Shown here: piece by piece, positions 1 to 64,000 of the stretch
Numbering within the stretch: the stretch's first letter is position 1
How the letters are laid out: each line of letters starts with the position of its first letter
Origin: Yoonia tamlensis
GTDB lineage: Bacteria > Pseudomonadota > Alphaproteobacteria > Rhodobacterales > Rhodobacteraceae
Direction: 5' to 3'
Assembly (NCBI RefSeq): GCF_900115105.1
Contig: NZ_FOYP01000001.1
Coordinates: 832,097 to 896,096 of the forward strand
DNA: 64,000 nt
Translations under genes and position numbers: made by a program
Notes under the pieces: generated by a model
Seen by the model: the letters and a program-made list of their open reading frames with translations, nothing else
Databases searched by the model: none
What the model was told of the DNA's origin: nothing

Positions 1-1
1 C

Positions 2-1144
2 AAAACATCCGTTTCCACATTCTGTCGCCAGATCTGGGAGGAAATGGACCTGCGCGGCGTCAATATCGGCACCACCGGCGTAGAAGGCGCGTGGACGCAT
101 CCGCTAAAACACACAACACCCGAACCGATCACCTTGCACCGCGTCATGGCGCAGGCTGCGCAAAACGGCGTGACCCATGCCGCAATGGAAGCATCAAGCC
201 ACGGGCTGGATCAGCGCCGGCTTGATGGTGTGTTTCTGGCTGCGGCGGGTTTTACCAATTTCACCCAGGACCATCTGGATTATCACGCAACCTTTGACGC
301 CTATTTTGACGCGAAGATGGGGCTGTTTACGCGGGTCTTGCCTGATGACGGTGTGGCCGTGATCAACCTTGATGACCCCAAAGGTCCGCTTGTTGCGCAG
401 ATATGTGCAGAGCGCGGCCAAGAGGTCATTGGTGTCGGGCGCGACGATCACGCGCGCCTGCGGCTGATGGGCCAGCGTTTTGATGCAACGGGTCAGGATG
501 TGCTGTTTGAATGGCAGGGCAAATCCCACCACGTGCGGCTTGCGCTGATCGGCGGGTTTCAGGCGGATAACGTGCTGTTGGCCGCCGGGCTTGTGATTGC
601 GGCGGGGGCTGATCCGGCAGATGTCTTTGACACGCTGCCGCATCTGGGCACAGTGCATGGCCGGATGGAACTGGCCGCAACGCGCGCAAACGGCGCAGCC
701 GTGTTTGTTGATTATGCGCATACGCCTGACGCGGTGAAAACCGCGCTGACCGCCATGCGCCCGCATGTGATGGGCCGGATTATTGCAATCGTTGGGGCAG
801 GCGGCGACCGCGATACCACCAAGCGCCCGTTGATGGGGGCGGCAGCGGCGCAGAATGCAGATGTGGTGATTGTTTCCGATGACAACCCGCGCTCCGAAGA
901 CCCTGCCGCCATCCGCGCCGCCGTTATGGCAGGTGCCGTGACGCAAGGTGGTGCCGCACTGCACGAGGTCGGCGACCGCGCCGAGGCAATCTTGCGCGCC
1001 GTTGACATGTTGCGCCCGGGCGACGCGCTCTTGATTGCGGGCAAGGGCCACGAGACGGGCCAGACCATCGGCGATACGGTGCTGCCATTTGATGACGTCG
1101 AACAGGCCAGCATGGCCGTTGCTGTTCTGGACGGTATCATATGA
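2..1144 (+). CDS. murE: UDP-N-acetylmuramoyl-tripeptide synthetase MurE (5' truncated)
   Basis: Cytoplasmic Mur ligase that adds the third residue (normally meso-diaminopimelate) to UDP-MurNAc-L-Ala-D-Glu. The window opens inside the ATP-binding P-loop: the first codons read KTS, the end of the GTNGKTS motif, so roughly 110-120 N-terminal residues lie upstream. Visible motifs are the EASSHGLDQRRL block, the YFDAK segment carrying the lysine that is carbamylated in this family, and DDNPRSEDP, whose DNPR matches the meso-DAP-specific type. All catalytic positions look intact. The stop overlaps the next start (ATGA at 1141-1144), so murE and murF are translationally coupled. Confidence 0.97.
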   Translation, partial: KTSVSTFCRQIWEEMDLRGVNIGTTGVEGAWTHPLKHTTPEPITLHRVMAQAAQNGVTHAAMEASSHGLDQRRLDGVFLAAAGFTNFTQDHLDYHATFDAYFDAKMGLFTRVLPDDGVAVINLDDPKGPLVAQICAERGQEVIGVGRDDHARLRLMGQRFDATGQDVLFEWQGKSHHVRLALIGGFQADNVLLAAGLVIAAGADPADVFDTLPHLGTVHGRMELAATRANGAAVFVDYAHTPDAVKTALTAMRPHVMGRIIAIVGAGGDRDTTKRPLMGAAAAQNADVVIVSDDNPRSEDPAAIRAAVMAGAVTQGGAALHEVGDRAEAILRAVDMLRPGDALLIAGKGHETGQTIGDTVLPFDDVEQASMAVAVLDGII

Positions 1145-2544
1145 CAGCGCTTTGGGCCGGCGATGATGTCATTGGCGCAACCGGCGGGCAAGGGCCGGAT
1201 GGCTGGCAGGCAACGGGTATCAGCATCAATGCGGATGATACGCAGCCGGGTGATTTGTTTATTGCTGTGCAAGGGGACGCAAGGACCGCCTTTGCAAACG
1301 GGGCTGTTGCCGCGCTTGTGGTTGAAGCGCTTGATGATCTGGCGCAGCCGCAGATTATTGTCGCTGACACGCTCGCGGCATTGGATGATCTGGCACGCGC
1401 CGCGCGTTTCCGCAGTGCGGCAAAGATCGTTGCGGTCACAGGGTCAGTCGGCAAGGCTTCGACCATCGCAATGGTGCAGGTGATCCTTGGCGGGCAGGGC
1501 ATTTGCCACGCGCGACCTGCGCGCTATCAAAACCGTCTTGACGTGGCTTTATGGCTGGCCACCTTGCCGCCTTTGGCAGATTATGCGGTGGTCAAGATCG
1601 GGGCGGACCAGCCCGGTGACATCGCGCGGCTGACACGCCTGACCCAACCGCATGCCGCGCTTGTAACCCGTATCGCCCCTGAACATCTGGCCGCCTTTGG
1701 CAGCCTGTCCGCCATTGCCGATGAAAAAGCCGCAATCTTTCAAGGCCTTGCGCCAGGTGGTTGCGGGGTATTCCATGGCGATGACCAACATGCAAAGCAA
1801 ATGCGCAAATCCGTCGGTCGCGCAAGGCACCTGCGGTTTGGCGGTGCTGGCAACGACTGGAGCCTGCAACGGGTCAAGCTGGGCGAGGCCGTCACCGTGG
1901 TGATGGCAAACGGCTGCGGGCAGGACTATTTGTTCAAGCTGGGCGTGCCGGGGCGGCATTTCGCGATGAATGCGCTTGGCGCTTTGGCGGCTGCCACAGC
2001 CGTTGGCGCAGACCCTGTGACCGCGACGCTGGATCTTGCACAGTGGACACCGCCTGTCGGGCGCGGCACCCGCGAAACCATCGTGCTTGATCCCGCTAAT
2101 GATGGCGAAACGCTTTGCCTGATTGACGATGCGCTGAACGCCAATCCAACGTCTGTGGCCACCTCATTCGAGGTAATCGCATCCGCGACGCCGCGCAACA
2201 ACGTCGGGCGCATCGTCAAGGGCCGCCGGATCGCAATCATCGGGGATATGGCCGATCTGGGCCCGCAATCCGCGCGCATGCACGGCGAACTTGCGCAATG
2301 CGACCATATTCAGGCGATCGACCAAATTCACTGTATCGGCCCGCAAATCTATCACCTTTGGCGGGCATTGCCGCTGCACCAACGCGGCCAATGGGCGCAA
2401 TCGGCGGCCGATTTTGCGCCACATGTTTCAAAGCTGGTCGATGCGGGCGATGTGGTCTTGGTAAAAGGTGCGGCGGGTAGTAAGACCTTTCTGGTCGTTG
2501 ACGCCATCCGCAAATTGGGGCATCGCCGACCGTTAGAAGAATAG
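1141..2544 (+). CDS. murF: MurF-like ligase with altered catalytic residues
   Basis: By position (between murE and mraY), length (467 aa) and fold this is UDP-MurNAc-tripeptide:D-Ala-D-Ala ligase. Typical MurF blocks remain: PGDLF (37-41), GSVGK (101-105), EHLAAFGS (181-188), DEKAAIF, DDALNANPTS and GDMADLGPQS. Several near-invariant positions differ. The P-loop reads GSVGKAST, with Ala106 where the Mg-binding Thr is expected. The glutamate of the E-x-G block is Lys152 (VVKIG). The NNHxG block reads YQNRLD, and the N-terminal DTR and HDF motifs are absent. The frame is fully open with normal codon use, so it is not an obvious pseudogene. It is either a strongly diverged active enzyme or a non-catalytic relative with the true murF elsewhere. 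Confidence 0.85.
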   Translation: MTALWAGDDVIGATGGQGPDGWQATGISINADDTQPGDLFIAVQGDARTAFANGAVAALVVEALDDLAQPQIIVADTLAALDDLARAARFRSAAKIVAVTGSVGKASTIAMVQVILGGQGICHARPARYQNRLDVALWLATLPPLADYAVVKIGADQPGDIARLTRLTQPHAALVTRIAPEHLAAFGSLSAIADEKAAIFQGLAPGGCGVFHGDDQHAKQMRKSVGRARHLRFGGAGNDWSLQRVKLGEAVTVVMANGCGQDYLFKLGVPGRHFAMNALGALAAATAVGADPVTATLDLAQWTPPVGRGTRETIVLDPANDGETLCLIDDALNANPTSVATSFEVIASATPRNNVGRIVKGRRIAIIGDMADLGPQSARMHGELAQCDHIQAIDQIHCIGPQIYHLWRALPLHQRGQWAQSAADFAPHVSKLVDAGDVVLVKGAAGSKTFLVVDAIRKLGHRRPLEE

Positions 2545-2553
2545 GATTAATTC

Positions 2554-3636
2554 ATGCTTTATTGGCTAACGTCATTGTCTGATGGCGGAGATTTTTTCAA
2601 CTTGTTCCGCTATATCACCTTCCGTGCGGGTGGTGCATTTATGACGGCGCTGTTGTTCGGCTTTATCTTTGGGCCTCCGTTGATCAATGTGCTGCGCCGC
2701 AAACAAGGCAAAGGCCAACCCATCCGCGACGACGGTCCCGAAGGGCATTTCGTCAAAGCAGGCACGCCGACCATGGGCGGGCTGCTGATCGTAGGGGCAT
2801 TGACCACGTCAACGCTGCTTTGGGCGCGGCTGGATAACCCGTTTGTCTGGATGGTTCTGTTCGTCACCCTATCGTTTGCGGCAATTGGATTTGCCGACGA
2901 TTACGCCAAAGTATCCAAACAAAACACGGCTGGCGTTTCTGGTAAGGTACGGATTCTGCTGGGAATTCTGATCGCGGCAATCGCGGGATACTGGGCGGCG
3001 GCCTATCACCCCGACGATTTGACCAATCAGCTTGCCTTGCCGGTTTTCAAGGACACGCTGATCAATCTGGGCATTCTTTTTGTGCCGTTTTGCGTTGTTG
3101 TGATCGTCGGGGCCGCCAATGCGGTGAACCTGACCGACGGGCTTGACGGGTTGGCGATCATGCCTGTGATGATTGCGGCCGCGACATTCGGGATCATCGC
3201 CTATGCGGTGGGGCGGACCGACTTTACCGAATATCTTGACGTTCACTATGTGCCGCAAACCGGTGAAATCCTGATCTTTTGCGCTGGTTTGATCGGCGGC
3301 GGGCTCGGGTTTTTGTGGTATAATGCGCCGCCTGCGGCCGTGTTTATGGGCGATACAGGGTCACTGGCCTTGGGCGGTGCATTGGGCGCAATTGCGGTCG
3401 CCACCAAGCATGAAATCGTTCTGGCCATCGTTGGTGGGCTGTTCGTCGCCGAAGCGCTTAGCGTGATTATTCAGGTGCTTTATTACAAACGCACAGGAAA
3501 ACGCGTGTTCCTGATGGCCCCGATCCACCACCACTACGAAAAAAAGGGTTGGGCCGAGCCACAAATCGTGATCCGTTTCTGGATCATCTCCCTGATCCTC
3601 GCGATGATCGGGCTTGCGACGCTGAAGGTGCGGTAG
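2554..3636 (+). CDS. mraY: Phospho-N-acetylmuramoyl-pentapeptide transferase MraY
   Basis: Integral membrane enzyme that transfers phospho-MurNAc-pentapeptide to undecaprenyl phosphate, giving lipid I. At 360 aa it has the family length and about ten membrane segments. Signature motifs are present: [33 protein letters not shown] and the histidine-rich [13 protein letters not shown]. It starts 9 bp after murF and is probably in the same operon. The gene that usually follows (murD) is not here; a hairpin and unrelated genes follow instead. Confidence 0.97.
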
Positions 3637-3646
3637 ACGAAACGGG

Positions 3647-3676
3647 GATGAAGGTCAGATAGTTTTGACCTTCATC
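3647..3676 (+). terminator. Hairpin after mraY
   Basis: Perfect 11-bp inverted repeat GATGAAGGTCA (3647-3657) and TGACCTTCATC (3666-3676) with an 8-nt loop, starting 10 bp after the mraY stop. There is no clear T-run after it, so it may be a terminator or an mRNA-stabilising stem. Confidence 0.55.
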
Positions 3677-3711
3677 TTCGTCGCCCCCGCTGAACCCGAA
3701 GGCGGGAAGAA

Positions 3712-3743
3712 CAGACTTTCGTGTAAACCGCAGCGAAAGTCTG
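3712..3743. repeat. Inverted repeat in the spacer after mraY
   Basis: Perfect 10-bp inverted repeat CAGACTTTCG (3712-3721) and CGAAAGTCTG (3734-3743), 12-nt loop. It lies in the 279-bp spacer 3637-3915, which otherwise holds only the hairpin at 3647 and no convincing gene. Confidence 0.5.
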
Positions 3744-3915
3744 CAAAGAGCCCACTTTACCAAATTTCTGCGTTGCAGCTAGTGTCCGCTTTACCGATTT
3801 CATCCGAACAATTTGATGATCGAGACCATTGTTTTTGCGGCGCGATCAATGCAGTTTTGCACCGACGATTACTAAGGCACTTATTCATTGAACCGACAAA
3901 AGGAACATTGCTGTA

Positions 3916-4605
3916 ATGTCATCACGGATTTTGGGGATTCTGGCCGCATTGTTTGGTGCAAGCCCGGCAATGGCGATGACGTTGGCACATCCAGACCTTC
4001 CGATTTTTAAAGCTTGTGCTGTAGATATGAACGTCAGTGGTGAGGTTGTAGCAGATCGAATTCTGGCGGTAGGGTGGGCGGAAACAAGCCCGACACCCGA
4101 GCTAAAAAAGCTTGGCCAAGATCACAGTGTCATGAATAATTTTGGGAACTCGGTTGCCTTTGGTGAAGATACAAAAGGTGACTGGGACGCGCGTATCGAC
4201 GAGTTGTCCGAAATATTGCACCTTGATCCATATGAGCATGCGACAGCCAAAGTTCGTGCATTTCAGGACCCAGATAGGTCCGGCTTTGTGGTGTTGACGT
4301 CTGAGCCTGATGGGTTTTGGTCGTGCGAAATTCTTTTGACTGCAGTACCCTTTGACGGATCGCGATTTATGGCTGTTCCACCAAGCAATGGCGATCAATA
4401 TGCCACCGACGGTATCACCTATATGTCGGATCAGGGTAGCAGGAGTGAACTTGTTGAGTTTCTCGGCCTGTTGCCGTTTATGCCAACACCTAAACGCTAT
4501 TACTCGAGCTATGTGTTGATAGAGCCCGAAACAATCGAGACGCGATATAGGCACAGTGTAAGCTTGGTTTTCGCAGCGGAGTTTAGCACAATCTTCCCGT
4601 ATTGA
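3916..4605 (+). CDS. Hypothetical secreted protein
   Basis: Protein of 229 aa beginning with a typical signal peptide (hydrophobic ILGILAALFGASPAMAM, likely cleavage after AMA), so probably periplasmic. AAAGGA lies at a plausible ribosome-binding distance before the ATG. I recognise no domain; the mature part has three to four cysteines and no further membrane segment. Codon use is visibly more AT-rich than in the adjacent murein genes, and it sits where murD would be expected, which suggests acquired DNA. Function unknown. Confidence 0.65.
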   Translation: MSSRILGILAALFGASPAMAMTLAHPDLPIFKACAVDMNVSGEVVADRILAVGWAETSPTPELKKLGQDHSVMNNFGNSVAFGEDTKGDWDARIDELSEILHLDPYEHATAKVRAFQDPDRSGFVVLTSEPDGFWSCEILLTAVPFDGSRFMAVPPSNGDQYATDGITYMSDQGSRSELVEFLGLLPFMPTPKRYYSSYVLIEPETIETRYRHSVSLVFAAEFSTIFPY

Positions 4606-4736
4606 TCAGAAGCGGTCGTTGGCCACGCGGACGTCAAGGTCGGCTAAGTCCGCATAGCTGAAATTGCCTCTCACTAACAGGAGTGTCCACTTTTGGTCAG
4701 CGGGCGGCACCGTTTCCTGCGCCGCCCTCTAACTTA

Positions 4737-4905
4737 GTCTTCCATTGCTTCGCGTTCATCAATGAAGCCTTCGATCATCGACAGGCCCTTGTCCCAGAAT
4801 TTCTCGTCTGACGCGTCAAGCCCGAAGGGGGCCAGCAGGTCTTTATGGTGTTTGGACCCGCCAGCGCGCAGCATGTCAAAATATTTGGTTTGGAAGTCCG
4901 GATCG
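4737..4905 (-). pseudogene. Duplicated 3' end of pepF (remnant)
   Basis: 169 bp aligned without gaps to 7033-7201, the 3' end of the intact pepF, with 9 differences by eye (about 95% identity). It encodes the same last residues of oligoendopeptidase F (LRAGGSKHHKDLL...IEGFIDE.EAMED) with a stop just after, but nothing of the rest of the enzyme. About 20 bp beyond the stop also resemble the sequence downstream of pepF. It lies in direct orientation to the full gene, so the SDR/AraC pair is flanked by direct repeats. Confidence 0.85.
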
Positions 4906-4954
4906 TTCCGGCCCTCACCGTGCTTGCCACGCATGCCGCGGCACCGTTGTCCGG

Positions 4955-5902
4955 TCAAAACTGCCAAGTAAATCCTGTCGCCTTTTCCGACACGTCCCAC
5001 AGGCGTGATGTGACGGTCTTGTCATAGGCATGCGGGTGTAGCGTGCCCTTGCCCACAGGGCCGACAAATTCCATGCGTCCGGTCGGGCCGTAAAGGGCGC
5101 GTTGTTCCAAGTCTTGTTCGGTTGCGCACAGCAGTTCCGGATATGCGCCTTTTTCTGCGGTTTGTACCATTGGTGATTTTGTCATCAGCCACCATGCCAC
5201 CCGCGTCATCAGGCCGCCGCTTGTGCTGATCAGCGATGTCGCAGAAGAACCGGGATGGCACACATAGACGCCCACGTTTTTGCCGGTGGTTTTGATGCGG
5301 TCCTGCAACTCATAGGCAAACATCATCTGGGCCAGCTTGGACTGGCTGTAGACGGGGTTGGCGCTATAGTTCTTGTCCCAGTTCATATCTTCGAACTGGA
5401 TCGTTTTGATTCCCATATTATACCCGAGACTGGACACAACCACGATCCGCCCTTGGGTCTGGGCGATACGGTCAAAAAGCATGCCGCACAGAACAAAATG
5501 CCCATAGTGGTTGGTGCCAAGCTGGCTTTCGAAACCGTCGACCGTCAGCTCTTGCACCGGTACCTGTGCAATCGCCGCGTTGCAAATCACGGCGTCGATA
5601 CGCGCAACCTTGGCGTTCACCTCTGCCGCTGCGTTGCGGACGCTGGCAAGATCGGACAGGTCCATGCGAATAAAACTTACGGCGGCATCTGAACCAAATG
5701 TATCTTGCAGGTCCTTGATCGCGGCTTTGGATTTCTCGGCACTGCGGTTCAGCATGACCACGGTCGCACCCTTTGACAGCAGAATGCGTGACGCCTGAAA
5801 ACCGACACCCGCGTTGCCCCCTGTGATGATATAGGTTTTCCCCTCAAGTGATCCGATCCGCGCAGGGGTCCAGCCGTCTGGTCCAAAAGTTGTATCCGCC
5901 AT
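4955..5902 (-). CDS. Short-chain dehydrogenase/reductase
   Basis: NAD(P)-dependent oxidoreductase of the SDR superfamily (about 315 aa), similar in layout to retinol dehydrogenase/protochlorophyllide reductase types. It has a Rossmann GGNAGVGF cofactor motif, DLSDLAS, an NAAIA block and a YSQSKLA active-site motif (Tyr-x-x-x-Lys). The start is set at 5902 (MADTTFGPDG), 8 nt after GGAGA; the open frame runs further upstream without a ribosome site. It is transcribed divergently from an AraC-type regulator with a 170-bp shared control region, so that regulator probably controls it. Substrate unknown. Confidence 0.9.
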   Translation of the reverse strand: MADTTFGPDGWTPARIGSLEGKTYIITGGNAGVGFQASRILLSKGATVVMLNRSAEKSKAAIKDLQDTFGSDAAVSFIRMDLSDLASVRNAAAEVNAKVARIDAVICNAAIAQVPVQELTVDGFESQLGTNHYGHFVLCGMLFDRIAQTQGRIVVVSSLGYNMGIKTIQFEDMNWDKNYSANPVYSQSKLAQMMFAYELQDRIKTTGKNVGVYVCHPGSSATSLISTSGGLMTRVAWWLMTKSPMVQTAEKGAYPELLCATEQDLEQRALYGPTGRMEFVGPVGKGTLHPHAYDKTVTSRLWDVSEKATGFTWQF

Positions 5903-6072
5903 TTTCATTCTCCGCTTGGGCGCAGGGCATCTGTGCCTTGGGCCGCTGTTTGATTTGTTGATATGTAGATAACTCTCGAAAGCTGTCAAAAATAGACCGG
6001 ATTGTCGCAATTACCTGCCTGATTGTATCGGGATGGTTGCCAAGGCATAGAATGTCGTCGTAGGTTCCCCGC

Positions 6073-6966
6073 ATGAGTAAAGAACAGATCATGCAGCTTA
6101 TTGCGGCCCGTACGTATAAAGACGGGTTAACCGAAACAGGTGTGGACGGCGTGCGCCTGTTTCGCGCAACGCAATCCATTCCCTGTGTGCCAGCAGTCTA
6201 TGAACCTTGCGTTGTCGCCATTGTCAGTGGCGCCAAAGAGGCCATTCTGGATGGTCAACGCTATGCATATGACAGCAGCCGCTACCTTTGCTGTCCGATG
6301 TCGATGCCGGTCAAGGCGGGCACGCCAGCTGCATCTGCAGACGCGCCGCTTTACGGGGTATTTATCGCGCTCGATTCGCAAATGATGACCGCCTTGAGCA
6401 TGGAAATGGACGCGGCAGGGGATGTTATTCGAACGGGTAGTGGCGGCCAGCGCGCACAGGGAATCCGGCTGGCCCGCTGGGACGATGGTTTTACAGAGGC
6501 GCTGCACAGGATGTTGCGCCTTGGGGATAGCCCGACGGATACGGCGGTGCTGGGCAATGCGCGCCTGCGCGAGCTGTATTATGCCATTCTCAAAGGCGAA
6601 GCGGGGGCGTTTGCGCGGCAGGCATTTGGCGCAGGAAATGCCATCGCTCGGGCGATTGCCCATGTCAGCGCGAAACTGGATTCGCCGGTTTCAATTGATG
6701 AAATGGCAACCCGCGCAGGCATGAGCCGCGCGGTTTTCCATCGCAAATTCAAGCAGGCAACCACAATGGCGCCGATCCAGTTTGTGAAATCAATGCGTCT
6801 GAACAATGCCGCGATGAAAATTGCGGGCGGCATGAAGGTCAATGCAGCGGCGCTGGAAGCGGGCTATGTCAGCCCTTCGCAATTCAGTAGGGAATTCAAG
6901 CGCATGTACGGGCAATCGCCGCGACAATGGAGCGACGCCCAACTGCTTCCGGCGGGCGTGGCATAA
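6073..6966 (+). CDS. AraC-family transcriptional regulator
   Basis: 297 aa. The N-terminal half matches the AraC_N type ligand-binding domain (VPAVYEPCVVAIVSGAKEA, then YLCCPMSMPVKAG). The C-terminal 100 residues hold the two helix-turn-helix motifs of AraC proteins (SIDEMATRAGMSRAVFHRKF and the second helix around AGYVSPSQFSREFKRMYG). This AraC subclass often sits next to an oxidoreductase it activates, as YqhC does with YqhD. Here it is divergent from the SDR gene, and the pair appears to have moved as one cassette. The inducer cannot be told from sequence. Confidence 0.93.
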   Translation: MSKEQIMQLIAARTYKDGLTETGVDGVRLFRATQSIPCVPAVYEPCVVAIVSGAKEAILDGQRYAYDSSRYLCCPMSMPVKAGTPAASADAPLYGVFIALDSQMMTALSMEMDAAGDVIRTGSGGQRAQGIRLARWDDGFTEALHRMLRLGDSPTDTAVLGNARLRELYYAILKGEAGAFARQAFGAGNAIARAIAHVSAKLDSPVSIDEMATRAGMSRAVFHRKFKQATTMAPIQFVKSMRLNNAAMKIAGGMKVNAAALEAGYVSPSQFSREFKRMYGQSPRQWSDAQLLPAGVA

Positions 6967-7029
6967 GGCACCGCAATCCCGCCCCCAAGCGCATCGCGGG
7001 CGACGCAAACCTTGCGCCGCCCCTTGCAA

Positions 7030-8847
7030 TCAGTCTTCCATTGCTTCGAGTTCATCAATGAAGCCTTCGATCATGGACAGGCCTTTGTCCCAGAATTTCG
7101 GGTCTGACGCATCAAGCCCGAAGGGGGCCAGCAGGTCTTTATGGTGTTTGGACCCGCCTGCGCGCAGCATGTCGAAATATTTGGTTTGGAAATCCGGATC
7201 GCCCTCGGCGTAGACCGCGTATAGCGCGTTCACCAGCCCGTCGCCGAACGCATAGGCGTAGACGTAGAAGGGCGAATGCACGAAATGCGGGATATAGGCC
7301 CAGAAGGTTTCATAGCCGGGTGCAAAGTCGAATACCTCGCCAAGCGATTGCGCCTGCACCGACATCCACAGCGCGTTGATATCATCGGGGGTAAGCTCGC
7401 CTTCGGCGCGTGCCGCGTGCAGTTTGCATTCAAAATCATAGAACGCGATCTGGCGCACGACCGTGTTGATCATGTCCTCGACCTTACCTGCGAGCAGGAC
7501 TTTGCGCTCTTCTTTGGTTTTGGCCCCATCCAGCAGTTTTTGGAACGTCAGCATCTCACCAAAGACAGAGGCGGTTTCAGCCAATGTCAGCGGAGTGGAT
7601 GACAGCAGTTCACCTTGTTCAGCTGCGAGTACCTGATGCACGCCGTGGCCCAACTCATGCGCCAAGGTCATCACATCGCGTGGTTTTCCTAGATAGTTCA
7701 GCATCACATAGGGGTGCACTGGCGTGACGGTCGGGTGCGCGAACGCGCCCGGCGCCTTGCCCGGTTTGACCGCGGCATCAATCCAGCCTTTGTCAAAGAA
7801 CGGCTGCGCGATTTCTGCCATCTTGGGATCAAAATCAGCATAGGCGGTCATCACGGTTTCGCGGGCCTCGTCCCAATTGACAGTACGTGTCGTTTCCATT
7901 GGCAGGGGCGCATTACGGTCCCATGTTTGCATCCGTTCCAGCCCAAGCCATTTCGCCTTGAGCGCATAATAGCGGTGCGACAGGCGCGGGTAGGCGGCAA
8001 CAACGGCGTTGCGCAGGGCCTCGACCACTTCGGGCTCAACGTGGTTGGACAGATGCCGCCCGGCTTGCGGGCTGGGCATTTTGCGCCAGCGGTCTTCGAT
8101 CTCTTTTTCTTTGGCCAGCGTGTTATGGACGCGGGCAAAGATTTTGATGTTGTCTTGGAACACTGCAGCCAACGCATGGGTCGCGGCCTCGCGCTTGGCG
8201 CGGTCTTGTTCGGTCAGCAGGTTGAGCGTCGCCTCAAGGTTCAGGGTTTCGCCGTCCACCTCAAATTCCAGCCCCGCCATTGTTTCGTCAAACAACCGGT
8301 TCCATGCAGCGGCCCCGACGGTGGATTGATCATGCAGGAATTTTTCCAATTCATCCGACAACTGGTGCGGTTTCATCGCGCGCATCCGGTCAAACACGGG
8401 TTTATAGCGCGCTAGATCCGCGTTTTCGGCCAGAAGCCCCGCAAGATGGTCATCGTCCAGGCGGTTGAATTCCAGCCCGTAAAACACCAGCGGTGTGGTC
8501 GCATTGGTGATCTTGTCCTGACAATCGGCCATGAATTTGGCGCGGTTGCTGTCGGTGGTGATCTGGTAATACCGCAGCCCCGCATAGGACATGATGCGCC
8601 CCGCGATCACGTCGATCTGTTCATAGCGCTGCACCGCCTGCAACAGACCCGCCGCATCCAGCGTTGCCAGTTTGCCCGCGTAATCGGCAGCAAATGCGGC
8701 GCATTCAGTATCAAGCCAAGCCAGATCGCGGGTCAGTTCGGTTGCGTCGGGGCTGGTGTAAAGATCGGTCAGATCCCATTCGGGAAGATCGCCGAAACTC
8801 TTGCCGCCAGCGGCGTTTGCGTCAAATACGGGGGTGGGGGTGTTCAT
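7030..8847 (-). CDS. pepF: Oligoendopeptidase F (M3 family)
   Basis: Cytoplasmic zinc metallopeptidase that degrades oligopeptides. About 605 aa, normal for PepF. It contains the M3 zinc motif HELGH within TLAHELGHGVHQ and a downstream ETASVFGEML segment supplying the third zinc ligand. The start at 8847 (MNTPTPVF) follows GAGG at good spacing; codons further upstream would include that ribosome site. The 3' 169 bp are duplicated at 4737-4905. No defect is visible in this copy. Confidence 0.96.
   Translation of the reverse strand: MNTPTPVFDANAAGGKSFGDLPEWDLTDLYTSPDATELTRDLAWLDTECAAFAADYAGKLATLDAAGLLQAVQRYEQIDVIAGRIMSYAGLRYYQITTDSNRAKFMADCQDKITNATTPLVFYGLEFNRLDDDHLAGLLAENADLARYKPVFDRMRAMKPHQLSDELEKFLHDQSTVGAAAWNRLFDETMAGLEFEVDGETLNLEATLNLLTEQDRAKREAATHALAAVFQDNIKIFARVHNTLAKEKEIEDRWRKMPSPQAGRHLSNHVEPEVVEALRNAVVAAYPRLSHRYYALKAKWLGLERMQTWDRNAPLPMETTRTVNWDEARETVMTAYADFDPKMAEIAQPFFDKGWIDAAVKPGKAPGAFAHPTVTPVHPYVMLNYLGKPRDVMTLAHELGHGVHQVLAAEQGELLSSTPLTLAETASVFGEMLTFQKLLDGAKTKEERKVLLAGKVEDMINTVVRQIAFYDFECKLHAARAEGELTPDDINALWMSVQAQSLGEVFDFAPGYETFWAYIPHFVHSPFYVYAYAFGDGLVNALYAVYAEGDPDFQTKYFDMLRAGGSKHHKDLLAPFGLDASDPKFWDKGLSMIEGFIDELEAMED
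7033..7201. repeat. Direct repeat (pepF 3' end), partner of 4737-4905
   Basis: This stretch and 4737-4905 differ at 9 of 169 positions and run in the same direction. Together they bracket the SDR and AraC genes. Homology stops abruptly inside pepF at about 7201 (GGATCG shared, then unrelated sequence). Confidence 0.85.
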
Positions 8848-8919
8848 GTCAGACCTCATTGTTTGGGCATAACATAGGGGCGGCACGGGGTAGTTGAAAG
8901 CCCTATGGCCGTGATCTGT

Positions 8920-9873
8920 CTAGGCGGTCACCCGTGCGTTCACGGCAGAATTGAAATGTGCGGCGGTGGCGTCCAGAATTTCGTTTTGCACGGCGCTGTC
9001 CATCAGCATTTCATGCTGGCCGCCTTGGATGACCCGCAACTGCCCGTCCGGCCAGCGCGCCATCCGGTCGTGGATGCGGGTCGGGTCGACGATCGCCTCG
9101 TTGCTGCCAAGGAACGTCAGGCAAGGGATATTTTGTGGCGATGGTATTTGGTTCAGCCTGTGCATTTCGCGCAAGGATGTATTGAGCCAACGCAGCGATG
9201 GCCCGCCAAGTGCCAGATCCGGATAGCTGCGCAGCTGATCGCCTAGGGTTTCATACATCGCACGGTCATTGGTCAGCGTATTGCCTTCAAAGGCCGCGCG
9301 CAGCACATAAGGTTGCGCAACCTGACCCGGTGCAAGTACCTGATCAAATCCAAGCTGGCGGCTGACCGCAGAAAGCCCCCACGCCAGCGGGCGCAGGGCG
9401 ACCGCCATCTGAATGCCCCACATCGGCGCCGAAAACATTGCAGCCTTAACATCAAGCCCTTCGTGAAGTGCGCGCAGGCCGATGCAGCCGCCCATCGAAT
9501 GGCCGATCAGGAAATAGGGTTCGGGCAGGTCTTGCGCCTTGGCATAGGCAATAACGGCAGCAACATCGTGCTGGAAATCGCGAAAGCGGCCGACATGCCC
9601 AATGGCGCGGTTCGGGGTCATCCGGTCTGCGATTCCTTGGCCACGCCAGTCAACCACTACGCTGGCAAAGCCGCGCTGGTGCAGCGCCTTGGCCGTGGCC
9701 CCGTATTTTTCGATAAATTCGGTGCGGCCGGGAAAGATCAACACGGTCCCAGTTGCACTAGATTTTGGCCAATGGGCCGCGCGGATGCGCAGCCCGTCGG
9801 AGGTCTGTAACCAATGGGCGGCACCACCTGCTGGCCCGTTTGCGATATCGTCAAAAAGGGGTGCCGGTTCCAT
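8920..9873 (-). CDS. Alpha/beta hydrolase, lysophospholipase-like
   Basis: 317-aa soluble serine hydrolase of the Hydrolase_4/PldB type. The nucleophile elbow GHSMGG is intact, preceded by DWRGQGIADR; the Asp region (FLGSNEAIVDPTR) and the His near the end (QGGQHEMLMDS) complete the triad. It starts 2 bp after the SCP2 gene stop, so the two are co-transcribed and may act on lipid-like substrates together. The substrate is not determined. It is a useful contrast to the triad-less hydrolase domain at 61261-63108. Confidence 0.9.
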   Translation of the reverse strand: MEPAPLFDDIANGPAGGAAHWLQTSDGLRIRAAHWPKSSATGTVLIFPGRTEFIEKYGATAKALHQRGFASVVVDWRGQGIADRMTPNRAIGHVGRFRDFQHDVAAVIAYAKAQDLPEPYFLIGHSMGGCIGLRALHEGLDVKAAMFSAPMWGIQMAVALRPLAWGLSAVSRQLGFDQVLAPGQVAQPYVLRAAFEGNTLTNDRAMYETLGDQLRSYPDLALGGPSLRWLNTSLREMHRLNQIPSPQNIPCLTFLGSNEAIVDPTRIHDRMARWPDGQLRVIQGGQHEMLMDSAVQNEILDATAAHFNSAVNARVTA

Positions 9874-9875
9874 GC

Positions 9876-10166
9876 CTAGCCCAATACGCTTGCCAGTTTC
9901 ATCGCTTGGCCCATGTCGCCGTCGACCGTGAGTTTGCCTGTCATAAATGCGGTTGTCGGGTTCAATTCCCCGTCAAGGATCGCTTTGAACGTTTCAGTGT
10001 CAGCGGTCAGTGAAACATCCGCGTCTTCATCGCTTGCGCGGACGCCATTGCCGTCAATGATGATCGCACCTTCGCCTTCGATCACGAATTTTGCAGCACC
10101 GTCAAAGCCGGCCCCACCCAGTTTCGCGGTCAGTGCGGCTACGGCCTCTGTTACAACATCGCTCAT
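9876..10166 (-). CDS. SCP2 sterol-binding domain protein
   Basis: 96-aa single-domain protein of the SCP2 family (FVIEGEGAIIIDGNGV, then a segment ending GKLTVDGDMGQAMKLASVLG). Such domains bind lipids or fatty acyl-CoA in a hydrophobic tunnel. It is the first gene of a two-gene unit with the hydrolase downstream (2-bp gap). It is divergent from the TPR gene at 10239. Confidence 0.93.
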   Translation of the reverse strand: MSDVVTEAVAALTAKLGGAGFDGAAKFVIEGEGAIIIDGNGVRASDEDADVSLTADTETFKAILDGELNPTTAFMTGKLTVDGDMGQAMKLASVLG

Positions 10167-10238
10167 TTATTTCGTCCTTCTTTGTTGATGTGGCGGCCCG
10201 CCTCTGGTGCTGGCCGCATTCTGCGCTACATTACCAAT

Positions 10239-10799
10239 ATGGTTACGCAGACACATCGCATCAAACATATCGTTACGGCACTTTTTCTTGCAGTGGGGAT
10301 TTCCTTACCCGCGCAGGCCCAAGACATGACGTTAGAAGGACTTTATCAAGACCTGCTTAACGCCGATGAGGGCGCCTATGCAGCGATCGAAGAGGAAATT
10401 TTTGCGAGTTGGGACAAAAGCCGGTCGCCTGCGATGGATTTATTGTTGCAGCGCGGGGCTGATGCGCTTTTGGATGGAAACCCGCAAGCCGCCGTTGAAC
10501 ATTACACTGCGCTGATCGACCATGCGCCGCAATTTGCAGGCGGTTATTTCGGGCGGGCCTCGGCCTATTATACGCTGGGACTGACCGGACCTGCGCTGGA
10601 TGATATTGCGCAGGTTTTGCGCCTTGATCCGCGCCATTTTGGTGCCATTGAAGGGCTGGCCGTGATCATGGAAGACCTTGCACGGGTGCAAGATGCGCTT
10701 GAACTTTATGAAATGATTCTTGCGATTAACCCGCAGTCGGTTCCGACCAAAGACGCCATCGCGCGTTTGCAATTGCAACTTGAAGGTCAGGCGCTGTAA
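10239..10799 (+). CDS. Periplasmic TPR-repeat protein
   Basis: About 186 aa, with a signal peptide (ALFLAVGISLPAQAQ) and then tetratricopeptide-like helices (GADALLDGNPQAAVEHYTAL, the GGYFGRASAYYTLGL region, ALELYEMILAINPQ). Probably a periplasmic scaffold of protein interactions; no enzymatic motif. I place the start at MVTQTH (10239) because an upstream in-frame ATG at 10182 would sit almost on the divergent SCP2 start and give a poor signal peptide. The ribosome site is weak. Confidence 0.8.
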   Translation: MVTQTHRIKHIVTALFLAVGISLPAQAQDMTLEGLYQDLLNADEGAYAAIEEEIFASWDKSRSPAMDLLLQRGADALLDGNPQAAVEHYTALIDHAPQFAGGYFGRASAYYTLGLTGPALDDIAQVLRLDPRHFGAIEGLAVIMEDLARVQDALELYEMILAINPQSVPTKDAIARLQLQLEGQAL

Positions 10800-10827
10800 A
10801 GCGCTGCCAGTGACCTCGGGGACCCTT

Positions 10828-13548
10828 ATGACAAGCGCGCGTATCACGGCTGTTCTAGGGCCGACCAACACCGGCAAGACCCATTACGCGATCCAGCGGA
10901 TGCTGTCTTATCGCACGGGGGTCATCGGGTTGCCGCTGCGGCTACTTGCGCGCGAGGTTTACGACCGGATTGTCGCGCAGCGCGGGCCGGGCGTTGTGGC
11001 GCTGATCACCGGCGAAGAACGAATCGTCCCGCCGCGCGCCGCCTATTGGGTCTGCACCGTCGAGGCGATGCCAGAGGGAATGGGCGCGGATTTTCTCGCA
11101 ATCGACGAAATCCAGCTTTGCGCTGATCCCGAACGCGGCCATGTATTTACCGACCGTCTGCTGCATGCGCGCGGGCTGCATGAAACATTGTTTCTTGGCG
11201 CGGAAACGATGCGCGGCGCGATTGCGGCTTTGGTGCCTGACGCGCAATTCATGTACCGCGACCGCATGTCCCAATTGACCTATACAGGGTCCAAAAAGAT
11301 TAGCCGCATGCCCGCGCGGGCCGCTATCGTTGGTTTTTCGGTCGAAAATGTCTATGCGATTGCCGAACTTTTGCGCCGCACCAAAGGCGGGGCGGCAGTC
11401 GTTATGGGCGCGCTAAGCCCGCGCACGCGCAACGCGCAGGTCGAAATGTATCAAAACGGGGATGTCGATTATCTGGTGGCGACAGATGCCATCGGGATGG
11501 GGCTGAACCTTGATATTTCGCATGTCGCGTTTTCGTCGCTGATCAAGTTTGACGGGCACCGGATGCGGCATTTGCAGCCGCAGGAACTGGCGCAGATTGC
11601 AGGACGGGCAGGGCGGCATGTCGACAACGGCACCTTTGGTGTAACGGGCGAGGCACCACCATTGGACGAGGCTGTGGCCGAGGCGATTACCGAACATCAA
11701 TTTGCACCGGTGAATAAATTGTTCTGGCGTAACAGCCGGTTACAATTCGGGTCGGTCAAACGCCTGATTTCCACGCTTGAAGAACGCACCGATGACCGCT
11801 GGCTGACGCGGGTGCGCGAAAGCGATGATCTCAAGGCGCTCAAGGCGCTGGCAGGTGACGCCGAAGTCGCCGCGCGCGCCAGCGACGGCCCGTCGATCAA
11901 ACTGCTGTGGGAGGTCTGCCGCGTGCCCGATTTTCGCGGCATTTCCGCAGGCGAACATGCGGGTCTTTTGACGCAAATTTATAATGACCTGCACCAGCTT
12001 GGGCATGTGTCTGCCAATTGGTTCGGATTGCAGGTGCGCCGCATTGACCGCACGGATGGCGACATTGATACATTGTCGAAACGGCTGGCGTATATACGGA
12101 CTTGGACCTATGTTGCGCAGCGCAACGGTTGGTTGCGTGACGAAAACCATTGGCGCGAAGAGACACGCGCTGTAGAAGACCGACTATCTGACGCGCTTCA
12201 TGGCGCGCTAACCCAAAGATTTGTGGACCGGCGGACAAGCATTTTGCTTCGGCGGCTCAAACAGAAGGAGAGCCTTTTGGCTGACGTAAACGACAAAGGT
12301 GAAGTAACCGTAGAGGGCGAATTCGTCGGACGGTTGGAAGGTTTCCAGTTCCGCATGGACAAAGCAGGAAGCCCTGATGAGGCCAAGACATTGCGTCAGG
12401 CATCTGTGCAGGCGCTTGTGCCGCAGTTCCATCTGCTGGCTGACCGTTTCTACAACGCGCCCGATCCCGAAATTGACTTCACCGAACAAGGTGGGTTGAT
12501 GTGGGGCGATCATGCGGTCGGCAAACTTGTCGCCGGATCCGACCCCTATAAACCGGGTGTCACCGCCTTTGTTGATGACGAGGCCGGCGAAGAGGTCGCC
12601 GCCAAAGTCCAGCGCCGCTTGCAGCATTTTATCGACCGCAAGGTCGTATCGGGTTTCGAAGGCCTGCTTGCGCTCAAGAACGACGAGACGCTGACAGGTG
12701 CCGCCAAAGGGTTTGCGTTCCGCATGGCCGAAGGGTTCGGGATCATCCCGCGCGGCGAAGTTGCTGACGAAGTAAAGGCACTTGATCAGGACGCGCGCGG
12801 CGCCTTGCGCAAACACGGTGTACGTTTCGGGCAATTCACGATCTTTCAGCCGCTGTTGCTGAAACCCGCCGCCACACGGCTGCGGCTTGTGCTGTGGTCG
12901 CTTTCCAAGGGCCTGCAAGAATTCCCCGAAAGCCCGCCACCGGGGCTTGTCACCGTGCCCGCCGCCAAAGACGCAACGCCGGGTTATTACGCGATGTCGG
13001 GCTACCGCGCTGCGGGTGAACGCGCGATTCGTATTGATATGCTGGAACGGCTTGCCGATATGCTGCGCGACAAGGACAGCCGCGGCGGTTTTGAAGCCAA
13101 CCCCGATATGCTGTCGATCACGGGCATGACGTTGGAACAATTTGCCGATCTGATGGGCGGGTTGGGCTATAAGGCCGAAAAAGGCGAACGCGCCAAAATC
13201 AAAGCGCCAGCTGTTGTCTCCGACGATGCGCCAAAAGCAGACGCCGCACCGGCACAGACAGAAGCCCCCGAGGCTGAACCGGAAGCCCAAGGCGAACCGG
13301 CCCCTGCCGAAGATACAGCACCTGAGTTGGAAGTGTTCTATAGCTTCACTTGGGGTGGCCGCGCCGCACGTCCTGCACGCCCGCAAGGCGGTGACCGTCC
13401 GCGCAGCAAGGGCAAGCCAAAGGGCAAAGGCAAACCACAAGGTGGCGCGAATAAGCCGCAAAGCTTTGCCGCCAAGCCCAAGCGCGAAAAAGCAATTGAT
13501 CCTGACAACCCGTTTGCAGCCGCACTGGCAGGGTTCAAAAAGGATTGA
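10828..13548 (+). CDS. SUV3-like superfamily 2 helicase
   Basis: 906-aa helicase. Motif I is GPTNTGKTHYA near the N-terminus, motif II is DEIQ, and the C-terminal helicase lobe includes ATDAIGMGLNLD and the arginine-finger motif QIAGRAGRH. This matches the SUV3-type RNA/DNA helicases of alphaproteobacteria. The last 130 residues are low-complexity, first acidic/Ala-Pro, then Lys/Gly/Pro-rich (GKPKGKGKPQGG), a likely nucleic-acid-binding tail. Its stop overlaps the TTG start of the S4 protein (TTGA at 13545-13548), which points to a shared RNA-related role. Confidence 0.93.
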   Translation: MTSARITAVLGPTNTGKTHYAIQRMLSYRTGVIGLPLRLLAREVYDRIVAQRGPGVVALITGEERIVPPRAAYWVCTVEAMPEGMGADFLAIDEIQLCADPERGHVFTDRLLHARGLHETLFLGAETMRGAIAALVPDAQFMYRDRMSQLTYTGSKKISRMPARAAIVGFSVENVYAIAELLRRTKGGAAVVMGALSPRTRNAQVEMYQNGDVDYLVATDAIGMGLNLDISHVAFSSLIKFDGHRMRHLQPQELAQIAGRAGRHVDNGTFGVTGEAPPLDEAVAEAITEHQFAPVNKLFWRNSRLQFGSVKRLISTLEERTDDRWLTRVRESDDLKALKALAGDAEVAARASDGPSIKLLWEVCRVPDFRGISAGEHAGLLTQIYNDLHQLGHVSANWFGLQVRRIDRTDGDIDTLSKRLAYIRTWTYVAQRNGWLRDENHWREETRAVEDRLSDALHGALTQRFVDRRTSILLRRLKQKESLLADVNDKGEVTVEGEFVGRLEGFQFRMDKAGSPDEAKTLRQASVQALVPQFHLLADRFYNAPDPEIDFTEQGGLMWGDHAVGKLVAGSDPYKPGVTAFVDDEAGEEVAAKVQRRLQHFIDRKVVSGFEGLLALKNDETLTGAAKGFAFRMAEGFGIIPRGEVADEVKALDQDARGALRKHGVRFGQFTIFQPLLLKPAATRLRLVLWSLSKGLQEFPESPPPGLVTVPAAKDATPGYYAMSGYRAAGERAIRIDMLERLADMLRDKDSRGGFEANPDMLSITGMTLEQFADLMGGLGYKAEKGERAKIKAPAVVSDDAPKADAAPAQTEAPEAEPEAQGEPAPAEDTAPELEVFYSFTWGGRAARPARPQGGDRPRSKGKPKGKGKPQGGANKPQSFAAKPKREKAIDPDNPFAAALAGFKKD

Positions 13549-13934
13549 CCGCAGAACCCCGGCAAACGATCCGGCTTGATAAATGGCTGTGGCAGGCGCG
13601 GTTTTTCAAATCGCGCTCGCTCGCGGCCGGGGTTGTAACGGCGGGTAAGGTGCGCATTGACGGCACCCCCGTTAGCAAACCCGCCCGCGCGGTCGGGGCG
13701 GGGGATGTGCTGACCTTTGTGCAGGCGGATGCGACCAAAGTGGTGCGAATCCTAGCGCTTGGCACCCGCCGCGGACCCGCGCCAGAGGCGCAAGCGCTCT
13801 ATGAAGATATGTCACCCCCCGTAGAACGGCGTCCCTATAATCCGGGCGGAGACAGAAAAGGCCGCCCGACAAAGAAGGATCGCAGGGATATGATGACGCA
13901 TCGCGGCATTGACGGGCCTTTGGACCTTGAATGA
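13545..13934 (+). CDS. S4-domain RNA-binding protein (Hsp15-like)
   Basis: 129 aa with an N-terminal S4 RNA-binding domain (IRLDKWLWQARFFKSRSLAA, then VRIDGTPVSKPARAV) and a basic tail (GRPTKKDRRD). Hsp15-type proteins bind stalled 50S subunits with nascent chains. The only suitable start is TTG at 13545, overlapping the helicase TGA, so translation is probably coupled. Confidence 0.92.
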   Translation: MTAEPRQTIRLDKWLWQARFFKSRSLAAGVVTAGKVRIDGTPVSKPARAVGAGDVLTFVQADATKVVRILALGTRRGPAPEAQALYEDMSPPVERRPYNPGGDRKGRPTKKDRRDMMTHRGIDGPLDLE

Positions 13935-13982
13935 ATGCGCAGTCTCATCTAGCTAGGCTGCGTTAGAGAAACGGATGCCCCT

Positions 13983-14318
13983 ATGACCTATATCGTCAAC
14001 GACAATTGTATCGCCTGCAAATACACCGACTGTGTCGAAGTCTGCCCCGTAGATTGTTTCTACGAGGGTGAGAATATGCTGGTGATTCACCCTGACGAAT
14101 GCATTGATTGTGGCGTGTGCGAACCCGAATGCCCCGCCGATGCGATCCGCCCCGACACAGAGCCGGATATGGAAAAATGGGTCGAGCTGAACCGCAAATA
14201 TGCCGAAATGTGGCCCGTGATCATCACCAAAAAAGACCCGCTGCCCAATGCGGAAGAGATGGACGGCAAAGAAGGCAAGCTTGACCTGCTCTCCGAGGCC
14301 CCTGGCGAAGGCGGCTGA
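13983..14318 (+). CDS. fdxA: Seven-iron (3Fe-4S/4Fe-4S) ferredoxin FdxA
   Basis: 111-aa electron carrier. Cluster ligands are visible as C9-x2-C12...C17-x3-CP (C21) and C40-x2-C43-x2-C46-x3-CP (C50), the pattern of 7Fe/8Fe ferredoxins with a C-terminal extension. The pairing fdxA then carD is common in Rhodobacteraceae. A GC-rich hairpin (14326-14340) follows the stop. Confidence 0.95.
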
Positions 14319-14325
14319 TTCGGGG

Positions 14326-14343
14326 GGGGCATCTTGCCCCTTT
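14326..14343 (+). terminator. Terminator-like hairpin after fdxA
   Basis: GGGGC (14326-14330), loop ATCTT, GCCCC (14336-14340), then TTT, eight bases past the fdxA stop. A short stem, so weak. Confidence 0.5.
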
Positions 14344-14536
14344 CCGCCAGTGCAGCAAGAATTTTTCACCCGCTGCACTGCGGCACTTTTAGAGCGACCA
14401 TTTTTGTGGTATACTCACGTCAATGCTAAGAACACGCTAGTCCAATGTGAAACAGTTTTTGCCCGACGGGGACCCTTTGTCGCCGCCGGATTTTTTGTCG
14501 ACTGTACCGCATCCGGATGGCTTTGAAAGGATACCC

Positions 14537-15043
14537 ATGAGTAAGAAGAAAAGCGAATTCAGCCCCGAACAATTTGTTGTTTATCCGGCGCATGGCGTTG
14601 GCAAAATTGTATCCGTGGAAACACAGGAAGTCGCAGGTTTCGAGCTTGAGCTTTTTGTGATCGCCTTTGAAAAAGACAAGATGACGCTGCGGGTGCCAAC
14701 CCATAAGGCAACCGAAGTCGGCATGCGTGCGCTTGCCACCCCTGATGTGGTTGCCCAAGCGGTCAAGACGCTGAAAGGTAAGGCCAAGGTCAAAAAAGCG
14801 ATGTGGTCGCGCCGTGCGCAAGAATACGAGCAAAAGATCAATTCAGGCGATCTGATCGCCATTGCCGAAGTTGTCCGCGACCTGCACCGTCAGGACGACC
14901 AGCGCGAGCAAAGCTATTCAGAACGCCAACTATATGAAGCAGCGCTAGAGCGCCTGACACGCGAATTTGCCGTTGTTGCAGGCAGTGCCGAATCCGTTGC
15001 CGGCGATGAAATTACATCCGTATTGGTCGGCCGCGCCGCGTAA
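14537..15043 (+). CDS. carD: CarD family transcriptional regulator
   Basis: 168-aa CarD/CdnL-type protein that binds RNA polymerase beta and stabilises open complexes. The N-terminal RNAP-interacting domain begins at VVYPAHGVGKIVSVE; the C-terminal helical DNA-binding part contains MWSRRAQEYEQKI and VVRDLHR. The start is ATG 14537 (MSKKKSEF), preceded by GAAAGG; longer in-frame starts lack a ribosome site. A strong terminator follows. Confidence 0.95.
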   Translation: MSKKKSEFSPEQFVVYPAHGVGKIVSVETQEVAGFELELFVIAFEKDKMTLRVPTHKATEVGMRALATPDVVAQAVKTLKGKAKVKKAMWSRRAQEYEQKINSGDLIAIAEVVRDLHRQDDQREQSYSERQLYEAALERLTREFAVVAGSAESVAGDEITSVLVGRAA

Positions 15044-15064
15044 GCTATCCGTTCTATGAGCCTC

Positions 15065-15096
15065 AAAAGCCGCGCCTTTAATCAGGTGCGGCTTTT
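15065..15096 (+). terminator. Bidirectional rho-independent terminator
   Basis: AAAAGCCGC (15065-15073) pairs with GCGGCTTTT (15088-15096). The stem extends to 13 bp with one G-U pair. A/T tails lie on both sides, so it can end carD on the plus strand and the DMT transporter gene (stop at 15103) on the minus strand. Confidence 0.9.
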
Positions 15097-15102
15097 GTCG
15101 TT

Positions 15103-15948
15103 CTACTTGGCAAAACGCAGTAAGATCGCGCCAAGCAACGTCGTCAGCGTGGAAAACACCTTGATCAAGTCAAGACGTTCTTTCAGGAAAAAGACCCCGA
15201 TCAGTAAGGCAAAGACAATACTTGTTTCGCGCAAGGCTGTGACCAATGCGATTGGCGCTTGGGTAAAGGCCCATGTGACAATCGCGTAGGCAATAAATGA
15301 TGCCCCGCCGCCCCAAATGAATATACCGCGCCCTTTTGTCGCGATCGCGGTCAGCGTTGTTGGTGATTTTAACCGCAGATAGGCAGCCATGCAGATGGCG
15401 TTGGCGATACCAAGATAGCTGTAGAAACCCAGTGACGTTCCAGCGACGCGCGCGCCCATGCCATCCACCAGTGAATAGCTTGCGATAAACACACCCGTGA
15501 TCAGCGCCATCAGCGCCGCATGCCCGTTGCGTTGCCCGTCTGCGCGGCGGACCAGCACAAGGCTGATGATGCCACAGCCGATCGTTAGAACTGCAAGAAG
15601 CTGCAACGGCGTCAGGTGCACCCCTAAGACGGTCACAGAAAAAAGTGCGACAATCAACGGCGCAGACCCGCGTGCGATTGGATAGACTTGCGTCAAATCT
15701 CCTGCTTCGTAGGATTTCAGCAAAAAAACTTGATAGCCAAAATGCAGCACCACACCGCCAGCCATATAGGGCAGGCTTGCGGGAGCGGGCGTGGGTGCAA
15801 ACCAAAGGGAAATCACGGCAAGCGGCACATGCCCGATAATCACGGCCCCCATGCTCAGGGTTTTATCTGCGCCGCCCTTGACCAGCGCATTCCATGTCGC
15901 GTGCAAAAGGGCGGCACCGATAACGGCGATAAAGACGGGTATGGTCAT
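15103..15948 (-). CDS. EamA/DMT-family transporter
   Basis: 281-aa inner-membrane protein with about ten hydrophobic segments in two EamA repeats, of the drug/metabolite transporter superfamily. The conserved YPIARGSAPLIVALFSV block closes the first repeat and ALRETSIVFALLIGVFFLKE closes the second. Substrate unknown. A distinct member of the same superfamily is encoded at 25353-26264, with the equivalent YPVVRGTGPLVTV block. Confidence 0.92.
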   Translation of the reverse strand: MTIPVFIAVIGAALLHATWNALVKGGADKTLSMGAVIIGHVPLAVISLWFAPTPAPASLPYMAGGVVLHFGYQVFLLKSYEAGDLTQVYPIARGSAPLIVALFSVTVLGVHLTPLQLLAVLTIGCGIISLVLVRRADGQRNGHAALMALITGVFIASYSLVDGMGARVAGTSLGFYSYLGIANAICMAAYLRLKSPTTLTAIATKGRGIFIWGGGASFIAYAIVTWAFTQAPIALVTALRETSIVFALLIGVFFLKERLDLIKVFSTLTTLLGAILLRFAK

Positions 15949-16028
15949 GCGCGGGCCCTGTGATTGCGTCGGTAAACCCTAGCCCTATTGGCCGGTGACG
16001 CAACGGGTGATCCGCGCAATTTGGGGCG

Positions 16029-17291
16029 TTACAGCGCGCGCCAGCCGATATCGGACCGGTAGAACCCTTGTTCCCAATCAACGGCCTGCGCCATGGCATA
16101 GGCGTTTTTATGCGCCTCGGCTAATGTCGCACCGCGCGCGGTAATATTCAGAACCCGCCCGCCGATGGCAACTATCTGCCCGTGTTTTTCCGCGGTGCCA
16201 GCATGGAAGACCATGTTGAAACTATTCTCGGGAAGCGCGTCCAACCCTTTAATCACCGTGCCTTTTTCATAGGCACCAGGATAGCCTTTGGCGGCCATGA
16301 CAACCGAAAGCGCATGATCATCGGCCCAGTTTACGGCCACGTCTGACAGGCGTCCGCGCGCGCAGGCTTCGAGCAGATCAAGGATCTGCCCGCCCAGCCG
16401 CATCATCAGGCACTGGCATTCGGGATCACCAAAGCGCACGTTGTATTCCACCAGACGCGGTTGCCCGTCTTTGATCATCAGACCAACAAAAAGCACGCCT
16501 TGAAACGGGGTGCCGCGTTTGGTCATTTCATCCATTGTCGGGCGGATAATTTCGTCCAGTGCTTTTTGCGTGACCGCATCGGTCATCACAGGTGCGGGGG
16601 AATAGGCCCCCATGCCGCCGGTGTTCGGGCCGGTGTCGCCGTCATAGGCACGTTTATGATCTTGGGCCGTACCGACAGGCAGGATGGTTTTGCCGTCACA
16701 CAGCACAAAGAATGACGCTTCTTCGCCTTCCATGAATTCTTCGATCACGACCTCTGCGCCCGCGTCGCCAAAGCTGCCGTCGAACATATCGTCGATCGCG
16801 GCCAGAGCTTCGGCTTCGGTCATGGCAACAATCACGCCTTTGCCAGCGGCCAATCCGTCGGCCTTAACCACAATCGGGGCACCTTGGGCGCGGATATAGG
16901 TGCGCGCAGCATCGCCATCGGTGAAATGCGCATAGGCGGCAGTGGGGGCGCCCGCCGCATCACAAATAGCTTTGGTGAATGATTTGGACGCTTCAAGCTG
17001 TGCGGCGGCTTGGCTGGGGCCAAAAACGAGCAGGCCAGCGGCGCGCAACCGGTCGGCGACACCTGCCGCTAGCGGGGCTTCGGGCCCGATGATCACAAAG
17101 CTGATCGCGTTTTCTTCGGCGAATGTCGCAACCGCGTCGCCGTCCAGAATGTTGATATCGGCGCATTCGGCAATATCCGCGATACCGGCATTGCCGGGGG
17201 CGACAATCAGGCGGTCACATTTGGGGTTTTGTTTCACAGCCCAAGCCAAGCTGTGTTCGCGTCCGCCGCTACCCAAGATCAGAATATTCAT
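16029..17291 (-). CDS. purD: Phosphoribosylamine-glycine ligase PurD
   Basis: 420-aa enzyme of purine synthesis joining 5-phosphoribosylamine and glycine with ATP. N-terminal motif NILILGSGGREHSLAW, then the ATP-grasp region (IVVKADGLAAGKGVIVA), HKRAYDGDTGPNTGGMGAYS and the metal-binding RFGDPE. I place the start at 17291 (MNILIL), four codons inside a possible longer start, since family members begin there. It is divergent from the gene at 17425. Confidence 0.97.
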   Translation of the reverse strand: MNILILGSGGREHSLAWAVKQNPKCDRLIVAPGNAGIADIAECADINILDGDAVATFAEENAISFVIIGPEAPLAAGVADRLRAAGLLVFGPSQAAAQLEASKSFTKAICDAAGAPTAAYAHFTDGDAARTYIRAQGAPIVVKADGLAAGKGVIVAMTEAEALAAIDDMFDGSFGDAGAEVVIEEFMEGEEASFFVLCDGKTILPVGTAQDHKRAYDGDTGPNTGGMGAYSPAPVMTDAVTQKALDEIIRPTMDEMTKRGTPFQGVLFVGLMIKDGQPRLVEYNVRFGDPECQCLMMRLGGQILDLLEACARGRLSDVAVNWADDHALSVVMAAKGYPGAYEKGTVIKGLDALPENSFNMVFHAGTAEKHGQIVAIGGRVLNITARGATLAEAHKNAYAMAQAVDWEQGFYRSDIGWRAL

Positions 17292-17424
17292 GTGATGCCC
17301 CATCTGCCATATTTGCGAGCGTTTTAGGGGGGCAGGGCGCTGATCACAAGTGCGCAGCGATTTCGGCTTGGCCTTTTTGGCTGATCCGCGTTATTTTTAG
17401 GCGCAGGCGCGCAAAGGATAGCAG

Positions 17425-18015
17425 ATGAACTACGAAAAGCGCGATCGCAAGCTGTGGCATCGGCTGGAAGGCTATAGTTTCCACGAACGCCCGCTATCGC
17501 GATCTTTGGTTAATCAATTGGGGGACGCCACCGGATATACGGTTGATGTCTGCTATACGCTTGTCGAAGAATACCGCCGGTTTATGTATCTGATCGGGTC
17601 CACCGGCGAGGATCTGACCCCGTCGCCCATTGTCGATCAGGTTTGGCAACTGCATATTGCGGATCATCAGGCCTATTTCCATGATTTCTGCCCGCGCATC
17701 ATTGGCCGCACGATCCACCGCCCCGAAGATCTGCCACCTTTGGCGGATGATCCGGCCTACGAGCTGACGCTTGACTACTATGCGCAGGAATTTGGCCGCG
17801 CGCAGGTGCAATACTGGCCGGACCCTGACGACGGGCTCATGCGGTTTTCGCGGTTCCTGATATGGGTGGTCGGTTTTGCGGCCTTTGCCCTTGCGGTGAT
17901 TTTTTCGTCTTACCTGTTTGCTATTTTCGGCGGGCTGGTTATTTCGATTTCTGTATTCTTGCAGTGGAAATATTCGTCGATGCCGGTAAAATATCAGCCC
18001 CCAAAGGATAAATGA
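17425..18015 (+). CDS. Membrane protein resembling glycine-rich-domain (DUF1399-like) family
   Basis: 196 aa. The first two thirds are soluble and carry VDQVWQLHIADHQAYFHDFC, like the D-x-VWHLH block of bacterial relatives of plant glycine-rich-domain proteins. The C-terminal part holds two closely spaced transmembrane helices (residues about 145-185). Function unknown. The stop overlaps the xseA start (ATGA at 18012-18015), so the two are coupled. Confidence 0.75.
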   Translation: MNYEKRDRKLWHRLEGYSFHERPLSRSLVNQLGDATGYTVDVCYTLVEEYRRFMYLIGSTGEDLTPSPIVDQVWQLHIADHQAYFHDFCPRIIGRTIHRPEDLPPLADDPAYELTLDYYAQEFGRAQVQYWPDPDDGLMRFSRFLIWVVGFAAFALAVIFSSYLFAIFGGLVISISVFLQWKYSSMPVKYQPPKDK

Positions 18016-19424
18016 TGGATCTATTTGATGATGGTCCGGCGGATAACACGCCGGAATTTTCCGTGTCCGAGATTTCAGGCGCTGTCAAAAAGGCGATTGA
18101 GGGCGGGTTCAGCCATGTGCGGGTGCGCGGCGAATTGGGTCGTGTTTCGCGGCCCGGATCGGGGCATATTTACCTTGATCTCAAGGACGACCGCGCAGTG
18201 CTTTCGGGTGTGATCTGGAAAGGCCGCGCACAGGGGCTCGCGCATCGCCCCGAAGAAGGCATGGAGGTTGTTGCCACCGGCAAGCTGACCACATTTCCCG
18301 GCCAATCCAAATACCAGATGATCATCGAAGACATCGCCCCCGCAGGCGCAGGCGCCTTGATGGCGATGCTCGAAAAGCGCAAGGCCGCCTTGGCTGCCGA
18401 AGGGCTGTTTGCCCCGGAACGCAAAAAGCCATTGCCCTATCTGCCGGTGATCATCGGGGTGATTACTTCGCCTTCTGGCGCGGTGATCCGTGATATTTTG
18501 CACCGTCTGCGCGACCGGTTCCCGCGCAAGGTTCTGGTCTGGCCCGTGGCCGTGCAGGGGCAGCGGTGCGCGCCCGATGTGGCGGCGGCGATTGCAGGCT
18601 TTAACCAGTTGACACCCGGCGGTGCATTGCCGCGCCCTGATCTGCTGATTGTGGCGCGCGGTGGTGGCTCGCTCGAAGATCTTTGGGGCTTTAACGAAGA
18701 AATCGTTGCCCGTGCGGCGGCAGCATCGGATATCCCGCTGATTTCTGCCGTGGGGCATGAAACCGATACAACCTTGATTGATTTTGTCGCCGATATGCGC
18801 GCGCCGACGCCGACAGCGGCCGCTGAACTGGCGGTGCCAGTGCGGATGGAATTGCTGGCATGGGTGGATCAACAGGGCGTGCGGTTGAACCGTGCGCTGA
18901 CCACAGGTGTGGGGCAGCGCAAGCAACGGCTGCGCGATCTTGCGCGCGCCTTGCCTGCCAAAGACAGCCTGTTGCAAGTGCCCGCGCAGCGGCTGGACCA
19001 TCTGGCCGAACGCTTGCCTGCCGCGCTTAGATCCGCTGCCGCCAAGAAACGCCTGCAACTGTCCGAGGCCGCGCTGCGCCCCGCGATCCTGTCGCGGCGC
19101 ATCGCCGAGGATCGGCGGCGGCTTGCCACGCTTGCGGCACGGCTTGCACCCGATTTGCTGACCCAGCGCACCACCCGCCAAGCTGAGCGTCTGTCGGCCG
19201 CATTGGTTCGCCTGTCCGACCACGCAACACGCCAGCAATCCGAACGCGCCGCGCGGCTGGCAACATTGGGGCGGATGCACGAAACCTTGGGCTATAAGGC
19301 AACACTTGATCGCGGCTATGCCGTTGTGCGTGACGGGCAAGGCGTTGTGACCCGCGCGGCGCAGGCCAAAGGCGCGCTAGAGATTGAATTCAGCGATGCA
19401 AAGGTTTCTGTCACCACAAACTGA
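18012..19424 (+). CDS. xseA: Exodeoxyribonuclease VII large subunit
   Basis: 470-aa large subunit of the single-strand DNA exonuclease. The OB-fold N-terminus contains VRVRGELGRVSRPGSGHIY; the catalytic core contains GVITSPSGAVIRDILHRL, VARGGGSLEDLWGFN and SAVGHETDTTLIDFVAD, then a long Arg/Ala-rich coiled region and a conserved C-terminus (LDRGYAVV). Its last 48 bp overlap the end of the broken phosphotransferase on the other strand. The small subunit xseB is not in the window. Confidence 0.97.
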   Translation: MMDLFDDGPADNTPEFSVSEISGAVKKAIEGGFSHVRVRGELGRVSRPGSGHIYLDLKDDRAVLSGVIWKGRAQGLAHRPEEGMEVVATGKLTTFPGQSKYQMIIEDIAPAGAGALMAMLEKRKAALAAEGLFAPERKKPLPYLPVIIGVITSPSGAVIRDILHRLRDRFPRKVLVWPVAVQGQRCAPDVAAAIAGFNQLTPGGALPRPDLLIVARGGGSLEDLWGFNEEIVARAAAASDIPLISAVGHETDTTLIDFVADMRAPTPTAAAELAVPVRMELLAWVDQQGVRLNRALTTGVGQRKQRLRDLARALPAKDSLLQVPAQRLDHLAERLPAALRSAAAKKRLQLSEAALRPAILSRRIAEDRRRLATLAARLAPDLLTQRTTRQAERLSAALVRLSDHATRQQSERAARLATLGRMHETLGYKATLDRGYAVVRDGQGVVTRAAQAKGALEIEFSDAKVSVTTN

Positions 19425-20224
19425 GCGCGCGTGCATCAGCAGATCAAGCATGGTCACATCGGGCAGCGCGGCATCTTTCCACGCCAGCGTCAGCGCGCAA
19501 TGGGCAATCGCCCAATCCAGCAGGCGTGCGGCGGGCATTTGTGTCACCGCGGCGAATATCGCCGCCATTTGCTGCACCCGCGACAGATCGGCCACAATGT
19601 CAGGCGCATCCATCGGGTTCAAAAACGCGTTCGCCAGATCATAGGCGGGATCGCCGATCAACCCTTTTGCGTCAAACGCCAGATAGCCACGCGCGGACAT
19701 GCGGATATTGTCGTGGTGAAGATCGCCATGTAAGGGTTTGATATCGCTTTGATTATCAGTAAGCAGTTTGGCTAGGTTTTGGGCGGTGCGGATGCTGTTT
19801 CGGGTGGGTTCGGGCCAGCTTGCCTTCGGCGCGTAGGTGAATAGCGCCTGCATACGGGCCTGCAAGCTGGGCAAATCGCGGGCGGCGCTGCCTTGTGCAA
19901 TTGCAGCGCTGTGGCGCCCAGTTGAGCGCTGGCACTGGCATCACCACCCTGACGCGCCAGATCGCCCAAAGACGGCCCGCCAAGCCATTCCATCACCAAT
20001 GCGCCTTCCGCGTAATCAAAAATTTGCACGGCACCTGTGCCTGCGCAGCTTTGGATATAGCGCACGCCGGGCCATTCGTCTTGGGTATTGCCACCGTGAT
20101 AGATCTTGAGCGCGGCAGGCTGCTTGCCGCGCATGACCTTCCAGACCGTGGCGATCTTGCCGTGATCCACCAGTGCCGCGTCACGCAGCCCGAACCGCGC
20201 CATTATGGCAGCGGCGGGGGTCAT
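19377..20224 (-). pseudogene. Aminoglycoside phosphotransferase (APH(6)-like), frameshifted
   Basis: Two frames give one protein of the streptomycin 6-kinase/hydroxyurea phosphotransferase family. The upstream part (from 20224) holds the N-lobe with the ATP lysine (AALKIYHGG) and ends QLHKAAPP. The downstream part resumes as DLPSLQARMQ and holds the catalytic loop HGDLHHDN and the Mg-binding DAKGLIGDPAYD. The switch occurs in a C-run (GGG on the plus strand at 19880-19882): one missing base restores APPRDLPSLQ. Either a real frameshift or a sequencing error in a homopolymer. The start overlaps the stop of the gene at 20221-20607. Confidence 0.85.
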
Positions 20225-20607
20225 GAATTCAGATCATGGCAGATCAGCGGATCGGTACGGTCGCGCATTTCATAGATTTCGGTGTAGGGCGGGTTGTTGG
20301 TAAAGATGCTGCGCATCCCGTCGGGTTCAAGATAGACGCGCCAGCATTTGGGGATCGGGTCGTGATCATAGCGAAAACATATATCGCCCTTGCTTGCGTA
20401 CCAGACACCGTAAAGACAGATGCCTTCTTGCGAAGACCACATCACCCGACGGTTTGTCAGATAGCTTTCGGTCCCTGTGCTGCCGCCCGGATAGAGAAAG
20501 GTTATCGTGCGTCCCTCCACATAAGTTTCGAACTGGGTGGCGTTCATCGGCTCTTGGGCCAGTGCGGGGCTTGCGAAAACCATAAGGCATAACAGGATTT
20601 TAAGCAT
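20221..20607 (-). CDS. Small secreted protein of unknown function
   Basis: 128 aa with a clear signal peptide (MLKILLCLMVFASPALAQ). The mature domain has conserved-looking aromatic and cysteine positions (GICLYGVWYASKGDICFRY, CWRVYLEPDG, ICHDL), a pattern I associate with small roseobacter periplasmic proteins without known function. Its start overlaps the alkB stop by 8 bp and its stop overlaps the phosphotransferase start (ATGA), so the three form one transcription unit. Confidence 0.8.
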   Translation of the reverse strand: MLKILLCLMVFASPALAQEPMNATQFETYVEGRTITFLYPGGSTGTESYLTNRRVMWSSQEGICLYGVWYASKGDICFRYDHDPIPKCWRVYLEPDGMRSIFTNNPPYTEIYEMRDRTDPLICHDLNS

Positions 20608-21601
20608 TGGTGATCTCTTTGACTAACGGGTCCATGATATGCCGCCAAAGCGGCGGGATCAGCGCAATTGCCCCCATGACCGGCAGCGGCTTGGGCAGCA
20701 TCGGCGCGCCGCTTGGCACATCAAGCGCGGGAAAATAGCGTAACGGGTGCGCATGGTGGTCGGAATGATGTGTCGCGTTCAGCATCAAGGCAGAGCTGAA
20801 CCAGCGCGGGCTGTTCCAGCTATGCTGCGGCCCGACGGGGGCGGGTTTGCCATCTGCGCCAATGGCACGCATCAACCCGTAATGCTGCACATAATCCGAC
20901 ATCAGCAGTTGCATCTGCGCATAGGCCGCAAGCCCGACATAGACCAGTAACGCGCGCGGGCTGATCATCAGTGCCAGCAGCATCAGCCCCAAAGCGCCAA
21001 GCACATAGATGACATAGGGGTTGCGCCATTTCGCGCGCGGGCGGGCGGCCTCGGCCCGAAACCCCGCCATGAACGACCCGCCCCACGCCCGCAGCGCAAA
21101 GCGGTAGAACCCTTCGCCCATGCGCGATGTGTTCGGATCAGCGCGCGTGGCAACATGCCGGTGATGGATCAGCACATGCGCCGAAGTGTGATGCCCGAAC
21201 AGCATTGATATATAGACCCACATCCCAAGCCGGTGCAGCCCGCGCTGCCCGCGGTGGATCAGCTCGTGGGCGTTGGCATTGCTGATCTGGCCCAAAAACA
21301 GGCCCGTCGCAAAAAACAATCCGATGTTTTCGGCCGTACCATGCGCCGCGCGCGCAAGAGTGATCACGGTGCCCCCCAGCAATGCAAAATGCATGATCGC
21401 AAGACAGACCGACAGGGTCGTGCCGCTTGGTTCGGTGATCGCCACGCGCTTGGTTTTCACGGCCCGATCCATAAACCGCATAAAGCCGGTCAGATAGATC
21501 ACCGCGGCCAGAACCCATAGCCCCCCCAGCCATAGCCCCAGCACGATAAGCCCCGCAGGAAGCAGTGAAATTATGGTGAACTGGCGCATCTGTGGGCTCA
21601 T
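20600..21601 (-). CDS. alkB: Alkane 1-monooxygenase (AlkB-type)
   Basis: Membrane di-iron hydroxylase that oxidises terminal carbons of alkanes. The histidine boxes are present: HELIHR, HVLIHHRHVAT and LNATHHSDHHAHPLRY, with hydrophobic segments between them. About 334 aa from the chosen start (MSPQMRQFT at 21601); an in-frame ATG at 21667 would add 22 residues. No rubredoxin or rubredoxin reductase gene, its usual electron donors, is adjacent. It heads a three-gene minus-strand unit and is divergent from the NuoE/F fusion. Confidence 0.9.
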   Translation of the reverse strand: MSPQMRQFTIISLLPAGLIVLGLWLGGLWVLAAVIYLTGFMRFMDRAVKTKRVAITEPSGTTLSVCLAIMHFALLGGTVITLARAAHGTAENIGLFFATGLFLGQISNANAHELIHRGQRGLHRLGMWVYISMLFGHHTSAHVLIHHRHVATRADPNTSRMGEGFYRFALRAWGGSFMAGFRAEAARPRAKWRNPYVIYVLGALGLMLLALMISPRALLVYVGLAAYAQMQLLMSDYVQHYGLMRAIGADGKPAPVGPQHSWNSPRWFSSALMLNATHHSDHHAHPLRYFPALDVPSGAPMLPKPLPVMGAIALIPPLWRHIMDPLVKEITNA

Positions 21602-21738
21602 GCCCAATCGGTAGCATGCAAGGCCAATTGCGTCACGCCGAAATCCGGATGCTTGCAAATTGTGCATGATTGGTCGCTTTTGCGTGGTCGTACGCGCCGC
21701 CGCCGCCTATGCTTGGGGCATTGGTAGGGGGCGGTGAT

Positions 21739-23424
21739 ATGGCGCAAGAAAGCAAAAGCGGCGTTTGGAAATCCGGAAAAGGCAAGGGGCGGCACGTGCC
21801 CAAGGGCCGGCAGCTGGATGATATGGCTTGGGCGCAGGTCAAGGACCTGCTGGGTGACCGCCCGCGGCGGCGCGATTTGCTGATCGAATTCCTGCATCTG
21901 ATCCAGGACGCCTTTGGCCATCTGTCCGCTGCACATTTGCGCGCCTTGGCCGAAGAAATGCGGCTGTCGCAGGCCGAAGTTTACGAAGTCGCCAGTTTCT
22001 ATGCGCATTTTGATCCGGTCAAAGAAGGCGAAACTCCCCCGCCCGCGCTGACCATCCGCGTTTGCGACAGCCTGTCATGCGAACTGGCGGGCGCGCAGCA
22101 GTTGCAAAAGGCGCTGACCGATGGGCTGGATCCGGCGCAGGTGCGGGTGGTTCGGGCGCCGTGTATGGGCCGCTGCGATACCGCGCCGGTTTTGGAAATC
22201 GGGCATCACCACATTGACCATGCGACCCATGAAAAGGTTCATGCAGCGATCTTGGCGGGCGATACCCATGCGCATATCCCGCAGTACCAGACCTATGCCG
22301 ACTATGTGGCCGAAGGTGGCTATGCCCAGCTTGCGCAATTGCGCGAAAGCGGTGACTGGGAAACGGTGCAAGAAACGGTGCTTGCGGCTGGCCTGCGCGG
22401 GCTTGGCGGGGCCGGGTTTCCATCCGGCAAGAAATGGGGGTTCGTGCGCGCCAATGCCGGACCGCGCTATCTGGCTGTGAACGGGGACGAGGGCGAGCCG
22501 GGCACTTTCAAGGACCGCTACTATCTCGAACGCACGCCGCATCTGATGCTCGAGGGGATGCTGATCGCCGCTTGGGCTGTCGAGGCCGCGACATGCTATA
22601 TCTATATGCGCGATGAATATCCGGCGGTGCTGGAAACCCTGCGCCGCGAAATCAAGACGCTCGAAGCTGCGGGCGTGGTTGCACCCGGCTATATTGAACT
22701 GCGCCGTGGTGCGGGAGCCTATATTTGCGGCGAGGAAAGCGCGATGATCGAAAGCATCGAAGGCAAACGCGGCATCCCGCGCCACCGCCCGCCCTTTGTG
22801 GCGCAGGTAGGGCTGTTTGGGCAGCCAACGCTGGTGCATAACGTCGAAACCCTGCATTGGATCGCGCGGATCTGCCGCGAGGGGACACACATCCTGAACG
22901 CCACGTCAAAAAACGGGCGTGTGGGTCTGCGGTCTTATTCGGTGTCAGGTCGTGTGGCCGCACCGGGCGTGTATCTTTTGCCCGCAGGATCAACTATCAC
23001 TGATATTATCGCAGCAGCGGGCGGTATGGCTGATGGCCACGCGTTCAAAGCCTATCAACCGGGCGGTCCGTCATCGGGGCTATTGCCTGCAAGCATGGCA
23101 GATATTCCGCTGGATTTCGACACGTTGCAACCGCATGGCACATTTATCGGATCGGCGGCGGTTGTGGTGCTGTCGGACCAAGACAGCGCGCGCGATGCGG
23201 CATTGAACATGCTGCGGTTTTTTGAGGATGAAAGCTGCGGCCAATGCACCCCGTGCCGTGCGGGCTGCGCAAAAGCGGTGAAACTTATGCAGGCGGATCA
23301 TTGGGATCAGGATTTGCTGACTGAACTATGCACCACAATGGCGGATGCATCAATCTGCGGACTGGGGCAGGCGGCACCGAACCCGATCAAACTGGTGATG
23401 CGGCATTTTCCCAGCGAAATCTGA
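21739..23424 (+). CDS. fdsB: NAD-linked formate dehydrogenase beta-type subunit (NuoE-NuoF fusion)
   Basis: 561 aa. The N-terminal third is a NuoE-like thioredoxin-fold [2Fe-2S] domain (CDSLSC, then APCMGRCDTAP). The rest is NuoF-like with the FMN/NADH site (GLGGAGFPSGKKWG, NGDEGEPGTFKDR) and a 4Fe-4S site ESCGQCTPCRAGC with a later Cys. This fusion typically forms the diaphorase part of cytoplasmic NAD-dependent formate dehydrogenase. The molybdenum alpha subunit gene that usually follows is missing; ftsY comes next. Start 21739 has an AGGGGG ribosome site. Confidence 0.85.
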   Translation: MAQESKSGVWKSGKGKGRHVPKGRQLDDMAWAQVKDLLGDRPRRRDLLIEFLHLIQDAFGHLSAAHLRALAEEMRLSQAEVYEVASFYAHFDPVKEGETPPPALTIRVCDSLSCELAGAQQLQKALTDGLDPAQVRVVRAPCMGRCDTAPVLEIGHHHIDHATHEKVHAAILAGDTHAHIPQYQTYADYVAEGGYAQLAQLRESGDWETVQETVLAAGLRGLGGAGFPSGKKWGFVRANAGPRYLAVNGDEGEPGTFKDRYYLERTPHLMLEGMLIAAWAVEAATCYIYMRDEYPAVLETLRREIKTLEAAGVVAPGYIELRRGAGAYICGEESAMIESIEGKRGIPRHRPPFVAQVGLFGQPTLVHNVETLHWIARICREGTHILNATSKNGRVGLRSYSVSGRVAAPGVYLLPAGSTITDIIAAAGGMADGHAFKAYQPGGPSSGLLPASMADIPLDFDTLQPHGTFIGSAAVVVLSDQDSARDAALNMLRFFEDESCGQCTPCRAGCAKAVKLMQADHWDQDLLTELCTTMADASICGLGQAAPNPIKLVMRHFPSEI

Positions 23425-23491
23425 CCGGGCCTTTTCAATCAGCCGCCAAGCGATTAGGTCATAAGCGATAGATTACCAAAGGCGCGGGCGC

Positions 23492-24526
23492 ATGTCGTTT
23501 TTTAAAAAGCTCAAGAACAGGCTCACCGGATCATCGTCAAAAATTGACGAAGGGCTGGATGCGATTGTCAGCGAAGGCGGTGAAGCGGCTGCACCATCAG
23601 CACCCACCGCGCCGGAACCGACCCCAGAGGTGGAAACCGCCAAACCGCAAGGCATCCTCGGGCGTATGTTCGGGGCCGAAGACGCGGTCGTGCGACGCAC
23701 GCTTGACGACGATATGCTTGAACAACTCGAAGAGCTGCTGATCAGCGCCGATATGGGCGTGGATACGGCGCTGCGGGTCACGGCAAACATGGCCGAAGGG
23801 CGGCTTGGCAAGAAACTGTCCGTGCCCGAGATCAAACAATTGATGGCCGATGAAATCACGCGGATCATGGAGCCAGTCGCGCGCCCCATGCCGCTTTATG
23901 CGAAAAAACCGCAAGTCGTGCTGGTGGTTGGTGTGAATGGTGCAGGCAAGACCACAACCATCGGCAAACTGGCCAGCCAGTTTCAGGCGACGGGCAAAAA
24001 GGTGGTGATCGCTGCGGGCGACACGTTCCGCGCCGCCGCAGTGGAACAATTGCAGGTCTGGGGCGACCGGGCAGGCGTGCCGGTGCTGACCGCGCCCGAA
24101 GGGTCGGACCCTGCCAGCCTTGCCTTTGACGCGATGACCAAAGCCGAAGCCGATGGCGCGGACCTGTTGATGATCGACACGGCAGGGCGGTTGCAAAACC
24201 GCGCCGACCTGATGGAAGAACTGGCGAAAATTGTGCGTGTGATCCGCAAGAAAGACCCCGATGCGCCGCATAACACGCTCTTGGTACTGGACGCGACGAC
24301 AGGGCAGAATGCGATCCAGCAGGTCAAAGTGTTTCAGCAACTCGCTGATGTTTCCGGGCTGGTGATGACCAAATTGGACGGCACTGCAAAGGGGGGCGTT
24401 TTGGTGGCATTGGCCGATCAATTTGGCCTGCCGATCCATGCGATTGGGGTGGGCGAACAGATTGATGATCTGGCCCCCTTTGACCCACAAGAATTTGCCG
24501 CCGCATTGGTGGGGGCCGAGCTGTGA
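23492..24526 (+). CDS. ftsY: Signal recognition particle receptor FtsY
   Basis: 344-aa SRP receptor GTPase that docks ribosome-nascent chain complexes at the membrane. It has a short acidic/Pro-rich A domain, then the NG domain with GVNGAGKTTTIGKLA, DTFRAAAVEQL, LMIDTAGRLQN and VMTKLDGTAKGG. It leads a run of four close plus-strand genes; its TGA overlaps the GTG start of the next gene. Confidence 0.97.
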   Translation: MSFFKKLKNRLTGSSSKIDEGLDAIVSEGGEAAAPSAPTAPEPTPEVETAKPQGILGRMFGAEDAVVRRTLDDDMLEQLEELLISADMGVDTALRVTANMAEGRLGKKLSVPEIKQLMADEITRIMEPVARPMPLYAKKPQVVLVVGVNGAGKTTTIGKLASQFQATGKKVVIAAGDTFRAAAVEQLQVWGDRAGVPVLTAPEGSDPASLAFDAMTKAEADGADLLMIDTAGRLQNRADLMEELAKIVRVIRKKDPDAPHNTLLVLDATTGQNAIQQVKVFQQLADVSGLVMTKLDGTAKGGVLVALADQFGLPIHAIGVGEQIDDLAPFDPQEFAAALVGAEL

Positions 24527-25356
24527 AACAACTGATTGCAGCGGTGATGCTCGCAGCCTCGCCTGCGCTGGGCTATGATGGAATGTCGCAACAGGCCTGT
24601 CAGGATGCTTGGGACAGGTTTGCGCAAACCATGGGGTCATTCGAGATCAATGGCAGTGGACCGCCGCCTTCGGTTGTCACAATCGGCTCAGATGGCTGGT
24701 GCGCAATCGATACCAATCAACCGCATTGGAACAGCAGCGATATGGCACAGGTGGGTTTTCGGATCGAGAACGCCGACGCCTATATTCACGGCACCGGTCT
24801 GCCCGCAGCAATTGCGCTGCGCATTGTCGATCTGAAAATTGGCGAGCGCCGCTACAGCGCGCAGGCACACTTGCGCCATTTGCCCGCATCGGGGATGCTT
24901 GTTGTTGAAAACGCAAGCCTGCGCCACAGTGACGGTAGCGGAATTGCAGCGGGCTACGTGTTGCAGGGCGCGTATTTTAGCAATGTTGCGGGGTTGCAAA
25001 CCAGCCTTGCAGGGCTGCGAATGACAGAACTTCACGCGCAAATCAGCGTGAACCAGCGCTTGCTTGATGATCTTGATGTTGACCTGTCCGAAATCAATCG
25101 CGTCAGTCTTGGCGAAGCGCTGCGCGATGTTTCGCGGTTTCAGGTGGATACGGCATCACGGCAGGCGTTCTTGCGCATGGTGACGGACCGCGAAGGCAAG
25201 CTGCGGGTCGATATCACATCCGAACGGGGATTTGGCTGGATACAGGCGGTTGTGCCTTTCATGGATACTTCCGGCGATCAGGATCTGGCGCATGCGCTGG
25301 GCATTGCGATGTCGGGCGTGACCATCGCGCTTGCATGGGAACAAGGTGACATTTGA
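24523..25356 (+). CDS. Hypothetical secreted protein
   Basis: 277 aa starting with GTG at 24523, coupled to ftsY (GTGA overlap). It begins with a signal peptide (LIAAVMLAASPALGY). The mature part looks beta-rich with repeated short strands and no membrane helix; no domain recognised. It ends in a TTGA overlap with the EamA gene. Probably periplasmic, function unknown. Confidence 0.8.
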   Translation: MKQLIAAVMLAASPALGYDGMSQQACQDAWDRFAQTMGSFEINGSGPPPSVVTIGSDGWCAIDTNQPHWNSSDMAQVGFRIENADAYIHGTGLPAAIALRIVDLKIGERRYSAQAHLRHLPASGMLVVENASLRHSDGSGIAAGYVLQGAYFSNVAGLQTSLAGLRMTELHAQISVNQRLLDDLDVDLSEINRVSLGEALRDVSRFQVDTASRQAFLRMVTDREGKLRVDITSERGFGWIQAVVPFMDTSGDQDLAHALGIAMSGVTIALAWEQGDI

Positions 25357-26264
25357 GCACGCTTTCTGAATGGTTGGTCGCAATTGCCGGCACCCCCGAG
25401 GGCGCGCGGCTGGCGACAATCCTTGCGCTGATCTCTGCGCTGGCCCATGCGGTTTTTGGCGCGTTGCAAAAAGGCCGGTTTGACCCGTGGCTGACACGCG
25501 GCGCGATAGACGGCTGGCTTGCATTGATTTCGGCGCCGATCGCGTTCTTTTTGGTGCCGCTGCCGAATATGAAAACCGCGATTATCCTTGTGGGCGCAGT
25601 GATTGTACATTTCGCCTATAAAGTGACAATGGCCAAAGCCTATCAAAAGGCGGCCTATACGGTTGTCTATCCGGTTGTGCGCGGCACCGGCCCGTTGGTC
25701 ACGGTTTTTGCGGCTTCGTTGTTTTTTGGCGAACATTTTACGGCCACACAATGGGTCGGGGTGGCCTGCCTTTCAGGCGCGATTTTGCTGCTTGCGCTGC
25801 GCAACCTGTCTGAAGAAACCATTGATCCGGGCGCGCTCAAGGCGGGGCTGGCATGGGCTGTTTTATGCGGCATTCTGGTTGCGGTCTATACGACCTATGA
25901 CGCTTACGGCATCCGCCAATCGCCTGATCCGTTTACGTTTTTGGCGTGGTTCTTTTTGGTGACTTCGCTTGATATGCCAGTGCTGGCCTATTTGCGCCAA
26001 CGCGCCAATCCTGTGCCAATTGCCATGAAGCCATTGATGTGGCGCGGATTTGCCGGGGCGATAATTGCCTGGATCAGCTTTGGTGGCGTGATGATGGCCA
26101 CGCGGCTGGATAAGGTCGGCGAGGCCGCCGTGCTGCGCGAAACATCCACTGTCTTTGCAGCCCTGATCGGCTGGTTTATCTTGGGCGAAAAAGTCGGGCC
26201 GCGGCGGTTAATCCTGATGGCATTGGTTGCACTGGGCGCCGTGATCGTAGAAGTGGGAGCCTAA
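25353..26264 (+). CDS. EamA/DMT-family transporter
   Basis: 303-aa inner-membrane protein of about ten transmembrane helices with two EamA repeats (VYPVVRGTGPLVTVFAAS in the first, AAVLRETSTVFAALIGWFI in the second). The start is TTG at 25353, overlapping the upstream stop. Substrate unknown. It belongs to the ftsY-yciB run. Confidence 0.92.
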   Translation: MSTLSEWLVAIAGTPEGARLATILALISALAHAVFGALQKGRFDPWLTRGAIDGWLALISAPIAFFLVPLPNMKTAIILVGAVIVHFAYKVTMAKAYQKAAYTVVYPVVRGTGPLVTVFAASLFFGEHFTATQWVGVACLSGAILLLALRNLSEETIDPGALKAGLAWAVLCGILVAVYTTYDAYGIRQSPDPFTFLAWFFLVTSLDMPVLAYLRQRANPVPIAMKPLMWRGFAGAIIAWISFGGVMMATRLDKVGEAAVLRETSTVFAALIGWFILGEKVGPRRLILMALVALGAVIVEVGA

Positions 26265-26275
26265 AGGGGAAACCA

Positions 26276-26887
26276 ATGGCCGAAAAACAGATCAATCCAA
26301 TCTTGAAGCAGGTTCTTGAACTGGGGCCGACGCTTGCGTTTTTCCTGATCTATGTTCGGATCAAGGATGAGACCTATCTATATGGTGGTACCGAATATTC
26401 CGGCTTTATCGTTGCCGCGCTGGTGTTCATTCCAATCCTTTTGGTCGCGATGGCCATTCTTTGGCAGCAAACCGGTAAACTGAGCCGGATGCAGGTATTT
26501 ACCGCCTTTATGGTGATCTTTTTTGGCGGGCTGACCGCCTATTTCAACGATGAGCGGTTCTTTAAGATGAAAACCACCATTGTTTACGGGTTCATGGCGG
26601 GGATTTTGGGTATCGGGCTACTGCGCGGCCAAAGCTATCTGCAATATGTCATGGAAGAATTCCTGCCGATGGAACCCGAAGGCTGGATGATTTTCACCAA
26701 ACGCGTGACGATGATGTTCGTCGTTCTGGCCGTGGCCAACGAATTGATCTGGCGCACGCAATCGACCGATCTTTGGGTAAAGCTGGAAACATTTGCCTTT
26801 CCAATCGCTTTGTTCGTGTTCTTATGGGCGCAGATCGTTGGCCTGCAAAAATATCTGATCCTGCCGCCCGAAGAGTCGCAGGACTAG
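26276..26887 (+). CDS. yciB: Inner membrane-spanning protein YciB / IspZ
   Basis: 203-aa protein of the septation protein A family, with five or more transmembrane helices. Recognisable blocks are LELGPTLAFFLIY, FFGGLTAYFNDERFFKMKTT and ANELIWRTQSTDLWVKLETF. It is linked to cell envelope and division in other bacteria. AAAGGGG precedes the start. Its last 4 bp overlap the PilZ gene on the opposite strand. Confidence 0.95.
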   Translation: MAEKQINPILKQVLELGPTLAFFLIYVRIKDETYLYGGTEYSGFIVAALVFIPILLVAMAILWQQTGKLSRMQVFTAFMVIFFGGLTAYFNDERFFKMKTTIVYGFMAGILGIGLLRGQSYLQYVMEEFLPMEPEGWMIFTKRVTMMFVVLAVANELIWRTQSTDLWVKLETFAFPIALFVFLWAQIVGLQKYLILPPEESQD

Positions 26888-27207
26888 CGCATTTCGACAA
26901 AGCCGACCGTGCTATGCCGATTGCGCGTGCGCGCGTCACGCCGGTAGCGCATCCGGTCCACGATATCGTCGTGCAGGCGGGGCCGGAATATGACCCCGAT
27001 CTGGTCGGATGTCGCCCAGACAACAACGGCATTCACGGGGCAGCCCAGCACGCTGAATGAAATCTTGCTTCCGCGATGCATCGGGCGCACCCGTTCAATG
27101 CGCGCGCCGTCGTTGTTCACATCTGCGATCTTTCCGTGCACCACACCCACGGGCGTGCGCAGTTCAACGGGAAATTCGGTGCGGTAGCGATGGGCGCGAT
27201 GTTGCAT
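26884..27207 (-). CDS. PilZ-domain protein
   Basis: 107-aa single PilZ domain, the usual c-di-GMP receptor fold. The N-terminal arginine motif is loose (HRAHRYRTEFPVEL) and the D-x-S-x-x-G motif reads DVNNDG, with Asn in place of Ser, so c-di-GMP binding is uncertain. Convergent with yciB. It is separated from the metZ leader on the other strand by about 100 bp. Confidence 0.8.
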   Translation of the reverse strand: MQHRAHRYRTEFPVELRTPVGVVHGKIADVNNDGARIERVRPMHRGSKISFSVLGCPVNAVVVWATSDQIGVIFRPRLHDDIVDRMRYRRDARTRNRHSTVGFVEMR

Positions 27208-27315
27208 GTTTTAACCTCGAGTCGATGGCAAAAACCTAACAAACCAAGTTTAAGAAATGGTTTGCGCAAGCGTGGGGCGCGATGTCTTGACCTGCATGGA
27301 TTCGCGGCCTATGCA

Positions 27316-27374
27316 CGTGGCGTGGCGATTTGTTACCGGATTGCGGGCCACGTTAAACATGCTGCTAAAATGGG
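27316..27374 (+). promoter_or_regulatory. SAM-II riboswitch upstream of metZ
   Basis: The leader matches the SAM-II pattern of alphaproteobacteria. P1 is CGTGGC (27321-27326) with GCCACG (27347-27352). The loop starts GATTTG, and the conserved 3' strand TTAAACATGCTGCTAAAA (27353-27370) follows. SAM-II elements bind S-adenosylmethionine through a pseudoknot and typically precede metA, metX or metZ genes, as here. Confidence 0.9.
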
Positions 27375-27390
27375 ATTGCGGTTTTTGCGA

Positions 27391-27421
27391 CCTCGATACC
27401 TTGCCGGTGTCGGGGTTTTTT
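27391..27421 (+). terminator. Leader terminator controlling metZ
   Basis: CCTCGATACC (27391-27400), loop TTGCC, GGTGTCGGGG (27406-27415), then six T. The ten-pair stem has two G-U pairs. It lies 17 bp after the SAM-II element and 25 bp before the metZ start, the arrangement expected for transcriptional attenuation. Confidence 0.85.
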
Positions 27422-27445
27422 AATGCGCGAACGCGCGAGGATACG

Positions 27446-28627
27446 ATGATGACGACTTGGAGCAAACGGACCAAAGCGGTACACACAGGCACACGGCGCA
27501 GCCAATATGGCGAGGTCAGCGAAGCGATCTTTTTGACCCAAGGCTTTGTCTATGAAACCGCCGAAGACGCCGAAGCACGGTTTGTGGAACTTGGCGATGA
27601 TGAATTCATCTATGCGCGCTATGGCAACCCCACGGTGCGGATGTTCGAAGACCGGATTGCGGCGATGGTCGGCTATGAAGACTGCTTTGCCTGTACGTCA
27701 GGCATGGCCGCGGTCACGGGCGCGCTGACGGCCTTGTTGCAGGCGGGTGATCACGTCGTTTCATCACGCGCGCTGTTCGGGTCATGTCTTTACGTTCTCG
27801 AAGATATCCTTGGCCGTTTTGGGGTTGAAATCACCTTGGTTGACGGCACGGATAATGCGGCATGGGATGCGGCGATCCGGCCCGATACAAAGCTGGTGTT
27901 CTTTGAAAGCATTTCCAACCCGACGTTGGAAGTTGTCGATGTGGCCCATGTGGTCAAGGCGGCCCACGCTGTCGGCGCGCTGGTCGTTGTCGATGACGCG
28001 ATGGCGACGCCGGTGTTTTCCTATGCAAGCGCGCTTGGCGCCGATCTGGCGGTGATTTCCACCACAAAACACGTGGACGGGCAGGGCCGGATGTTGGGCG
28101 GGGCGATCTGCGGATCGCGCGAACTGATCCGCGGCCCGATTGAAACCTATATGAAACACACCGGCGGCGCGATGAACCCGTTTACCGCGTGGTCACACCT
28201 GAAGGCGCTGGAAACAATCGACCTGCGCGTGCGGGCGCAATGTGACACGGCGATGAAGGTTGCGCAGGCGCTTAATGGCCATGCAAAGCTGACCCATGTG
28301 CGCTATCCAACACATGCAGCACATCCGCAATCGGCGCTGGCCAGCGCGCAGGCCGAAAGTGGCGGCACGGTTCTGGCGTTTGAAGTTGCAGGTGGTCGTG
28401 ACGCGTGTTTCAAATTTATCAACGCGCTTGAGATTTTTACGATCTCGAACAATTTTGCGGATGCAAAATCCATCGTGACGCACCCTGCAACCACAACCCA
28501 CCAGCGGTTGCCACAAGACCAAAAAGACACATTGGGCATCTCGATGGGGCTAATCCGGCTGTCGATCGGGCTTGAAGACCCTGATGATCTGATTGCGGAT
28601 TTGCTGGCAGCACTGGATCAGGTCTAG
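27446..28627 (+). CDS. metZ: O-succinylhomoserine sulfhydrylase MetZ
   Basis: 393-aa PLP enzyme of the Cys/Met metabolism family, making homocysteine from O-succinylhomoserine and sulfide. It shows YARYGNPTVRMFEDRI, CTSGMAA, VFFESISNPTLEVVD and the PLP lysine in ISTTKHVDGQGRMLGG, as in MetZ. GAGG at 27437-27440 sets the start at 27446 or 27449. The SAM-II riboswitch and terminator in its leader imply repression when SAM is plentiful. Confidence 0.93.
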   Translation: MMTTWSKRTKAVHTGTRRSQYGEVSEAIFLTQGFVYETAEDAEARFVELGDDEFIYARYGNPTVRMFEDRIAAMVGYEDCFACTSGMAAVTGALTALLQAGDHVVSSRALFGSCLYVLEDILGRFGVEITLVDGTDNAAWDAAIRPDTKLVFFESISNPTLEVVDVAHVVKAAHAVGALVVVDDAMATPVFSYASALGADLAVISTTKHVDGQGRMLGGAICGSRELIRGPIETYMKHTGGAMNPFTAWSHLKALETIDLRVRAQCDTAMKVAQALNGHAKLTHVRYPTHAAHPQSALASAQAESGGTVLAFEVAGGRDACFKFINALEIFTISNNFADAKSIVTHPATTTHQRLPQDQKDTLGISMGLIRLSIGLEDPDDLIADLLAALDQV

Positions 28628-28720
28628 GCATCCGCGCCTGCAATTGATGCTGCGCGCGCCTTGTGCCCGTGCAGCAGGATCGCCATGTTGGGGCAGACCC
28701 ATATGACAAAGGCGCGCAAG

Positions 28721-29869
28721 ATGACCGATGTAACCAAAGATGTCGTGCTTCGCTATCAAGCGGCGATTGACGCCGGACAGGCGGGCGATGCCGATGCGCC
28801 CACCCGCGCGCAGGCAGAGGCGGCGCTGGCCGTTTTGCGCGCTTGGGCCGGTGATGTCAGCGCCGAGGAAGTCGCAACACTGGATCCGCTGGTGGCGCGG
28901 CTTATTCCGGGGCAAGAAGTGTCGAATTACCCCGCACTTGCGCGCGCATACCCTGATGCGTTTGAGGTGGATGAAACTTACCGCGCGACAATGCCGGACC
29001 TGCAAAACGGCCCGTCAAGCCTGATCAAGGGCGCCATGCGGCAAATCCAGCACGTGGGGATATCGAATTTTCGCCTGCCGATCCGGTTTCACACCCGTGA
29101 CGGCGATGATCTGACGCTTGAAACCTCTGTCACCGGAACCGTGTCGCTTGATGCCGAAAAGAAGGGCATCAACATGTCCCGCATCATGCGCACGTTTTAC
29201 AAACACGCGCAGGAAACCTTTAGCTTTGAAGTGATTGAACGCGCGATTGATGCCTATAAGGCCGATCTGGACAGTTTTGATGCACGTATCCAAATGCGGT
29301 TTTCCTTTCCAATGCAGGTGGAAAGCCTGCGGTCGGGGCTGTCGGGCTATCAATATTACGACATCGCGCTGGAACTGGTCGAAACCGGCGGCGTGCGCAA
29401 AAAAATCATGCATCTGGATTACGTGTATTCGTCTACATGCCCCTGTTCATTGGAATTATCCGAACACGCACGCCAGTTTCGCGGTCAATTGGCCACGCCG
29501 CATTCGCAGCGCTCTGTGGCGCGGATTTCGGTGCTGCTTGCCCCGCACAGCAATTGCCTGTGGTTCGAAGACCTGATCGAGGCCGCCCGCGCCGCCGTTC
29601 CGACAGAAACTCAAGTCATGGTCAAACGCGAGGACGAACAGGCGTTCGCCGAACTGAACGCCGCCAACCCGATCTTTGTCGAAGATGCGGTGCGCCTTTT
29701 TACCGAAAACCTGCAAGCCGAGGCACGGATCACAGATTTTCGGGTAATCGCCAGCCACCAAGAAAGCCTCCATAGCCACGACGCGGTTTCCGTGCTGACC
29801 GAAGGCGAAACGTTTGCCAGCGAAAGCCTGGACCCGAAACTGTTCGGGACGCTGTTTCATGTGGGGTAG
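28721..29869 (+). CDS. folE2: GTP cyclohydrolase FolE2
   Basis: About 382 aa of the GTP cyclohydrolase IB family, which makes dihydroneopterin triphosphate for folate (and queuosine) and works with metals other than zinc. It contains VDLPxxxxKG-like VSLDAEKKGINMSRIMR, the catalytic cysteine in STCPCSLELSEH, and H-S-Q-R-S. Start at MTDVTKDV (28721), preceded by AAAGG; an earlier in-frame ATG at 28703 is possible. No Zur-like operator was recognised upstream. Confidence 0.95.
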   Translation: MTDVTKDVVLRYQAAIDAGQAGDADAPTRAQAEAALAVLRAWAGDVSAEEVATLDPLVARLIPGQEVSNYPALARAYPDAFEVDETYRATMPDLQNGPSSLIKGAMRQIQHVGISNFRLPIRFHTRDGDDLTLETSVTGTVSLDAEKKGINMSRIMRTFYKHAQETFSFEVIERAIDAYKADLDSFDARIQMRFSFPMQVESLRSGLSGYQYYDIALELVETGGVRKKIMHLDYVYSSTCPCSLELSEHARQFRGQLATPHSQRSVARISVLLAPHSNCLWFEDLIEAARAAVPTETQVMVKREDEQAFAELNAANPIFVEDAVRLFTENLQAEARITDFRVIASHQESLHSHDAVSVLTEGETFASESLDPKLFGTLFHVG

Positions 29870-29914
29870 ATTGGCGGGCTGCCGCGCAGCTATGCGGTGA
29901 CCGACACCCGAACC

Positions 29915-30090
29915 CTATTCAAAGCTATTCAAGAACGCACTTACGTCCGCGAGCTCCTTTGACGCAATTTCTTGGGGTGTGAAGGTCCACCATTTCGACA
30001 ATAACAATTTTTCGATTGTCTGTTCATCAAAGCGGTAACGCAAAATGCGTACCGGCGTTCCCGCATTGGATCGGTAAGGTGGTTTCGGGA
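29915..30090 (-). pseudogene. C-terminal fragment of a hexapeptide-repeat acetyltransferase
   Basis: The minus strand encodes about 55 residues without a start: NAGTPVRILRYRFDEQTIEK, then LLLSKWW, ending FLNSFE and TAG at 29915-29917. This resembles the tail of xenobiotic/CatB-like or other left-handed beta-helix acyltransferases (P-x-R/K-x-I-R-YRF-x-x-x-x-I-x-x-LL-x-x-x-WW). No upstream part is present before the gene at 30134, so it is a remnant. Family assignment is from memory of the motif only. Confidence 0.5.
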
Positions 30091-30133
30091 TTGCCGCACT
30101 TGGAAAGCGCCAAGGTTATGATAGGTTGCCTGC

Positions 30134-30688
30134 ATGGTTGTCGGGGCATCCACTATGCAAACTGTTGAATTCAAAAGATCTGACGGTCTAGTTCTTGCGG
30201 GTTTAGGGGTGGTGTTCATTGCCGCGGCATGCGTTGGCGTGGTCATGCTTGCCTTTATGGCCCGCATTTATGATGCAAAGACAATTATCTTGACCGCTTT
30301 GGGTTTTTTAGGGGCCTGTGCCTTGGGGGTAGGGTTCATCAATGCGTGGCGGACGCCGATGCTGACAATCAGTGCCAGCGCAATTGTGAAGCCGACATTT
30401 TTCGGACGCAAAGAAATAGCGATCCGGAAAAACCATCCTCTCGGGGAATATCTTGCGTCGTCTGTGCATGGGAGCCGCCGGACGGGCACGATTGAAGGCA
30501 ACAAGTTCGTGCATTTCTATACGCTCGATGCAGGTGTTCTGACCGAACTGGTGTCAATGCACCGTGACGCACCCGTGCTTGTGGATATTCGCCGCGCGTT
30601 TCGCGATGTTGCTGGGCTAACGATCGAGACGCTCAAGGTAGATGCGAACAAGCCATCGCGGCCCGATGTCGCGCATTGGATGCATTGA
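30134..30688 (+). CDS. Hypothetical membrane protein
   Basis: 184 aa (or 177 from the internal ATG at 30155). Two N-terminal transmembrane helices (residues about 19-42 and 50-70) are followed by a cytoplasmic domain of about 110 residues without a recognised motif. Two short helices followed by a small domain recall PH-like membrane proteins, but this is only a shape match. No operon partner. Confidence 0.6.
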   Translation: MVVGASTMQTVEFKRSDGLVLAGLGVVFIAAACVGVVMLAFMARIYDAKTIILTALGFLGACALGVGFINAWRTPMLTISASAIVKPTFFGRKEIAIRKNHPLGEYLASSVHGSRRTGTIEGNKFVHFYTLDAGVLTELVSMHRDAPVLVDIRRAFRDVAGLTIETLKVDANKPSRPDVAHWMH

Positions 30689-31124
30689 AACTGTAAGGTC
30701 AATTTGTCTTTACGGGTTTGCACCTAAGCGCATGCAGTGACACTGGTCTGTTCCGCCCTGCAAGAACACACTGTCCTGTCAGCGGGCGCGTGCCGACCGC
30801 GGGCGCAAGTGTCGTGAAGCCGGAAATGCTCAGGGTGTTGTTTCATTAGGGCTGCGTAAAACTTGGCTATTTACGCACGGTAATCTGCCCAAAATAGTTA
30901 TATGAAGGCGGTTTTGACTCGTGTATAAAGGGACTTGCGCAAGCCGCGAACCGAATCAGCCTTGGCGGGGCAAAGAAGGGGTTGCAAACAAGCGCGGTCA
31001 TCCCCTTCATGTGTTTTACGGACTTAAGATCATGGTTTTGCGTTGCGTGTGTTTGTGCGTATCCGGCGGTATGGCCGACCATACGGCCCCGAATGTAACC
31101 CCATCGTGCATTTGGCTTCGATAA
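30689..31124. other. 436-bp spacer before the RTX/Hint gene
   Basis: No convincing gene. It contains TGCGTAAA (30853-30860) and TTTACGCA (30870-30877), an 8-bp inverted repeat with a 9-nt gap, and GTATGG/CCATAC at 31069-31084. Either could be a regulator site or a transcript hairpin for the long leader of the 31125 gene. Confidence 0.5.
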
Positions 31125-32954
31125 ATGGCTACGACATTTACGTGGCTTTACCTTGGGACATCCTCGACCCAGCTTGACCCGACCGAAGGCAATAACGTTG
31201 TCGAGAACGCAAATTCGACGGCGTTTATCGGCAAGACTTTCGGCACCGCTGCTGACCCGCTTCATACACATATTTCGTCTGCGACCCTTATCGACAGGGG
31301 CGGCACAGCAAACGCACTAGATATTAACAACAACGTCTCGAACGACCAGTTTACGACCAATATCGGCGCGGGTACGCAGACGTATACCTATGATGCCAGC
31401 ATTATTTACAACGCGGTCATTACCTATGCCAACGGTACAACCGCCAATGTCACCGCAGTGGTCGTCCAAAGCACAACGGGGCAATTGTTTCTTGCGCCCG
31501 ACCGGACAGCCAACCCTGCACCGGATACGGTGGCCTATGAGACAGCGCCGATTGTATCGGTGCGGCTGGTCAGCGTTTACAACAACGTCACGACGTTTTC
31601 GGGGCTTGATACTGACCGGATCGTGACCGGCTTTGATGATGGTTATATTGACGGCACATCGGGCAATGATGTGATCAACGCCAGCTATATAGAACCGGTT
31701 GCAAACGGCACTGACAGGGTTGATGGCGGCGACGGGATTTCCAGCGCTGGCACCGGCTGGAATGATGACCGCATCCGCGCAGGCGCGGGCGATGACACTG
31801 TGCACGCGGGGCTTGGTGATGATTATGTCGACGGTGGCACAGGCGCAGATTATATCGACGGTGGTGCGGGCAATGACACGCTTTATGGTGGTGCAGGCAC
31901 GTTCACCGATACGATCTATGGTGGCGATGGTAACGATTATATTGATGGCGGTGACGGCAACGATTTTCTGTATGGTGGTGCGGGCAACGACACGATTATC
32001 GGCGGCAACGGCAATGACACCATTGATGGCGGCGATGGCAACGACACGATCACCGGCGGCAGCGGAAATGACAGTATCACGGTCGGCGTTGGTGACATCG
32101 CGACCGGTAGTGCGGATTCCGACACGTTTACACTGGATTTCGGCCAGACGAGCAGCACGGGTTCGCAGACGATAACCATCCACGGCAGCACCGATGGTGT
32201 TGACTATGATACGCTTGATCTGACCGGCCACGGCGCCTTTACCCTGACCACAACACTGGATGCAGATGGCGATTCACGCAGTGGCACCGCAACATATGCC
32301 AGCGGCCAGATTGTCAATTTTACAGAAATCGAAAATCTTGTCGTTTGTTTTGCAAAGGGCACAATGATCAGGGCCGAAAACGGGACCGTCCCGATTGAAA
32401 CGCTTTGCGCCGGTGACAAGGTCGTCACCTGCGATCACGGGCTACAAACCATTCGCTGGATCGGGTCGCGCAAGGTCAGCGCGCAAAAACTGGCACAATA
32501 TCCAAAACTGCGGCCGGTCCGGATTGCGGCCAACGCATTAAGCCAAGGCGTGCCCGCGCGTGATCTGGTCGTTTCGCCGCAACACCGGATTTTTCTGCGC
32601 TCGAAAATTGCGATGCGTATGTTCGGGACAACCGAAATTTTTGTCGCGGCCAAGAACCTGCTGGGATTGAAGGGCGTTTCCATCGCGGCCGACCTGAGCG
32701 ACGTAACCTATTATCATATCTTGTGCGACGACCATGAAATTGTCGAGGCAGACGGCGCCTTTGCCGAAACGCTATACACCGGCACAGAGGCGATGAAAGC
32801 GATGACGCCAGAGGCGCGCGCGGAAATTGCGACTATCTTTGCGGGTGAGGCGTTTTTGAACCCGCCGATGGCGCGGCCCGCACCCAAGGGCAATCAGGCG
32901 CGCAATCTGATTGCGCGGCACTGTAAAAACGCCCAAGCGGTTTACTGCAACTGA
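31125..32954 (+). CDS. Secreted RTX calcium-binding protein with Hint domain
   Basis: 609 aa. There is no N-terminal signal, as is usual for type I secreted proteins. Residues about 210-320 hold glycine/aspartate nonapeptide repeats ([22 protein letters not shown]) that bind calcium. From Cys408 ([13 protein letters not shown]) a Hint_2 domain runs to about residue 560, including VSPQHRIFL and [13 protein letters not shown], the His-containing blocks of hedgehog/intein folds. Such proteins are abundant in Rhodobacterales and are thought to be surface or exported proteins that may self-cleave. No type I exporter genes lie nearby. Confidence 0.9.
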
Positions 32955-32958
32955 CGAT

Positions 32959-33426
32959 CTAGGATAAGGTCGCGACCCGCGTCTGAACCGCCCCGCAATA
33001 GCACCCCAGCACCAGATCCCAGCCGGTCACATAGCTGCTGCTGACCGCATCGGCGAGCGGGCCGAGGATGTCGAAGCCGCCGTGGGTGAGGTCGACTTGG
33101 GTGCTGTCATGCGTCGCCTTGAAACTGACCGACACCACAGTCGCCTCGGCTTCGGTTTTGCCGGGGTGCCATGAGAACGACAGATACGTGCCCGGATCAT
33201 ATGCGATAATTTCGCCCCAGATGTATTCCGCCCCATCCGGCGCGGTTTCGATGATCTTGCCGCCCTTGTGCGGCTCAATCCGGATATTGCTGGGGATATC
33301 TCCTTTGCCAGCGGTAACGGAATGGGTCTCGCCGGGCCACCAGCTGTCAATTTCAGCGGCAAAAAGCGAAAACGCATCAGCGGGTGTCAGCGGCACGGCG
33401 ACGGACTTGCGGATCGGATCGTTCAT
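32959..33426 (-). CDS. SRPBCC/AHSA1-type protein
   Basis: 155-aa START-like fold protein (Hsp90 activator homologue type). It begins IRKSVAVPLTPADAFSLFAA and has the WWPGETHSV and GGKIIETAPDGAEYIWGEI blocks typical of the ArsR-linked subgroup, ending with a WDLVLGCY helix. It starts one base after the ArsR stop (TGAAATG), so the two are a coupled operon. Likely a small-ligand-binding or resistance-type protein under the repressor. Confidence 0.9.
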   Translation of the reverse strand: MNDPIRKSVAVPLTPADAFSLFAAEIDSWWPGETHSVTAGKGDIPSNIRIEPHKGGKIIETAPDGAEYIWGEIIAYDPGTYLSFSWHPGKTEAEATVVSVSFKATHDSTQVDLTHGGFDILGPLADAVSSSYVTGWDLVLGCYCGAVQTRVATLS

Positions 33427-33427
33427 T

Positions 33428-33739
33428 TCACTGTCCTTTTGCTTTTTCATGGGCGGCGCGGGCAAAGGCGCCCAATGCGTCATCCCACAGGCTATCGAGA
33501 TATTTGCGCAATGCGTCGACACCGTCAGGGGCAATGGCATAAAGCCTGCGGTTGCCCGATGGGGTGACGGTCAATAGCCCCGCGTCCGATAGCACGCGCA
33601 GGTGTTGGCTGACCGCGGGGCGGCTGATGTCCATGCCGTTTGCGATGGTGCCAACCGCCATGGGGCCGCCGCGCAAACGGTCGATAATGACACGGCGGGT
33701 GGGGTCGGCGAGCGCGGTGATTGCATGTTCGTAGCTCAT
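33428..33739 (-). CDS. ArsR-family repressor
   Basis: 103-aa winged-helix protein: ALADPTRRVIIDRLRGGPMA, then recognition helix SRPAVSQHLRVLSDAGLL and wing GNRRLYAI. No metal-binding cysteines are present, matching the SRPBCC-linked ArsR subgroup. It sits first in a two-gene operon whose start codon is covered by a perfect palindrome (33738-33756), which implies autorepression. Confidence 0.93.
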   Translation of the reverse strand: MSYEHAITALADPTRRVIIDRLRGGPMAVGTIANGMDISRPAVSQHLRVLSDAGLLTVTPSGNRRLYAIAPDGVDALRKYLDSLWDDALGAFARAAHEKAKGQ

Positions 33740-33756
33740 GACTTACGGTAAGTCAT
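33738..33756 (-). promoter_or_regulatory. Palindromic operator on the ArsR start codon
   Basis: ATGACTTACGGTAAGTCAT is a perfect 9+1+9 palindrome covering the start codon and ribosome-site region of the ArsR gene. A further half-like CTTACG follows at 33759-33764. The position suits a winged-helix repressor blocking its own operon. Confidence 0.75.
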
Positions 33757-33871
33757 TGCTTACGATTCGTCAAACGTTTCGTGCAACCCTTGAAGCCCCT
33801 GCCTGCTGTCACTAAGACTCTGTCAGGACTTTTGAATTAGGACGTACCCGTCCCAAAGTGAGGCACTACAT

Positions 33872-34492
33872 ATGCAAGACCCCGTCGAGACCTACATGAA
33901 CCTTGTCCCAATGGTCGTTGAACAGACCGCCCGGGGTGAACGCGCCTATGATATTTTTTCGCGCCTGCTGAAAGAACGGATCATTTTTGTAAACGGCCCC
34001 GTGCATGACGGCATGAGCCAGCTGATTGTCGCGCAATTGCTGCACCTTGAATCGGAAAACCCGAAAAAAGAAATCAGCATGTATATCAACAGCCCCGGTG
34101 GCGTTGTGACATCTGGCCTGTCGATCTATGACACGATGCAGTACATCAAACCAAAGGTCAGCACGCTGGTGATCGGGCAGGCGGCGTCGATGGGGTCGCT
34201 TTTGTTGACGGCAGGTCACGAAGGCATGCGATTCTCGTTGCCCAATAGCCGCGTGATGGTGCACCAGCCGTCTGGCGGGTATCAGGGGCAGGCGACCGAT
34301 ATCATGATCCACGCCGCAGAAACCCAAAAGCTGAAAACACGTTTGAACGAAATTTACGTCAAACACACTGGAAACACGCTGAAAAAAGTCGAAGCAGCGC
34401 TTGAGCGCGACAACTTTATGTCGCCCGAAGAGGCCAAAGACTGGGGTTTGATCGACGAAATTGTCGCGAACCGTGAAAAAGCGGAAGATTAA
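33872..34492 (+). CDS. clpP: ATP-dependent Clp protease proteolytic subunit
   Basis: 206-aa serine peptidase of the ClpP ring. The catalytic triad is visible as Ser106 (GQAASMGS), His131 (MVHQPSGG) and Asp180 (LERDNFMS), with the expected spacing. It precedes clpX by 124 bp. CTTGAA at 33789 resembles a heat-shock -35 element but no good -10 follows, so that is only suggestive. Confidence 0.97.
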
Positions 34493-34616
34493 GCACAATA
34501 GAAACCTGCCGCTTTCAGGGGCATTTTGACATTGTGGACCTTGGCGGGCTGCCCTAAAGTTGCGACAAAGGCAGTCCGCACAATATTTGACGGGCCATAG
34601 GGCCAAGGGGTTTGAG

Positions 34617-35885
34617 ATGGCGACAACGACCGGAAACGACAGCAAAAACACGCTTTACTGTAGCTTTTGTGGCAAAAGCCAACATGAGGTGCGCAAGCTG
34701 ATTGCCGGGCCAACCGTATTTATCTGCGATGAATGCGTGGAACTTTGCATGGATATTATCCGCGAAGAAACCAAAACCGCTGGGCTGAAATCCGGTGATG
34801 GTGTGCCGACACCTTCTGAAATTTGCGGCGTTCTTGACGACTATGTCATCGGTCAGGTCCACGCAAAACGCGTGCTGTCGGTGGCTGTACATAACCACTA
34901 CAAACGCCTGAACCACGCCGATAAATCCGATATTGAACTCGCCAAATCCAACATCATGCTGATCGGCCCGACAGGTTGCGGCAAGACGCTGCTGGCGCAG
35001 ACGCTGGCGCGGATTCTGGATGTGCCGTTCACAATGGCTGACGCTACCACTTTGACTGAAGCAGGTTATGTCGGTGAAGACGTTGAAAACATCATTCTGA
35101 AATTGCTGCAGGCCTCCGAATACAATGTCGAACGCGCGCAGCGCGGCATCGTCTACATCGACGAGGTCGACAAGATTACGCGCAAATCCGACAACCCGTC
35201 GATCACCCGCGATGTATCGGGCGAAGGCGTGCAGCAAGCGCTTTTGAAGATCATGGAAGGTACGGTTGCCTCTGTGCCGCCCCAAGGCGGGCGCAAGCAT
35301 CCTCAGCAGGAATTCCTGCAAGTTGACACGACCAACATCCTGTTCATCTGCGGCGGCGCCTTTGCGGGGCTAGACAAAATTATTGCACAGCGTGGCAAAG
35401 GCACCAGCATGGGCTTTGGCGCGGATGTGAAAGATGTTGATGCGCGCGGTGTCGGCGAAGTGTTCCAAGACCTTGAACCCGAAGATCTGCTGAAATTCGG
35501 TCTGATTCCGGAATTTGTCGGCCGTTTGCCGGTGATTGCGACACTGACAGATCTGGATGCGGATGCACTGATCACCATTCTGACCAAGCCCAAGAATGCG
35601 CTGGTCAAACAGTATCAGCGCCTGTTCGAGCTTGAAAATACTAAGCTGACGTTCACGGAAGACGCGCTGACAGCTATTGCGGCCCGCGCGATCGAACGCA
35701 AGACCGGCGCACGCGGGTTGCGGTCCATCATGGAAGACATCTTGCTTGATACGATGTTCGACCTGCCCGGGATGGACACAGTGACCGAAGTTGTCGTGAA
35801 CGAAGAGGCAGTTACATCTGACGTAGCCCCTTTGATGATCCATGACGAAGGCAAGAAAACCAAAGAAACCGCATCGGCTGGCTAA
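34617..35885 (+). CDS. clpX: Clp protease ATP-binding subunit ClpX
   Basis: 422-aa AAA+ unfoldase partner of ClpP. The N-terminal zinc finger has C15, C18, C37 and C40; Walker A is GPTGCGKT and Walker B is [14 protein letters not shown], the pore loop region and a C-terminal sensor ([13 protein letters not shown]) are present. Start at 34617 behind AAGGGG. The stop is one base before the RidA-like start. Confidence 0.97.
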
Positions 35886-35886
35886 G

Positions 35887-36267
35887 ATGAAACGGATCAG
35901 ATCGGGCGGCATTTTCGAAGAAAAAGTCGGCTATTGCCGTGCCGTTGTGGCCGATGGCTGGGTACATGTTGCGGGGACAGTGGCACCGGGCACCGATATT
36001 TCCACCGATATCGTTGACCAGTGCCGCGCAGCGCTTGCGGTGATCGAAGATGCGCTTTCCAAAGCGGGGGCAAGTTTTGCGGATGCGGTGCGTGTGAACT
36101 ATGTGGTGCCAAACCCCGCCGAGTTCGAAGCCTGCTGGCCCTTATTGGCCGAAACATTCGGGGCCAACCCGCCCGCCGCCATGATGATTTCATGTGCGCT
36201 GGTGGACCCCAAATACAAGATCGAGATTGAGCTGACCGCTTATCGCGCTGCGCTCAAAGTGGACTAG
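35887..36267 (+). CDS. RidA/YjgF/YER057c-family protein
   Basis: 126 aa with the trimeric RidA fold (VHVAGTVAPG, then DQCRAALAVIEDALSKAGASF and VRVNYVVPNPAEF). RidA proteins hydrolyse reactive enamine/imine intermediates, but the C-terminal catalytic Arg motif is not clearly the RidA type, so this is a broader family member. It starts one base after clpX. Confidence 0.88.
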   Translation: MKRIRSGGIFEEKVGYCRAVVADGWVHVAGTVAPGTDISTDIVDQCRAALAVIEDALSKAGASFADAVRVNYVVPNPAEFEACWPLLAETFGANPPAAMMISCALVDPKYKIEIELTAYRAALKVD

Positions 36268-36318
36268 ACCTTTGTGCCGATTTGAGGCATGCAGAGGCAA
36301 CACATACGGAGACGTAAC

Positions 36319-36702
36319 ATGAGCCTTGGTCATAACATTAAACGCATCTTTACCTGGTGGGACGGACAGTCATTTGGCACCCAGCTTTGGACCAGCCGCA
36401 ATGGCACCAAAGTCGGCGAGGATGCGCAAGGCAACATCTTTTACCGCAACAAAGACGATAGCCGCCGCTGGGTGATCTATAACGGCGAAAACGAAGCGTC
36501 GCGTGTTGCGCCTGAATGGCACGGCTGGCTGCATCACACTTGGGATGACGCCCCGACCGAAGTGGCGATTGTTCACAAGCCATGGGAACAGCCGCATGTC
36601 GAAAACCTGACAGGGACCGCTGCCGCCTATGCGCCCGCCGGTTCGATCCGCAAAGCGGCCCCCGCGGCACGCAGCGATTATGAGGCGTGGACGCCGGAAT
36701 AG
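36319..36702 (+). CDS. NADH:ubiquinone oxidoreductase accessory subunit, NDUFA12 family
   Basis: 127 aa, the bacterial counterpart of complex I subunit B17.2. Family blocks are IFTWWDGQSFGTQLWTSRNG, GEDAQGNIFYRN, RRWVIYNGE and PEWHGWLHHTWDDAP. Found in alphaproteobacteria, usually away from the nuo operon, as here. Start at 36319 behind GGAGACGT. Followed after 12 bp by the DUF2155 gene. Confidence 0.95.
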   Translation: MSLGHNIKRIFTWWDGQSFGTQLWTSRNGTKVGEDAQGNIFYRNKDDSRRWVIYNGENEASRVAPEWHGWLHHTWDDAPTEVAIVHKPWEQPHVENLTGTAAAYAPAGSIRKAAPAARSDYEAWTPE

Positions 36703-36714
36703 GCGCCACACGCA

Positions 36715-37167
36715 ATGTTCAAAGCCCCGATATATGCGTCGATTGCAGCACTGTTTCTGGCGCTGCCAGCACTCGCGCAGGACGACCCGATTGACCTGAC
36801 TGAACTGTTACAGGGGCTTGAAAGCGATGTTGTTCCGCTTGAACCCGTGCAGACCCAACGCAGTGAAATTGCGCTCACGGCTGAATCCGGGGTTGTGCGT
36901 GTGCTTGACAAGCTCACAGGTGACCGCATTGATCTGACTTTGCAGTCGGGCGAAACGGGGCATTTGGGCTTTTTACTGGTCACGCTGAACGAATGCCGTT
37001 ACCCCGAAAACAACCCCGCGGGTGACGCGTTTATCAGCATGCGCATCCACTACCGCGACGAAGCTGCACCGGTGTTCTCAGGGTGGATGATCGCATCTTC
37101 ACCGGCGCTGAATGCTTTGGATCACCAACGCTATGACGTTTGGGCGTTGCGCTGTATCACGTCCTGA
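36715..37167 (+). CDS. DUF2155 secreted protein
   Basis: 150 aa with a signal peptide (ASIAALFLALPALAQ). The C-terminal domain (VVRVLDKLTGDRIDLTLQSG, CRYPENNPAGDAFISM, GWMIASSPALNALDHQRYDV) is the DUF2155 domain, which in Rhodobacteraceae follows the NDUFA12 gene. Periplasmic, function unknown. Its 3' end overlaps the aat gene on the opposite strand by 37 bp. Confidence 0.93.
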   Translation: MFKAPIYASIAALFLALPALAQDDPIDLTELLQGLESDVVPLEPVQTQRSEIALTAESGVVRVLDKLTGDRIDLTLQSGETGHLGFLLVTLNECRYPENNPAGDAFISMRIHYRDEAAPVFSGWMIASSPALNALDHQRYDVWALRCITS

Positions 37168-37772
37168 GCGCACGGCACATCGGGGTCTTGGTTGAATGAC
37201 GCAGGGCAAGCCAGCGCGCGGACAAGCTGCGCGTGATAGGTTGCACGGCTGATTTCAACCGCGCCAAGACTGGCAAGATGTGGCGTGATGAACTGCGTGT
37301 CGCATAACATGAATCCCCCCCTGCGCAGACGGTCCACCAGATAGGCCAGCGCGACTTTTGACGCATCGGTTGCCAGACTGAACATGCTTTCGCCGAAAAA
37401 CGCCGCACCAAGCGCCACGCCATAGGCACCGCCGACCAGATTGCCGTCTTGCCAGACCTCGACAGAATGCGCGTCGCCTTGGTCGTGCAGCTGTGCATAA
37501 AGATCAAATATTGTGGCGTTGATCCAAGTTTCGTCACGGTCGGCGCAGCCTGCGACGACCCTTGCAAATGCCGTGTCGAACGTGACCTTGAAATGCCCGC
37601 GCCGCAAGGTTTTGGCAAGGCTGCGTGAAATGCGAAAACCGTCTAGCGGCAGCACACCGCGCATCTGCGGATCGACCCAAAACAGCGCGGGGTCGTCGCG
37701 GCTTTCGGACATGGGAAACACGCCTTGCGCATAGGCCGAAAGTAATAATTCTGCGGATAGTTCCTGCATCAT
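37131..37772 (-). CDS. aat: Leucyl/phenylalanyl-tRNA-protein transferase
   Basis: 213-aa enzyme of the N-end rule pathway that adds Leu or Phe to proteins with N-terminal Lys/Arg. Blocks: AYAQGVFPMSESRDDPALFWVDP, RSLAKTLRR, AHSVEVWQDGNLVGG and GAAFFGESMFSL. It begins just downstream of the accC terminator on the same strand. Confidence 0.96.
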   Translation of the reverse strand: MMQELSAELLLSAYAQGVFPMSESRDDPALFWVDPQMRGVLPLDGFRISRSLAKTLRRGHFKVTFDTAFARVVAGCADRDETWINATIFDLYAQLHDQGDAHSVEVWQDGNLVGGAYGVALGAAFFGESMFSLATDASKVALAYLVDRLRRGGFMLCDTQFITPHLASLGAVEISRATYHAQLVRALACPASFNQDPDVPCAQDVIQRNAQTS

Positions 37773-37781
37773 GTCACCATG

Positions 37782-37809
37782 AAAAACGCGGCCCGAATTT
37801 CGGACCGCG
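37782..37809 (-). terminator. Rho-independent terminator of accBC
   Basis: On the minus strand CGCGGTCCGAA pairs with TTCGGGCCGCG (positions 37787-37809, one G-U pair) and is followed by five T. It starts 8 bp past the accC stop and ends the operon ahead of aat. Confidence 0.88.
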
Positions 37810-37816
37810 CATCTAC

Positions 37817-39166
37817 CTAACCGTTAAGGTTTTCTTCGAGCCAATGTTCAAGCCAGTGGATATTGTAATCCCCTGTTTGTACGGCTTTTTCCGCCAACAG
37901 CGCATGAAACAGCGGCACGGTCGTATCGACACCGTCCACGATCAATTCCCCCAACGCACGTGAAAGCCGTGCGAGCGCTTCGGGCCGGTCGCGCCCATGC
38001 ACGATCAGTTTGCCAATCAAACTGTCGTAATAGGGCGGAATACGGTAGCCGTCATAAAGCGCACTATCCATCCGCACGCCAAGCCCGCCGGGCGCGTGGT
38101 ATTGCGTAATGGTGCCGGGGCAGGGCGCAAAGTTCGGCAGTTTTTCCGCGTTGATCCGCACTTCGATCGAATGGCCGTTGATCTGCAGGTCGTCTTGGGT
38201 AAACGACATCGGCAGTCCTGACGCAACGCGCAGCTGTTCGCGCACCAGATCGACGCCAAAAATGGCTTCGGTGACGGGGTGTTCGACCTGCAAGCGGGTG
38301 TTCATTTCGATGAAATAGAATTCGTCATTCTCGAACAGGAATTCAATTGTGCCAGCGCCGATATAGTTGATCTTGGCCACGGCATCAGCACAGACCTTGC
38401 CGATTCTTGCGCGCAATTCGGGGGTGATGCAGGGGCCGGGGGCCTCTTCCAGCACTTTCTGGTGGCGGCGTTGCAGCGAACAATCGCGCTCGCCCAAATG
38501 CACAGCATTGCCTTTACCATCGCCAAAGACTTGGATTTCGATGTGGCGCGGCGTGGTCAGGTATTTTTCAATATAGACTTCGTCGTTGCCAAAAGCGGCT
38601 TTGCCTTCGGCGCGGGCGGAATGGAACGCCTTTTCCATGTCAGCGGCGGTTTGCGCCACTTTCATGCCGCGGCCACCGCCGCCTGCTGTCGCCTTGATGA
38701 TGACCGGATAGCCGATTTCATCGCCAATGCGCTTGGCGTCGTCCAATGTGGGCACGCCGCCGTCCGATCCGGGCACGCAAGGCACGCCAAGCGCCTTCAT
38801 CGTGTCCTTGGCAGTGATTTTATCGCCCATGGTGCGGATGTGTTCGGCTGTGGGGCCGATGAATGTCAGCCCGTGGTCTTCGAGCGCCTGCACAAAGGCC
38901 GCATTTTCCGACAAAAAGCCATAACCGGGGTGGATTGCCTGCGCGCCGGTGATTTCACAGGCTGAAATAATCGCCGGAAACGACAGATAGCTTTGCGCGG
39001 ATGATGGCGGTCCGATGCAGATCGCCTCATCAGCCATGCGCACATGCATTGCATCAGCGTCCGCTGTTGAATGCACGGCAACGGATTTCACGCCCATTTC
39101 ACGACAGGCCCGCACAACGCGCAGCGCGATTTCGCCACGGTTCGCAATGAGAATTTTTTCGAACAT
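37817..39166 (-). CDS. accC: Acetyl-CoA carboxylase, biotin carboxylase subunit
   Basis: 449-aa ATP-grasp enzyme carboxylating biotin on AccB for fatty acid synthesis. Blocks: [56 protein letters not shown] and [11 protein letters not shown]. It follows accB on the same strand after 9 bp and ends at a strong terminator. Confidence 0.97.
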
Positions 39167-39175
39167 GGGCGGCCC

Positions 39176-39661
39176 CTATTCGATGATCACAAGAGGGGCG
39201 CCAAATTCGACGGCGCCGCCGTCTTCGACCAAAATCCGCTTGACGGTGCCTGCGCGCGGGGCAGGGATATGGTTCATTGTTTTCATCGCTTCGATGATCA
39301 ACAATGTGTCGCCCTCGCTGACGGTTGTGCCAACAGCAACAAAGGGGGCCGCGCCCGGCTCTGCGGCCATATAGACGGTGCCAACCATTGGCGATGTCAC
39401 AGCACCCGGGTGGCTTGCGGGGTCCGCGGAAACTTCGGTGGCTGCGGCAACGGCAGGGGCGGCAGCAACGGGTGCCGCGACTGGGGCGGCAACGGCGGCT
39501 TGCACAATGGTTTGGGTCTGGCGGCTGACGCGCACATTCAGGCTGTCATTTTCACCATAGTCCCTTTTGACCTGCAATTCGGTCAAATCGTTTTCGCGCA
39601 AAAGCTCTGCAAGAGCCTGAATAAAGCTGACATCGCTGTCGTGAGAGGTTTGTTTGCTCAT
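39176..39661 (-). CDS. accB: Biotin carboxyl carrier protein of acetyl-CoA carboxylase
   Basis: 161 aa. N-terminal helix (FIQALAELLRENDLTELQV), an Ala/Pro-rich linker (about residues 60-85) and a biotinyl domain whose lysine is in EAMKTMN (K127; most homologues have EAMKMMN). Start at 39661 (MSKQTSHD) behind GAGG; the upstream frame has no ribosome site. Co-transcribed with accC. Confidence 0.96.
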   Translation of the reverse strand: MSKQTSHDSDVSFIQALAELLRENDLTELQVKRDYGENDSLNVRVSRQTQTIVQAAVAAPVAAPVAAAPAVAAATEVSADPASHPGAVTSPMVGTVYMAAEPGAAPFVAVGTTVSEGDTLLIIEAMKTMNHIPAPRAGTVKRILVEDGGAVEFGAPLVIIE

Positions 39662-39779
39662 GGTTTCCTCGGCCGTTGCCCTTAATTCGCTAGGATCGCG
39701 ACGTAACGTCACAATGCGTGTAGGTTCTTATAGGGCAAGCCAGCCGAGGGGGGAAGCGTTGCGATATGAAAATACGACG

Positions 39780-40136
39780 TTAGGCAGGAATGGCAAATGT
39801 GGCTTTCATATCAAGCGTTTCTGTTTGCCCATCGGACGCAGGCGGAGAAGCCGCAGGTTTTGTTGGGGCTTCATCATCATCATAGGGCAACATGGGTACA
39901 CCGTAGGGGCGTAAAACACGTTCCGGCTGCTGCGCGGTAATATTTTTTTCGTGAAGTCCGGTGAAGGCTAACTTTGCATTCACAATTGGTGCGATAAAAG
40001 GTTTTTGTTCGCTTGTTATCGCCGTTCGGTCCAGCGCTGCAATTGTCGGGACCTTGGTGTCGACCGGACGCGGAACCGGCGCAACCGGCGCGACTGTCGC
40101 AACTGCTTTGGGGGCGGTGATAGGGTGAATGTCCAT
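39780..40136 (-). CDS. Hypothetical proline/alanine-rich protein
   Basis: 118 aa, low-complexity: repeated AP/VP pairs at the start (VAPVAPVPRPVD), a middle part with LGLHEKN-like text and a Pro-rich end. No signal peptide, helix or known domain. CGGAG upstream is a fair ribosome site. It lies alone between accB and the Liv operon, so it is plausible but weakly supported. Confidence 0.45.
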   Translation of the reverse strand: MDIHPITAPKAVATVAPVAPVPRPVDTKVPTIAALDRTAITSEQKPFIAPIVNAKLAFTGLHEKNITAQQPERVLRPYGVPMLPYDDDEAPTKPAASPPASDGQTETLDMKATFAIPA

Positions 40137-40255
40137 GGGTCTGACTCCGAATTTGCCAAAACGGCCTTGTCACAGAATCGCGCCAGAAGATTACCAAACC
40201 CTTAATAAATATGCGCCAGATGCCTGCTTAGGGGACAAACATCTGGCGAATTTTC

Positions 40256-41005
40256 TTAGATTGCGAGGTATTGCGCCCGCAGATCATCGTTTTCAAGCAC
40301 CTCTGCCGCAGAGCCGTCAAACACAACCGTGCCCGTGTCCAAAATCACGGCGCGGTCCGCGAGTTTCAGCGCGGCAACGGCGTTTTGTTCAACGATTACA
40401 GTGGTGATGCCCTGATCGCGGATGATGCCCAATGTCTTGGCAATTTCTTGCACAATAACGGGGGCCAGACCCTCGTAGGGTTCGTCCAGCAGCAGGACCT
40501 TGATGTCGCGCGCAAGCGCGCGTGCAATGGCAAGCATCTGCTGTTCACCACCCGAAAGCGTGACGCCTTCTTGCTTGCGGCGTTCGCCAAGGCGCGGAAA
40601 CAGCTCGTAGATGCGGTCCAGTGACCAGCCCTTGGGCGGTGCGATTTGCGCAAGCTGCAGGTTTTCTTCGACCGTGAGACCGGGGATGATGCGCCGGTCC
40701 TCTGGCACCAGTGCGATTCCGGCAGATGCGGCCTGATGGCTTTTCATTTCGTGCAGTGGCTGGTGGTCAAGCCAGATTTCGCCGTGGGTCAGGGCAGGGT
40801 CGTCAAGCCGCGCAATCGTGCGCAGGGTTGATGTTTTGCCGGCACCGTTGCGGCCCAAAAGAGCAAGAATTTCGCCCTCGTGGATGTTAAAGCTCACGTT
40901 TTGCACGATGTAGCTCTCGCCGTAATAGGCTTCGACTTCCCAAACGCTGAGGAAGGCGGGATGTGTCGCCGCGTTATTGGCGTGTTTGTTAAATGGTTGG
41001 TTCAT
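40256..41005 (-). CDS. livF: Branched-chain amino acid-type ABC transporter ATPase (LivF-like)
   Basis: About 249-aa ATPase subunit: Walker A GRNGAGKTST, Q-loop region, signature LSGGEQQML and Walker B VLLLDEP. Layout and ALVPEDRRIIPGLTVEENL place it in the LivF group. The start at 41005 (MNQPFNKH) follows GGAGA; it has a slightly extended N-terminus. It is the last gene of the five-gene Liv-type operon and is separated from livG by two perfect hairpins. Confidence 0.93.
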   Translation of the reverse strand: MNQPFNKHANNAATHPAFLSVWEVEAYYGESYIVQNVSFNIHEGEILALLGRNGAGKTSTLRTIARLDDPALTHGEIWLDHQPLHEMKSHQAASAGIALVPEDRRIIPGLTVEENLQLAQIAPPKGWSLDRIYELFPRLGERRKQEGVTLSGGEQQMLAIARALARDIKVLLLDEPYEGLAPVIVQEIAKTLGIIRDQGITTVIVEQNAVAALKLADRAVILDTGTVVFDGSAAEVLENDDLRAQYLAI

Positions 41006-41022
41006 TTTGTTCTCCGGGGTGC

Positions 41023-41043
41023 CAAACTCTCTTTGAGAGTTTG
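41023..41043. repeat. Intercistronic hairpin 1 (livG-livF)
   Basis: Perfect 8-bp inverted repeat CAAACTCT/AGAGTTTG with loop CTTTG, in the 79-bp gap between livG and livF. Only three bases separate it from hairpin 2. Confidence 0.85.
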
Positions 41044-41046
41044 TGA

Positions 41047-41069
41047 CCAATTCTTCTGGGAAGAATTGG
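41047..41069. repeat. Intercistronic hairpin 2 (livG-livF)
   Basis: Perfect 10-bp inverted repeat CCAATTCTTC/GAAGAATTGG with a 3-nt loop (TGG). No T-run follows on the minus strand, so RNA processing or stability is likelier than termination. Confidence 0.85.
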
Positions 41070-41084
41070 CCGCTGGATGAAGGG

Positions 41085-41843
41085 TTAGACCTGCGCTTCG
41101 CCGAGATAGGCTTCGCGCACCTTTGGGTGGCCTTTGATGTTTTCGGGCGTGTCTTCGACAAGAGGTGTCCCTTGTGCCAAAACCGTGATCCGCTCTGCCA
41201 GCGAGAACACAACGTTCATGTCGTGTTCAATGATGGCCATGGTGATCCCGCGTTTGGTCCGGATCTCTTTGAGCAAGGCGATCGTGTTTTCCGTATCGGC
41301 CCGCGCCATCCCCGCTGTCGGCTCGTCAAGAAGCAAGAGCTTGGGGTCCTGCACCAGACACATTGCCATTTCCAAACGCCGCTTGTCGCCGCGTGACAGG
41401 CTTGACGTCACCATGTCCCGCTTTTCAAGCATATTGACATCGGCGAGCATTTCTTCGGCTTGGGCGCGAATACCTTTTTCCGCGAAGATGCTTTCGATCG
41501 CGTGCATCCGGAATGCGCCGTCGCGTTTGGCAAAGCAGGGGATCATCACGTTCTCGAATACGGTCAGATCGGTAAAGATCTCGGGTGTTTGAAACACCCG
41601 GCTGATCCCCATCTGGTTGATCTCGTGGGGCTTGCGCCCCAAGACCGATTGCCCGTCAAACATCACCGACCCTGAATCCGGGATCAGTTTGCCAACCAAC
41701 ACGTTGAGCAATGTCGATTTACCCGCCCCGTTTGGCCCGATAATCGCGTGCACCGTGTTTTCTTCAACGCTCAGGTTCACGTCACCCAGCGCTTGCAGGC
41801 CACCAAACCGTTTGTTGATGCCTTTGACTTCAAGGATTCCCAT
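41085..41843 (-). CDS. livG: Branched-chain amino acid-type ABC transporter ATPase (LivG-like)
   Basis: 252-aa ATPase: Walker A GPNGAGKSTL, signature SLSRGDKRRLEMAM (SRGDKR in place of LSGGQ, as in several LivG-type subunits), Walker B LLLLDEPTAGM and the LivG block EHDMNVVFSLAERITVL. Twelve bp downstream of livM. It pairs with LivF as the two nucleotide-binding subunits. Confidence 0.93.
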   Translation of the reverse strand: MGILEVKGINKRFGGLQALGDVNLSVEENTVHAIIGPNGAGKSTLLNVLVGKLIPDSGSVMFDGQSVLGRKPHEINQMGISRVFQTPEIFTDLTVFENVMIPCFAKRDGAFRMHAIESIFAEKGIRAQAEEMLADVNMLEKRDMVTSSLSRGDKRRLEMAMCLVQDPKLLLLDEPTAGMARADTENTIALLKEIRTKRGITMAIIEHDMNVVFSLAERITVLAQGTPLVEDTPENIKGHPKVREAYLGEAQV

Positions 41844-41855
41844 ATCCGTTTCTCC

Positions 41856-43055
41856 TTATTCGGCAGGTTTGCTGGCGCCGGGATTGGCGTCATCGGTTTT
41901 CGTGCGGCGCAATGCAGCGAGGATTTTCTGCCCACCTTGGACAAGCCCACCGGGCAGGTAGATCACAACGAGCATGAACACGATCCCGAGTGTCAGGTGC
42001 CAGCCTTTGCCCACGAAGGGGTAAATGATGGTGACGACGAAATCTTCGAGCCCGCCTGGCAGGAACCCGAACCAGTCGTGCAGAACCTGACCGTTGATCT
42101 TTGAGAAGATGTTTTCAAAGTACTTGATCATCCCCGCACCAAGAACCGGACCGATCAATGTGCCGGCACCGCCAAGGATTGTCATCAACACAACCTCGCC
42201 CGATGCGGTCCACTGCATCCGTTCCGCACCGGCCAGCGGATCCATAGAGGCCATCAGCCCGCCCGCAAGTCCGGCATACATGCCCGAGATCACAAAGGCC
42301 GCAAGCGTATAGGGCCGTGAATTCAAGCCGGTATAGCTCATCCGGGTTTGGTTGGATTTGATCGCCCGCAGCATCAGGCCGAACGGTGACCGGAAAATCC
42401 GGATCGCAAGGTAGAATGCAAGTACCAGCATCACAGCAGCCAGATAGTAACCTGTGTTAAAGGTAAACGACCACGCGCCAATATTCAGTTCATAGGATGC
42501 GCGCATTTCTAGCCCGAACAGGGCCGGCACAGGAATGTTGCCGCTTGCGGTTTGCGCAGCACCCAAAATCCGTGGATCGTCCAGCGCCAGTTGCAGCCCG
42601 GTTTCGCCACCTGTGATGGGTGTCAGCACCGAATAGGCCAGCGCGAATGACATCTGCGCAAAGGCCAGCGTCAGGATCGAGAAGTAGATCCCCGAACGCC
42701 GCAGCGAGATATACCCGATCACCAGCGAGAACAGACCCGCAATGATCACGCTCAGGATGATCGCTGGCAGTACGTTCATGCTTAGCAGCTTGAACATCCA
42801 GACAGCAGAGTATGAACCCACACCCAAGAACGCCGCGTGACCAAATGACAGGTATCCGGTCAGACCGAACAGGATGTTGAACCCGATCGCAAAGATCCCG
42901 AAGATCACAAAGCGTTGCATCAGGTCAGGGTAGCCCGCGTTGAACTGGGCCATCTCGGACCCCGCAGGGAAGGGGTTCAGGATGATGGGTGCAAATAGTG
43001 TCAGGCCAATGACAACAAGTAGCAGCCGAAAGTCTTTCTTTTCGAGACCAAGCAT
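41856..43055 (-). CDS. livM: Branched-chain amino acid-type ABC permease (LivM-like)
   Basis: 399-aa inner membrane permease with eight to ten helices. The conserved permease motif [19 protein letters not shown] and [18 protein letters not shown] [14 protein letters not shown] mark the LivM family. It begins 4 bp after livH. Forms the channel with LivH. Confidence 0.94.
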
Positions 43056-43059
43056 TGGC

Positions 43060-44091
43060 TTATTCCTCCATCACGCCTTTGCGACCCATCAGGCCACGTG
43101 GACGTGTTAATAGAATGATAATTGCGACCAGATAGATGATAACCTGGTTGATACCGGGCAGGTTGCTGACCGCCCAAGAGGTTGAAGCAAAGCTTTCAAG
43201 AATTCCCAAAAGGAACCCCGCCGCGACCGCACCGGGAAGTGACCCCATGCCGCCCACAACAACAACCACAAAGCTAAGCACCAGAAAATCCATGCCCATG
43301 TGGTAGTTCGGCGGGTTGATCGGCACATACATGACACCGGCAAGCCCCGCGACGGCTGCCGCGATCCCGAACATGATGGTGAACCGTTTGTCGATATCAA
43401 TGCCAAGCAGCCCGACAGTTTCGCGGTCGGCCATACCGGCGCGCACAACCATCCCGAAGGTGGTGAACCGCAAGAAGGCGAATACCGCACCGATGATCAC
43501 AAGCGAGAAGAAGAAGTACACAAGACGCCAGTAGGGGTAGATGATCGCGTTTGCATCAAATCCAACAAGCACACCGAAATCAAAGCTGCCCTTGAACGCG
43601 CTTGGCGCAGGGGTCGGGATCGGGTTTGCACCGTAGTAGTATTTGACGATCTCCTGGATCACGATGGCAAGACCAAAGGTCACAAGGATCTGGTCCGCAT
43701 GGGGGCGCTTGTAAAAGTGTTTGATAAGCCCGCGTTCCATCACATAGCCGATGCCGATCATGATCGGAATTGCGAAAATAAGTGAAAGCGGAACCGCCCA
43801 GTCTATGATCGCATCGCCGGCGGCAACGCCGAACCAGTCGTGCACATAGGGAACGTCGACTTCCATTGGATTGCCCAAGAAGTCGGTCCGTGTCTCGTCC
43901 ACAATTTTGTGGCTGAGGCTTAAGAATTTGCTAAGAGTTACGGCGCAGAATGAGCCGAGCATAAAGAGTGCGCCATGCGCAAAGTTGACAACGCCAAGCG
44001 TCCCAAAAATGAGCGTAAGCCCAAGCGCGATAAGCGCGTAAGCTGACCCTTTATCGAGCCCGTTAAGGATTTGCAGTATGAACTGGTCCAT
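43060..44091 (-). CDS. livH: Branched-chain amino acid-type ABC permease (LivH-like)
   Basis: 343-aa permease, about eight helices; starts [20 protein letters not shown] and [18 protein letters not shown] as in LivH, with [20 protein letters not shown] near the end. A periplasmic-side insert (residues about 60-85, [16 protein letters not shown]) makes it longer than E. coli LivH. Separated from the binding-protein gene by 126 bp holding a hairpin. Confidence 0.94.
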
Positions 44092-44175
44092 GAGGTGACC
44101 TCTGATCGGTTAAGTGTTGGCGGGATACCAAAAGACATACCGCTGCCCTTGAGGGCGCAGTTTCTTGTCGACGTG

Positions 44176-44204
44176 ACAGGCCACCACGTGATGTGGTGAC
44201 CTGT
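44176..44204 (-). repeat. Hairpin between binding-protein gene and livH
   Basis: ACAGG-C-CACCAC, loop GTGAT, GTGGTG-A-CCTGT: an 11-bp stem with one C-A mismatch. It starts 14 bp past the stop of the binding-protein gene. No T-run follows on the minus strand, so it may stabilise the upstream message and lower expression of the permease genes. Confidence 0.7.
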
Positions 44205-44217
44205 AATTTTTGGTGAT

Positions 44218-45582
44218 TTATGCGCCCGGGTTACATGTGCCCAATGCGCCGCCCGCGAATTGCGGGTGCTCTGGGTCGTATGTGACCTGATCCACAGGGG
44301 TAACTTCAACGATTTCAACGAGGTCGAATTCGTTTTCAGGGTTTTCTTTACCACGCACAACCACAACGTCTTTAAAGCACTGGTGATCGTCTGCACGGTA
44401 CAGTGTTGGGCCGCTGCCCAGACCGTCAAATTCAAAGCCTTCAAGAGCTTCGACAACGGCACATGGGTTGAACGAGCCTGCACGTGTCACAGCATCCGCA
44501 TAAAGCAGTGTCTGTACGTATGTTGTGTGTGCAGCCTGGCTTGGTGGGAAGCCGTATTTCTCGCCAAAGGATTTCACGAAAGCGTTGGTGCCGCTATAAC
44601 GCGCGCCTTTTTCGTTTTCGAGTTTCCAGTCCCAGTTCTGTGAACCAAGGATGCCGGCGATGTTTTCGCCCGCACCGCGTGCCATCAGCTCTGAGTAGAG
44701 CGGAACAACGATTTCGAACTGCTTGCCGTTGGCTTGTGCTTGACGCAGGCCGAACTGAACAGCGTTGGTCAAAGAGTTCACCATGTTTCCGCCGTAGTGG
44801 TTCAGAACCAGAACGTCGGCACCAGAGTTCAGAACAGGTGCGATATAAGAAGAGAAGTCGGTCTGTGTCAGCGGTGTTTTCACAGCGTTCACAGTTTCCC
44901 AACCCAATGCTTCGGTTGAAGAACGTACAGCTTCTTCTGTTGTGTAACCCCAGTTATAGTCTGCGGTCAGGTGGTAGGCCTTACGGTCGGTGCCGTATTG
45001 CGCTGCAAGCACGGGCGCAAGCGCCGCACCGGACATGTAAGAGTTAAAGAAGTGGCGGAAACCGTTGGCCCGCTTGTCTTTACCAGTTGTGTCGTTCGAG
45101 TGGGTCAGACCCGCCATGAAGATAACACCAGCTTCTTGGCAGAGAGCTTGAACAGCAACAGCTACACCAGAGGAAGAACCGCCGGTGATCATGATGGCGC
45201 CGTCTTTTTCGATCATAGACCGTGCAGATGCGCGCGCAGCGTCAGACTTTGTTTGTGTGTCGCCTGTGACATATTTTACTTCGCGGCCAAGAATACCGGT
45301 ACCATCCAATACTTTAGATGAGAAGGTGCTCAGCATGCCGCCGTCGCCGCCACCGTTCAGGTGCTCGACAGCAAGCTCATACGCACGCAGTTCGTCTGCG
45401 CCCTCGTCTGCGTATGGGCCTGTTTGTGGCACGTTAAAGCCAAGGACGACTTCGCTGGCGCCTGGGGCATTTGTAAAGCCAGTATGTGAATCCGCGCGTA
45501 GATACGTCGGAAGCGCAAGACCGGCACCGGCAATTGCGCCGGTTTTCAACACGCCGCGACGTGAGAAATTCGATTTTGACAT
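44218..45582 (-). CDS. Liv-type ABC transporter substrate-binding protein
   Basis: 454-aa periplasmic binding protein (Peripla_BP_6 type) with a twin-arginine signal (SRRGVLKTGAIAGAGLALP). The family pattern is VVLGFNVPQTGPYADEGADELRAYELAVEHLN, split here by one insertion, with GGSSSGVAVAVQ and DYNWGYTT following. The start at 45582 follows AGGGAGGAAACTA. It is first in a five-gene operon. The ligand could be amino acids, amides or another organic acid; sequence alone does not tell. Confidence 0.93.
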   Translation of the reverse strand: MSKSNFSRRGVLKTGAIAGAGLALPTYLRADSHTGFTNAPGASEVVLGFNVPQTGPYADEGADELRAYELAVEHLNGGGDGGMLSTFSSKVLDGTGILGREVKYVTGDTQTKSDAARASARSMIEKDGAIMITGGSSSGVAVAVQALCQEAGVIFMAGLTHSNDTTGKDKRANGFRHFFNSYMSGAALAPVLAAQYGTDRKAYHLTADYNWGYTTEEAVRSSTEALGWETVNAVKTPLTQTDFSSYIAPVLNSGADVLVLNHYGGNMVNSLTNAVQFGLRQAQANGKQFEIVVPLYSELMARGAGENIAGILGSQNWDWKLENEKGARYSGTNAFVKSFGEKYGFPPSQAAHTTYVQTLLYADAVTRAGSFNPCAVVEALEGFEFDGLGSGPTLYRADDHQCFKDVVVVRGKENPENEFDLVEIVEVTPVDQVTYDPEHPQFAGGALGTCNPGA

Positions 45583-45710
45583 TAGTTTCCTCCCTAAAGG
45601 TTTGTGCTGCTTGATCCACAAGGGACCGTACAGCTTGTACGTGTACGTACCTTTCCATTCTTGAGCTTGAGGGGTGTTCAATCAACAAGCCATTGGGGGG
45701 ACTTGTTTTA

Positions 45711-45730
45711 TTTGTAAAGTTATGTACAAA
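45711..45730. promoter_or_regulatory. Candidate ScfR-type operator
   Basis: TTTGTA (45711-45716) and TACAAA (45725-45730) form an inverted repeat with 8-bp spacing. TTTGCA-AGTC-TGTAAA follows at about 45735-45750. These recall the TTTGCAAA half-sites bound by ScfR/RamB-type regulators. The site lies in the 220-bp gap between the Liv operon and the regulator. Confidence 0.5.
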
Positions 45731-45802
45731 TTTTTTTGCAAGTCTGTAAACCCGTTATCCCGCAGGTGCAGAAAGCAATTGAAAGCATTGAGGTAATTTT
45801 TC

Positions 45803-47107
45803 ATGCCAACGCAGCATTTGACCGGCGGGCGCATCCGCGACAGACGACTTGAACTGGGGTTGCGCCAAGCAGCAGTCGCAGCGGCGGTCGGGATTTCACC
45901 TTCTTACCTCAATCTGATCGAACATAACCGTCGCAGAATCGGCGGCAAGCTGTTGGCCGACATCGCGCGCCTTCTCGAAGTCGACGCGACATTGCTCACA
46001 CAAGGGGCGGATCGTCACCTTTTGGAGCGCATGCGTGGCGCTGCCGCCGCATTTGAAACCGACGCCGAAATTGCCCGCGCCGAGGACATTGCCGCCCGTT
46101 TTCCCGGCTGGAGCGCGCTCATCGTTGCCCAGGCCCGCCGGATTGCGGCGCTTGATACGCATATGGCCGCGCTGACCGACCGGATCACGCATGACCCCCA
46201 GCTTGCAAATGCACTGCACGAAGTCATTTCAACAGTCACTTCGATCCGCTCTTCGGCCTCGATCCTTGTCACCCAAGAAGAGCTGGACGCCGACTGGCAG
46301 CGCCGGTTCCACGAAAATATCCACAAGGACAGCCTGCGGCTTGCCGCCAGCAGCGAAGCATTGGTTGCCTATCTCGAGACCCCAGAAGCAGATGTCGACA
46401 TTGTGCAGTCGCCGGTTGAACAGCTCGAAAGCGCTTTGGCGCGCACGGGTTACCATGTTGCAGCGTTGGAAGCGGGCAATGCCGATGTGGCGCAGGTTGC
46501 CCGTGATCTGGGGCTCAAGGGGCCTGCAACCGTGCTGTTTGCCAGTTTTGCCAAGCAATATATGGCCGACGCAAGGGTTCTGCCTTTGGCCACATTTACC
46601 GAAGCCTGCCGCGCGCTTGACTATAACCCCGCGCAATTAGCAGGGGAATTCGGTGCCGATTTTGCGGCCGTTTTGCGCCGCTTGGCAAGCCTGCCTGCCG
46701 ATACGTCGCTTCCGGCGATGGGATTGGCGATTGCAGATGTTTCGGGGACGCTGACGTTTTTGAAACCTGTGCCCGGGTTCAACTATTCACGGCGCAACGG
46801 GGCCTGTCCGCTGTGGCCGATTTTCGGGGCGTTAAGCCGCCCCACTCAGCCCGTCCGCGCCGAAGTTTCGCTGCCTGACGCGGCCCGTACACGTTTCTTG
46901 TGTTACGCGATTGCCCAACCCCAAGGGGCGCAGCAATTTGATGTTACCCCCGTTTTGAACAGCACGATGCTGGTCGTCGCAGACCCCCCCGAAAGTAAAG
47001 CAAATGCAATCGCAGTCGGTGGTTCGTGCCGTATCTGCCCACGCCCTGATTGTACCAGCCGCCGCGAGCCTGCGTTAATTGGTATCAGTGGAGCCAGAGG
47101 GCTTTGA
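45803..47107 (+). CDS. ScfR-type (short-chain acyl-CoA) transcriptional regulator
   Basis: 434 aa. An XRE helix-turn-helix at residues about 9-63 (IRDRRLELGLRQAAVAAAVG, SPSYLNLIEHNRR) is followed by a long ligand-binding region and the C-terminal cysteine cluster CRICPRPDCTSRREP typical of short-chain fatty acyl regulators (PccR, MccR, RamB). These control acyl-CoA assimilation genes. It is divergent from the Liv-type transporter operon, which it may control together with itself. The domain call is secure, the target is inference. Confidence 0.88.
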   Translation: MPTQHLTGGRIRDRRLELGLRQAAVAAAVGISPSYLNLIEHNRRRIGGKLLADIARLLEVDATLLTQGADRHLLERMRGAAAAFETDAEIARAEDIAARFPGWSALIVAQARRIAALDTHMAALTDRITHDPQLANALHEVISTVTSIRSSASILVTQEELDADWQRRFHENIHKDSLRLAASSEALVAYLETPEADVDIVQSPVEQLESALARTGYHVAALEAGNADVAQVARDLGLKGPATVLFASFAKQYMADARVLPLATFTEACRALDYNPAQLAGEFGADFAAVLRRLASLPADTSLPAMGLAIADVSGTLTFLKPVPGFNYSRRNGACPLWPIFGALSRPTQPVRAEVSLPDAARTRFLCYAIAQPQGAQQFDVTPVLNSTMLVVADPPESKANAIAVGGSCRICPRPDCTSRREPALIGISGARGL

Positions 47108-47188
47108 CTTCCCCAAGCAATCGCCTGATACTCGCGCATAGGGAGGCTGCGCTTGCGGGTGCGGTAAGACAATTGGGGAGGCGATGGG

Positions 47189-47557
47189 ATGGGCAAACGT
47201 GTCCTTCTGATCGAGGATGAGCCGAATATTCTTGAGGCGATCAGTTTTATCCTGTCCCGCGACGGCTGGACGGTGCACACACATGAAGATGGGGAAACGG
47301 CAATGAAAAAGGTCATCGGGTTTCCACCCGATATGATCATTCTCGATGTGATGCTGCCGGGACGCAGCGGGTTCGATATTTTGCGCGACTTGCGCGAAAA
47401 CCAGATTACCAAAGATATTCCCGTAATGATGTTGACCGCGCGCGGACAAGAAAAGGACCGTGAACTCGCGATGCGGCTCGGGGCGAACCATTTTATGACC
47501 AAACCGTTTTCAAATGCCGATGTGCGCGATCATGTGCGCAGCTTGATTGACGCATGA
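47189..47557 (+). CDS. CheY-like single-domain response regulator
   Basis: 122 aa, receiver domain only: acidic pocket ED(10-11), phospho-acceptor Asp53 (IILDVMLPG), Thr of MLTARG and Lys in FMTKPF. GGGGAGG precedes the start. The stop overlaps the start of a small membrane protein, and the symporter-kinase follows, so the kinase at 47826 is its likely partner. No DNA-binding domain, unlike CrbR. Confidence 0.95.
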   Translation: MGKRVLLIEDEPNILEAISFILSRDGWTVHTHEDGETAMKKVIGFPPDMIILDVMLPGRSGFDILRDLRENQITKDIPVMMLTARGQEKDRELAMRLGANHFMTKPFSNADVRDHVRSLIDA

Positions 47558-47817
47558 GCGGTGGTCGCAAAGCCACGATTTTTCTTGAACAGGCTGGCTA
47601 CCGGCAACGCCGGCTTCGTGATGCGCTGCGGGTTTGGCCGGTTTTCGGGTGTATTCTTTTGGTGGTGCCGCTGCTTTGGTCGCTGGACCCGTCGGGACAG
47701 CCGGGAAATGCGGCGGCGCTTACCTATGTTTTCGGGGTCTGGGTCATATTGATTGCGGTGACTGTGCTGATGGCGTGGGCCTTGCGGGGTGACGACCCGA
47801 GCAACCCGAAACCCTGA
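47554..47817 (+). CDS. Small two-helix membrane protein
   Basis: 87 aa with two transmembrane helices (residues about 27-47 and 56-78), starting in an ATGA overlap with the response regulator and ending 8 bp before the symporter-kinase. Short membrane proteins of this kind often accompany solute:sodium symporters, so it may be an accessory to the kinase's transporter domain. Confidence 0.8.
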   Translation: MSGGRKATIFLEQAGYRQRRLRDALRVWPVFGCILLVVPLLWSLDPSGQPGNAAALTYVFGVWVILIAVTVLMAWALRGDDPSNPKP

Positions 47818-47825
47818 GCGCGCCA

Positions 47826-50510
47826 ATGCTTGGGATCAACACCGTCATCGCCTTTTCGCTTTGCTATGTCGCGTTCCTGTTTTTCGTGGCATTCTGGGCT
47901 GAACGGCGGGCCAAGCGGGGCAATGCGACATGGTTGCATTCGCCGCTGATCTATACGCTGTCGCTTAGCATTTATTGTACCGCCTGGACGTTTTACGGCG
48001 CTGTCGGTTATGCAGCCCGTTCGGGGCTGGAATTTGTGACAATCTACCTGGGGCCGACGCTGATGATGATCGGCTGGTGGTGGATATTGCGCAAACTAGT
48101 GCGGATCGGACGCGCGCAGCGGATTACATCGATCGCCGATCTTGTGTCGTCGCGATTTGGCAAATCCACCAGTCTTGGGGTGATTGTCACGGTGATATCC
48201 GTGGTGGCTGCGACCCCTTATATTGCGCTGCAATTGCAATCTGTGACCCTGTCGTTTGCGGTTTTTGCGCAATCGGGCGGACAGCTTTGGCAAGATGCCG
48301 ATCTTAATGCGACAGCAACATGGGTCGCGGTCGGCTTGTTTGTGTTCACCGTGATCTTTGGCACCCGCAATCTTGACGCAAATGAACGCCACCACGGGAT
48401 CGTTATTGCTATCGCCGTCGAAGCCGTGGTCAAGCTGATCGCGCTACTTGCGGTCGGGGTGTTTGTGGTTTGGGGCATTGCAGGCGGCCCCGCCGAGATG
48501 ATGCAGCGGATCGACAATTCGCAGATTGTACTTTGGGATCAGGATGGTGGACGGTGGATCAGCCTGATTTTTCTTTCGGGTGCAGCGCTCTTGTGCCTGC
48601 CGCGGATGTTTCAGGTGCTGGTTGTCGAAAACGCGGACGAGCGTCACCTCGCGATCGCAAGCTGGGCCTTTCCGACCTATCTGTTCCTGATGAGCCTCTT
48701 TGTGGTGCCGATTGCGGTTGTCGGGCTGGATCTGCTGCCTGTGGGCAGCAACCCCGATCTGTTTGTACTTACCGTGCCATTGCAAGAAGGCAAACAAGGG
48801 CTTGCGATGCTGTCGTTTTTGGGCGGGTTTTCTTCGGCCACGTCAATGGTGATGGTTGCGACAATTGCGCTGGCAACGATGGTGTCAAATCATATTGTTG
48901 TGCCGGTCTGGCTGTCACTGCGGCCCAGCCAGCAGGCGGTAATTTCAGGCGATATCCGGCATGTCATTTTGTTGGCGCGCCGTCTGTCGATTGCGGGCGT
49001 GCTATTTCTCGGGCTTGTCTATTACCGTCTGTCGGGCGGCGGGACAGCGCTCGCGGCCATCGGGCTTGTATCGTTTTCAGGGGCGGTGCAAATCCTGCCT
49101 GCGATGCTGGGCGGCGTTTTCTGGCGCGGTGCGACACGGCTGGGCGCGGCCACAGGGCTATTGATCGGGCTTACGGTGTGGCTTTGGACATTGTTCCTGC
49201 CCAGCTTTGGCGATGCGGCGCTGATCGGTCAGACGGTGCTGGATCAGGGGCCATTCGGGATGGCTTGGGCGCGCCCGCAGGCGCTTTTCGGGATTGTTGG
49301 GCTTGATCCGTTGGTGCACGGGCTGCTTTGGTCGATGCTGTTGAATACAGCGGGATTTATCATTGTTTCGCTCGTCACTTTTCCGACGCCGCTGGAACGG
49401 CTGCAAGGCGCACAATTTGTGAATGTGTTTGAACATTCCGCAGCGGCACCCGCATGGACCACCGCCGCCGCTGGGGCCGAAGACCTGTTGATCATGGCAC
49501 AGCGCATTATGGGCAGCGAACAGGCGCAGGCGATTTTTGAACGCGAGGCCGTGCGTCAGGGCAAGAAGGGTTTTCTGCCCGAAGTAACACCAAGTTTTGT
49601 CGAACTGCTCGAGCGTGACCTTGCGGGCAGCGTTGGCGCGGCCACGGCCCATGCGATGGTCGGACAACTGATCGGCGGCAGCGGCGTGTCGGTCGAAGAC
49701 CTGATTGCGGTGGCCGATGAGGCGGCGCAAATCCTCGAATACTCCAGCAGGCTCGAGGCCAAATCCGCCGAACAAGAACAGACCGCGCGCGCCTTGCGCG
49801 AAGCGAATGACAAGCTCACCGCGTTGTCGATCCAAAAAGACGCTTTTCTAAGCCAGATCAGCCATGAGTTGCGGACACCGATGACCTCGATCCGGTCGTT
49901 TTCCGACATCCTGCGCGACGGAGAAATCGGGCTTGCGGAACAAAAACGCTATTCGGGGATTATCCATGACGAGGCAATTCGCCTGACCGGATTGCTGGAT
50001 GATTTGCTGGACCTGTCCGTGCTCGAGAACGGGCAGGTAATGTTACATGTGAAAACGGGCAATCTGGGGCAATTGCTCGAACGCGCAATCGGGGCCGCGG
50101 GCGGGCTGGGCGATGCATTTGAAATCCGTAGCGCGCCTGATCTGGGTGATATGCGCGTGACCACAGATTTGGACCGTTTGGTGCAGGTCTTTATCAACCT
50201 GATTGCAAATGCACGCAAATACTGTGATGCGCAAACACCCTGTCTCAGGATTTCATGCGCCGATCATGGTGATAGTTATCTAATTGATTTTATTGATAAT
50301 GGAAGCGGCATTGCCCCCGAAAACCAGCAACTTATCTTTGAAAAATTCTCGCGGGTTGCGGATGGATCAAAGGCCGGCGGTGCGGGGCTAGGTCTTGCGA
50401 TCTGTCGCGAAATCATGCGCCGGCTGGGGGGCGATATTGCCTATCTGAACGGGCAATACGGCACAGCGTTCCGCGTCACATTGCCCAAAGAAAAACCTGC
50501 GGATTGTTAG
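47826..50510 (+). CDS. Sodium:solute symporter-fused sensor histidine kinase (CrbS-like)
   Basis: 894 aa. Residues 1 to about 530 form a SSS-family transporter of about thirteen helices (SIYCTAWTFYGAVGYAARSGL near the N-terminus). After a linker comes a histidine kinase core: H-box SQISHELRTPMTSIRSFSD (His680), N-box LIANARKYCD, G-boxes FIDNGSGIAPE and GGAGLGLAI. This matches CrbS-type sensors that couple acetate or similar uptake to signalling, usually controlling acetyl-CoA synthetase. Partner: the response regulator at 47189. The ligand is inferred by family only. Confidence 0.93.
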   Translation: MLGINTVIAFSLCYVAFLFFVAFWAERRAKRGNATWLHSPLIYTLSLSIYCTAWTFYGAVGYAARSGLEFVTIYLGPTLMMIGWWWILRKLVRIGRAQRITSIADLVSSRFGKSTSLGVIVTVISVVAATPYIALQLQSVTLSFAVFAQSGGQLWQDADLNATATWVAVGLFVFTVIFGTRNLDANERHHGIVIAIAVEAVVKLIALLAVGVFVVWGIAGGPAEMMQRIDNSQIVLWDQDGGRWISLIFLSGAALLCLPRMFQVLVVENADERHLAIASWAFPTYLFLMSLFVVPIAVVGLDLLPVGSNPDLFVLTVPLQEGKQGLAMLSFLGGFSSATSMVMVATIALATMVSNHIVVPVWLSLRPSQQAVISGDIRHVILLARRLSIAGVLFLGLVYYRLSGGGTALAAIGLVSFSGAVQILPAMLGGVFWRGATRLGAATGLLIGLTVWLWTLFLPSFGDAALIGQTVLDQGPFGMAWARPQALFGIVGLDPLVHGLLWSMLLNTAGFIIVSLVTFPTPLERLQGAQFVNVFEHSAAAPAWTTAAAGAEDLLIMAQRIMGSEQAQAIFEREAVRQGKKGFLPEVTPSFVELLERDLAGSVGAATAHAMVGQLIGGSGVSVEDLIAVADEAAQILEYSSRLEAKSAEQEQTARALREANDKLTALSIQKDAFLSQISHELRTPMTSIRSFSDILRDGEIGLAEQKRYSGIIHDEAIRLTGLLDDLLDLSVLENGQVMLHVKTGNLGQLLERAIGAAGGLGDAFEIRSAPDLGDMRVTTDLDRLVQVFINLIANARKYCDAQTPCLRISCADHGDSYLIDFIDNGSGIAPENQQLIFEKFSRVADGSKAGGAGLGLAICREIMRRLGGDIAYLNGQYGTAFRVTLPKEKPADC

Positions 50511-50566
50511 GATAACCGTAACGATTGGTTGGCTATTCTAATCGCGGAATTCTTGGTAACGGGCGC

Positions 50567-51604
50567 ATGTCTGACAGCACACATTCATCCATTTTGCGGC
50601 GTATGACGGGGCAAAATGAACAGGCCAAAGGCCACAGCCCTGTCACATCGTCGCGCGCGGTGCGGCTGGCATTGACCAAGGCTGCAAATGATACGGTCGG
50701 GCTTGAACTGACGGTTGGCGGCGTTGCCGATCACATTGTGCCGCTTGATGAAATGCTTGCCGCATTGGATGACGGGCTGCTGCTTGTGGGGCTAACCCGT
50801 GATGCACAGCTTGTCGGTCTTGCAGCACTCGATATGGAACTGCGCGCTGCGATTGTCGAAATGCAGACAATGGGGCGGCTAAGCACACAAAAATCTGATG
50901 GTCGTGCACCAACGGGTACGGATAAAATCCTTTGTGACCCGATGCTTGCGGCGTTTCTGGGCGCTTTACCACCCGCATTGGCCGGCACCAGTTTTGGCGG
51001 TTGGGTTGATGATATCAAGACGCAAGACCAGATTGATAGCAAACGATGGGCGGGGCTGAACCTGCGCGACTGCCCCTACCGATTGCTGCGCATGACGGTT
51101 GATCTGGGCGTCGCCGACCGCGAGGCGCAAATCGTGATCGCGCTTCCGGTGATTACTGTCGCGCAAGAACCCGAAGTAACGCCGCCAGCCTGCATCAATT
51201 GGTCCAGCGCGTTTCAGGCCAGTATTGCGGCGGCACCAGCCTGTCTTGACGCGCATTTACACCGGTTCAAAATGGCAATCGGTGCGGCGCAATCGCTTGC
51301 TGTGGGGCAGGTTGTGCCGCTTCCTGGATGTACGGTTGGTTCGGTGCGTTTGCGCGCGCCGGACGGCAAGATAATCGCCCATGCCAAATTGGGGCAGGTG
51401 GGTGGCATGCGCGCGTTGCGGATCGAAAAACAAATCACACCAGAACTGTCTGAACTTGACGGGGCACCAATGGCACCCCCGCCCGCACTTGGCTTGGATC
51501 ACATGTTGGGGGATGCCGAATCCTATCCAGAGGCGTCGGAGGCAACTGATCTGGGTATTCCAATGACCGCAACTGCGGAACTACCGGCGCTGGAAGATAA
51601 TTAA
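50567..51604 (+). CDS. FliM-like protein with C-terminal SpoA domain
   Basis: About 345 aa. The N-terminal part (LILRRM-type start, AVRLALTKAANDTVGLEL, ALDDGLLLVGLTRDAQL) resembles the FliM middle domain, and residues about 235-300 (HRFKMAIGAAQSLAVGQVV, RAPDGKIIAHAKLG) resemble a SpoA/FliN domain. It would be a flagellar switch homologue, but no flagellar genes are near and the FliM CheY-binding N-terminus is not recognisable. Start at 50567 behind TAACGGG. Low homology makes the exact role open. Confidence 0.7.
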   Translation: MSDSTHSSILRRMTGQNEQAKGHSPVTSSRAVRLALTKAANDTVGLELTVGGVADHIVPLDEMLAALDDGLLLVGLTRDAQLVGLAALDMELRAAIVEMQTMGRLSTQKSDGRAPTGTDKILCDPMLAAFLGALPPALAGTSFGGWVDDIKTQDQIDSKRWAGLNLRDCPYRLLRMTVDLGVADREAQIVIALPVITVAQEPEVTPPACINWSSAFQASIAAAPACLDAHLHRFKMAIGAAQSLAVGQVVPLPGCTVGSVRLRAPDGKIIAHAKLGQVGGMRALRIEKQITPELSELDGAPMAPPPALGLDHMLGDAESYPEASEATDLGIPMTATAELPALEDN

Positions 51605-52026
51605 CCGGCGCTAAGGTGGTCCAGTTGCGCGCGCATCCCTGCCAGATCATAGCCGGCAGCGGCAGTAGCTGCGATGATATCATCGGTCGGCATTTCACCA
51701 GCCTGGCCAAGCGACCAGACGATGGATGATCTGGTGCCAGAGGCGCAATAAGCCAAAGTCGGACCATTTGCGCCCAGCATGACCTCTTTTTGAAGCCTTA
51801 CCATATCCATGTTCAACCCTTGATGGGTGACGGGATTAACGACAAATGCCAGTCCGGCTGCCTTGGCTGCGGCTTCTATTGCGTTGGCCTGATGGCTTGG
51901 CGGGACTTCGGCATCGGGGCGGTTGCAGATAATCGTCGTAAACCCGGCCGCAATAATTGCAGGCATGTCCGTGACATCAATTTGCGGCGAGACCGCGTAG
52001 GTCGGGCTGATCTGTCTAATATCCAT
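51601..52026 (-). CDS. TIGR01244-type sulfur transferase/phosphatase
   Basis: 141-aa protein of the beta-lactamase-hydrolase-like family: MDIRQISPTYAVSPQID, GFTTIICNRPDAEVP and the Cys phosphatase/sulfurtransferase loop CASGTRS. It leads into the YeeE/YedE genes on the same strand and beside a BigR-type repressor, so a role in sulfide or persulfide handling is likely. Its last 4 bp overlap the FliM-like gene on the other strand. Confidence 0.92.
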   Translation of the reverse strand: MDIRQISPTYAVSPQIDVTDMPAIIAAGFTTIICNRPDAEVPPSHQANAIEAAAKAAGLAFVVNPVTHQGLNMDMVRLQKEVMLGANGPTLAYCASGTRSSIVWSLGQAGEMPTDDIIAATAAAGYDLAGMRAQLDHLSAG

Positions 52027-52036
52027 GACGGGTCTT

Positions 52037-52468
52037 TTAGCTTGCTGTTTCGTATTGGTCCAGATGTGTCCGCACGCGTGGTGCGATCGCCATGCCTGCA
52101 AGCATCGCAATCATAAATGCAATCCCGCCAATGCCCCCAAAAAGAAGCGAAGCAACCGCCGGACCAGGGCAAAGCCCCGCCAGCCCCCAACCTATGCCGA
52201 ACAATGTCGAGCCAATCACAAGATTGCGCCCGATGCGCGGTTCAGGCGGCGCGGGAAAACTGTCGGCATAGACGGGTTTGCGCGACTTTGTCAGCTGCCA
52301 TGCAATCGCCATTGGCACGATCGCGCCGCCCATGACAAAGGCCAGTGTCGGATCCCAATTGCCAAAAATATCCAACCATCCCTGCACCTTATCGGTATTG
52401 GTCATGCCAGATACCAGCAATCCTACGCCAAATGTGGCGCCGGTAATAAATGAAACAAGCACCCGCAT
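52037..52468 (-). CDS. YeeE/YedE-type transporter half (DUF6691)
   Basis: 143-aa membrane protein with four helices. SGMTNTDKVQGWLD and GWGLAGLCPGPAVASL mark the YedE half carrying the second Cys; it pairs with the upstream half at 52468-52893, giving a split sulfur (thiosulfate or sulfide-derived) transporter. It shares one base with that gene (TGATG). Confidence 0.92.
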   Translation of the reverse strand: MRVLVSFITGATFGVGLLVSGMTNTDKVQGWLDIFGNWDPTLAFVMGGAIVPMAIAWQLTKSRKPVYADSFPAPPEPRIGRNLVIGSTLFGIGWGLAGLCPGPAVASLLFGGIGGIAFMIAMLAGMAIAPRVRTHLDQYETAS

Positions 52469-52893
52469 CAGATTACTCCTAGAACATGTTTAAAGATCAC
52501 AACGGTCAGCCCGCCCGCGCCGATATAAAACCCTGTGGCCACTATGCCGCGCAGCGACAGTCGCGAAATCCCGCAAACCCCGTGCCCCGATGTGCAGCCG
52601 TTCGCCAGCCGTGTGCCGACCCCCACAAGCAGCCCCGCGGCGACGACCACCACCAGATTGCCTGTCACATTGGTTTGCGCGCCGCCCGTCGCAAAGGCGG
52701 CTATCCCCGGCACGAACAACAGCCCTGCAACCAAAGCGGCGCGTTCTTGCCAGTCGCTTTTGCCCGAGCCGTCGACCAGCCCGCCGATGATCCCCGATGC
52801 GCCCATTATCCGCGCGTTAAACAAAAGGAATATCGCGCCTGCGATTCCAATGATCGCGCCGCCGATCAGCCCGTAAATCCAGTCGATATGCAT
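52468..52893 (-). CDS. YeeE/YedE-family transporter half
   Basis: 141-aa membrane protein with four helices and the motifs NARIMGASGIIGG and GVGTRLANGCTSGHGVCGISRLS, whose cysteines are the conserved sulfur-handling ones. It heads the minus-strand unit (YedE, YedE, sulfurtransferase-like protein). Divergent from the ArsR/BigR gene at 53079. Confidence 0.93.
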   Translation of the reverse strand: MHIDWIYGLIGGAIIGIAGAIFLLFNARIMGASGIIGGLVDGSGKSDWQERAALVAGLLFVPGIAAFATGGAQTNVTGNLVVVVAAGLLVGVGTRLANGCTSGHGVCGISRLSLRGIVATGFYIGAGGLTVVIFKHVLGVI

Positions 52894-53036
52894 GTCACAG
52901 TCCTGTCTTCTTGCCCGTTAGGACGCTGATAACCGCACCGGTTTTGGCCGGGCGTCGTCGCGGTCCTGTTAAAAATGCCTTTACATTACGGGCTGTTCAA
53001 TTTCTCTAGGGGTGAACATATAGGCTTTCCAAAACA

Positions 53037-53050
53037 TTTCAATATTGGAA
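53037..53050. promoter_or_regulatory. Palindrome between YeeE and BigR-like genes
   Basis: TTTCAATATTGGAA has a perfect CAATATTG core (53040-53047) and AT-rich flanks, near TATAAATAAATG (53051-). Similar AT-rich palindromes are bound by BigR/SqrR-type repressors. It lies 29 bp before the repressor start. Confidence 0.6.
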
Positions 53051-53078
53051 TATAAATAAATGCAGCGGTGTTGGTTCG

Positions 53079-53393
53079 ATGTCGGAAACAGTTGAAATGA
53101 TTGCGGAAAAAATGGATGCGGCGGCGGTCGAAGCCGCTGAACTGTTCAAGGCGCTTTCCAATCCGGGCCGTTTGCGGATTTTATGCGCGCTTGTGCCGGG
53201 CGAACAAACTGTTGGCGCGCTCGAAGAGCAATTGGGCGCGAGCCAGTCATATGTATCGGGTCAGTTGCTCCGCCTGCGCAGCGAGGGGCTTGTCATCTGC
53301 GAACGGGACGGGCGCAGCATGCGCTACCGGCTTGCGGATCCACGGGTCCGCCCGATGCTTGAACGCGCCTACGAGGTGTTCTGCCCGCTTTAG
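53079..53393 (+). CDS. BigR/SqrR-type ArsR-family repressor
   Basis: 104 aa winged helix: LSNPGRLRILCALVPG, then recognition helix SQSYVSGQLLRLRSEGLV and wing RSMRYRLADP. Cys36 (ILC) and Cys102 (VFCPL) correspond to the pair that forms a persulfide bridge in BigR/SqrR, so it probably senses sulfide/persulfide and controls the divergent sulfur transport genes. Confidence 0.9.
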   Translation: MSETVEMIAEKMDAAAVEAAELFKALSNPGRLRILCALVPGEQTVGALEEQLGASQSYVSGQLLRLRSEGLVICERDGRSMRYRLADPRVRPMLERAYEVFCPL

Positions 53394-53605
53394 CCGAAGA
53401 AAACCCCGATCACGACCGCCATCAGTCCGATCATCGACACGAACAATGCGCCAAGGTTGATCGGCAAAATCACCGACACACGTGCGCGCAATTCTTCGTC
53501 GGACAGGTTTGCGCGTTTGGCTTTGGTCACCGCGACGATGCTATAGACGATGCCGGCAAGCCCGATCACCGACAAAATCGCACCGCCCCAAACAATGATT
53601 TCCAT
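53390..53605 (-). CDS. Small two-helix membrane protein
   Basis: 71 aa with two transmembrane helices (residues about 3-25 and 48-70) separated by a charged loop KAKRANLSDEELRARV. AAGGAGA precedes the start. A conserved hypothetical type in Rhodobacteraceae as far as I recall; function unknown. Overlaps the repressor stop on the other strand by 4 bp. Confidence 0.85.
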   Translation of the reverse strand: MEIIVWGGAILSVIGLAGIVYSIVAVTKAKRANLSDEELRARVSVILPINLGALFVSMIGLMAVVIGVFFG

Positions 53606-53716
53606 GACCCGTCTCCTTGCGTTTATGTCCGCCTATCGCGCGCGCGCGCATCGTGCAAGGGTTGCGGCGCTGCGGGGCAAGGGCTAGGACATGAAAAACC
53701 TATCAGGAGAGCAGCC

Positions 53717-53974
53717 ATGAACGATCAAGTCACCGATTCTGTATCCACTGTCGCAGGCGACGAATTGCGCCAGTTTATCGAGCGTTATGAACGTCTTGAG
53801 GCGGAAAAGAAGGACATCGCCGAGGCGCAGAAAGAAGTCATGGCCGAAGCCAAAGGGCGCGGTTACGACACCAAGGTGCTGCGCAAGATTGTCGCAATCC
53901 GCAAGCGTGACGCAAATGATATCGCCGAAGAAGAAGCCGTGATGGACATGTATATGGCCGCCATCGGCATGTAG
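53717..53974 (+). CDS. DUF2312 / GapR-type nucleoid protein
   Basis: 85 aa, largely helical: ELRQFIERYERLEAEKKDIA, KEVMAEAKGRGYDTKVL and RKIVAIRKRD match DUF2312, the family of Caulobacter GapR, a protein that binds overtwisted DNA. GGAG in a strong ribosome site precedes the start. Convergent with the next gene (3-bp gap). Confidence 0.95.
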   Translation: MNDQVTDSVSTVAGDELRQFIERYERLEAEKKDIAEAQKEVMAEAKGRGYDTKVLRKIVAIRKRDANDIAEEEAVMDMYMAAIGM

Positions 53975-53977
53975 GTT

Positions 53978-54859
53978 CTAGGCGAAGGGCAGCAGCAATG
54001 TGACGCCATCCATCGCCGCGATTTCTGCAAGGTCTGCCTCGTAGTTATCTGACATCATTTGGACCATGCCCGCGTCCAGTTCGGGCAGGTCGATTTCGGC
54101 CTCATCCGCGCCAGGGATTGCGTATTCTTCCCAGCAATCGGCAATGATTGTCTGGCGCGCGCTTTCGCTGGCTGCGGGCTGCGCATTCAGCCGGTCGCGC
54201 AAGACTGTGAACCCGTCGCGCTGCATCAACCCGTCCAATGCGTCCAGCCCACCCGAAATCGGGGCCGCAGCCGGAAGGCCCGTGAAACGCCGGATCAGCT
54301 GGGGCCAAAGGATCGGCGCGTCTTCTTCGCACCAAACGGTCAGTTGGGCATCCGGCGCCCCCGCCAATAGGCGCCGCACGACATCGGCCCAACGCATATC
54401 CGCCGGTCGCGTGATCCCGAAAAGTGATGCAAATCCGGTGGCCTTGGGGCGCCGCATCAGGTCTTGCAAGAATGTGGCGGGGTGTTGCATGCCAAAAAAC
54501 AGGCTTAGCTGGTCGTCGGGGAACAGGCTGCGCAGCGCGCGCGTTTTTGTTTCGGCCTGCGGGTAGAATACCCCATGTTCGAACACCCGATTGGGCACGC
54601 AGATAAAGTTGCCGTTTGCCAACAACAGCCGCTGCGCGTTGTCATCCTCGACAATGCTGTCAAGCAGCACATCACGGGTGCCCGCCGCAGGTATCGCGCC
54701 GTCAAGTCCTTGAATTGTTGTGCGAATAAGGCTGCGGTATTTTCCCGGCCCGGGTGCGGCAATGCCGTGTTTCACCAATGCATCCGCATTGCGCAGGGTT
54801 GATTTCAGCAACCGATCTTCATCGGTGCCATGCGCGCCGATGTGATGTGCAATCTGCAT
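53978..54859 (-). CDS. Conserved hypothetical protein
   Basis: 293 aa beginning MQIAHHIGAHGTDEDRLLKS, which I recall as a roseobacter hypothetical family with no assigned function (the start resembles sulfotransferase-like or P-loop-free nucleotide proteins, but no catalytic motif is convincing). Start set at 54859; the longer frame lacks a ribosome site. It is divergent from the permease gene with a palindrome between. Confidence 0.75.
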   Translation of the reverse strand: MQIAHHIGAHGTDEDRLLKSTLRNADALVKHGIAAPGPGKYRSLIRTTIQGLDGAIPAAGTRDVLLDSIVEDDNAQRLLLANGNFICVPNRVFEHGVFYPQAETKTRALRSLFPDDQLSLFFGMQHPATFLQDLMRRPKATGFASLFGITRPADMRWADVVRRLLAGAPDAQLTVWCEEDAPILWPQLIRRFTGLPAAAPISGGLDALDGLMQRDGFTVLRDRLNAQPAASESARQTIIADCWEEYAIPGADEAEIDLPELDAGMVQMMSDNYEADLAEIAAMDGVTLLLPFA

Positions 54860-54885
54860 GGGGCTCACTCTCTTGGTATGATTGT

Positions 54886-54898
54886 CCCTATCATAGGG
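54886..54898. promoter_or_regulatory. Palindrome in divergent promoter region
   Basis: CCCTATCATAGGG, a perfect 6+1+6 palindrome, 42 bp before the permease start and 26 bp before the hypothetical gene start. A possible operator; regulator unknown. Confidence 0.45.
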
Positions 54899-54940
54899 GG
54901 ATTTCTGGACAGTTAAACTGCTTTCGGATAGTCGGTTTTC

Positions 54941-56596
54941 ATGTCCGGAACTATTCGACAAATATCAACGCATGCGCGCAAGCGTTCCCCTGTATCGCCC
55001 TGGTCTGTCGGGGCGGTTGTGATTGCTATGATGGTGCTGATCCCCATTGGCGCAGTGATCTGGTTTGCGCTGACTCCGACCGAAAATATCTGGCCGCATT
55101 TGCTGCGCACGACCCTGCCGCGCTATCTGGCGAATACCGCGATCTTGATGGTCTGCGTCGGCACATTGACCGCAATGATCGGCACTGGCGCTGCGTGGAT
55201 GGTCGTGATGTACCGGTTTCCGGGGCGGCGGGTGTTGCAATGGGCCTTGCTGATGCCATTGGCGGTGCCGGCCTATGTCGGGGCCTATGCGCTGGTGGAT
55301 TTTCTGGAATATGCAGGCCCTGTGCAAACGGCGCTGCGCGAAATTATGGGCTGGCAAACCGCCCGCGACTACTGGTTCCCCGGAATCCGGACGCGCGGTG
55401 CAGCGGTGCTTGTGCTAAGCATGGCGCTTTATCCTTATGTCTATCTTTTGGCACGGGCCGCGTTTCGCGAACAATCCGGCGCCGCCTATGAAGTTGCCCA
55501 AGCATTGGGGGCAGGGGCCTTTGGCCGGTTCTGGCGGGTGGGGCTGCCGCTCGCGCGGCCTGCGATTGCCGCAGGCGTAGCCGTGGTGATGATGGAAACG
55601 GTGAATGATTTTGGCACTGTCGACTTTTTTGCCGTGCAGACGCTGACGACAGGGATATTTTCGGTCTGGCTACAGGGTGGAAACCTTGGCGGGGCGGCGC
55701 AACTGGCGACCTGTGTGCTGGGGTTGATCATACTGTTGGTCACGCTTGAAAAATTCAGCCGCCGCAAAAGCAAATTCTTTGGCTCTGCTCGCGGGCTGCG
55801 CCCTGTTACGGCTGCCCAACTGCACGGCGCGCGGGCTTGGGCGGTGACGTTTTGCTGCCTAATTCCTGTGCTGGGCGGGTTTATCCTGCCTGTGGCGGTG
55901 CTATTGACCCATGCGTTTGACGCAGGGCAATGGGTCGCCCCCGGCCTGCGCAAGGCCCTGTTCCACACCATCACCGTTGGCGGGATTGCCGCCGTGCTGA
56001 CGGTCTTGGGCGGCGTGTTTATGGTCTACGGCGTGCGCCTGTCCGGCAAACGGCTGCCCGCGCTTTTGATGCCGGTCACAGCAATCGGCTACGCGGCGCC
56101 CGGCGCGGTTCTTGGGCTTGGTATTCTTGTGCCTTTGGCCTATTTCGACAATGCGCTGGCGGATACATTCGTGCGCTTTGGGCTGCGCGATCCGGGGCTG
56201 ATCTTTACCGGCACCGCCGCCGCGCTGGTGCTGGCCTATGTGGTGCGATTCTTTGCGATCGGGCAGGGCACAGCGGATGCCGCATTGGGCAGGGTCGCGC
56301 CCAGCCTGCCGATGGCCGCCCGTTCACTGGGGCGCTCAGCGGGTGGGACGTTGCGCGCGGTGCATCTGCCGCTGGTTAAAGCCTCGATCGGATCGGCGCT
56401 GCTTTTGGTCTTTGTCGATTGCGTCAAAGAGCTGCCCGCAACCCTGCTCTTGCGCCCGTTCAGCTATGATACATTGGCCACGCGCGTGCACGCCAAAGCC
56501 TCGCTCGAAGACATCGCCCAAGCCGCGCCCGCAGCGCTGATGATCACGCTCGTCGGGTTGGCTGCCGTCGCATTGCTTGCCCGCACAAACCGGTAA
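54941..56596 (+). CDS. Iron(III)-type ABC transporter permease (FbpB/SfuB-like)
   Basis: 551 aa, two permease domains fused, about twelve helices. The EAA loop occurs twice, as EVAQALGAGAFGRFWRVGLPL and as a second near AARSLGRSAGGTLRAVHLPL. This is the FbpB/SfuB layout for ferric iron uptake. Its usual binding protein and ATPase are not adjacent; the tRNA-Thr and an island follow directly, so the operon may be broken or the partners encoded elsewhere. Confidence 0.9.
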   Translation: MSGTIRQISTHARKRSPVSPWSVGAVVIAMMVLIPIGAVIWFALTPTENIWPHLLRTTLPRYLANTAILMVCVGTLTAMIGTGAAWMVVMYRFPGRRVLQWALLMPLAVPAYVGAYALVDFLEYAGPVQTALREIMGWQTARDYWFPGIRTRGAAVLVLSMALYPYVYLLARAAFREQSGAAYEVAQALGAGAFGRFWRVGLPLARPAIAAGVAVVMMETVNDFGTVDFFAVQTLTTGIFSVWLQGGNLGGAAQLATCVLGLIILLVTLEKFSRRKSKFFGSARGLRPVTAAQLHGARAWAVTFCCLIPVLGGFILPVAVLLTHAFDAGQWVAPGLRKALFHTITVGGIAAVLTVLGGVFMVYGVRLSGKRLPALLMPVTAIGYAAPGAVLGLGILVPLAYFDNALADTFVRFGLRDPGLIFTGTAAALVLAYVVRFFAIGQGTADAALGRVAPSLPMAARSLGRSAGGTLRAVHLPLVKASIGSALLLVFVDCVKELPATLLLRPFSYDTLATRVHAKASLEDIAQAAPAALMITLVGLAAVALLARTNR

Positions 56597-56710
56597 ATCC
56601 GCGGATAAAACTTTTTTCGGAAATGTGCAAAAAACCCCATTGCATTGCCAAGTTTGTCCCTGCTATATGCCGCTCAGTCGATAAGACGAAGCAGGAAACT
56701 GCACACCAGT

Positions 56711-56786
56711 GCCCCTATAGCTCAGCTGGTAGAGCAACTGATTTGTAATCAGTAGGTCCGCGGTTCGAGTCCGTGTGGGGGCACCA
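56711..56786 (+). tRNA. tRNA-Thr (anticodon TGT)
   Basis: 76 nt with encoded CCA. Acceptor GCCCCTA pairs with TGGGGGC, D-arm GCTCAGCTGGTAGAGC, anticodon stem ACTGA/TCAGT with loop TTTGTAA (anticodon TGT) and T-arm with GTTCGAGTC. A -10-like TATATG lies at 56664-56669. The 3' end abuts a decayed integrase region, the usual integration target. Confidence 0.97.
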
Positions 56787-56886
56787 TTTTATCATTCAGA
56801 CTTATCCGATGACTTCCGATAGCACCTTGTTTGTAAGGTTTGTGTCGAGATCGTTTGTCCAATGCTTCTTTATAACGTCCAGCAGC

Positions 56887-56919
56887 GTACCCCCAGATAG
56901 GGGGTATTCTAGGGGGTAC
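56887..56919. repeat. GGGGGTA repeats before the integrase
   Basis: TACCCCC (56888-56894, inverted), GGGGGTA (56900-56906) and GGGGGTAC (56912-56919). Arrays of TGGGGGTA-like units commonly precede P4-type integrase genes and are probably arm sites for the recombinase. They lie about 100 bp after the tRNA. Confidence 0.7.
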
Positions 56920-56951
56920 GATGAAAACTGGAAAAACTGCGTAGCCCCACC

Positions 56952-58120
56952 ATGCCCCTAAGCGATATCAAGATTCGAAATCTCAAACCACGCGAGAAAG
57001 CGTGCTAAGTCAGCGACTTTGAAGGGCTGTTTGTGCTTGTGAAGGTTAGCGGATCAAAGTCGTGGCGCTTTAATTACCGTATCGATGGCAAAGAGCGTTT
57101 GTTGGTCATCGGTGACTATCCAGCAGTAGCGTTAGCCAAGGCGCGTCAAGTGCGCGACATTGCCAAGGCCTTATTGGCGGATGGCATTGACCCCAGCGAA
57201 GCCAAGCAAGAAGAGAAGCGTATTAGGCTTGAGGCCAAAGGTCAGACCTTTGAAAAAATCGGTGCCGCATTTCTTGCTAAACAACGCAAAGAGGGGAAGT
57301 CAGCGGCCACACTGTCGAAGACAGAATATCACCTGAAGCTCGCGAAACGTGACTTTGGCCGCTAGCCGATAACAGAGATTACCGCGCCTATGATCCTTAA
57401 GATGCTTCGTAAGGTTGAGGCGAAAGGCAATTATGAGACAGCGCACCGCCTGCGTGCAAGTATCGTATCTATATTTCGCTGTTCTGTTGCCAGCGGGATA
57501 GCTGAGACTAATCCAACCAATGCGCTGCGCGACGCCTTGATCCGCCCCACCCGTGTTCACCGTGCTGCAATTATCGAACCCAAAGCACTGGGACGCTTAA
57601 TGGTCGAAATCGATGGATTCGAAGGGCAGGCAACGACGCGCATTGCTCTAAAGCTGTTGGCGATCCTTGCCCAAAGACCGGGGGAACTGCGTAACGCGAT
57701 GTGGGAAGAGTTCGACCTAGCCGAGCGCGTTTGGTCAATTCCTGCGGCTAAGAAGAAAATGCGTCGTGATCATAATGTACATCTGCCTGATCCAGCGATC
57801 ACGTTGCTGGAACAACTGCGCGCCATGAATAACAAAGGCGACTACCTGTTTCCGTCTTTGCGAACATGGACGCGCCCTATGTCTGAAAACACCCTGAACG
57901 CGGCATTGCGCCGTATGGGGTATTCTGGCGACGAAATGACCGCCCATGGTTTCAGAGCCTCATTTCGACATTGGCCAATGAAAGCGGATTGTGGAACCCT
58001 GATGCTATCGAACGTGCCTTGGCGCACGTCGAGAAAAACGAAGTGCGCCGCGCCAATGCGCGGGGCGAACATTGAGATGAGCGGGTAAGGTTGTCAGGGT
58101 GGATTGCAGACATTCGCTGA
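56952..58120 (+). pseudogene. P4-type tyrosine integrase, decayed
   Basis: From ATG 56952 (MPLSDIKIRNLKPREKAC) the frame is interrupted by TAA at 57006 and TAG at 57363, then shifts near 57965, and what should be a Trp codon near the end is TGA (RRANARGEH*DERVR). The rest is a recognisable P4-like integrase: DUF4102 part (WRFNYRIDGKERLLVIGDYP), catalytic LAQRPGELRNAMW, and HGFRAS box. Integration at the tRNA-Thr 3' end is implied; the enzyme is dead. Confidence 0.9.
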
Positions 58121-58693
58121 TGCGAGCACCAATGATTGCCGAGCGGGTCACTGTATGCTTTCGCCGCAAGCGCGAAAAACAACCCTTGAACTAAATCATC
58201 GACACCAACTGGCGGCCAGCGGCCGTTCGCTGCGGCGTGCACCAAGGACTGCTACGCGGACAAACCCGCGTTTTGCAGATGCAGCTATTGCTCACGCAGC
58301 ATTTACCGGCATGTACAGCGGTAAGCATTCTGAAACGCAGCAGATTTTACGAGAGCGGCCATCGAGAGGGGCAAAATGAGGTATTCCCAAACCACACTTT
58401 CGCTGCGTGCGGGTCCAATAATCAGGTCGCGGACAAACCGGCTGTCGTGATGAACCGTGCGTAGGGCAGCTTTCACGCACTGTTCTTTTCGATGCCCCCC
58501 AAGCATCTGCTGCTGGCGTACGAGGGATTTACCGCGCCCGGGCAAAAACTACTTGGGGCGGTGCTGGGGGTGTCAATCGCGCGAGACGGATACCGTTGAT
58601 ATTGTCTGGCAGTGTCAATTCAGCAATCACGGATACTCCGAAGAATATTGGAGGCCGGTCTTCCCTTCTCACCTTCCTATTAGTTACCAAACC
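58121..58693. other. Decayed DNA with no gene
   Basis: About 570 bp without an open gene on either strand that I can support; short frames give unrelated text. Stretches such as those near 58210-58340 look like the degraded intergenic sequence common in Loktanella/Octadecabacter-like genomes (memory, not checked). Confidence 0.5.
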
Positions 58694-58709
58694 TCACCCA
58701 AATGAGTGA
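58694..58709 (+). promoter_or_regulatory. Palindromic site A (LuxR-type operator candidate)
   Basis: TCACCCA-AA-TGAGTGA. One mismatch from a perfect palindrome. A -10-like TATGTT (58733-58738) follows at a distance that would put the site at about -43, the position used by LuxR-family activators overlapping -35. It is repeated upstream of the VWA gene at 63265. Confidence 0.6.
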
Positions 58710-58760
58710 CGGTACACTAGTCCTTCTTGCGGTATGTTTCCTGACTACAGGAGACGATGA

Positions 58761-59345
58761 ATGCAAAAAAACAAATCCACCATGCTGGCAGTTGCAGCAC
58801 TGGCCATAATCGCAGTGATAGCTTTGACATTTGTAATGACGATGGGGCGCACTGCTGACGAACCGTTTGTAAAATTAGAAGAAACCGCCCCCTCTGGCCC
58901 GGTGATGGTCGTCGAACAAAGCGCGGTCGGTTCATGGACTGTTGCAACTTATGAGATTTTACAAACGCCGGATGGTGCTTTGAGCGCAATGCTAACGTTT
59001 GATACTGCCAACTCCGAAGAATGCGCCAATTTTGTGAAACAGGCACAACCATGGCTGACGATGTGTGATATCGCAGCTACGCAGGGGTATCCGGTCATCA
59101 TGGAAGGGTCTCTTGTTCAATCATATCAAGACACTACGGTGTATGATGGGATGCTAGTGCGCACCGATACATCAGATGAGTACCGCGCCGCCTTTAGCGA
59201 GGCACCGTTTGATAGCTATAACATGCGCATGAGCCCGGTTCCCGGCAATAACCTTGATCAAGCCCAAAACTTTTTCTTTGATGCTGACGCCAGCGCGGCA
59301 CGTTCGGAGATCCTGAGGATCGAAGAAATGCGAGAGAAAGGATAA
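58761..59345 (+). CDS. Membrane-anchored hypothetical protein
   Basis: 194 aa: one N-terminal helix (AVAALAIIAVIALTFVMTM) anchors a periplasmic domain of about 155 residues with two cysteines (ECANF, LTMCD). GGAGACGATGA is a good ribosome site. The next gene starts 6 bp later. Downstream of palindrome A. No family recognised; the gene is likely part of the island cassette. Confidence 0.75.
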   Translation: MQKNKSTMLAVAALAIIAVIALTFVMTMGRTADEPFVKLEETAPSGPVMVVEQSAVGSWTVATYEILQTPDGALSAMLTFDTANSEECANFVKQAQPWLTMCDIAATQGYPVIMEGSLVQSYQDTTVYDGMLVRTDTSDEYRAAFSEAPFDSYNMRMSPVPGNNLDQAQNFFFDADASAARSEILRIEEMREKG

Positions 59346-59351
59346 GTTCTG

Positions 59352-59924
59352 ATGACACGCTTATTACAGGTGCTCATCGCCGCATCCCTCTTCGCAATTG
59401 GGCAGACGGTGAATGCACAAGATATCAATGTTTGCGGAATGCGCGATGCAAGATTTAACGCCCAATTAGAGGCGGTTCTTGAACAAGATTGGCTGTTACA
59501 AATTGGCCCCAGCGTTGCCGAGGTTTCGGGGACTGCCATCCCAGACGGTTTTCTCTCTCCGCTACTGAATGTCACTGTGTCGTTCGACAATGGAACGCTT
59601 GTGATCCAAGGCGACAGTCTGCGCCGCGAATTTGTGTTGGATTGGGAACACGAAAGAACTGCCAATTTTGATGCCCCCGACCCCACAAACCCCGCATACA
59701 GCGACTTCCCAGACACGGGCGAGGTCGACACGCTATTTGAGTGCGGTCTCGCCGGAACTCCGTTTTTGAGTGGATATGGCGTCTCTACAAATGCAAATGC
59801 GCCGCAATTGTCGATCTATCTATGGATTCAGTCTGACACCAGCGTGATGGGCATGTCTGTTGCAGAGGTTAGAAATGGCGCTGCCCGCAGTATGCTGAGG
59901 TTTAGGAAAGTGGAAATAGAGTGA
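59352..59924 (+). CDS. Secreted hypothetical protein
   Basis: 190 aa with a signal peptide (LLQVLIAASLFAIGQTVNAQ) and a mature domain with cysteines at NVCGMRD and LFECGLAG. AAAGGA precedes the ATG. It is the second gene of a two-gene operon with the anchored protein; both are probably exported. Function unknown. Confidence 0.75.
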   Translation: MTRLLQVLIAASLFAIGQTVNAQDINVCGMRDARFNAQLEAVLEQDWLLQIGPSVAEVSGTAIPDGFLSPLLNVTVSFDNGTLVIQGDSLRREFVLDWEHERTANFDAPDPTNPAYSDFPDTGEVDTLFECGLAGTPFLSGYGVSTNANAPQLSIYLWIQSDTSVMGMSVAEVRNGAARSMLRFRKVEIE

Positions 59925-59949
59925 AATCGCCCATATTTGGTAAGTCTCA

Positions 59950-61254
59950 TCAGCTCACACCCATAGCTGTCGCGCGTGGCTGAAACGCATAATAGCTTAT
60001 GCTGGCCACCATAAACCCAACAATTGTGGCAAAATCCTGTGCGAAAAAGTTGACGAAAAGTGCGCTGAAGACACCGGCGTTCATGGAAATGAAAGCAGCC
60101 CGGGCGCCGGGAGCTTTGAGAAACAAACTACCCAAAGCCACAGGAAGAAAAACAGAGAGCGTGTTAAAGGCCGTTATGACCTGATTGATCAGATCTCCCA
60201 TCAAGATCGAGACGACAGCCGTTATTGTTAGCAATGCGACGACAATGAAACGCATGCGTTTGATGCTCAGATTGGGGCCAAGCCCGTTGGTGAGCGGCAT
60301 GATGAACGTGTCTACCGATGACATGATGCAGGCCGTGAGCATTGCAATGACGACCCAACCCATCCCTGCGGGGAGCATCATTTCAAAGGCGGCTTGCATC
60401 GTTTGGGCTGGGGATGCAAAATATCCAACCAGACAGATCACTCCGTAAATAAAGCCACATACGATCCCCGCAACCACATAGCTTTGTCGCGCGATTTGCG
60501 GGGTTTGTGCAATGGTGATGCGTTGCCAGTTATCCACCGCAAGCAATGCGCTGAAAGGGATAAACAGACAGATCCCAATGAGAATGGCTGGGTGATGCGT
60601 CCCGAATGTGATGACGGGCGCAGTTGGTGTTGTGGGAACCGTTAGGTTGAGCGCAACGAAACCTATCGCCCCGAGAAGTACGGCAGCTTGGAAGACATCG
60701 CTTTGGACGGCTGCTTGATAGCCGCCTATCACTAGATAGAGGCCCAAGACCGCAGTGCAGATTACCACGGCAACTGTGTATTGTCCGGGTAGACTGGCCT
60801 GCACCAAAAGCCCGAGCGCCCCAATTTGGACTGCCGAGCGCAATACAAACACTATCGCAAGTGGCATCCAGATAAGGCTCTGATGACGCAAGCCATGGCT
60901 TTTGGTGATCAAATCAACAAGGCCGACGATGCCAAAATGCTCCCCGCGTGCATGTAATATCGGCGCCAGCGCCGCGCATAAAAACAGCCCCGACGTATAG
61001 GCCAAAGCAATCGCAAATCCTATGATCGGGCTGTTTTGGCTAAACAAGAACAAGGCCAGAAAGGTCCCAACCCCGACATTGCCACTGATTGCGCCTGCGG
61101 TTGTGCAGACCCAACCATTGCCGCCAGAGTTCAGCGCAAATTGCCCAGCGTCAACAATGCCACCGCGTCGCAGGTAATCCCAAGCGGACATCACAAGCGG
61201 AACCAACAACACGCCAAGAACTGCAAGGGTTTGGGCAGCGCTTACATGGAACAT
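59950..61254 (-). CDS. Sodium:solute symporter family protein
   Basis: 434 aa, about eleven to twelve hydrophobic helices, of the SSS fold. GGYQAAVQSDVFQA and ITIAQTPQIARQS fit the central SSS blocks (the TGGMRGSVTSDVxQ and NWQRxxAA-like segments; here AVDNWQRITIAQ). Substrate unknown. It starts 6 bp after the hydrolase-LuxR stop on the same strand, so it shares its operon. Confidence 0.88.
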   Translation of the reverse strand: MFHVSAAQTLAVLGVLLVPLVMSAWDYLRRGGIVDAGQFALNSGGNGWVCTTAGAISGNVGVGTFLALFLFSQNSPIIGFAIALAYTSGLFLCAALAPILHARGEHFGIVGLVDLITKSHGLRHQSLIWMPLAIVFVLRSAVQIGALGLLVQASLPGQYTVAVVICTAVLGLYLVIGGYQAAVQSDVFQAAVLLGAIGFVALNLTVPTTPTAPVITFGTHHPAILIGICLFIPFSALLAVDNWQRITIAQTPQIARQSYVVAGIVCGFIYGVICLVGYFASPAQTMQAAFEMMLPAGMGWVVIAMLTACIMSSVDTFIMPLTNGLGPNLSIKRMRFIVVALLTITAVVSILMGDLINQVITAFNTLSVFLPVALGSLFLKAPGARAAFISMNAGVFSALFVNFFAQDFATIVGFMVASISYYAFQPRATAMGVS

Positions 61255-61260
61255 AATGCG

Positions 61261-63108
61261 TTAACGCCGCGTGATCAGGCCAAGCGGCCCCTTCAAAAGC
61301 CGCGCCACGAGGTCAGTTTGCCCCTTAACCCCCACTTTCTCGTAAATACGCTTAAGATGCGTCCGGGTGGTATGGATCGACACGCCAAGCAGCGTTGAAA
61401 TCGCATCTGGTGACAACCCGTCAAGAATACCTACCGCTGCCAGCGATTCTTTGCGTGTTAACCCATAGGCAAGTTGCAACAGTTCGGCACGATTGCTGTT
61501 ATCCATGTCATGCCCCGTCGGCCGCAAGATCAGCACCGCTGCGGGCCCACCACGTTCAAGGGCAGTTTGACGCAACGCGGCTGGGCGGAAATGAAACCCT
61601 ACGGCCTCTGAGTCAACAATAAGAAGTTGCTCACCGGACCCTTTACGACAGGCCGCGCGGAATGAAGCATCGCAATACGACTGTGCAATGCGTGTCAGTG
61701 CATTAAGGTCGACGGGCGCAGGGCGCGGATGACCCAACTCTACGACCGCATCAAAGAAACTGTCATTGGCATAAGAAACTTCGAAATTTGCCGACACAAC
61801 GGCGATCCCGATTTGAAATCGATCAATCACATTCTGAAAAATCGCCCCAAGGGCTGCGGACGACATCAGTTTCTTATTCAACGCATAAGACCGTTCCATA
61901 TGCGGCATCAATGCCCTTAGAACGCTGTCAAATTGCGCAACACTTAGGGGGGTGTCAGCGGCCATCGCATGGGTCCAGCGATAAAGCAATTCAACCCAGC
62001 GGTCATCGTCTTCAATATGCGTATAGCAAAACGCGACTAGTTCTTCTGGTGTGAAAATGCGATCAAGGTCTTCATGTCCAAGCCGCCGCAAGATATCAGA
62101 GCTCACATCAGCCATGTCAATTGACGTGTCCGCAGAAATCGTCTCATGGCTGTCGTGTGTTTTTCCACACCAATCGCTGATCAAAGTGGAAATCTGCAAA
62201 CGCTTTTCGTCAATCACCATGCCTGCGCGGCCGCCTTCGACGCACAAGCTATCGACTTGTGTTGCGCCCATTTTTGCAAAGTGTTTTTTCATCGGCACAA
62301 CAAAGGCGCCACTGGCGGTCATCGGATCGTCGCTGCCATACATGATAAGAAAGGCAGTCCCTTTTGCCAATTGCACCGCCTTGTCGCGTTTCCACGCGTT
62401 ATCAATGCCACGAAACATTTCATAGAAATACCCGGTGGTTGGTGTCGGCCAAGCCAAGGGATCGGCCAGCAAAACATCCGTAATTGCACGATCCGAGGAC
62501 ATGACATCAATCAAATGATCACGATCCGTAAGATGCGCCCCAAGAAAGCTATAAAGCTGATGCATGGTCAGATCGTCAGGGCTATCCTCAGGATTAAACT
62601 GAGCCCTCGCACGCGAAATCCCACGCGCCAATTTCATGATCACAGGTTGATTTGGCGGCGGGGCTATCATCACGATTTTGCTGGCAAGGTCAGGCCATGT
62701 TTTCAACACCTCAAGCACGAGTGGACTGCCGATGTTGGGCGCAACGATCAAACGGTCTTGCCACGGCACATCTTCAAATGCGGTCTTCATCGAGAGGATC
62801 AGATCGGCCACGAGTTTCTCCCAGCCTGCCCCAATTTCCATATGTCCCAAAGGTGCGCGCGGTCCTGATGAATGCCCATGCCCGCGCAAATCCGCCGCAC
62901 AGACGTTCCAGCCGTGTTTGGCCAGCCCACGCATTGTTTCTGCCAGATTAAGCGAATGTTGCGCCGTGCCGTGGATCAAAAAAGCAGTACCACGCGCAGT
63001 CCCTACCGCAGCGATTTTCCTTCGTGCCAAGGCCACACCGTCAAGTGCGAAAATCTGGTCTTCTGTTATTGGTATTTCCGCTTTTTGCGCATGACGAACG
63101 TATGGCAT
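61261..63108 (-). CDS. Pseudo-hydrolase/PAS-like/LuxR fusion regulator
   Basis: 615 aa, three parts. Residues about 30-310 are an alpha/beta-hydrolase fold (FLIHGTAQHS, ADLRGHGHSSGP). Its nucleophile elbow reads APNIG, with Asn125 in place of Ser, and the His position (EGGRAGM) has Ala295; the Asp site (GSDDP) remains. About 420-530 is PAS-like (RFQIGIAVVSANFEVSYAN). 545-610 is a LuxR HTH (TRKESLAAVGILDGLSPDAI, then THLKRIYEKVGV). I infer a ligand-sensing regulator without hydrolase activity. Operon with the symporter. Confidence 0.85.
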   Translation of the reverse strand: MPYVRHAQKAEIPITEDQIFALDGVALARRKIAAVGTARGTAFLIHGTAQHSLNLAETMRGLAKHGWNVCAADLRGHGHSSGPRAPLGHMEIGAGWEKLVADLILSMKTAFEDVPWQDRLIVAPNIGSPLVLEVLKTWPDLASKIVMIAPPPNQPVIMKLARGISRARAQFNPEDSPDDLTMHQLYSFLGAHLTDRDHLIDVMSSDRAITDVLLADPLAWPTPTTGYFYEMFRGIDNAWKRDKAVQLAKGTAFLIMYGSDDPMTASGAFVVPMKKHFAKMGATQVDSLCVEGGRAGMVIDEKRLQISTLISDWCGKTHDSHETISADTSIDMADVSSDILRRLGHEDLDRIFTPEELVAFCYTHIEDDDRWVELLYRWTHAMAADTPLSVAQFDSVLRALMPHMERSYALNKKLMSSAALGAIFQNVIDRFQIGIAVVSANFEVSYANDSFFDAVVELGHPRPAPVDLNALTRIAQSYCDASFRAACRKGSGEQLLIVDSEAVGFHFRPAALRQTALERGGPAAVLILRPTGHDMDNSNRAELLQLAYGLTRKESLAAVGILDGLSPDAISTLLGVSIHTTRTHLKRIYEKVGVKGQTDLVARLLKGPLGLITRR

Positions 63109-63264
63109 TCTCGGTTTTTGCTCCAGTGTGGTGTGCGCAGGTAGGTGGTCAATCGCAAAGAGAATCCGTCATTGCGCCATCAATCGGAAAATGAATGTAT
63201 GAACAATCTGAACGCACTATGACGCGGTTTGCTTTGCGGTTCAATGCAACCAACTGTGGTCAGG

Positions 63265-63280
63265 TCACCCATTTGAGTGA
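63265..63280 (+). promoter_or_regulatory. Palindromic site B (LuxR-type operator candidate)
   Basis: TCACCCA-TT-TGAGTGA, the same half-sites as site A with a different central pair. It is 57 bp before the VWA start (site A is 51 bp before its gene) and lies in the 229-bp divergent region with the regulator gene. Probably the target of the LuxR domain. Confidence 0.6.
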
Positions 63281-63337
63281 GGGCAAGCTAATGGACGGGT
63301 GATAGGCTTCGAAAATTGCACCATAAGGATTGAACGG

Positions 63338-64000
63338 ATGCACGTTGCAAAATTGAAGACTATGTTATTTGCAGGCGCTTTAGCGATGATTAGTAGCAAT
63401 TTTGCACATGCCCAAGGTGATGCCCAACAAAGTGATTTAATGGTCGTTTTGGATGGGTCCGGGTCGATGTGGGGGCAGATTGACGGGCGCACCAAAATTG
63501 AGATTGCGCGTGAAACGCTGTCGCAAGTGTTAGAAGAAACTACCACCGAAATGAATATCGGCATGATCGCCTACGGCCACCGCGAACGCGGCGCGTGCGG
63601 CGATATTGAACTGCTTGTGCCTGTAACCCCTGCGGCGCAATCGGTGTCGCAAATCATCAGCGCCGCATCCAACCTGCAGCCCAAAGGTAAAACGCCCTTG
63701 TCTGATGCCGTCCGAATGGCTGCTGAAACAATGCGCTACACGGAAAATGCGGCGACCGTTGTGCTGGTTACAGATGGAATTGAAACCTGCAATGCCGATC
63801 CTTGCGCGCTGGCGTCCGAGCTTGAGGCTGCGGGCATTGATTTCACCGCGCATGTCGTGGGCTTTGGTTTGAGCGCCGATGAGGGCCAACAGGTTCAATG
63901 CTTAGCTGACATAACGGGTGGTGCCTATTTTTCGGCAGCAGATGCCGGAGGACTTCAGGATGCTTTGACTCGCGCACTCAATCACCCAGAGATCACCTTG
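63338..64000 (+). CDS. VWA-domain secreted protein (3' truncated)
   Basis: Open to the window end (at least 221 aa). Signal peptide (MLFAGALAMISSNFAHAQ), then a von Willebrand factor A domain with an intact MIDAS: DGSGSM, the Thr in GKTPLSDA and VTDGIETC. The start follows AAGGATTGAACGG. It probably binds a metal-dependent protein ligand outside the cytoplasm. The family is common in roseobacters with more domains downstream, beyond the window. Confidence 0.9.
   Translation, partial: MHVAKLKTMLFAGALAMISSNFAHAQGDAQQSDLMVVLDGSGSMWGQIDGRTKIEIARETLSQVLEETTTEMNIGMIAYGHRERGACGDIELLVPVTPAAQSVSQIISAASNLQPKGKTPLSDAVRMAAETMRYTENAATVVLVTDGIETCNADPCALASELEAAGIDFTAHVVGFGLSADEGQQVQCLADITGGAYFSAADAGGLQDALTRALNHPEITL

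Follow-up and report, generated by a model that had tools for sequence, protein, structure and literature searches.

The locus described here raises the question of what a hydrolase domain that has lost catalytic residues could be doing at the front of a transcriptional regulator. The gene is found at 61261..63108 on the reverse strand of the window, by which we mean the whole 64,000-nucleotide stretch of Yoonia tamlensis DNA that was analysed, and its ORF, Pfam matches and AlphaFold model (mean pLDDT 84.6 for the whole protein) delimit a 615-aa regulator composed of a pseudo-hydrolase, a PAS-like part and a LuxR part. The hydrolase domain, of the monoacylglycerol lipase type, spans residues about 13-318 (62155..63072, reverse strand), and it presents both the alpha/beta-hydrolase fold in the model and the Hydrolase_4 profile (PF12146, residues 38-291, 8.2e-25, above the cut-off). 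At the other end, residues 550-601 (61306..61461, reverse strand) match the GerE domain of LuxR/NarL-type helix-turn-helix (HTH) regulators (1.2e-05, above the cut-off), so that the union of a hydrolase fold and a LuxR HTH in one protein, as the original prediction had proposed, is borne out by Pfam. In NCBIfam, every match of the regulator was under its cut-off.

A linker connects the hydrolase domain to a PAS-like fold at residues about 411-530 (61519..61878, reverse strand), which was delimited by a Foldseek search with a model of the C-terminal half. This region had been predicted as well; fold similarity in predicted models suggests it, and Pfam gives no PAS match in the regulator itself; in the relative L095, PAS_8 reached 19.2 bits, under the cut-off of 21.8. 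The C-terminal model (mean pLDDT 73) is weaker than that of the whole protein, and its Foldseek matches to VqmA (4.2e-05, rmsd 12-14) and EL222 (6.6e-03) have low TM-scores. AHL-type LuxR proteins rank just behind the VqmA matches, with weak rows for CviR, SdiA, RhlR and TraR at 4e-03 to 1e-02 that have the HTH in common, and no Pfam match to an autoinducer-binding domain was found in the regulator at E<=1. The VIA-align rows for this model, from whose alignment L003 was omitted because of X letters, span mostly the HTH, so that families absent there may still be related. According to the models, the regulator would resemble the PAS/LOV-LuxR regulators VqmA and EL222 in that its LuxR HTH comes after a PAS-like fold, but it carries an extra pseudo-hydrolase of 320 residues in front, and the likeness says nothing of DPO or flavin.

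Residues 123-127 of the regulator read APNIG, placing N125 (codon 62734..62736, reverse strand) in the nucleophile elbow between a modelled strand (119-124) and helix (127-135), whereas Asp is kept at the acid position 261 (62326..62328, reverse strand) and residue 295, in the place of the catalytic His, is Ala (62224..62226, reverse strand). Ten hydrolases were aligned with the regulator by MAFFT, namely the standard serine hydrolase P0059 together with nine of the 17 further Hydrolase_4 matches in the genome of the regulator. N125 falls in the nucleophile column, which is Ser in nine and Asp in one (L056), D261 falls in the acid region, and A295 falls where each of the ten has His. We then counted these positions in 106 family rows, made up of the query and the relatives pooled from three protein searches with P0059 excluded; two rows without residue 125 and three without residue 295 were set aside from the respective counts. 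Position 125 was Asn in 104/104 rows having a residue there (query included), position 261 was Asp in 103/103, position 294 was Arg in 101/103, and position 295, mostly Ser, Ala, Thr or Gly, was His in 0/103. A first alignment of 49 rows had given N125, D261 and R294 as invariant and S27, A13, G6, T2 and P1 at position 295. Going by these alignments, the loss of two triad residues is a trait of the whole family and not an oddity of a single genome, and the Asn in the elbow, the missing His and the retained acid that had been noticed in this one protein are all upheld. L095, which at 33% identity is the most distant relative recovered, retains none of the three residues (Ala at position 125, Glu at 261 and Ala at 295), so that the Asn itself is dispensable for the family as a whole. 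Ser128 was considered as a substitute nucleophile and discarded, as it is Ser in only 5/49 and 6/104 rows of the two alignments; with His absent from position 295, the alternative of a triad rebuilt from Ser128 and another His fails.

Databases also contain further hydrolase-LuxR fusions whose triad is intact, none of which was recovered here. Among the matches of the three protein searches (about 8,000 candidates scored in each), no member of the same fusion family with an active triad was found. When the hydrolase part alone was used as query, 12 of the 13 matches belonged to the regulator family, five of them being short or broken proteins without a LuxR Pfam match, and the last one was P0059 (1.3e-11), which bears the motifs GHSMG and GARHE. 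Genome-wide, PF12146 is matched best by a Hydrolase_4 protein with GHSMG and GGQHE encoded in the window itself (8920-9873, reverse strand), a candidate for an active-type control.

The domain has been maintained nonetheless. Between the window and L002, a Loktanella sp. D2R18 locus whose regulator is 93% identical, dN/dS amounted to 0.10 in the hydrolase part and 0.114 in its cap, 0.134 in the PAS part and 0.046 in the HTH, against 0.448 in the linker, and these values, which come from one pair, indicate that the hydrolase domain is subject to purifying selection. In 73 rows thinned to below 80% identity, the best-conserved stretches were the elbow (0.77) and residues 136-240, which include the cap (0.66), on par with the HTH (0.645), whereas the remaining hydrolase stretches 17-120 (0.56) and 241-318 (0.55) were conserved less than the HTH; the PAS part scored 0.52 and the linker 0.36. 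In the one Rhizobium plasmid protein examined, the PAS-LuxR half is joined to a different N-terminal part. Because the hydrolase domain is under purifying selection and is fused to a half that carries another N-terminal part in the Rhizobium protein, we favour a sensing role for it on this comparative evidence, although its conservation is also compatible with a role as scaffold or in dimerisation.

We consider it reasonably likely that a ligand is bound in the presumably dead pocket and that the PAS-HTH half converts this binding into transcription of the neighbouring genes. The regulator would be a cytoplasmic one-component regulator whose hydrolase domain has probably been catalytically dead since early in the history of the family and would serve as a binding domain ahead of the PAS-like domain and the LuxR-type HTH. 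Small lipids, esters or solutes imported by a partner symporter are conceivable as the ligand, which could settle beneath the conserved cap and alter dimerisation or the exposure of the HTH, and the regulator might then switch the neighbouring symporter, VWA, SH3-like and LemA genes.

The symporter is a sodium:solute symporter family protein of 434 aa (59950..61254, reverse strand; PF00474, SSF, 5.8e-07, 29.2 bits against a cut-off of 22.8), and its gene begins 6 nt past the stop codon of the regulator, downstream on the same strand. A crude scan gave 14 hydrophobic segments, some of them overlapping, and no relatives were found in the PDB at E<=1. On the other side, the start of a divergent gene for a 558-aa VWA protein (63299..64000, forward strand) extends beyond the end of the window, the whole ORF being present in L049 (3396-5072), and the intergenic region between both genes (63109..63298), by its position between the ORFs, is a candidate operator. 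The window and L002 versions of this region align over most of their length and a promoter scan was at chance level (3 found against 3.3 expected), so we claim no operator motif. Two proteins without Pfam match adjoin the symporter in the window (58761-59924) and are also present in L002. Behind the VWA gene, past the window end, L049 encodes a pair of SH3-like proteins as well as a protein of 842 aa (5048-9436); the L002 homologue of the latter has no Pfam match.

The neighbourhood was compared across 21 loci, namely that of the window's genome, 14 from a species-wide scan and six more; two of the 21 (L005 and L087) share one genome, G816, and seven of 13 additionally fetched stretches duplicated earlier loci and were not recounted. 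A VWA-protein homologue was near the regulator in 18/21 loci, the symporter in 13/21, and LemA and SH3-like proteins in 11/21 each, with at least one of the four at all 21, while the same queries gave 0/32 at control loci with other LuxR genes, which belong partly to other phyla and are in some cases shorter than the family loci (L037 excluded). The domain names recovered among the neighbours were VWA, SH3_3 (under the cut-off in one of two proteins), LemA and DUF3137, and a literature search of open-licence PMC papers brought up no publication on a gene cluster with LemA, DUF3137 and VWA. Two gene orders were seen, the symporter following the regulator directly and in the same orientation in seven loci (one of them the L002 remnant described below) and lying divergently, about 2-2.8 kb upstream of the regulator, in six. 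VWA homologues occur in seven relatives besides G000 (8/29 including it), among which G294 and G396 were scored negative for the regulator.

In 15 of the 16 known regulator-bearing genomes (G783 was left out), a symporter match at E<=1e-10 was found in 11, always as a single copy; its distance to the regulator was 13 to 2,734 bases and thus below 3 kb in every case, which together with the locus counts makes the symporter a real partner, as had been supposed from the operon in the window. At E<=1e-20 it was present in 1/385 genomes of the class and 2/388 of the family, and these are the same genomes that carry the regulator (1/385 and 2/394; the two family samples need not be identical); among the genomes sampled, the symporter was never seen without the regulator. 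The converse does not hold, as the symporter was not found nearby at 8/21 loci nor at E<=1e-10 in 4/15 genomes, and the G065 copy contains a TGA. In L002 (9845-10456) it is a shortened, stop-containing remnant adjoining the intact frame of the 93%-identical regulator. Since the symporter can be missing, a remnant or TGA-bearing, the regulator does not depend on it everywhere.

This pairing bears on the main rival to the sensor reading, according to which the dead domain is a module for dimerisation or protein docking, for instance one that reads the state of the symporter by contact, with no small-molecule ligand. MalT is controlled through contact with its transporter, and the physical pairing of the regulator and symporter genes and the conservation of the domain would both suit such a role. 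However, the domain persists at the loci and in the genomes just mentioned where the symporter is absent, and its best-conserved stretches are the elbow and the region that contains the cap; we regard this explanation as unlikely. Much less probable still is that the domain remains catalytic by another mechanism, through Asp261 and other conserved polar residues: the near-invariance of D261 and R294 and the further conservation of D73, R75, H77, R168 and D178 could be read in this way, but both the nucleophile and the His are lost, Ser128 is rare, and L095 has Glu for Asp261 and Ala at both other positions. That the domain is a functionless fossil in decay is extremely improbable in spite of the lost triad and the degenerate symporter of L002, as the dN/dS of 0.10 (one pair) speaks against decay, most relatives among the matches listed are full length (about 600 aa), and N125, R168 and W239 are among the residues invariant across the thinned set.

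Returning to the sensor reading, several known systems resemble the regulator in part. It shares its domain type with monoacylglycerol lipases and other Hydrolase_4 proteins (such as 5o7g, 6eic and 3hju), from which it differs by Asn for Ser, mostly Ser, Ala, Thr or Gly for His, and the fusion to a regulator. In Bacillus, RsbQ, with a hydrolase fold and an intact triad, and RsbP, with a PAS domain, are separate proteins of one stress pathway. The regulator likewise would bring together a hydrolase fold and a PAS in one signalling path, but here they are fused and the triad is lost. RsbQ appears as outgroup in a figure of PMC3531792, and according to that article GID1 lost only the His, while the Ser and Asp of this receptor remain and make contact with gibberellin. 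This corrects the original prediction, which had taken GID1 as a precedent for losing two triad members: the pattern of GID1 is not that of the regulator, whose Ser position is Asn, and as GID1 keeps Ser and Asp, the loss in the regulator is deeper and came by a different route. GID1 is thus a fair functional analogy, that of a non-catalytic alpha/beta-hydrolase fold possibly used for sensing, although inexact in the residues lost, and it is a plant protein without HTH whose output is a partner protein. DUF3530 and other alpha/beta-hydrolase families also lack the catalytic triad and are presumed non-enzymatic, and the parts of PMC11878206 that deal with them describe no LuxR fusion.

Triad-less alpha/beta-hydrolases are therefore already known, but the LuxR-fused version appears to be new within the literature searched, as no publication on such a fusion was found among open-licence PMC papers judged by title and the opening of the abstract. 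Bacteria would have turned a lipase fold into an apparent receptor on a transcription factor, a route that we did not find described in that literature. A more tentative and rather doubtful extension is that the locus forms a self-contained sensing module, possibly mobile, in which a pseudo-lipase receptor, a PAS-LuxR half and a dedicated ligand-importing transporter control an envelope programme. If so, bacteria would possess a DNA-binding equivalent of the hormone receptors that plants built on a hydrolase fold, and would have arrived at it via loss of nucleophile and His. The paired transporter offers a direct handle on the ligand. With about 100 proteins of uniform triad loss, the family has the size and uniformity needed to test the change from enzyme to receptor.

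Members of the family are uncommon and unevenly distributed. Scanning one genome per species (84,980 species) recovered 14 full-length regulator loci, and as the scan relies on two short patterns, it is bound to miss some; the regulator was present in 9/297 genomes of the family of G774 and in 5/87 of that of G775 (centres counted), with two copies in G816. Among the named holders are Loktanella, Jannaschia, Nitratireductor, Hoeflea, Roseibium, Stappia and Pelagibacterium. In the window, a tRNA-Thr (56711-56786), a tyrosine integrase split across two frames (57033-58088) and a decrease of the GC content (0.56-0.60 before, 0.52-0.53 after) just ahead of the cluster suggest that it may sit on an (old) genomic island. 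No second tRNA-Thr 3' end that could mark an island border was found in the window or in L049, and genome-wide, allowing up to one mismatch in 18 bases, only the tRNA itself was recovered. Six phage records matched, none covering 80% of the query, and the five matches listed involve the hydrolase part alone (22-23% identity). In Roseibium aggregatum S1616 (L096, NZ_CP128603.1), with no symporter match within the 19.8 kb fetched, a copy of the regulator is borne by a 349-kb plasmid with VWA and SH3-related genes nearby.
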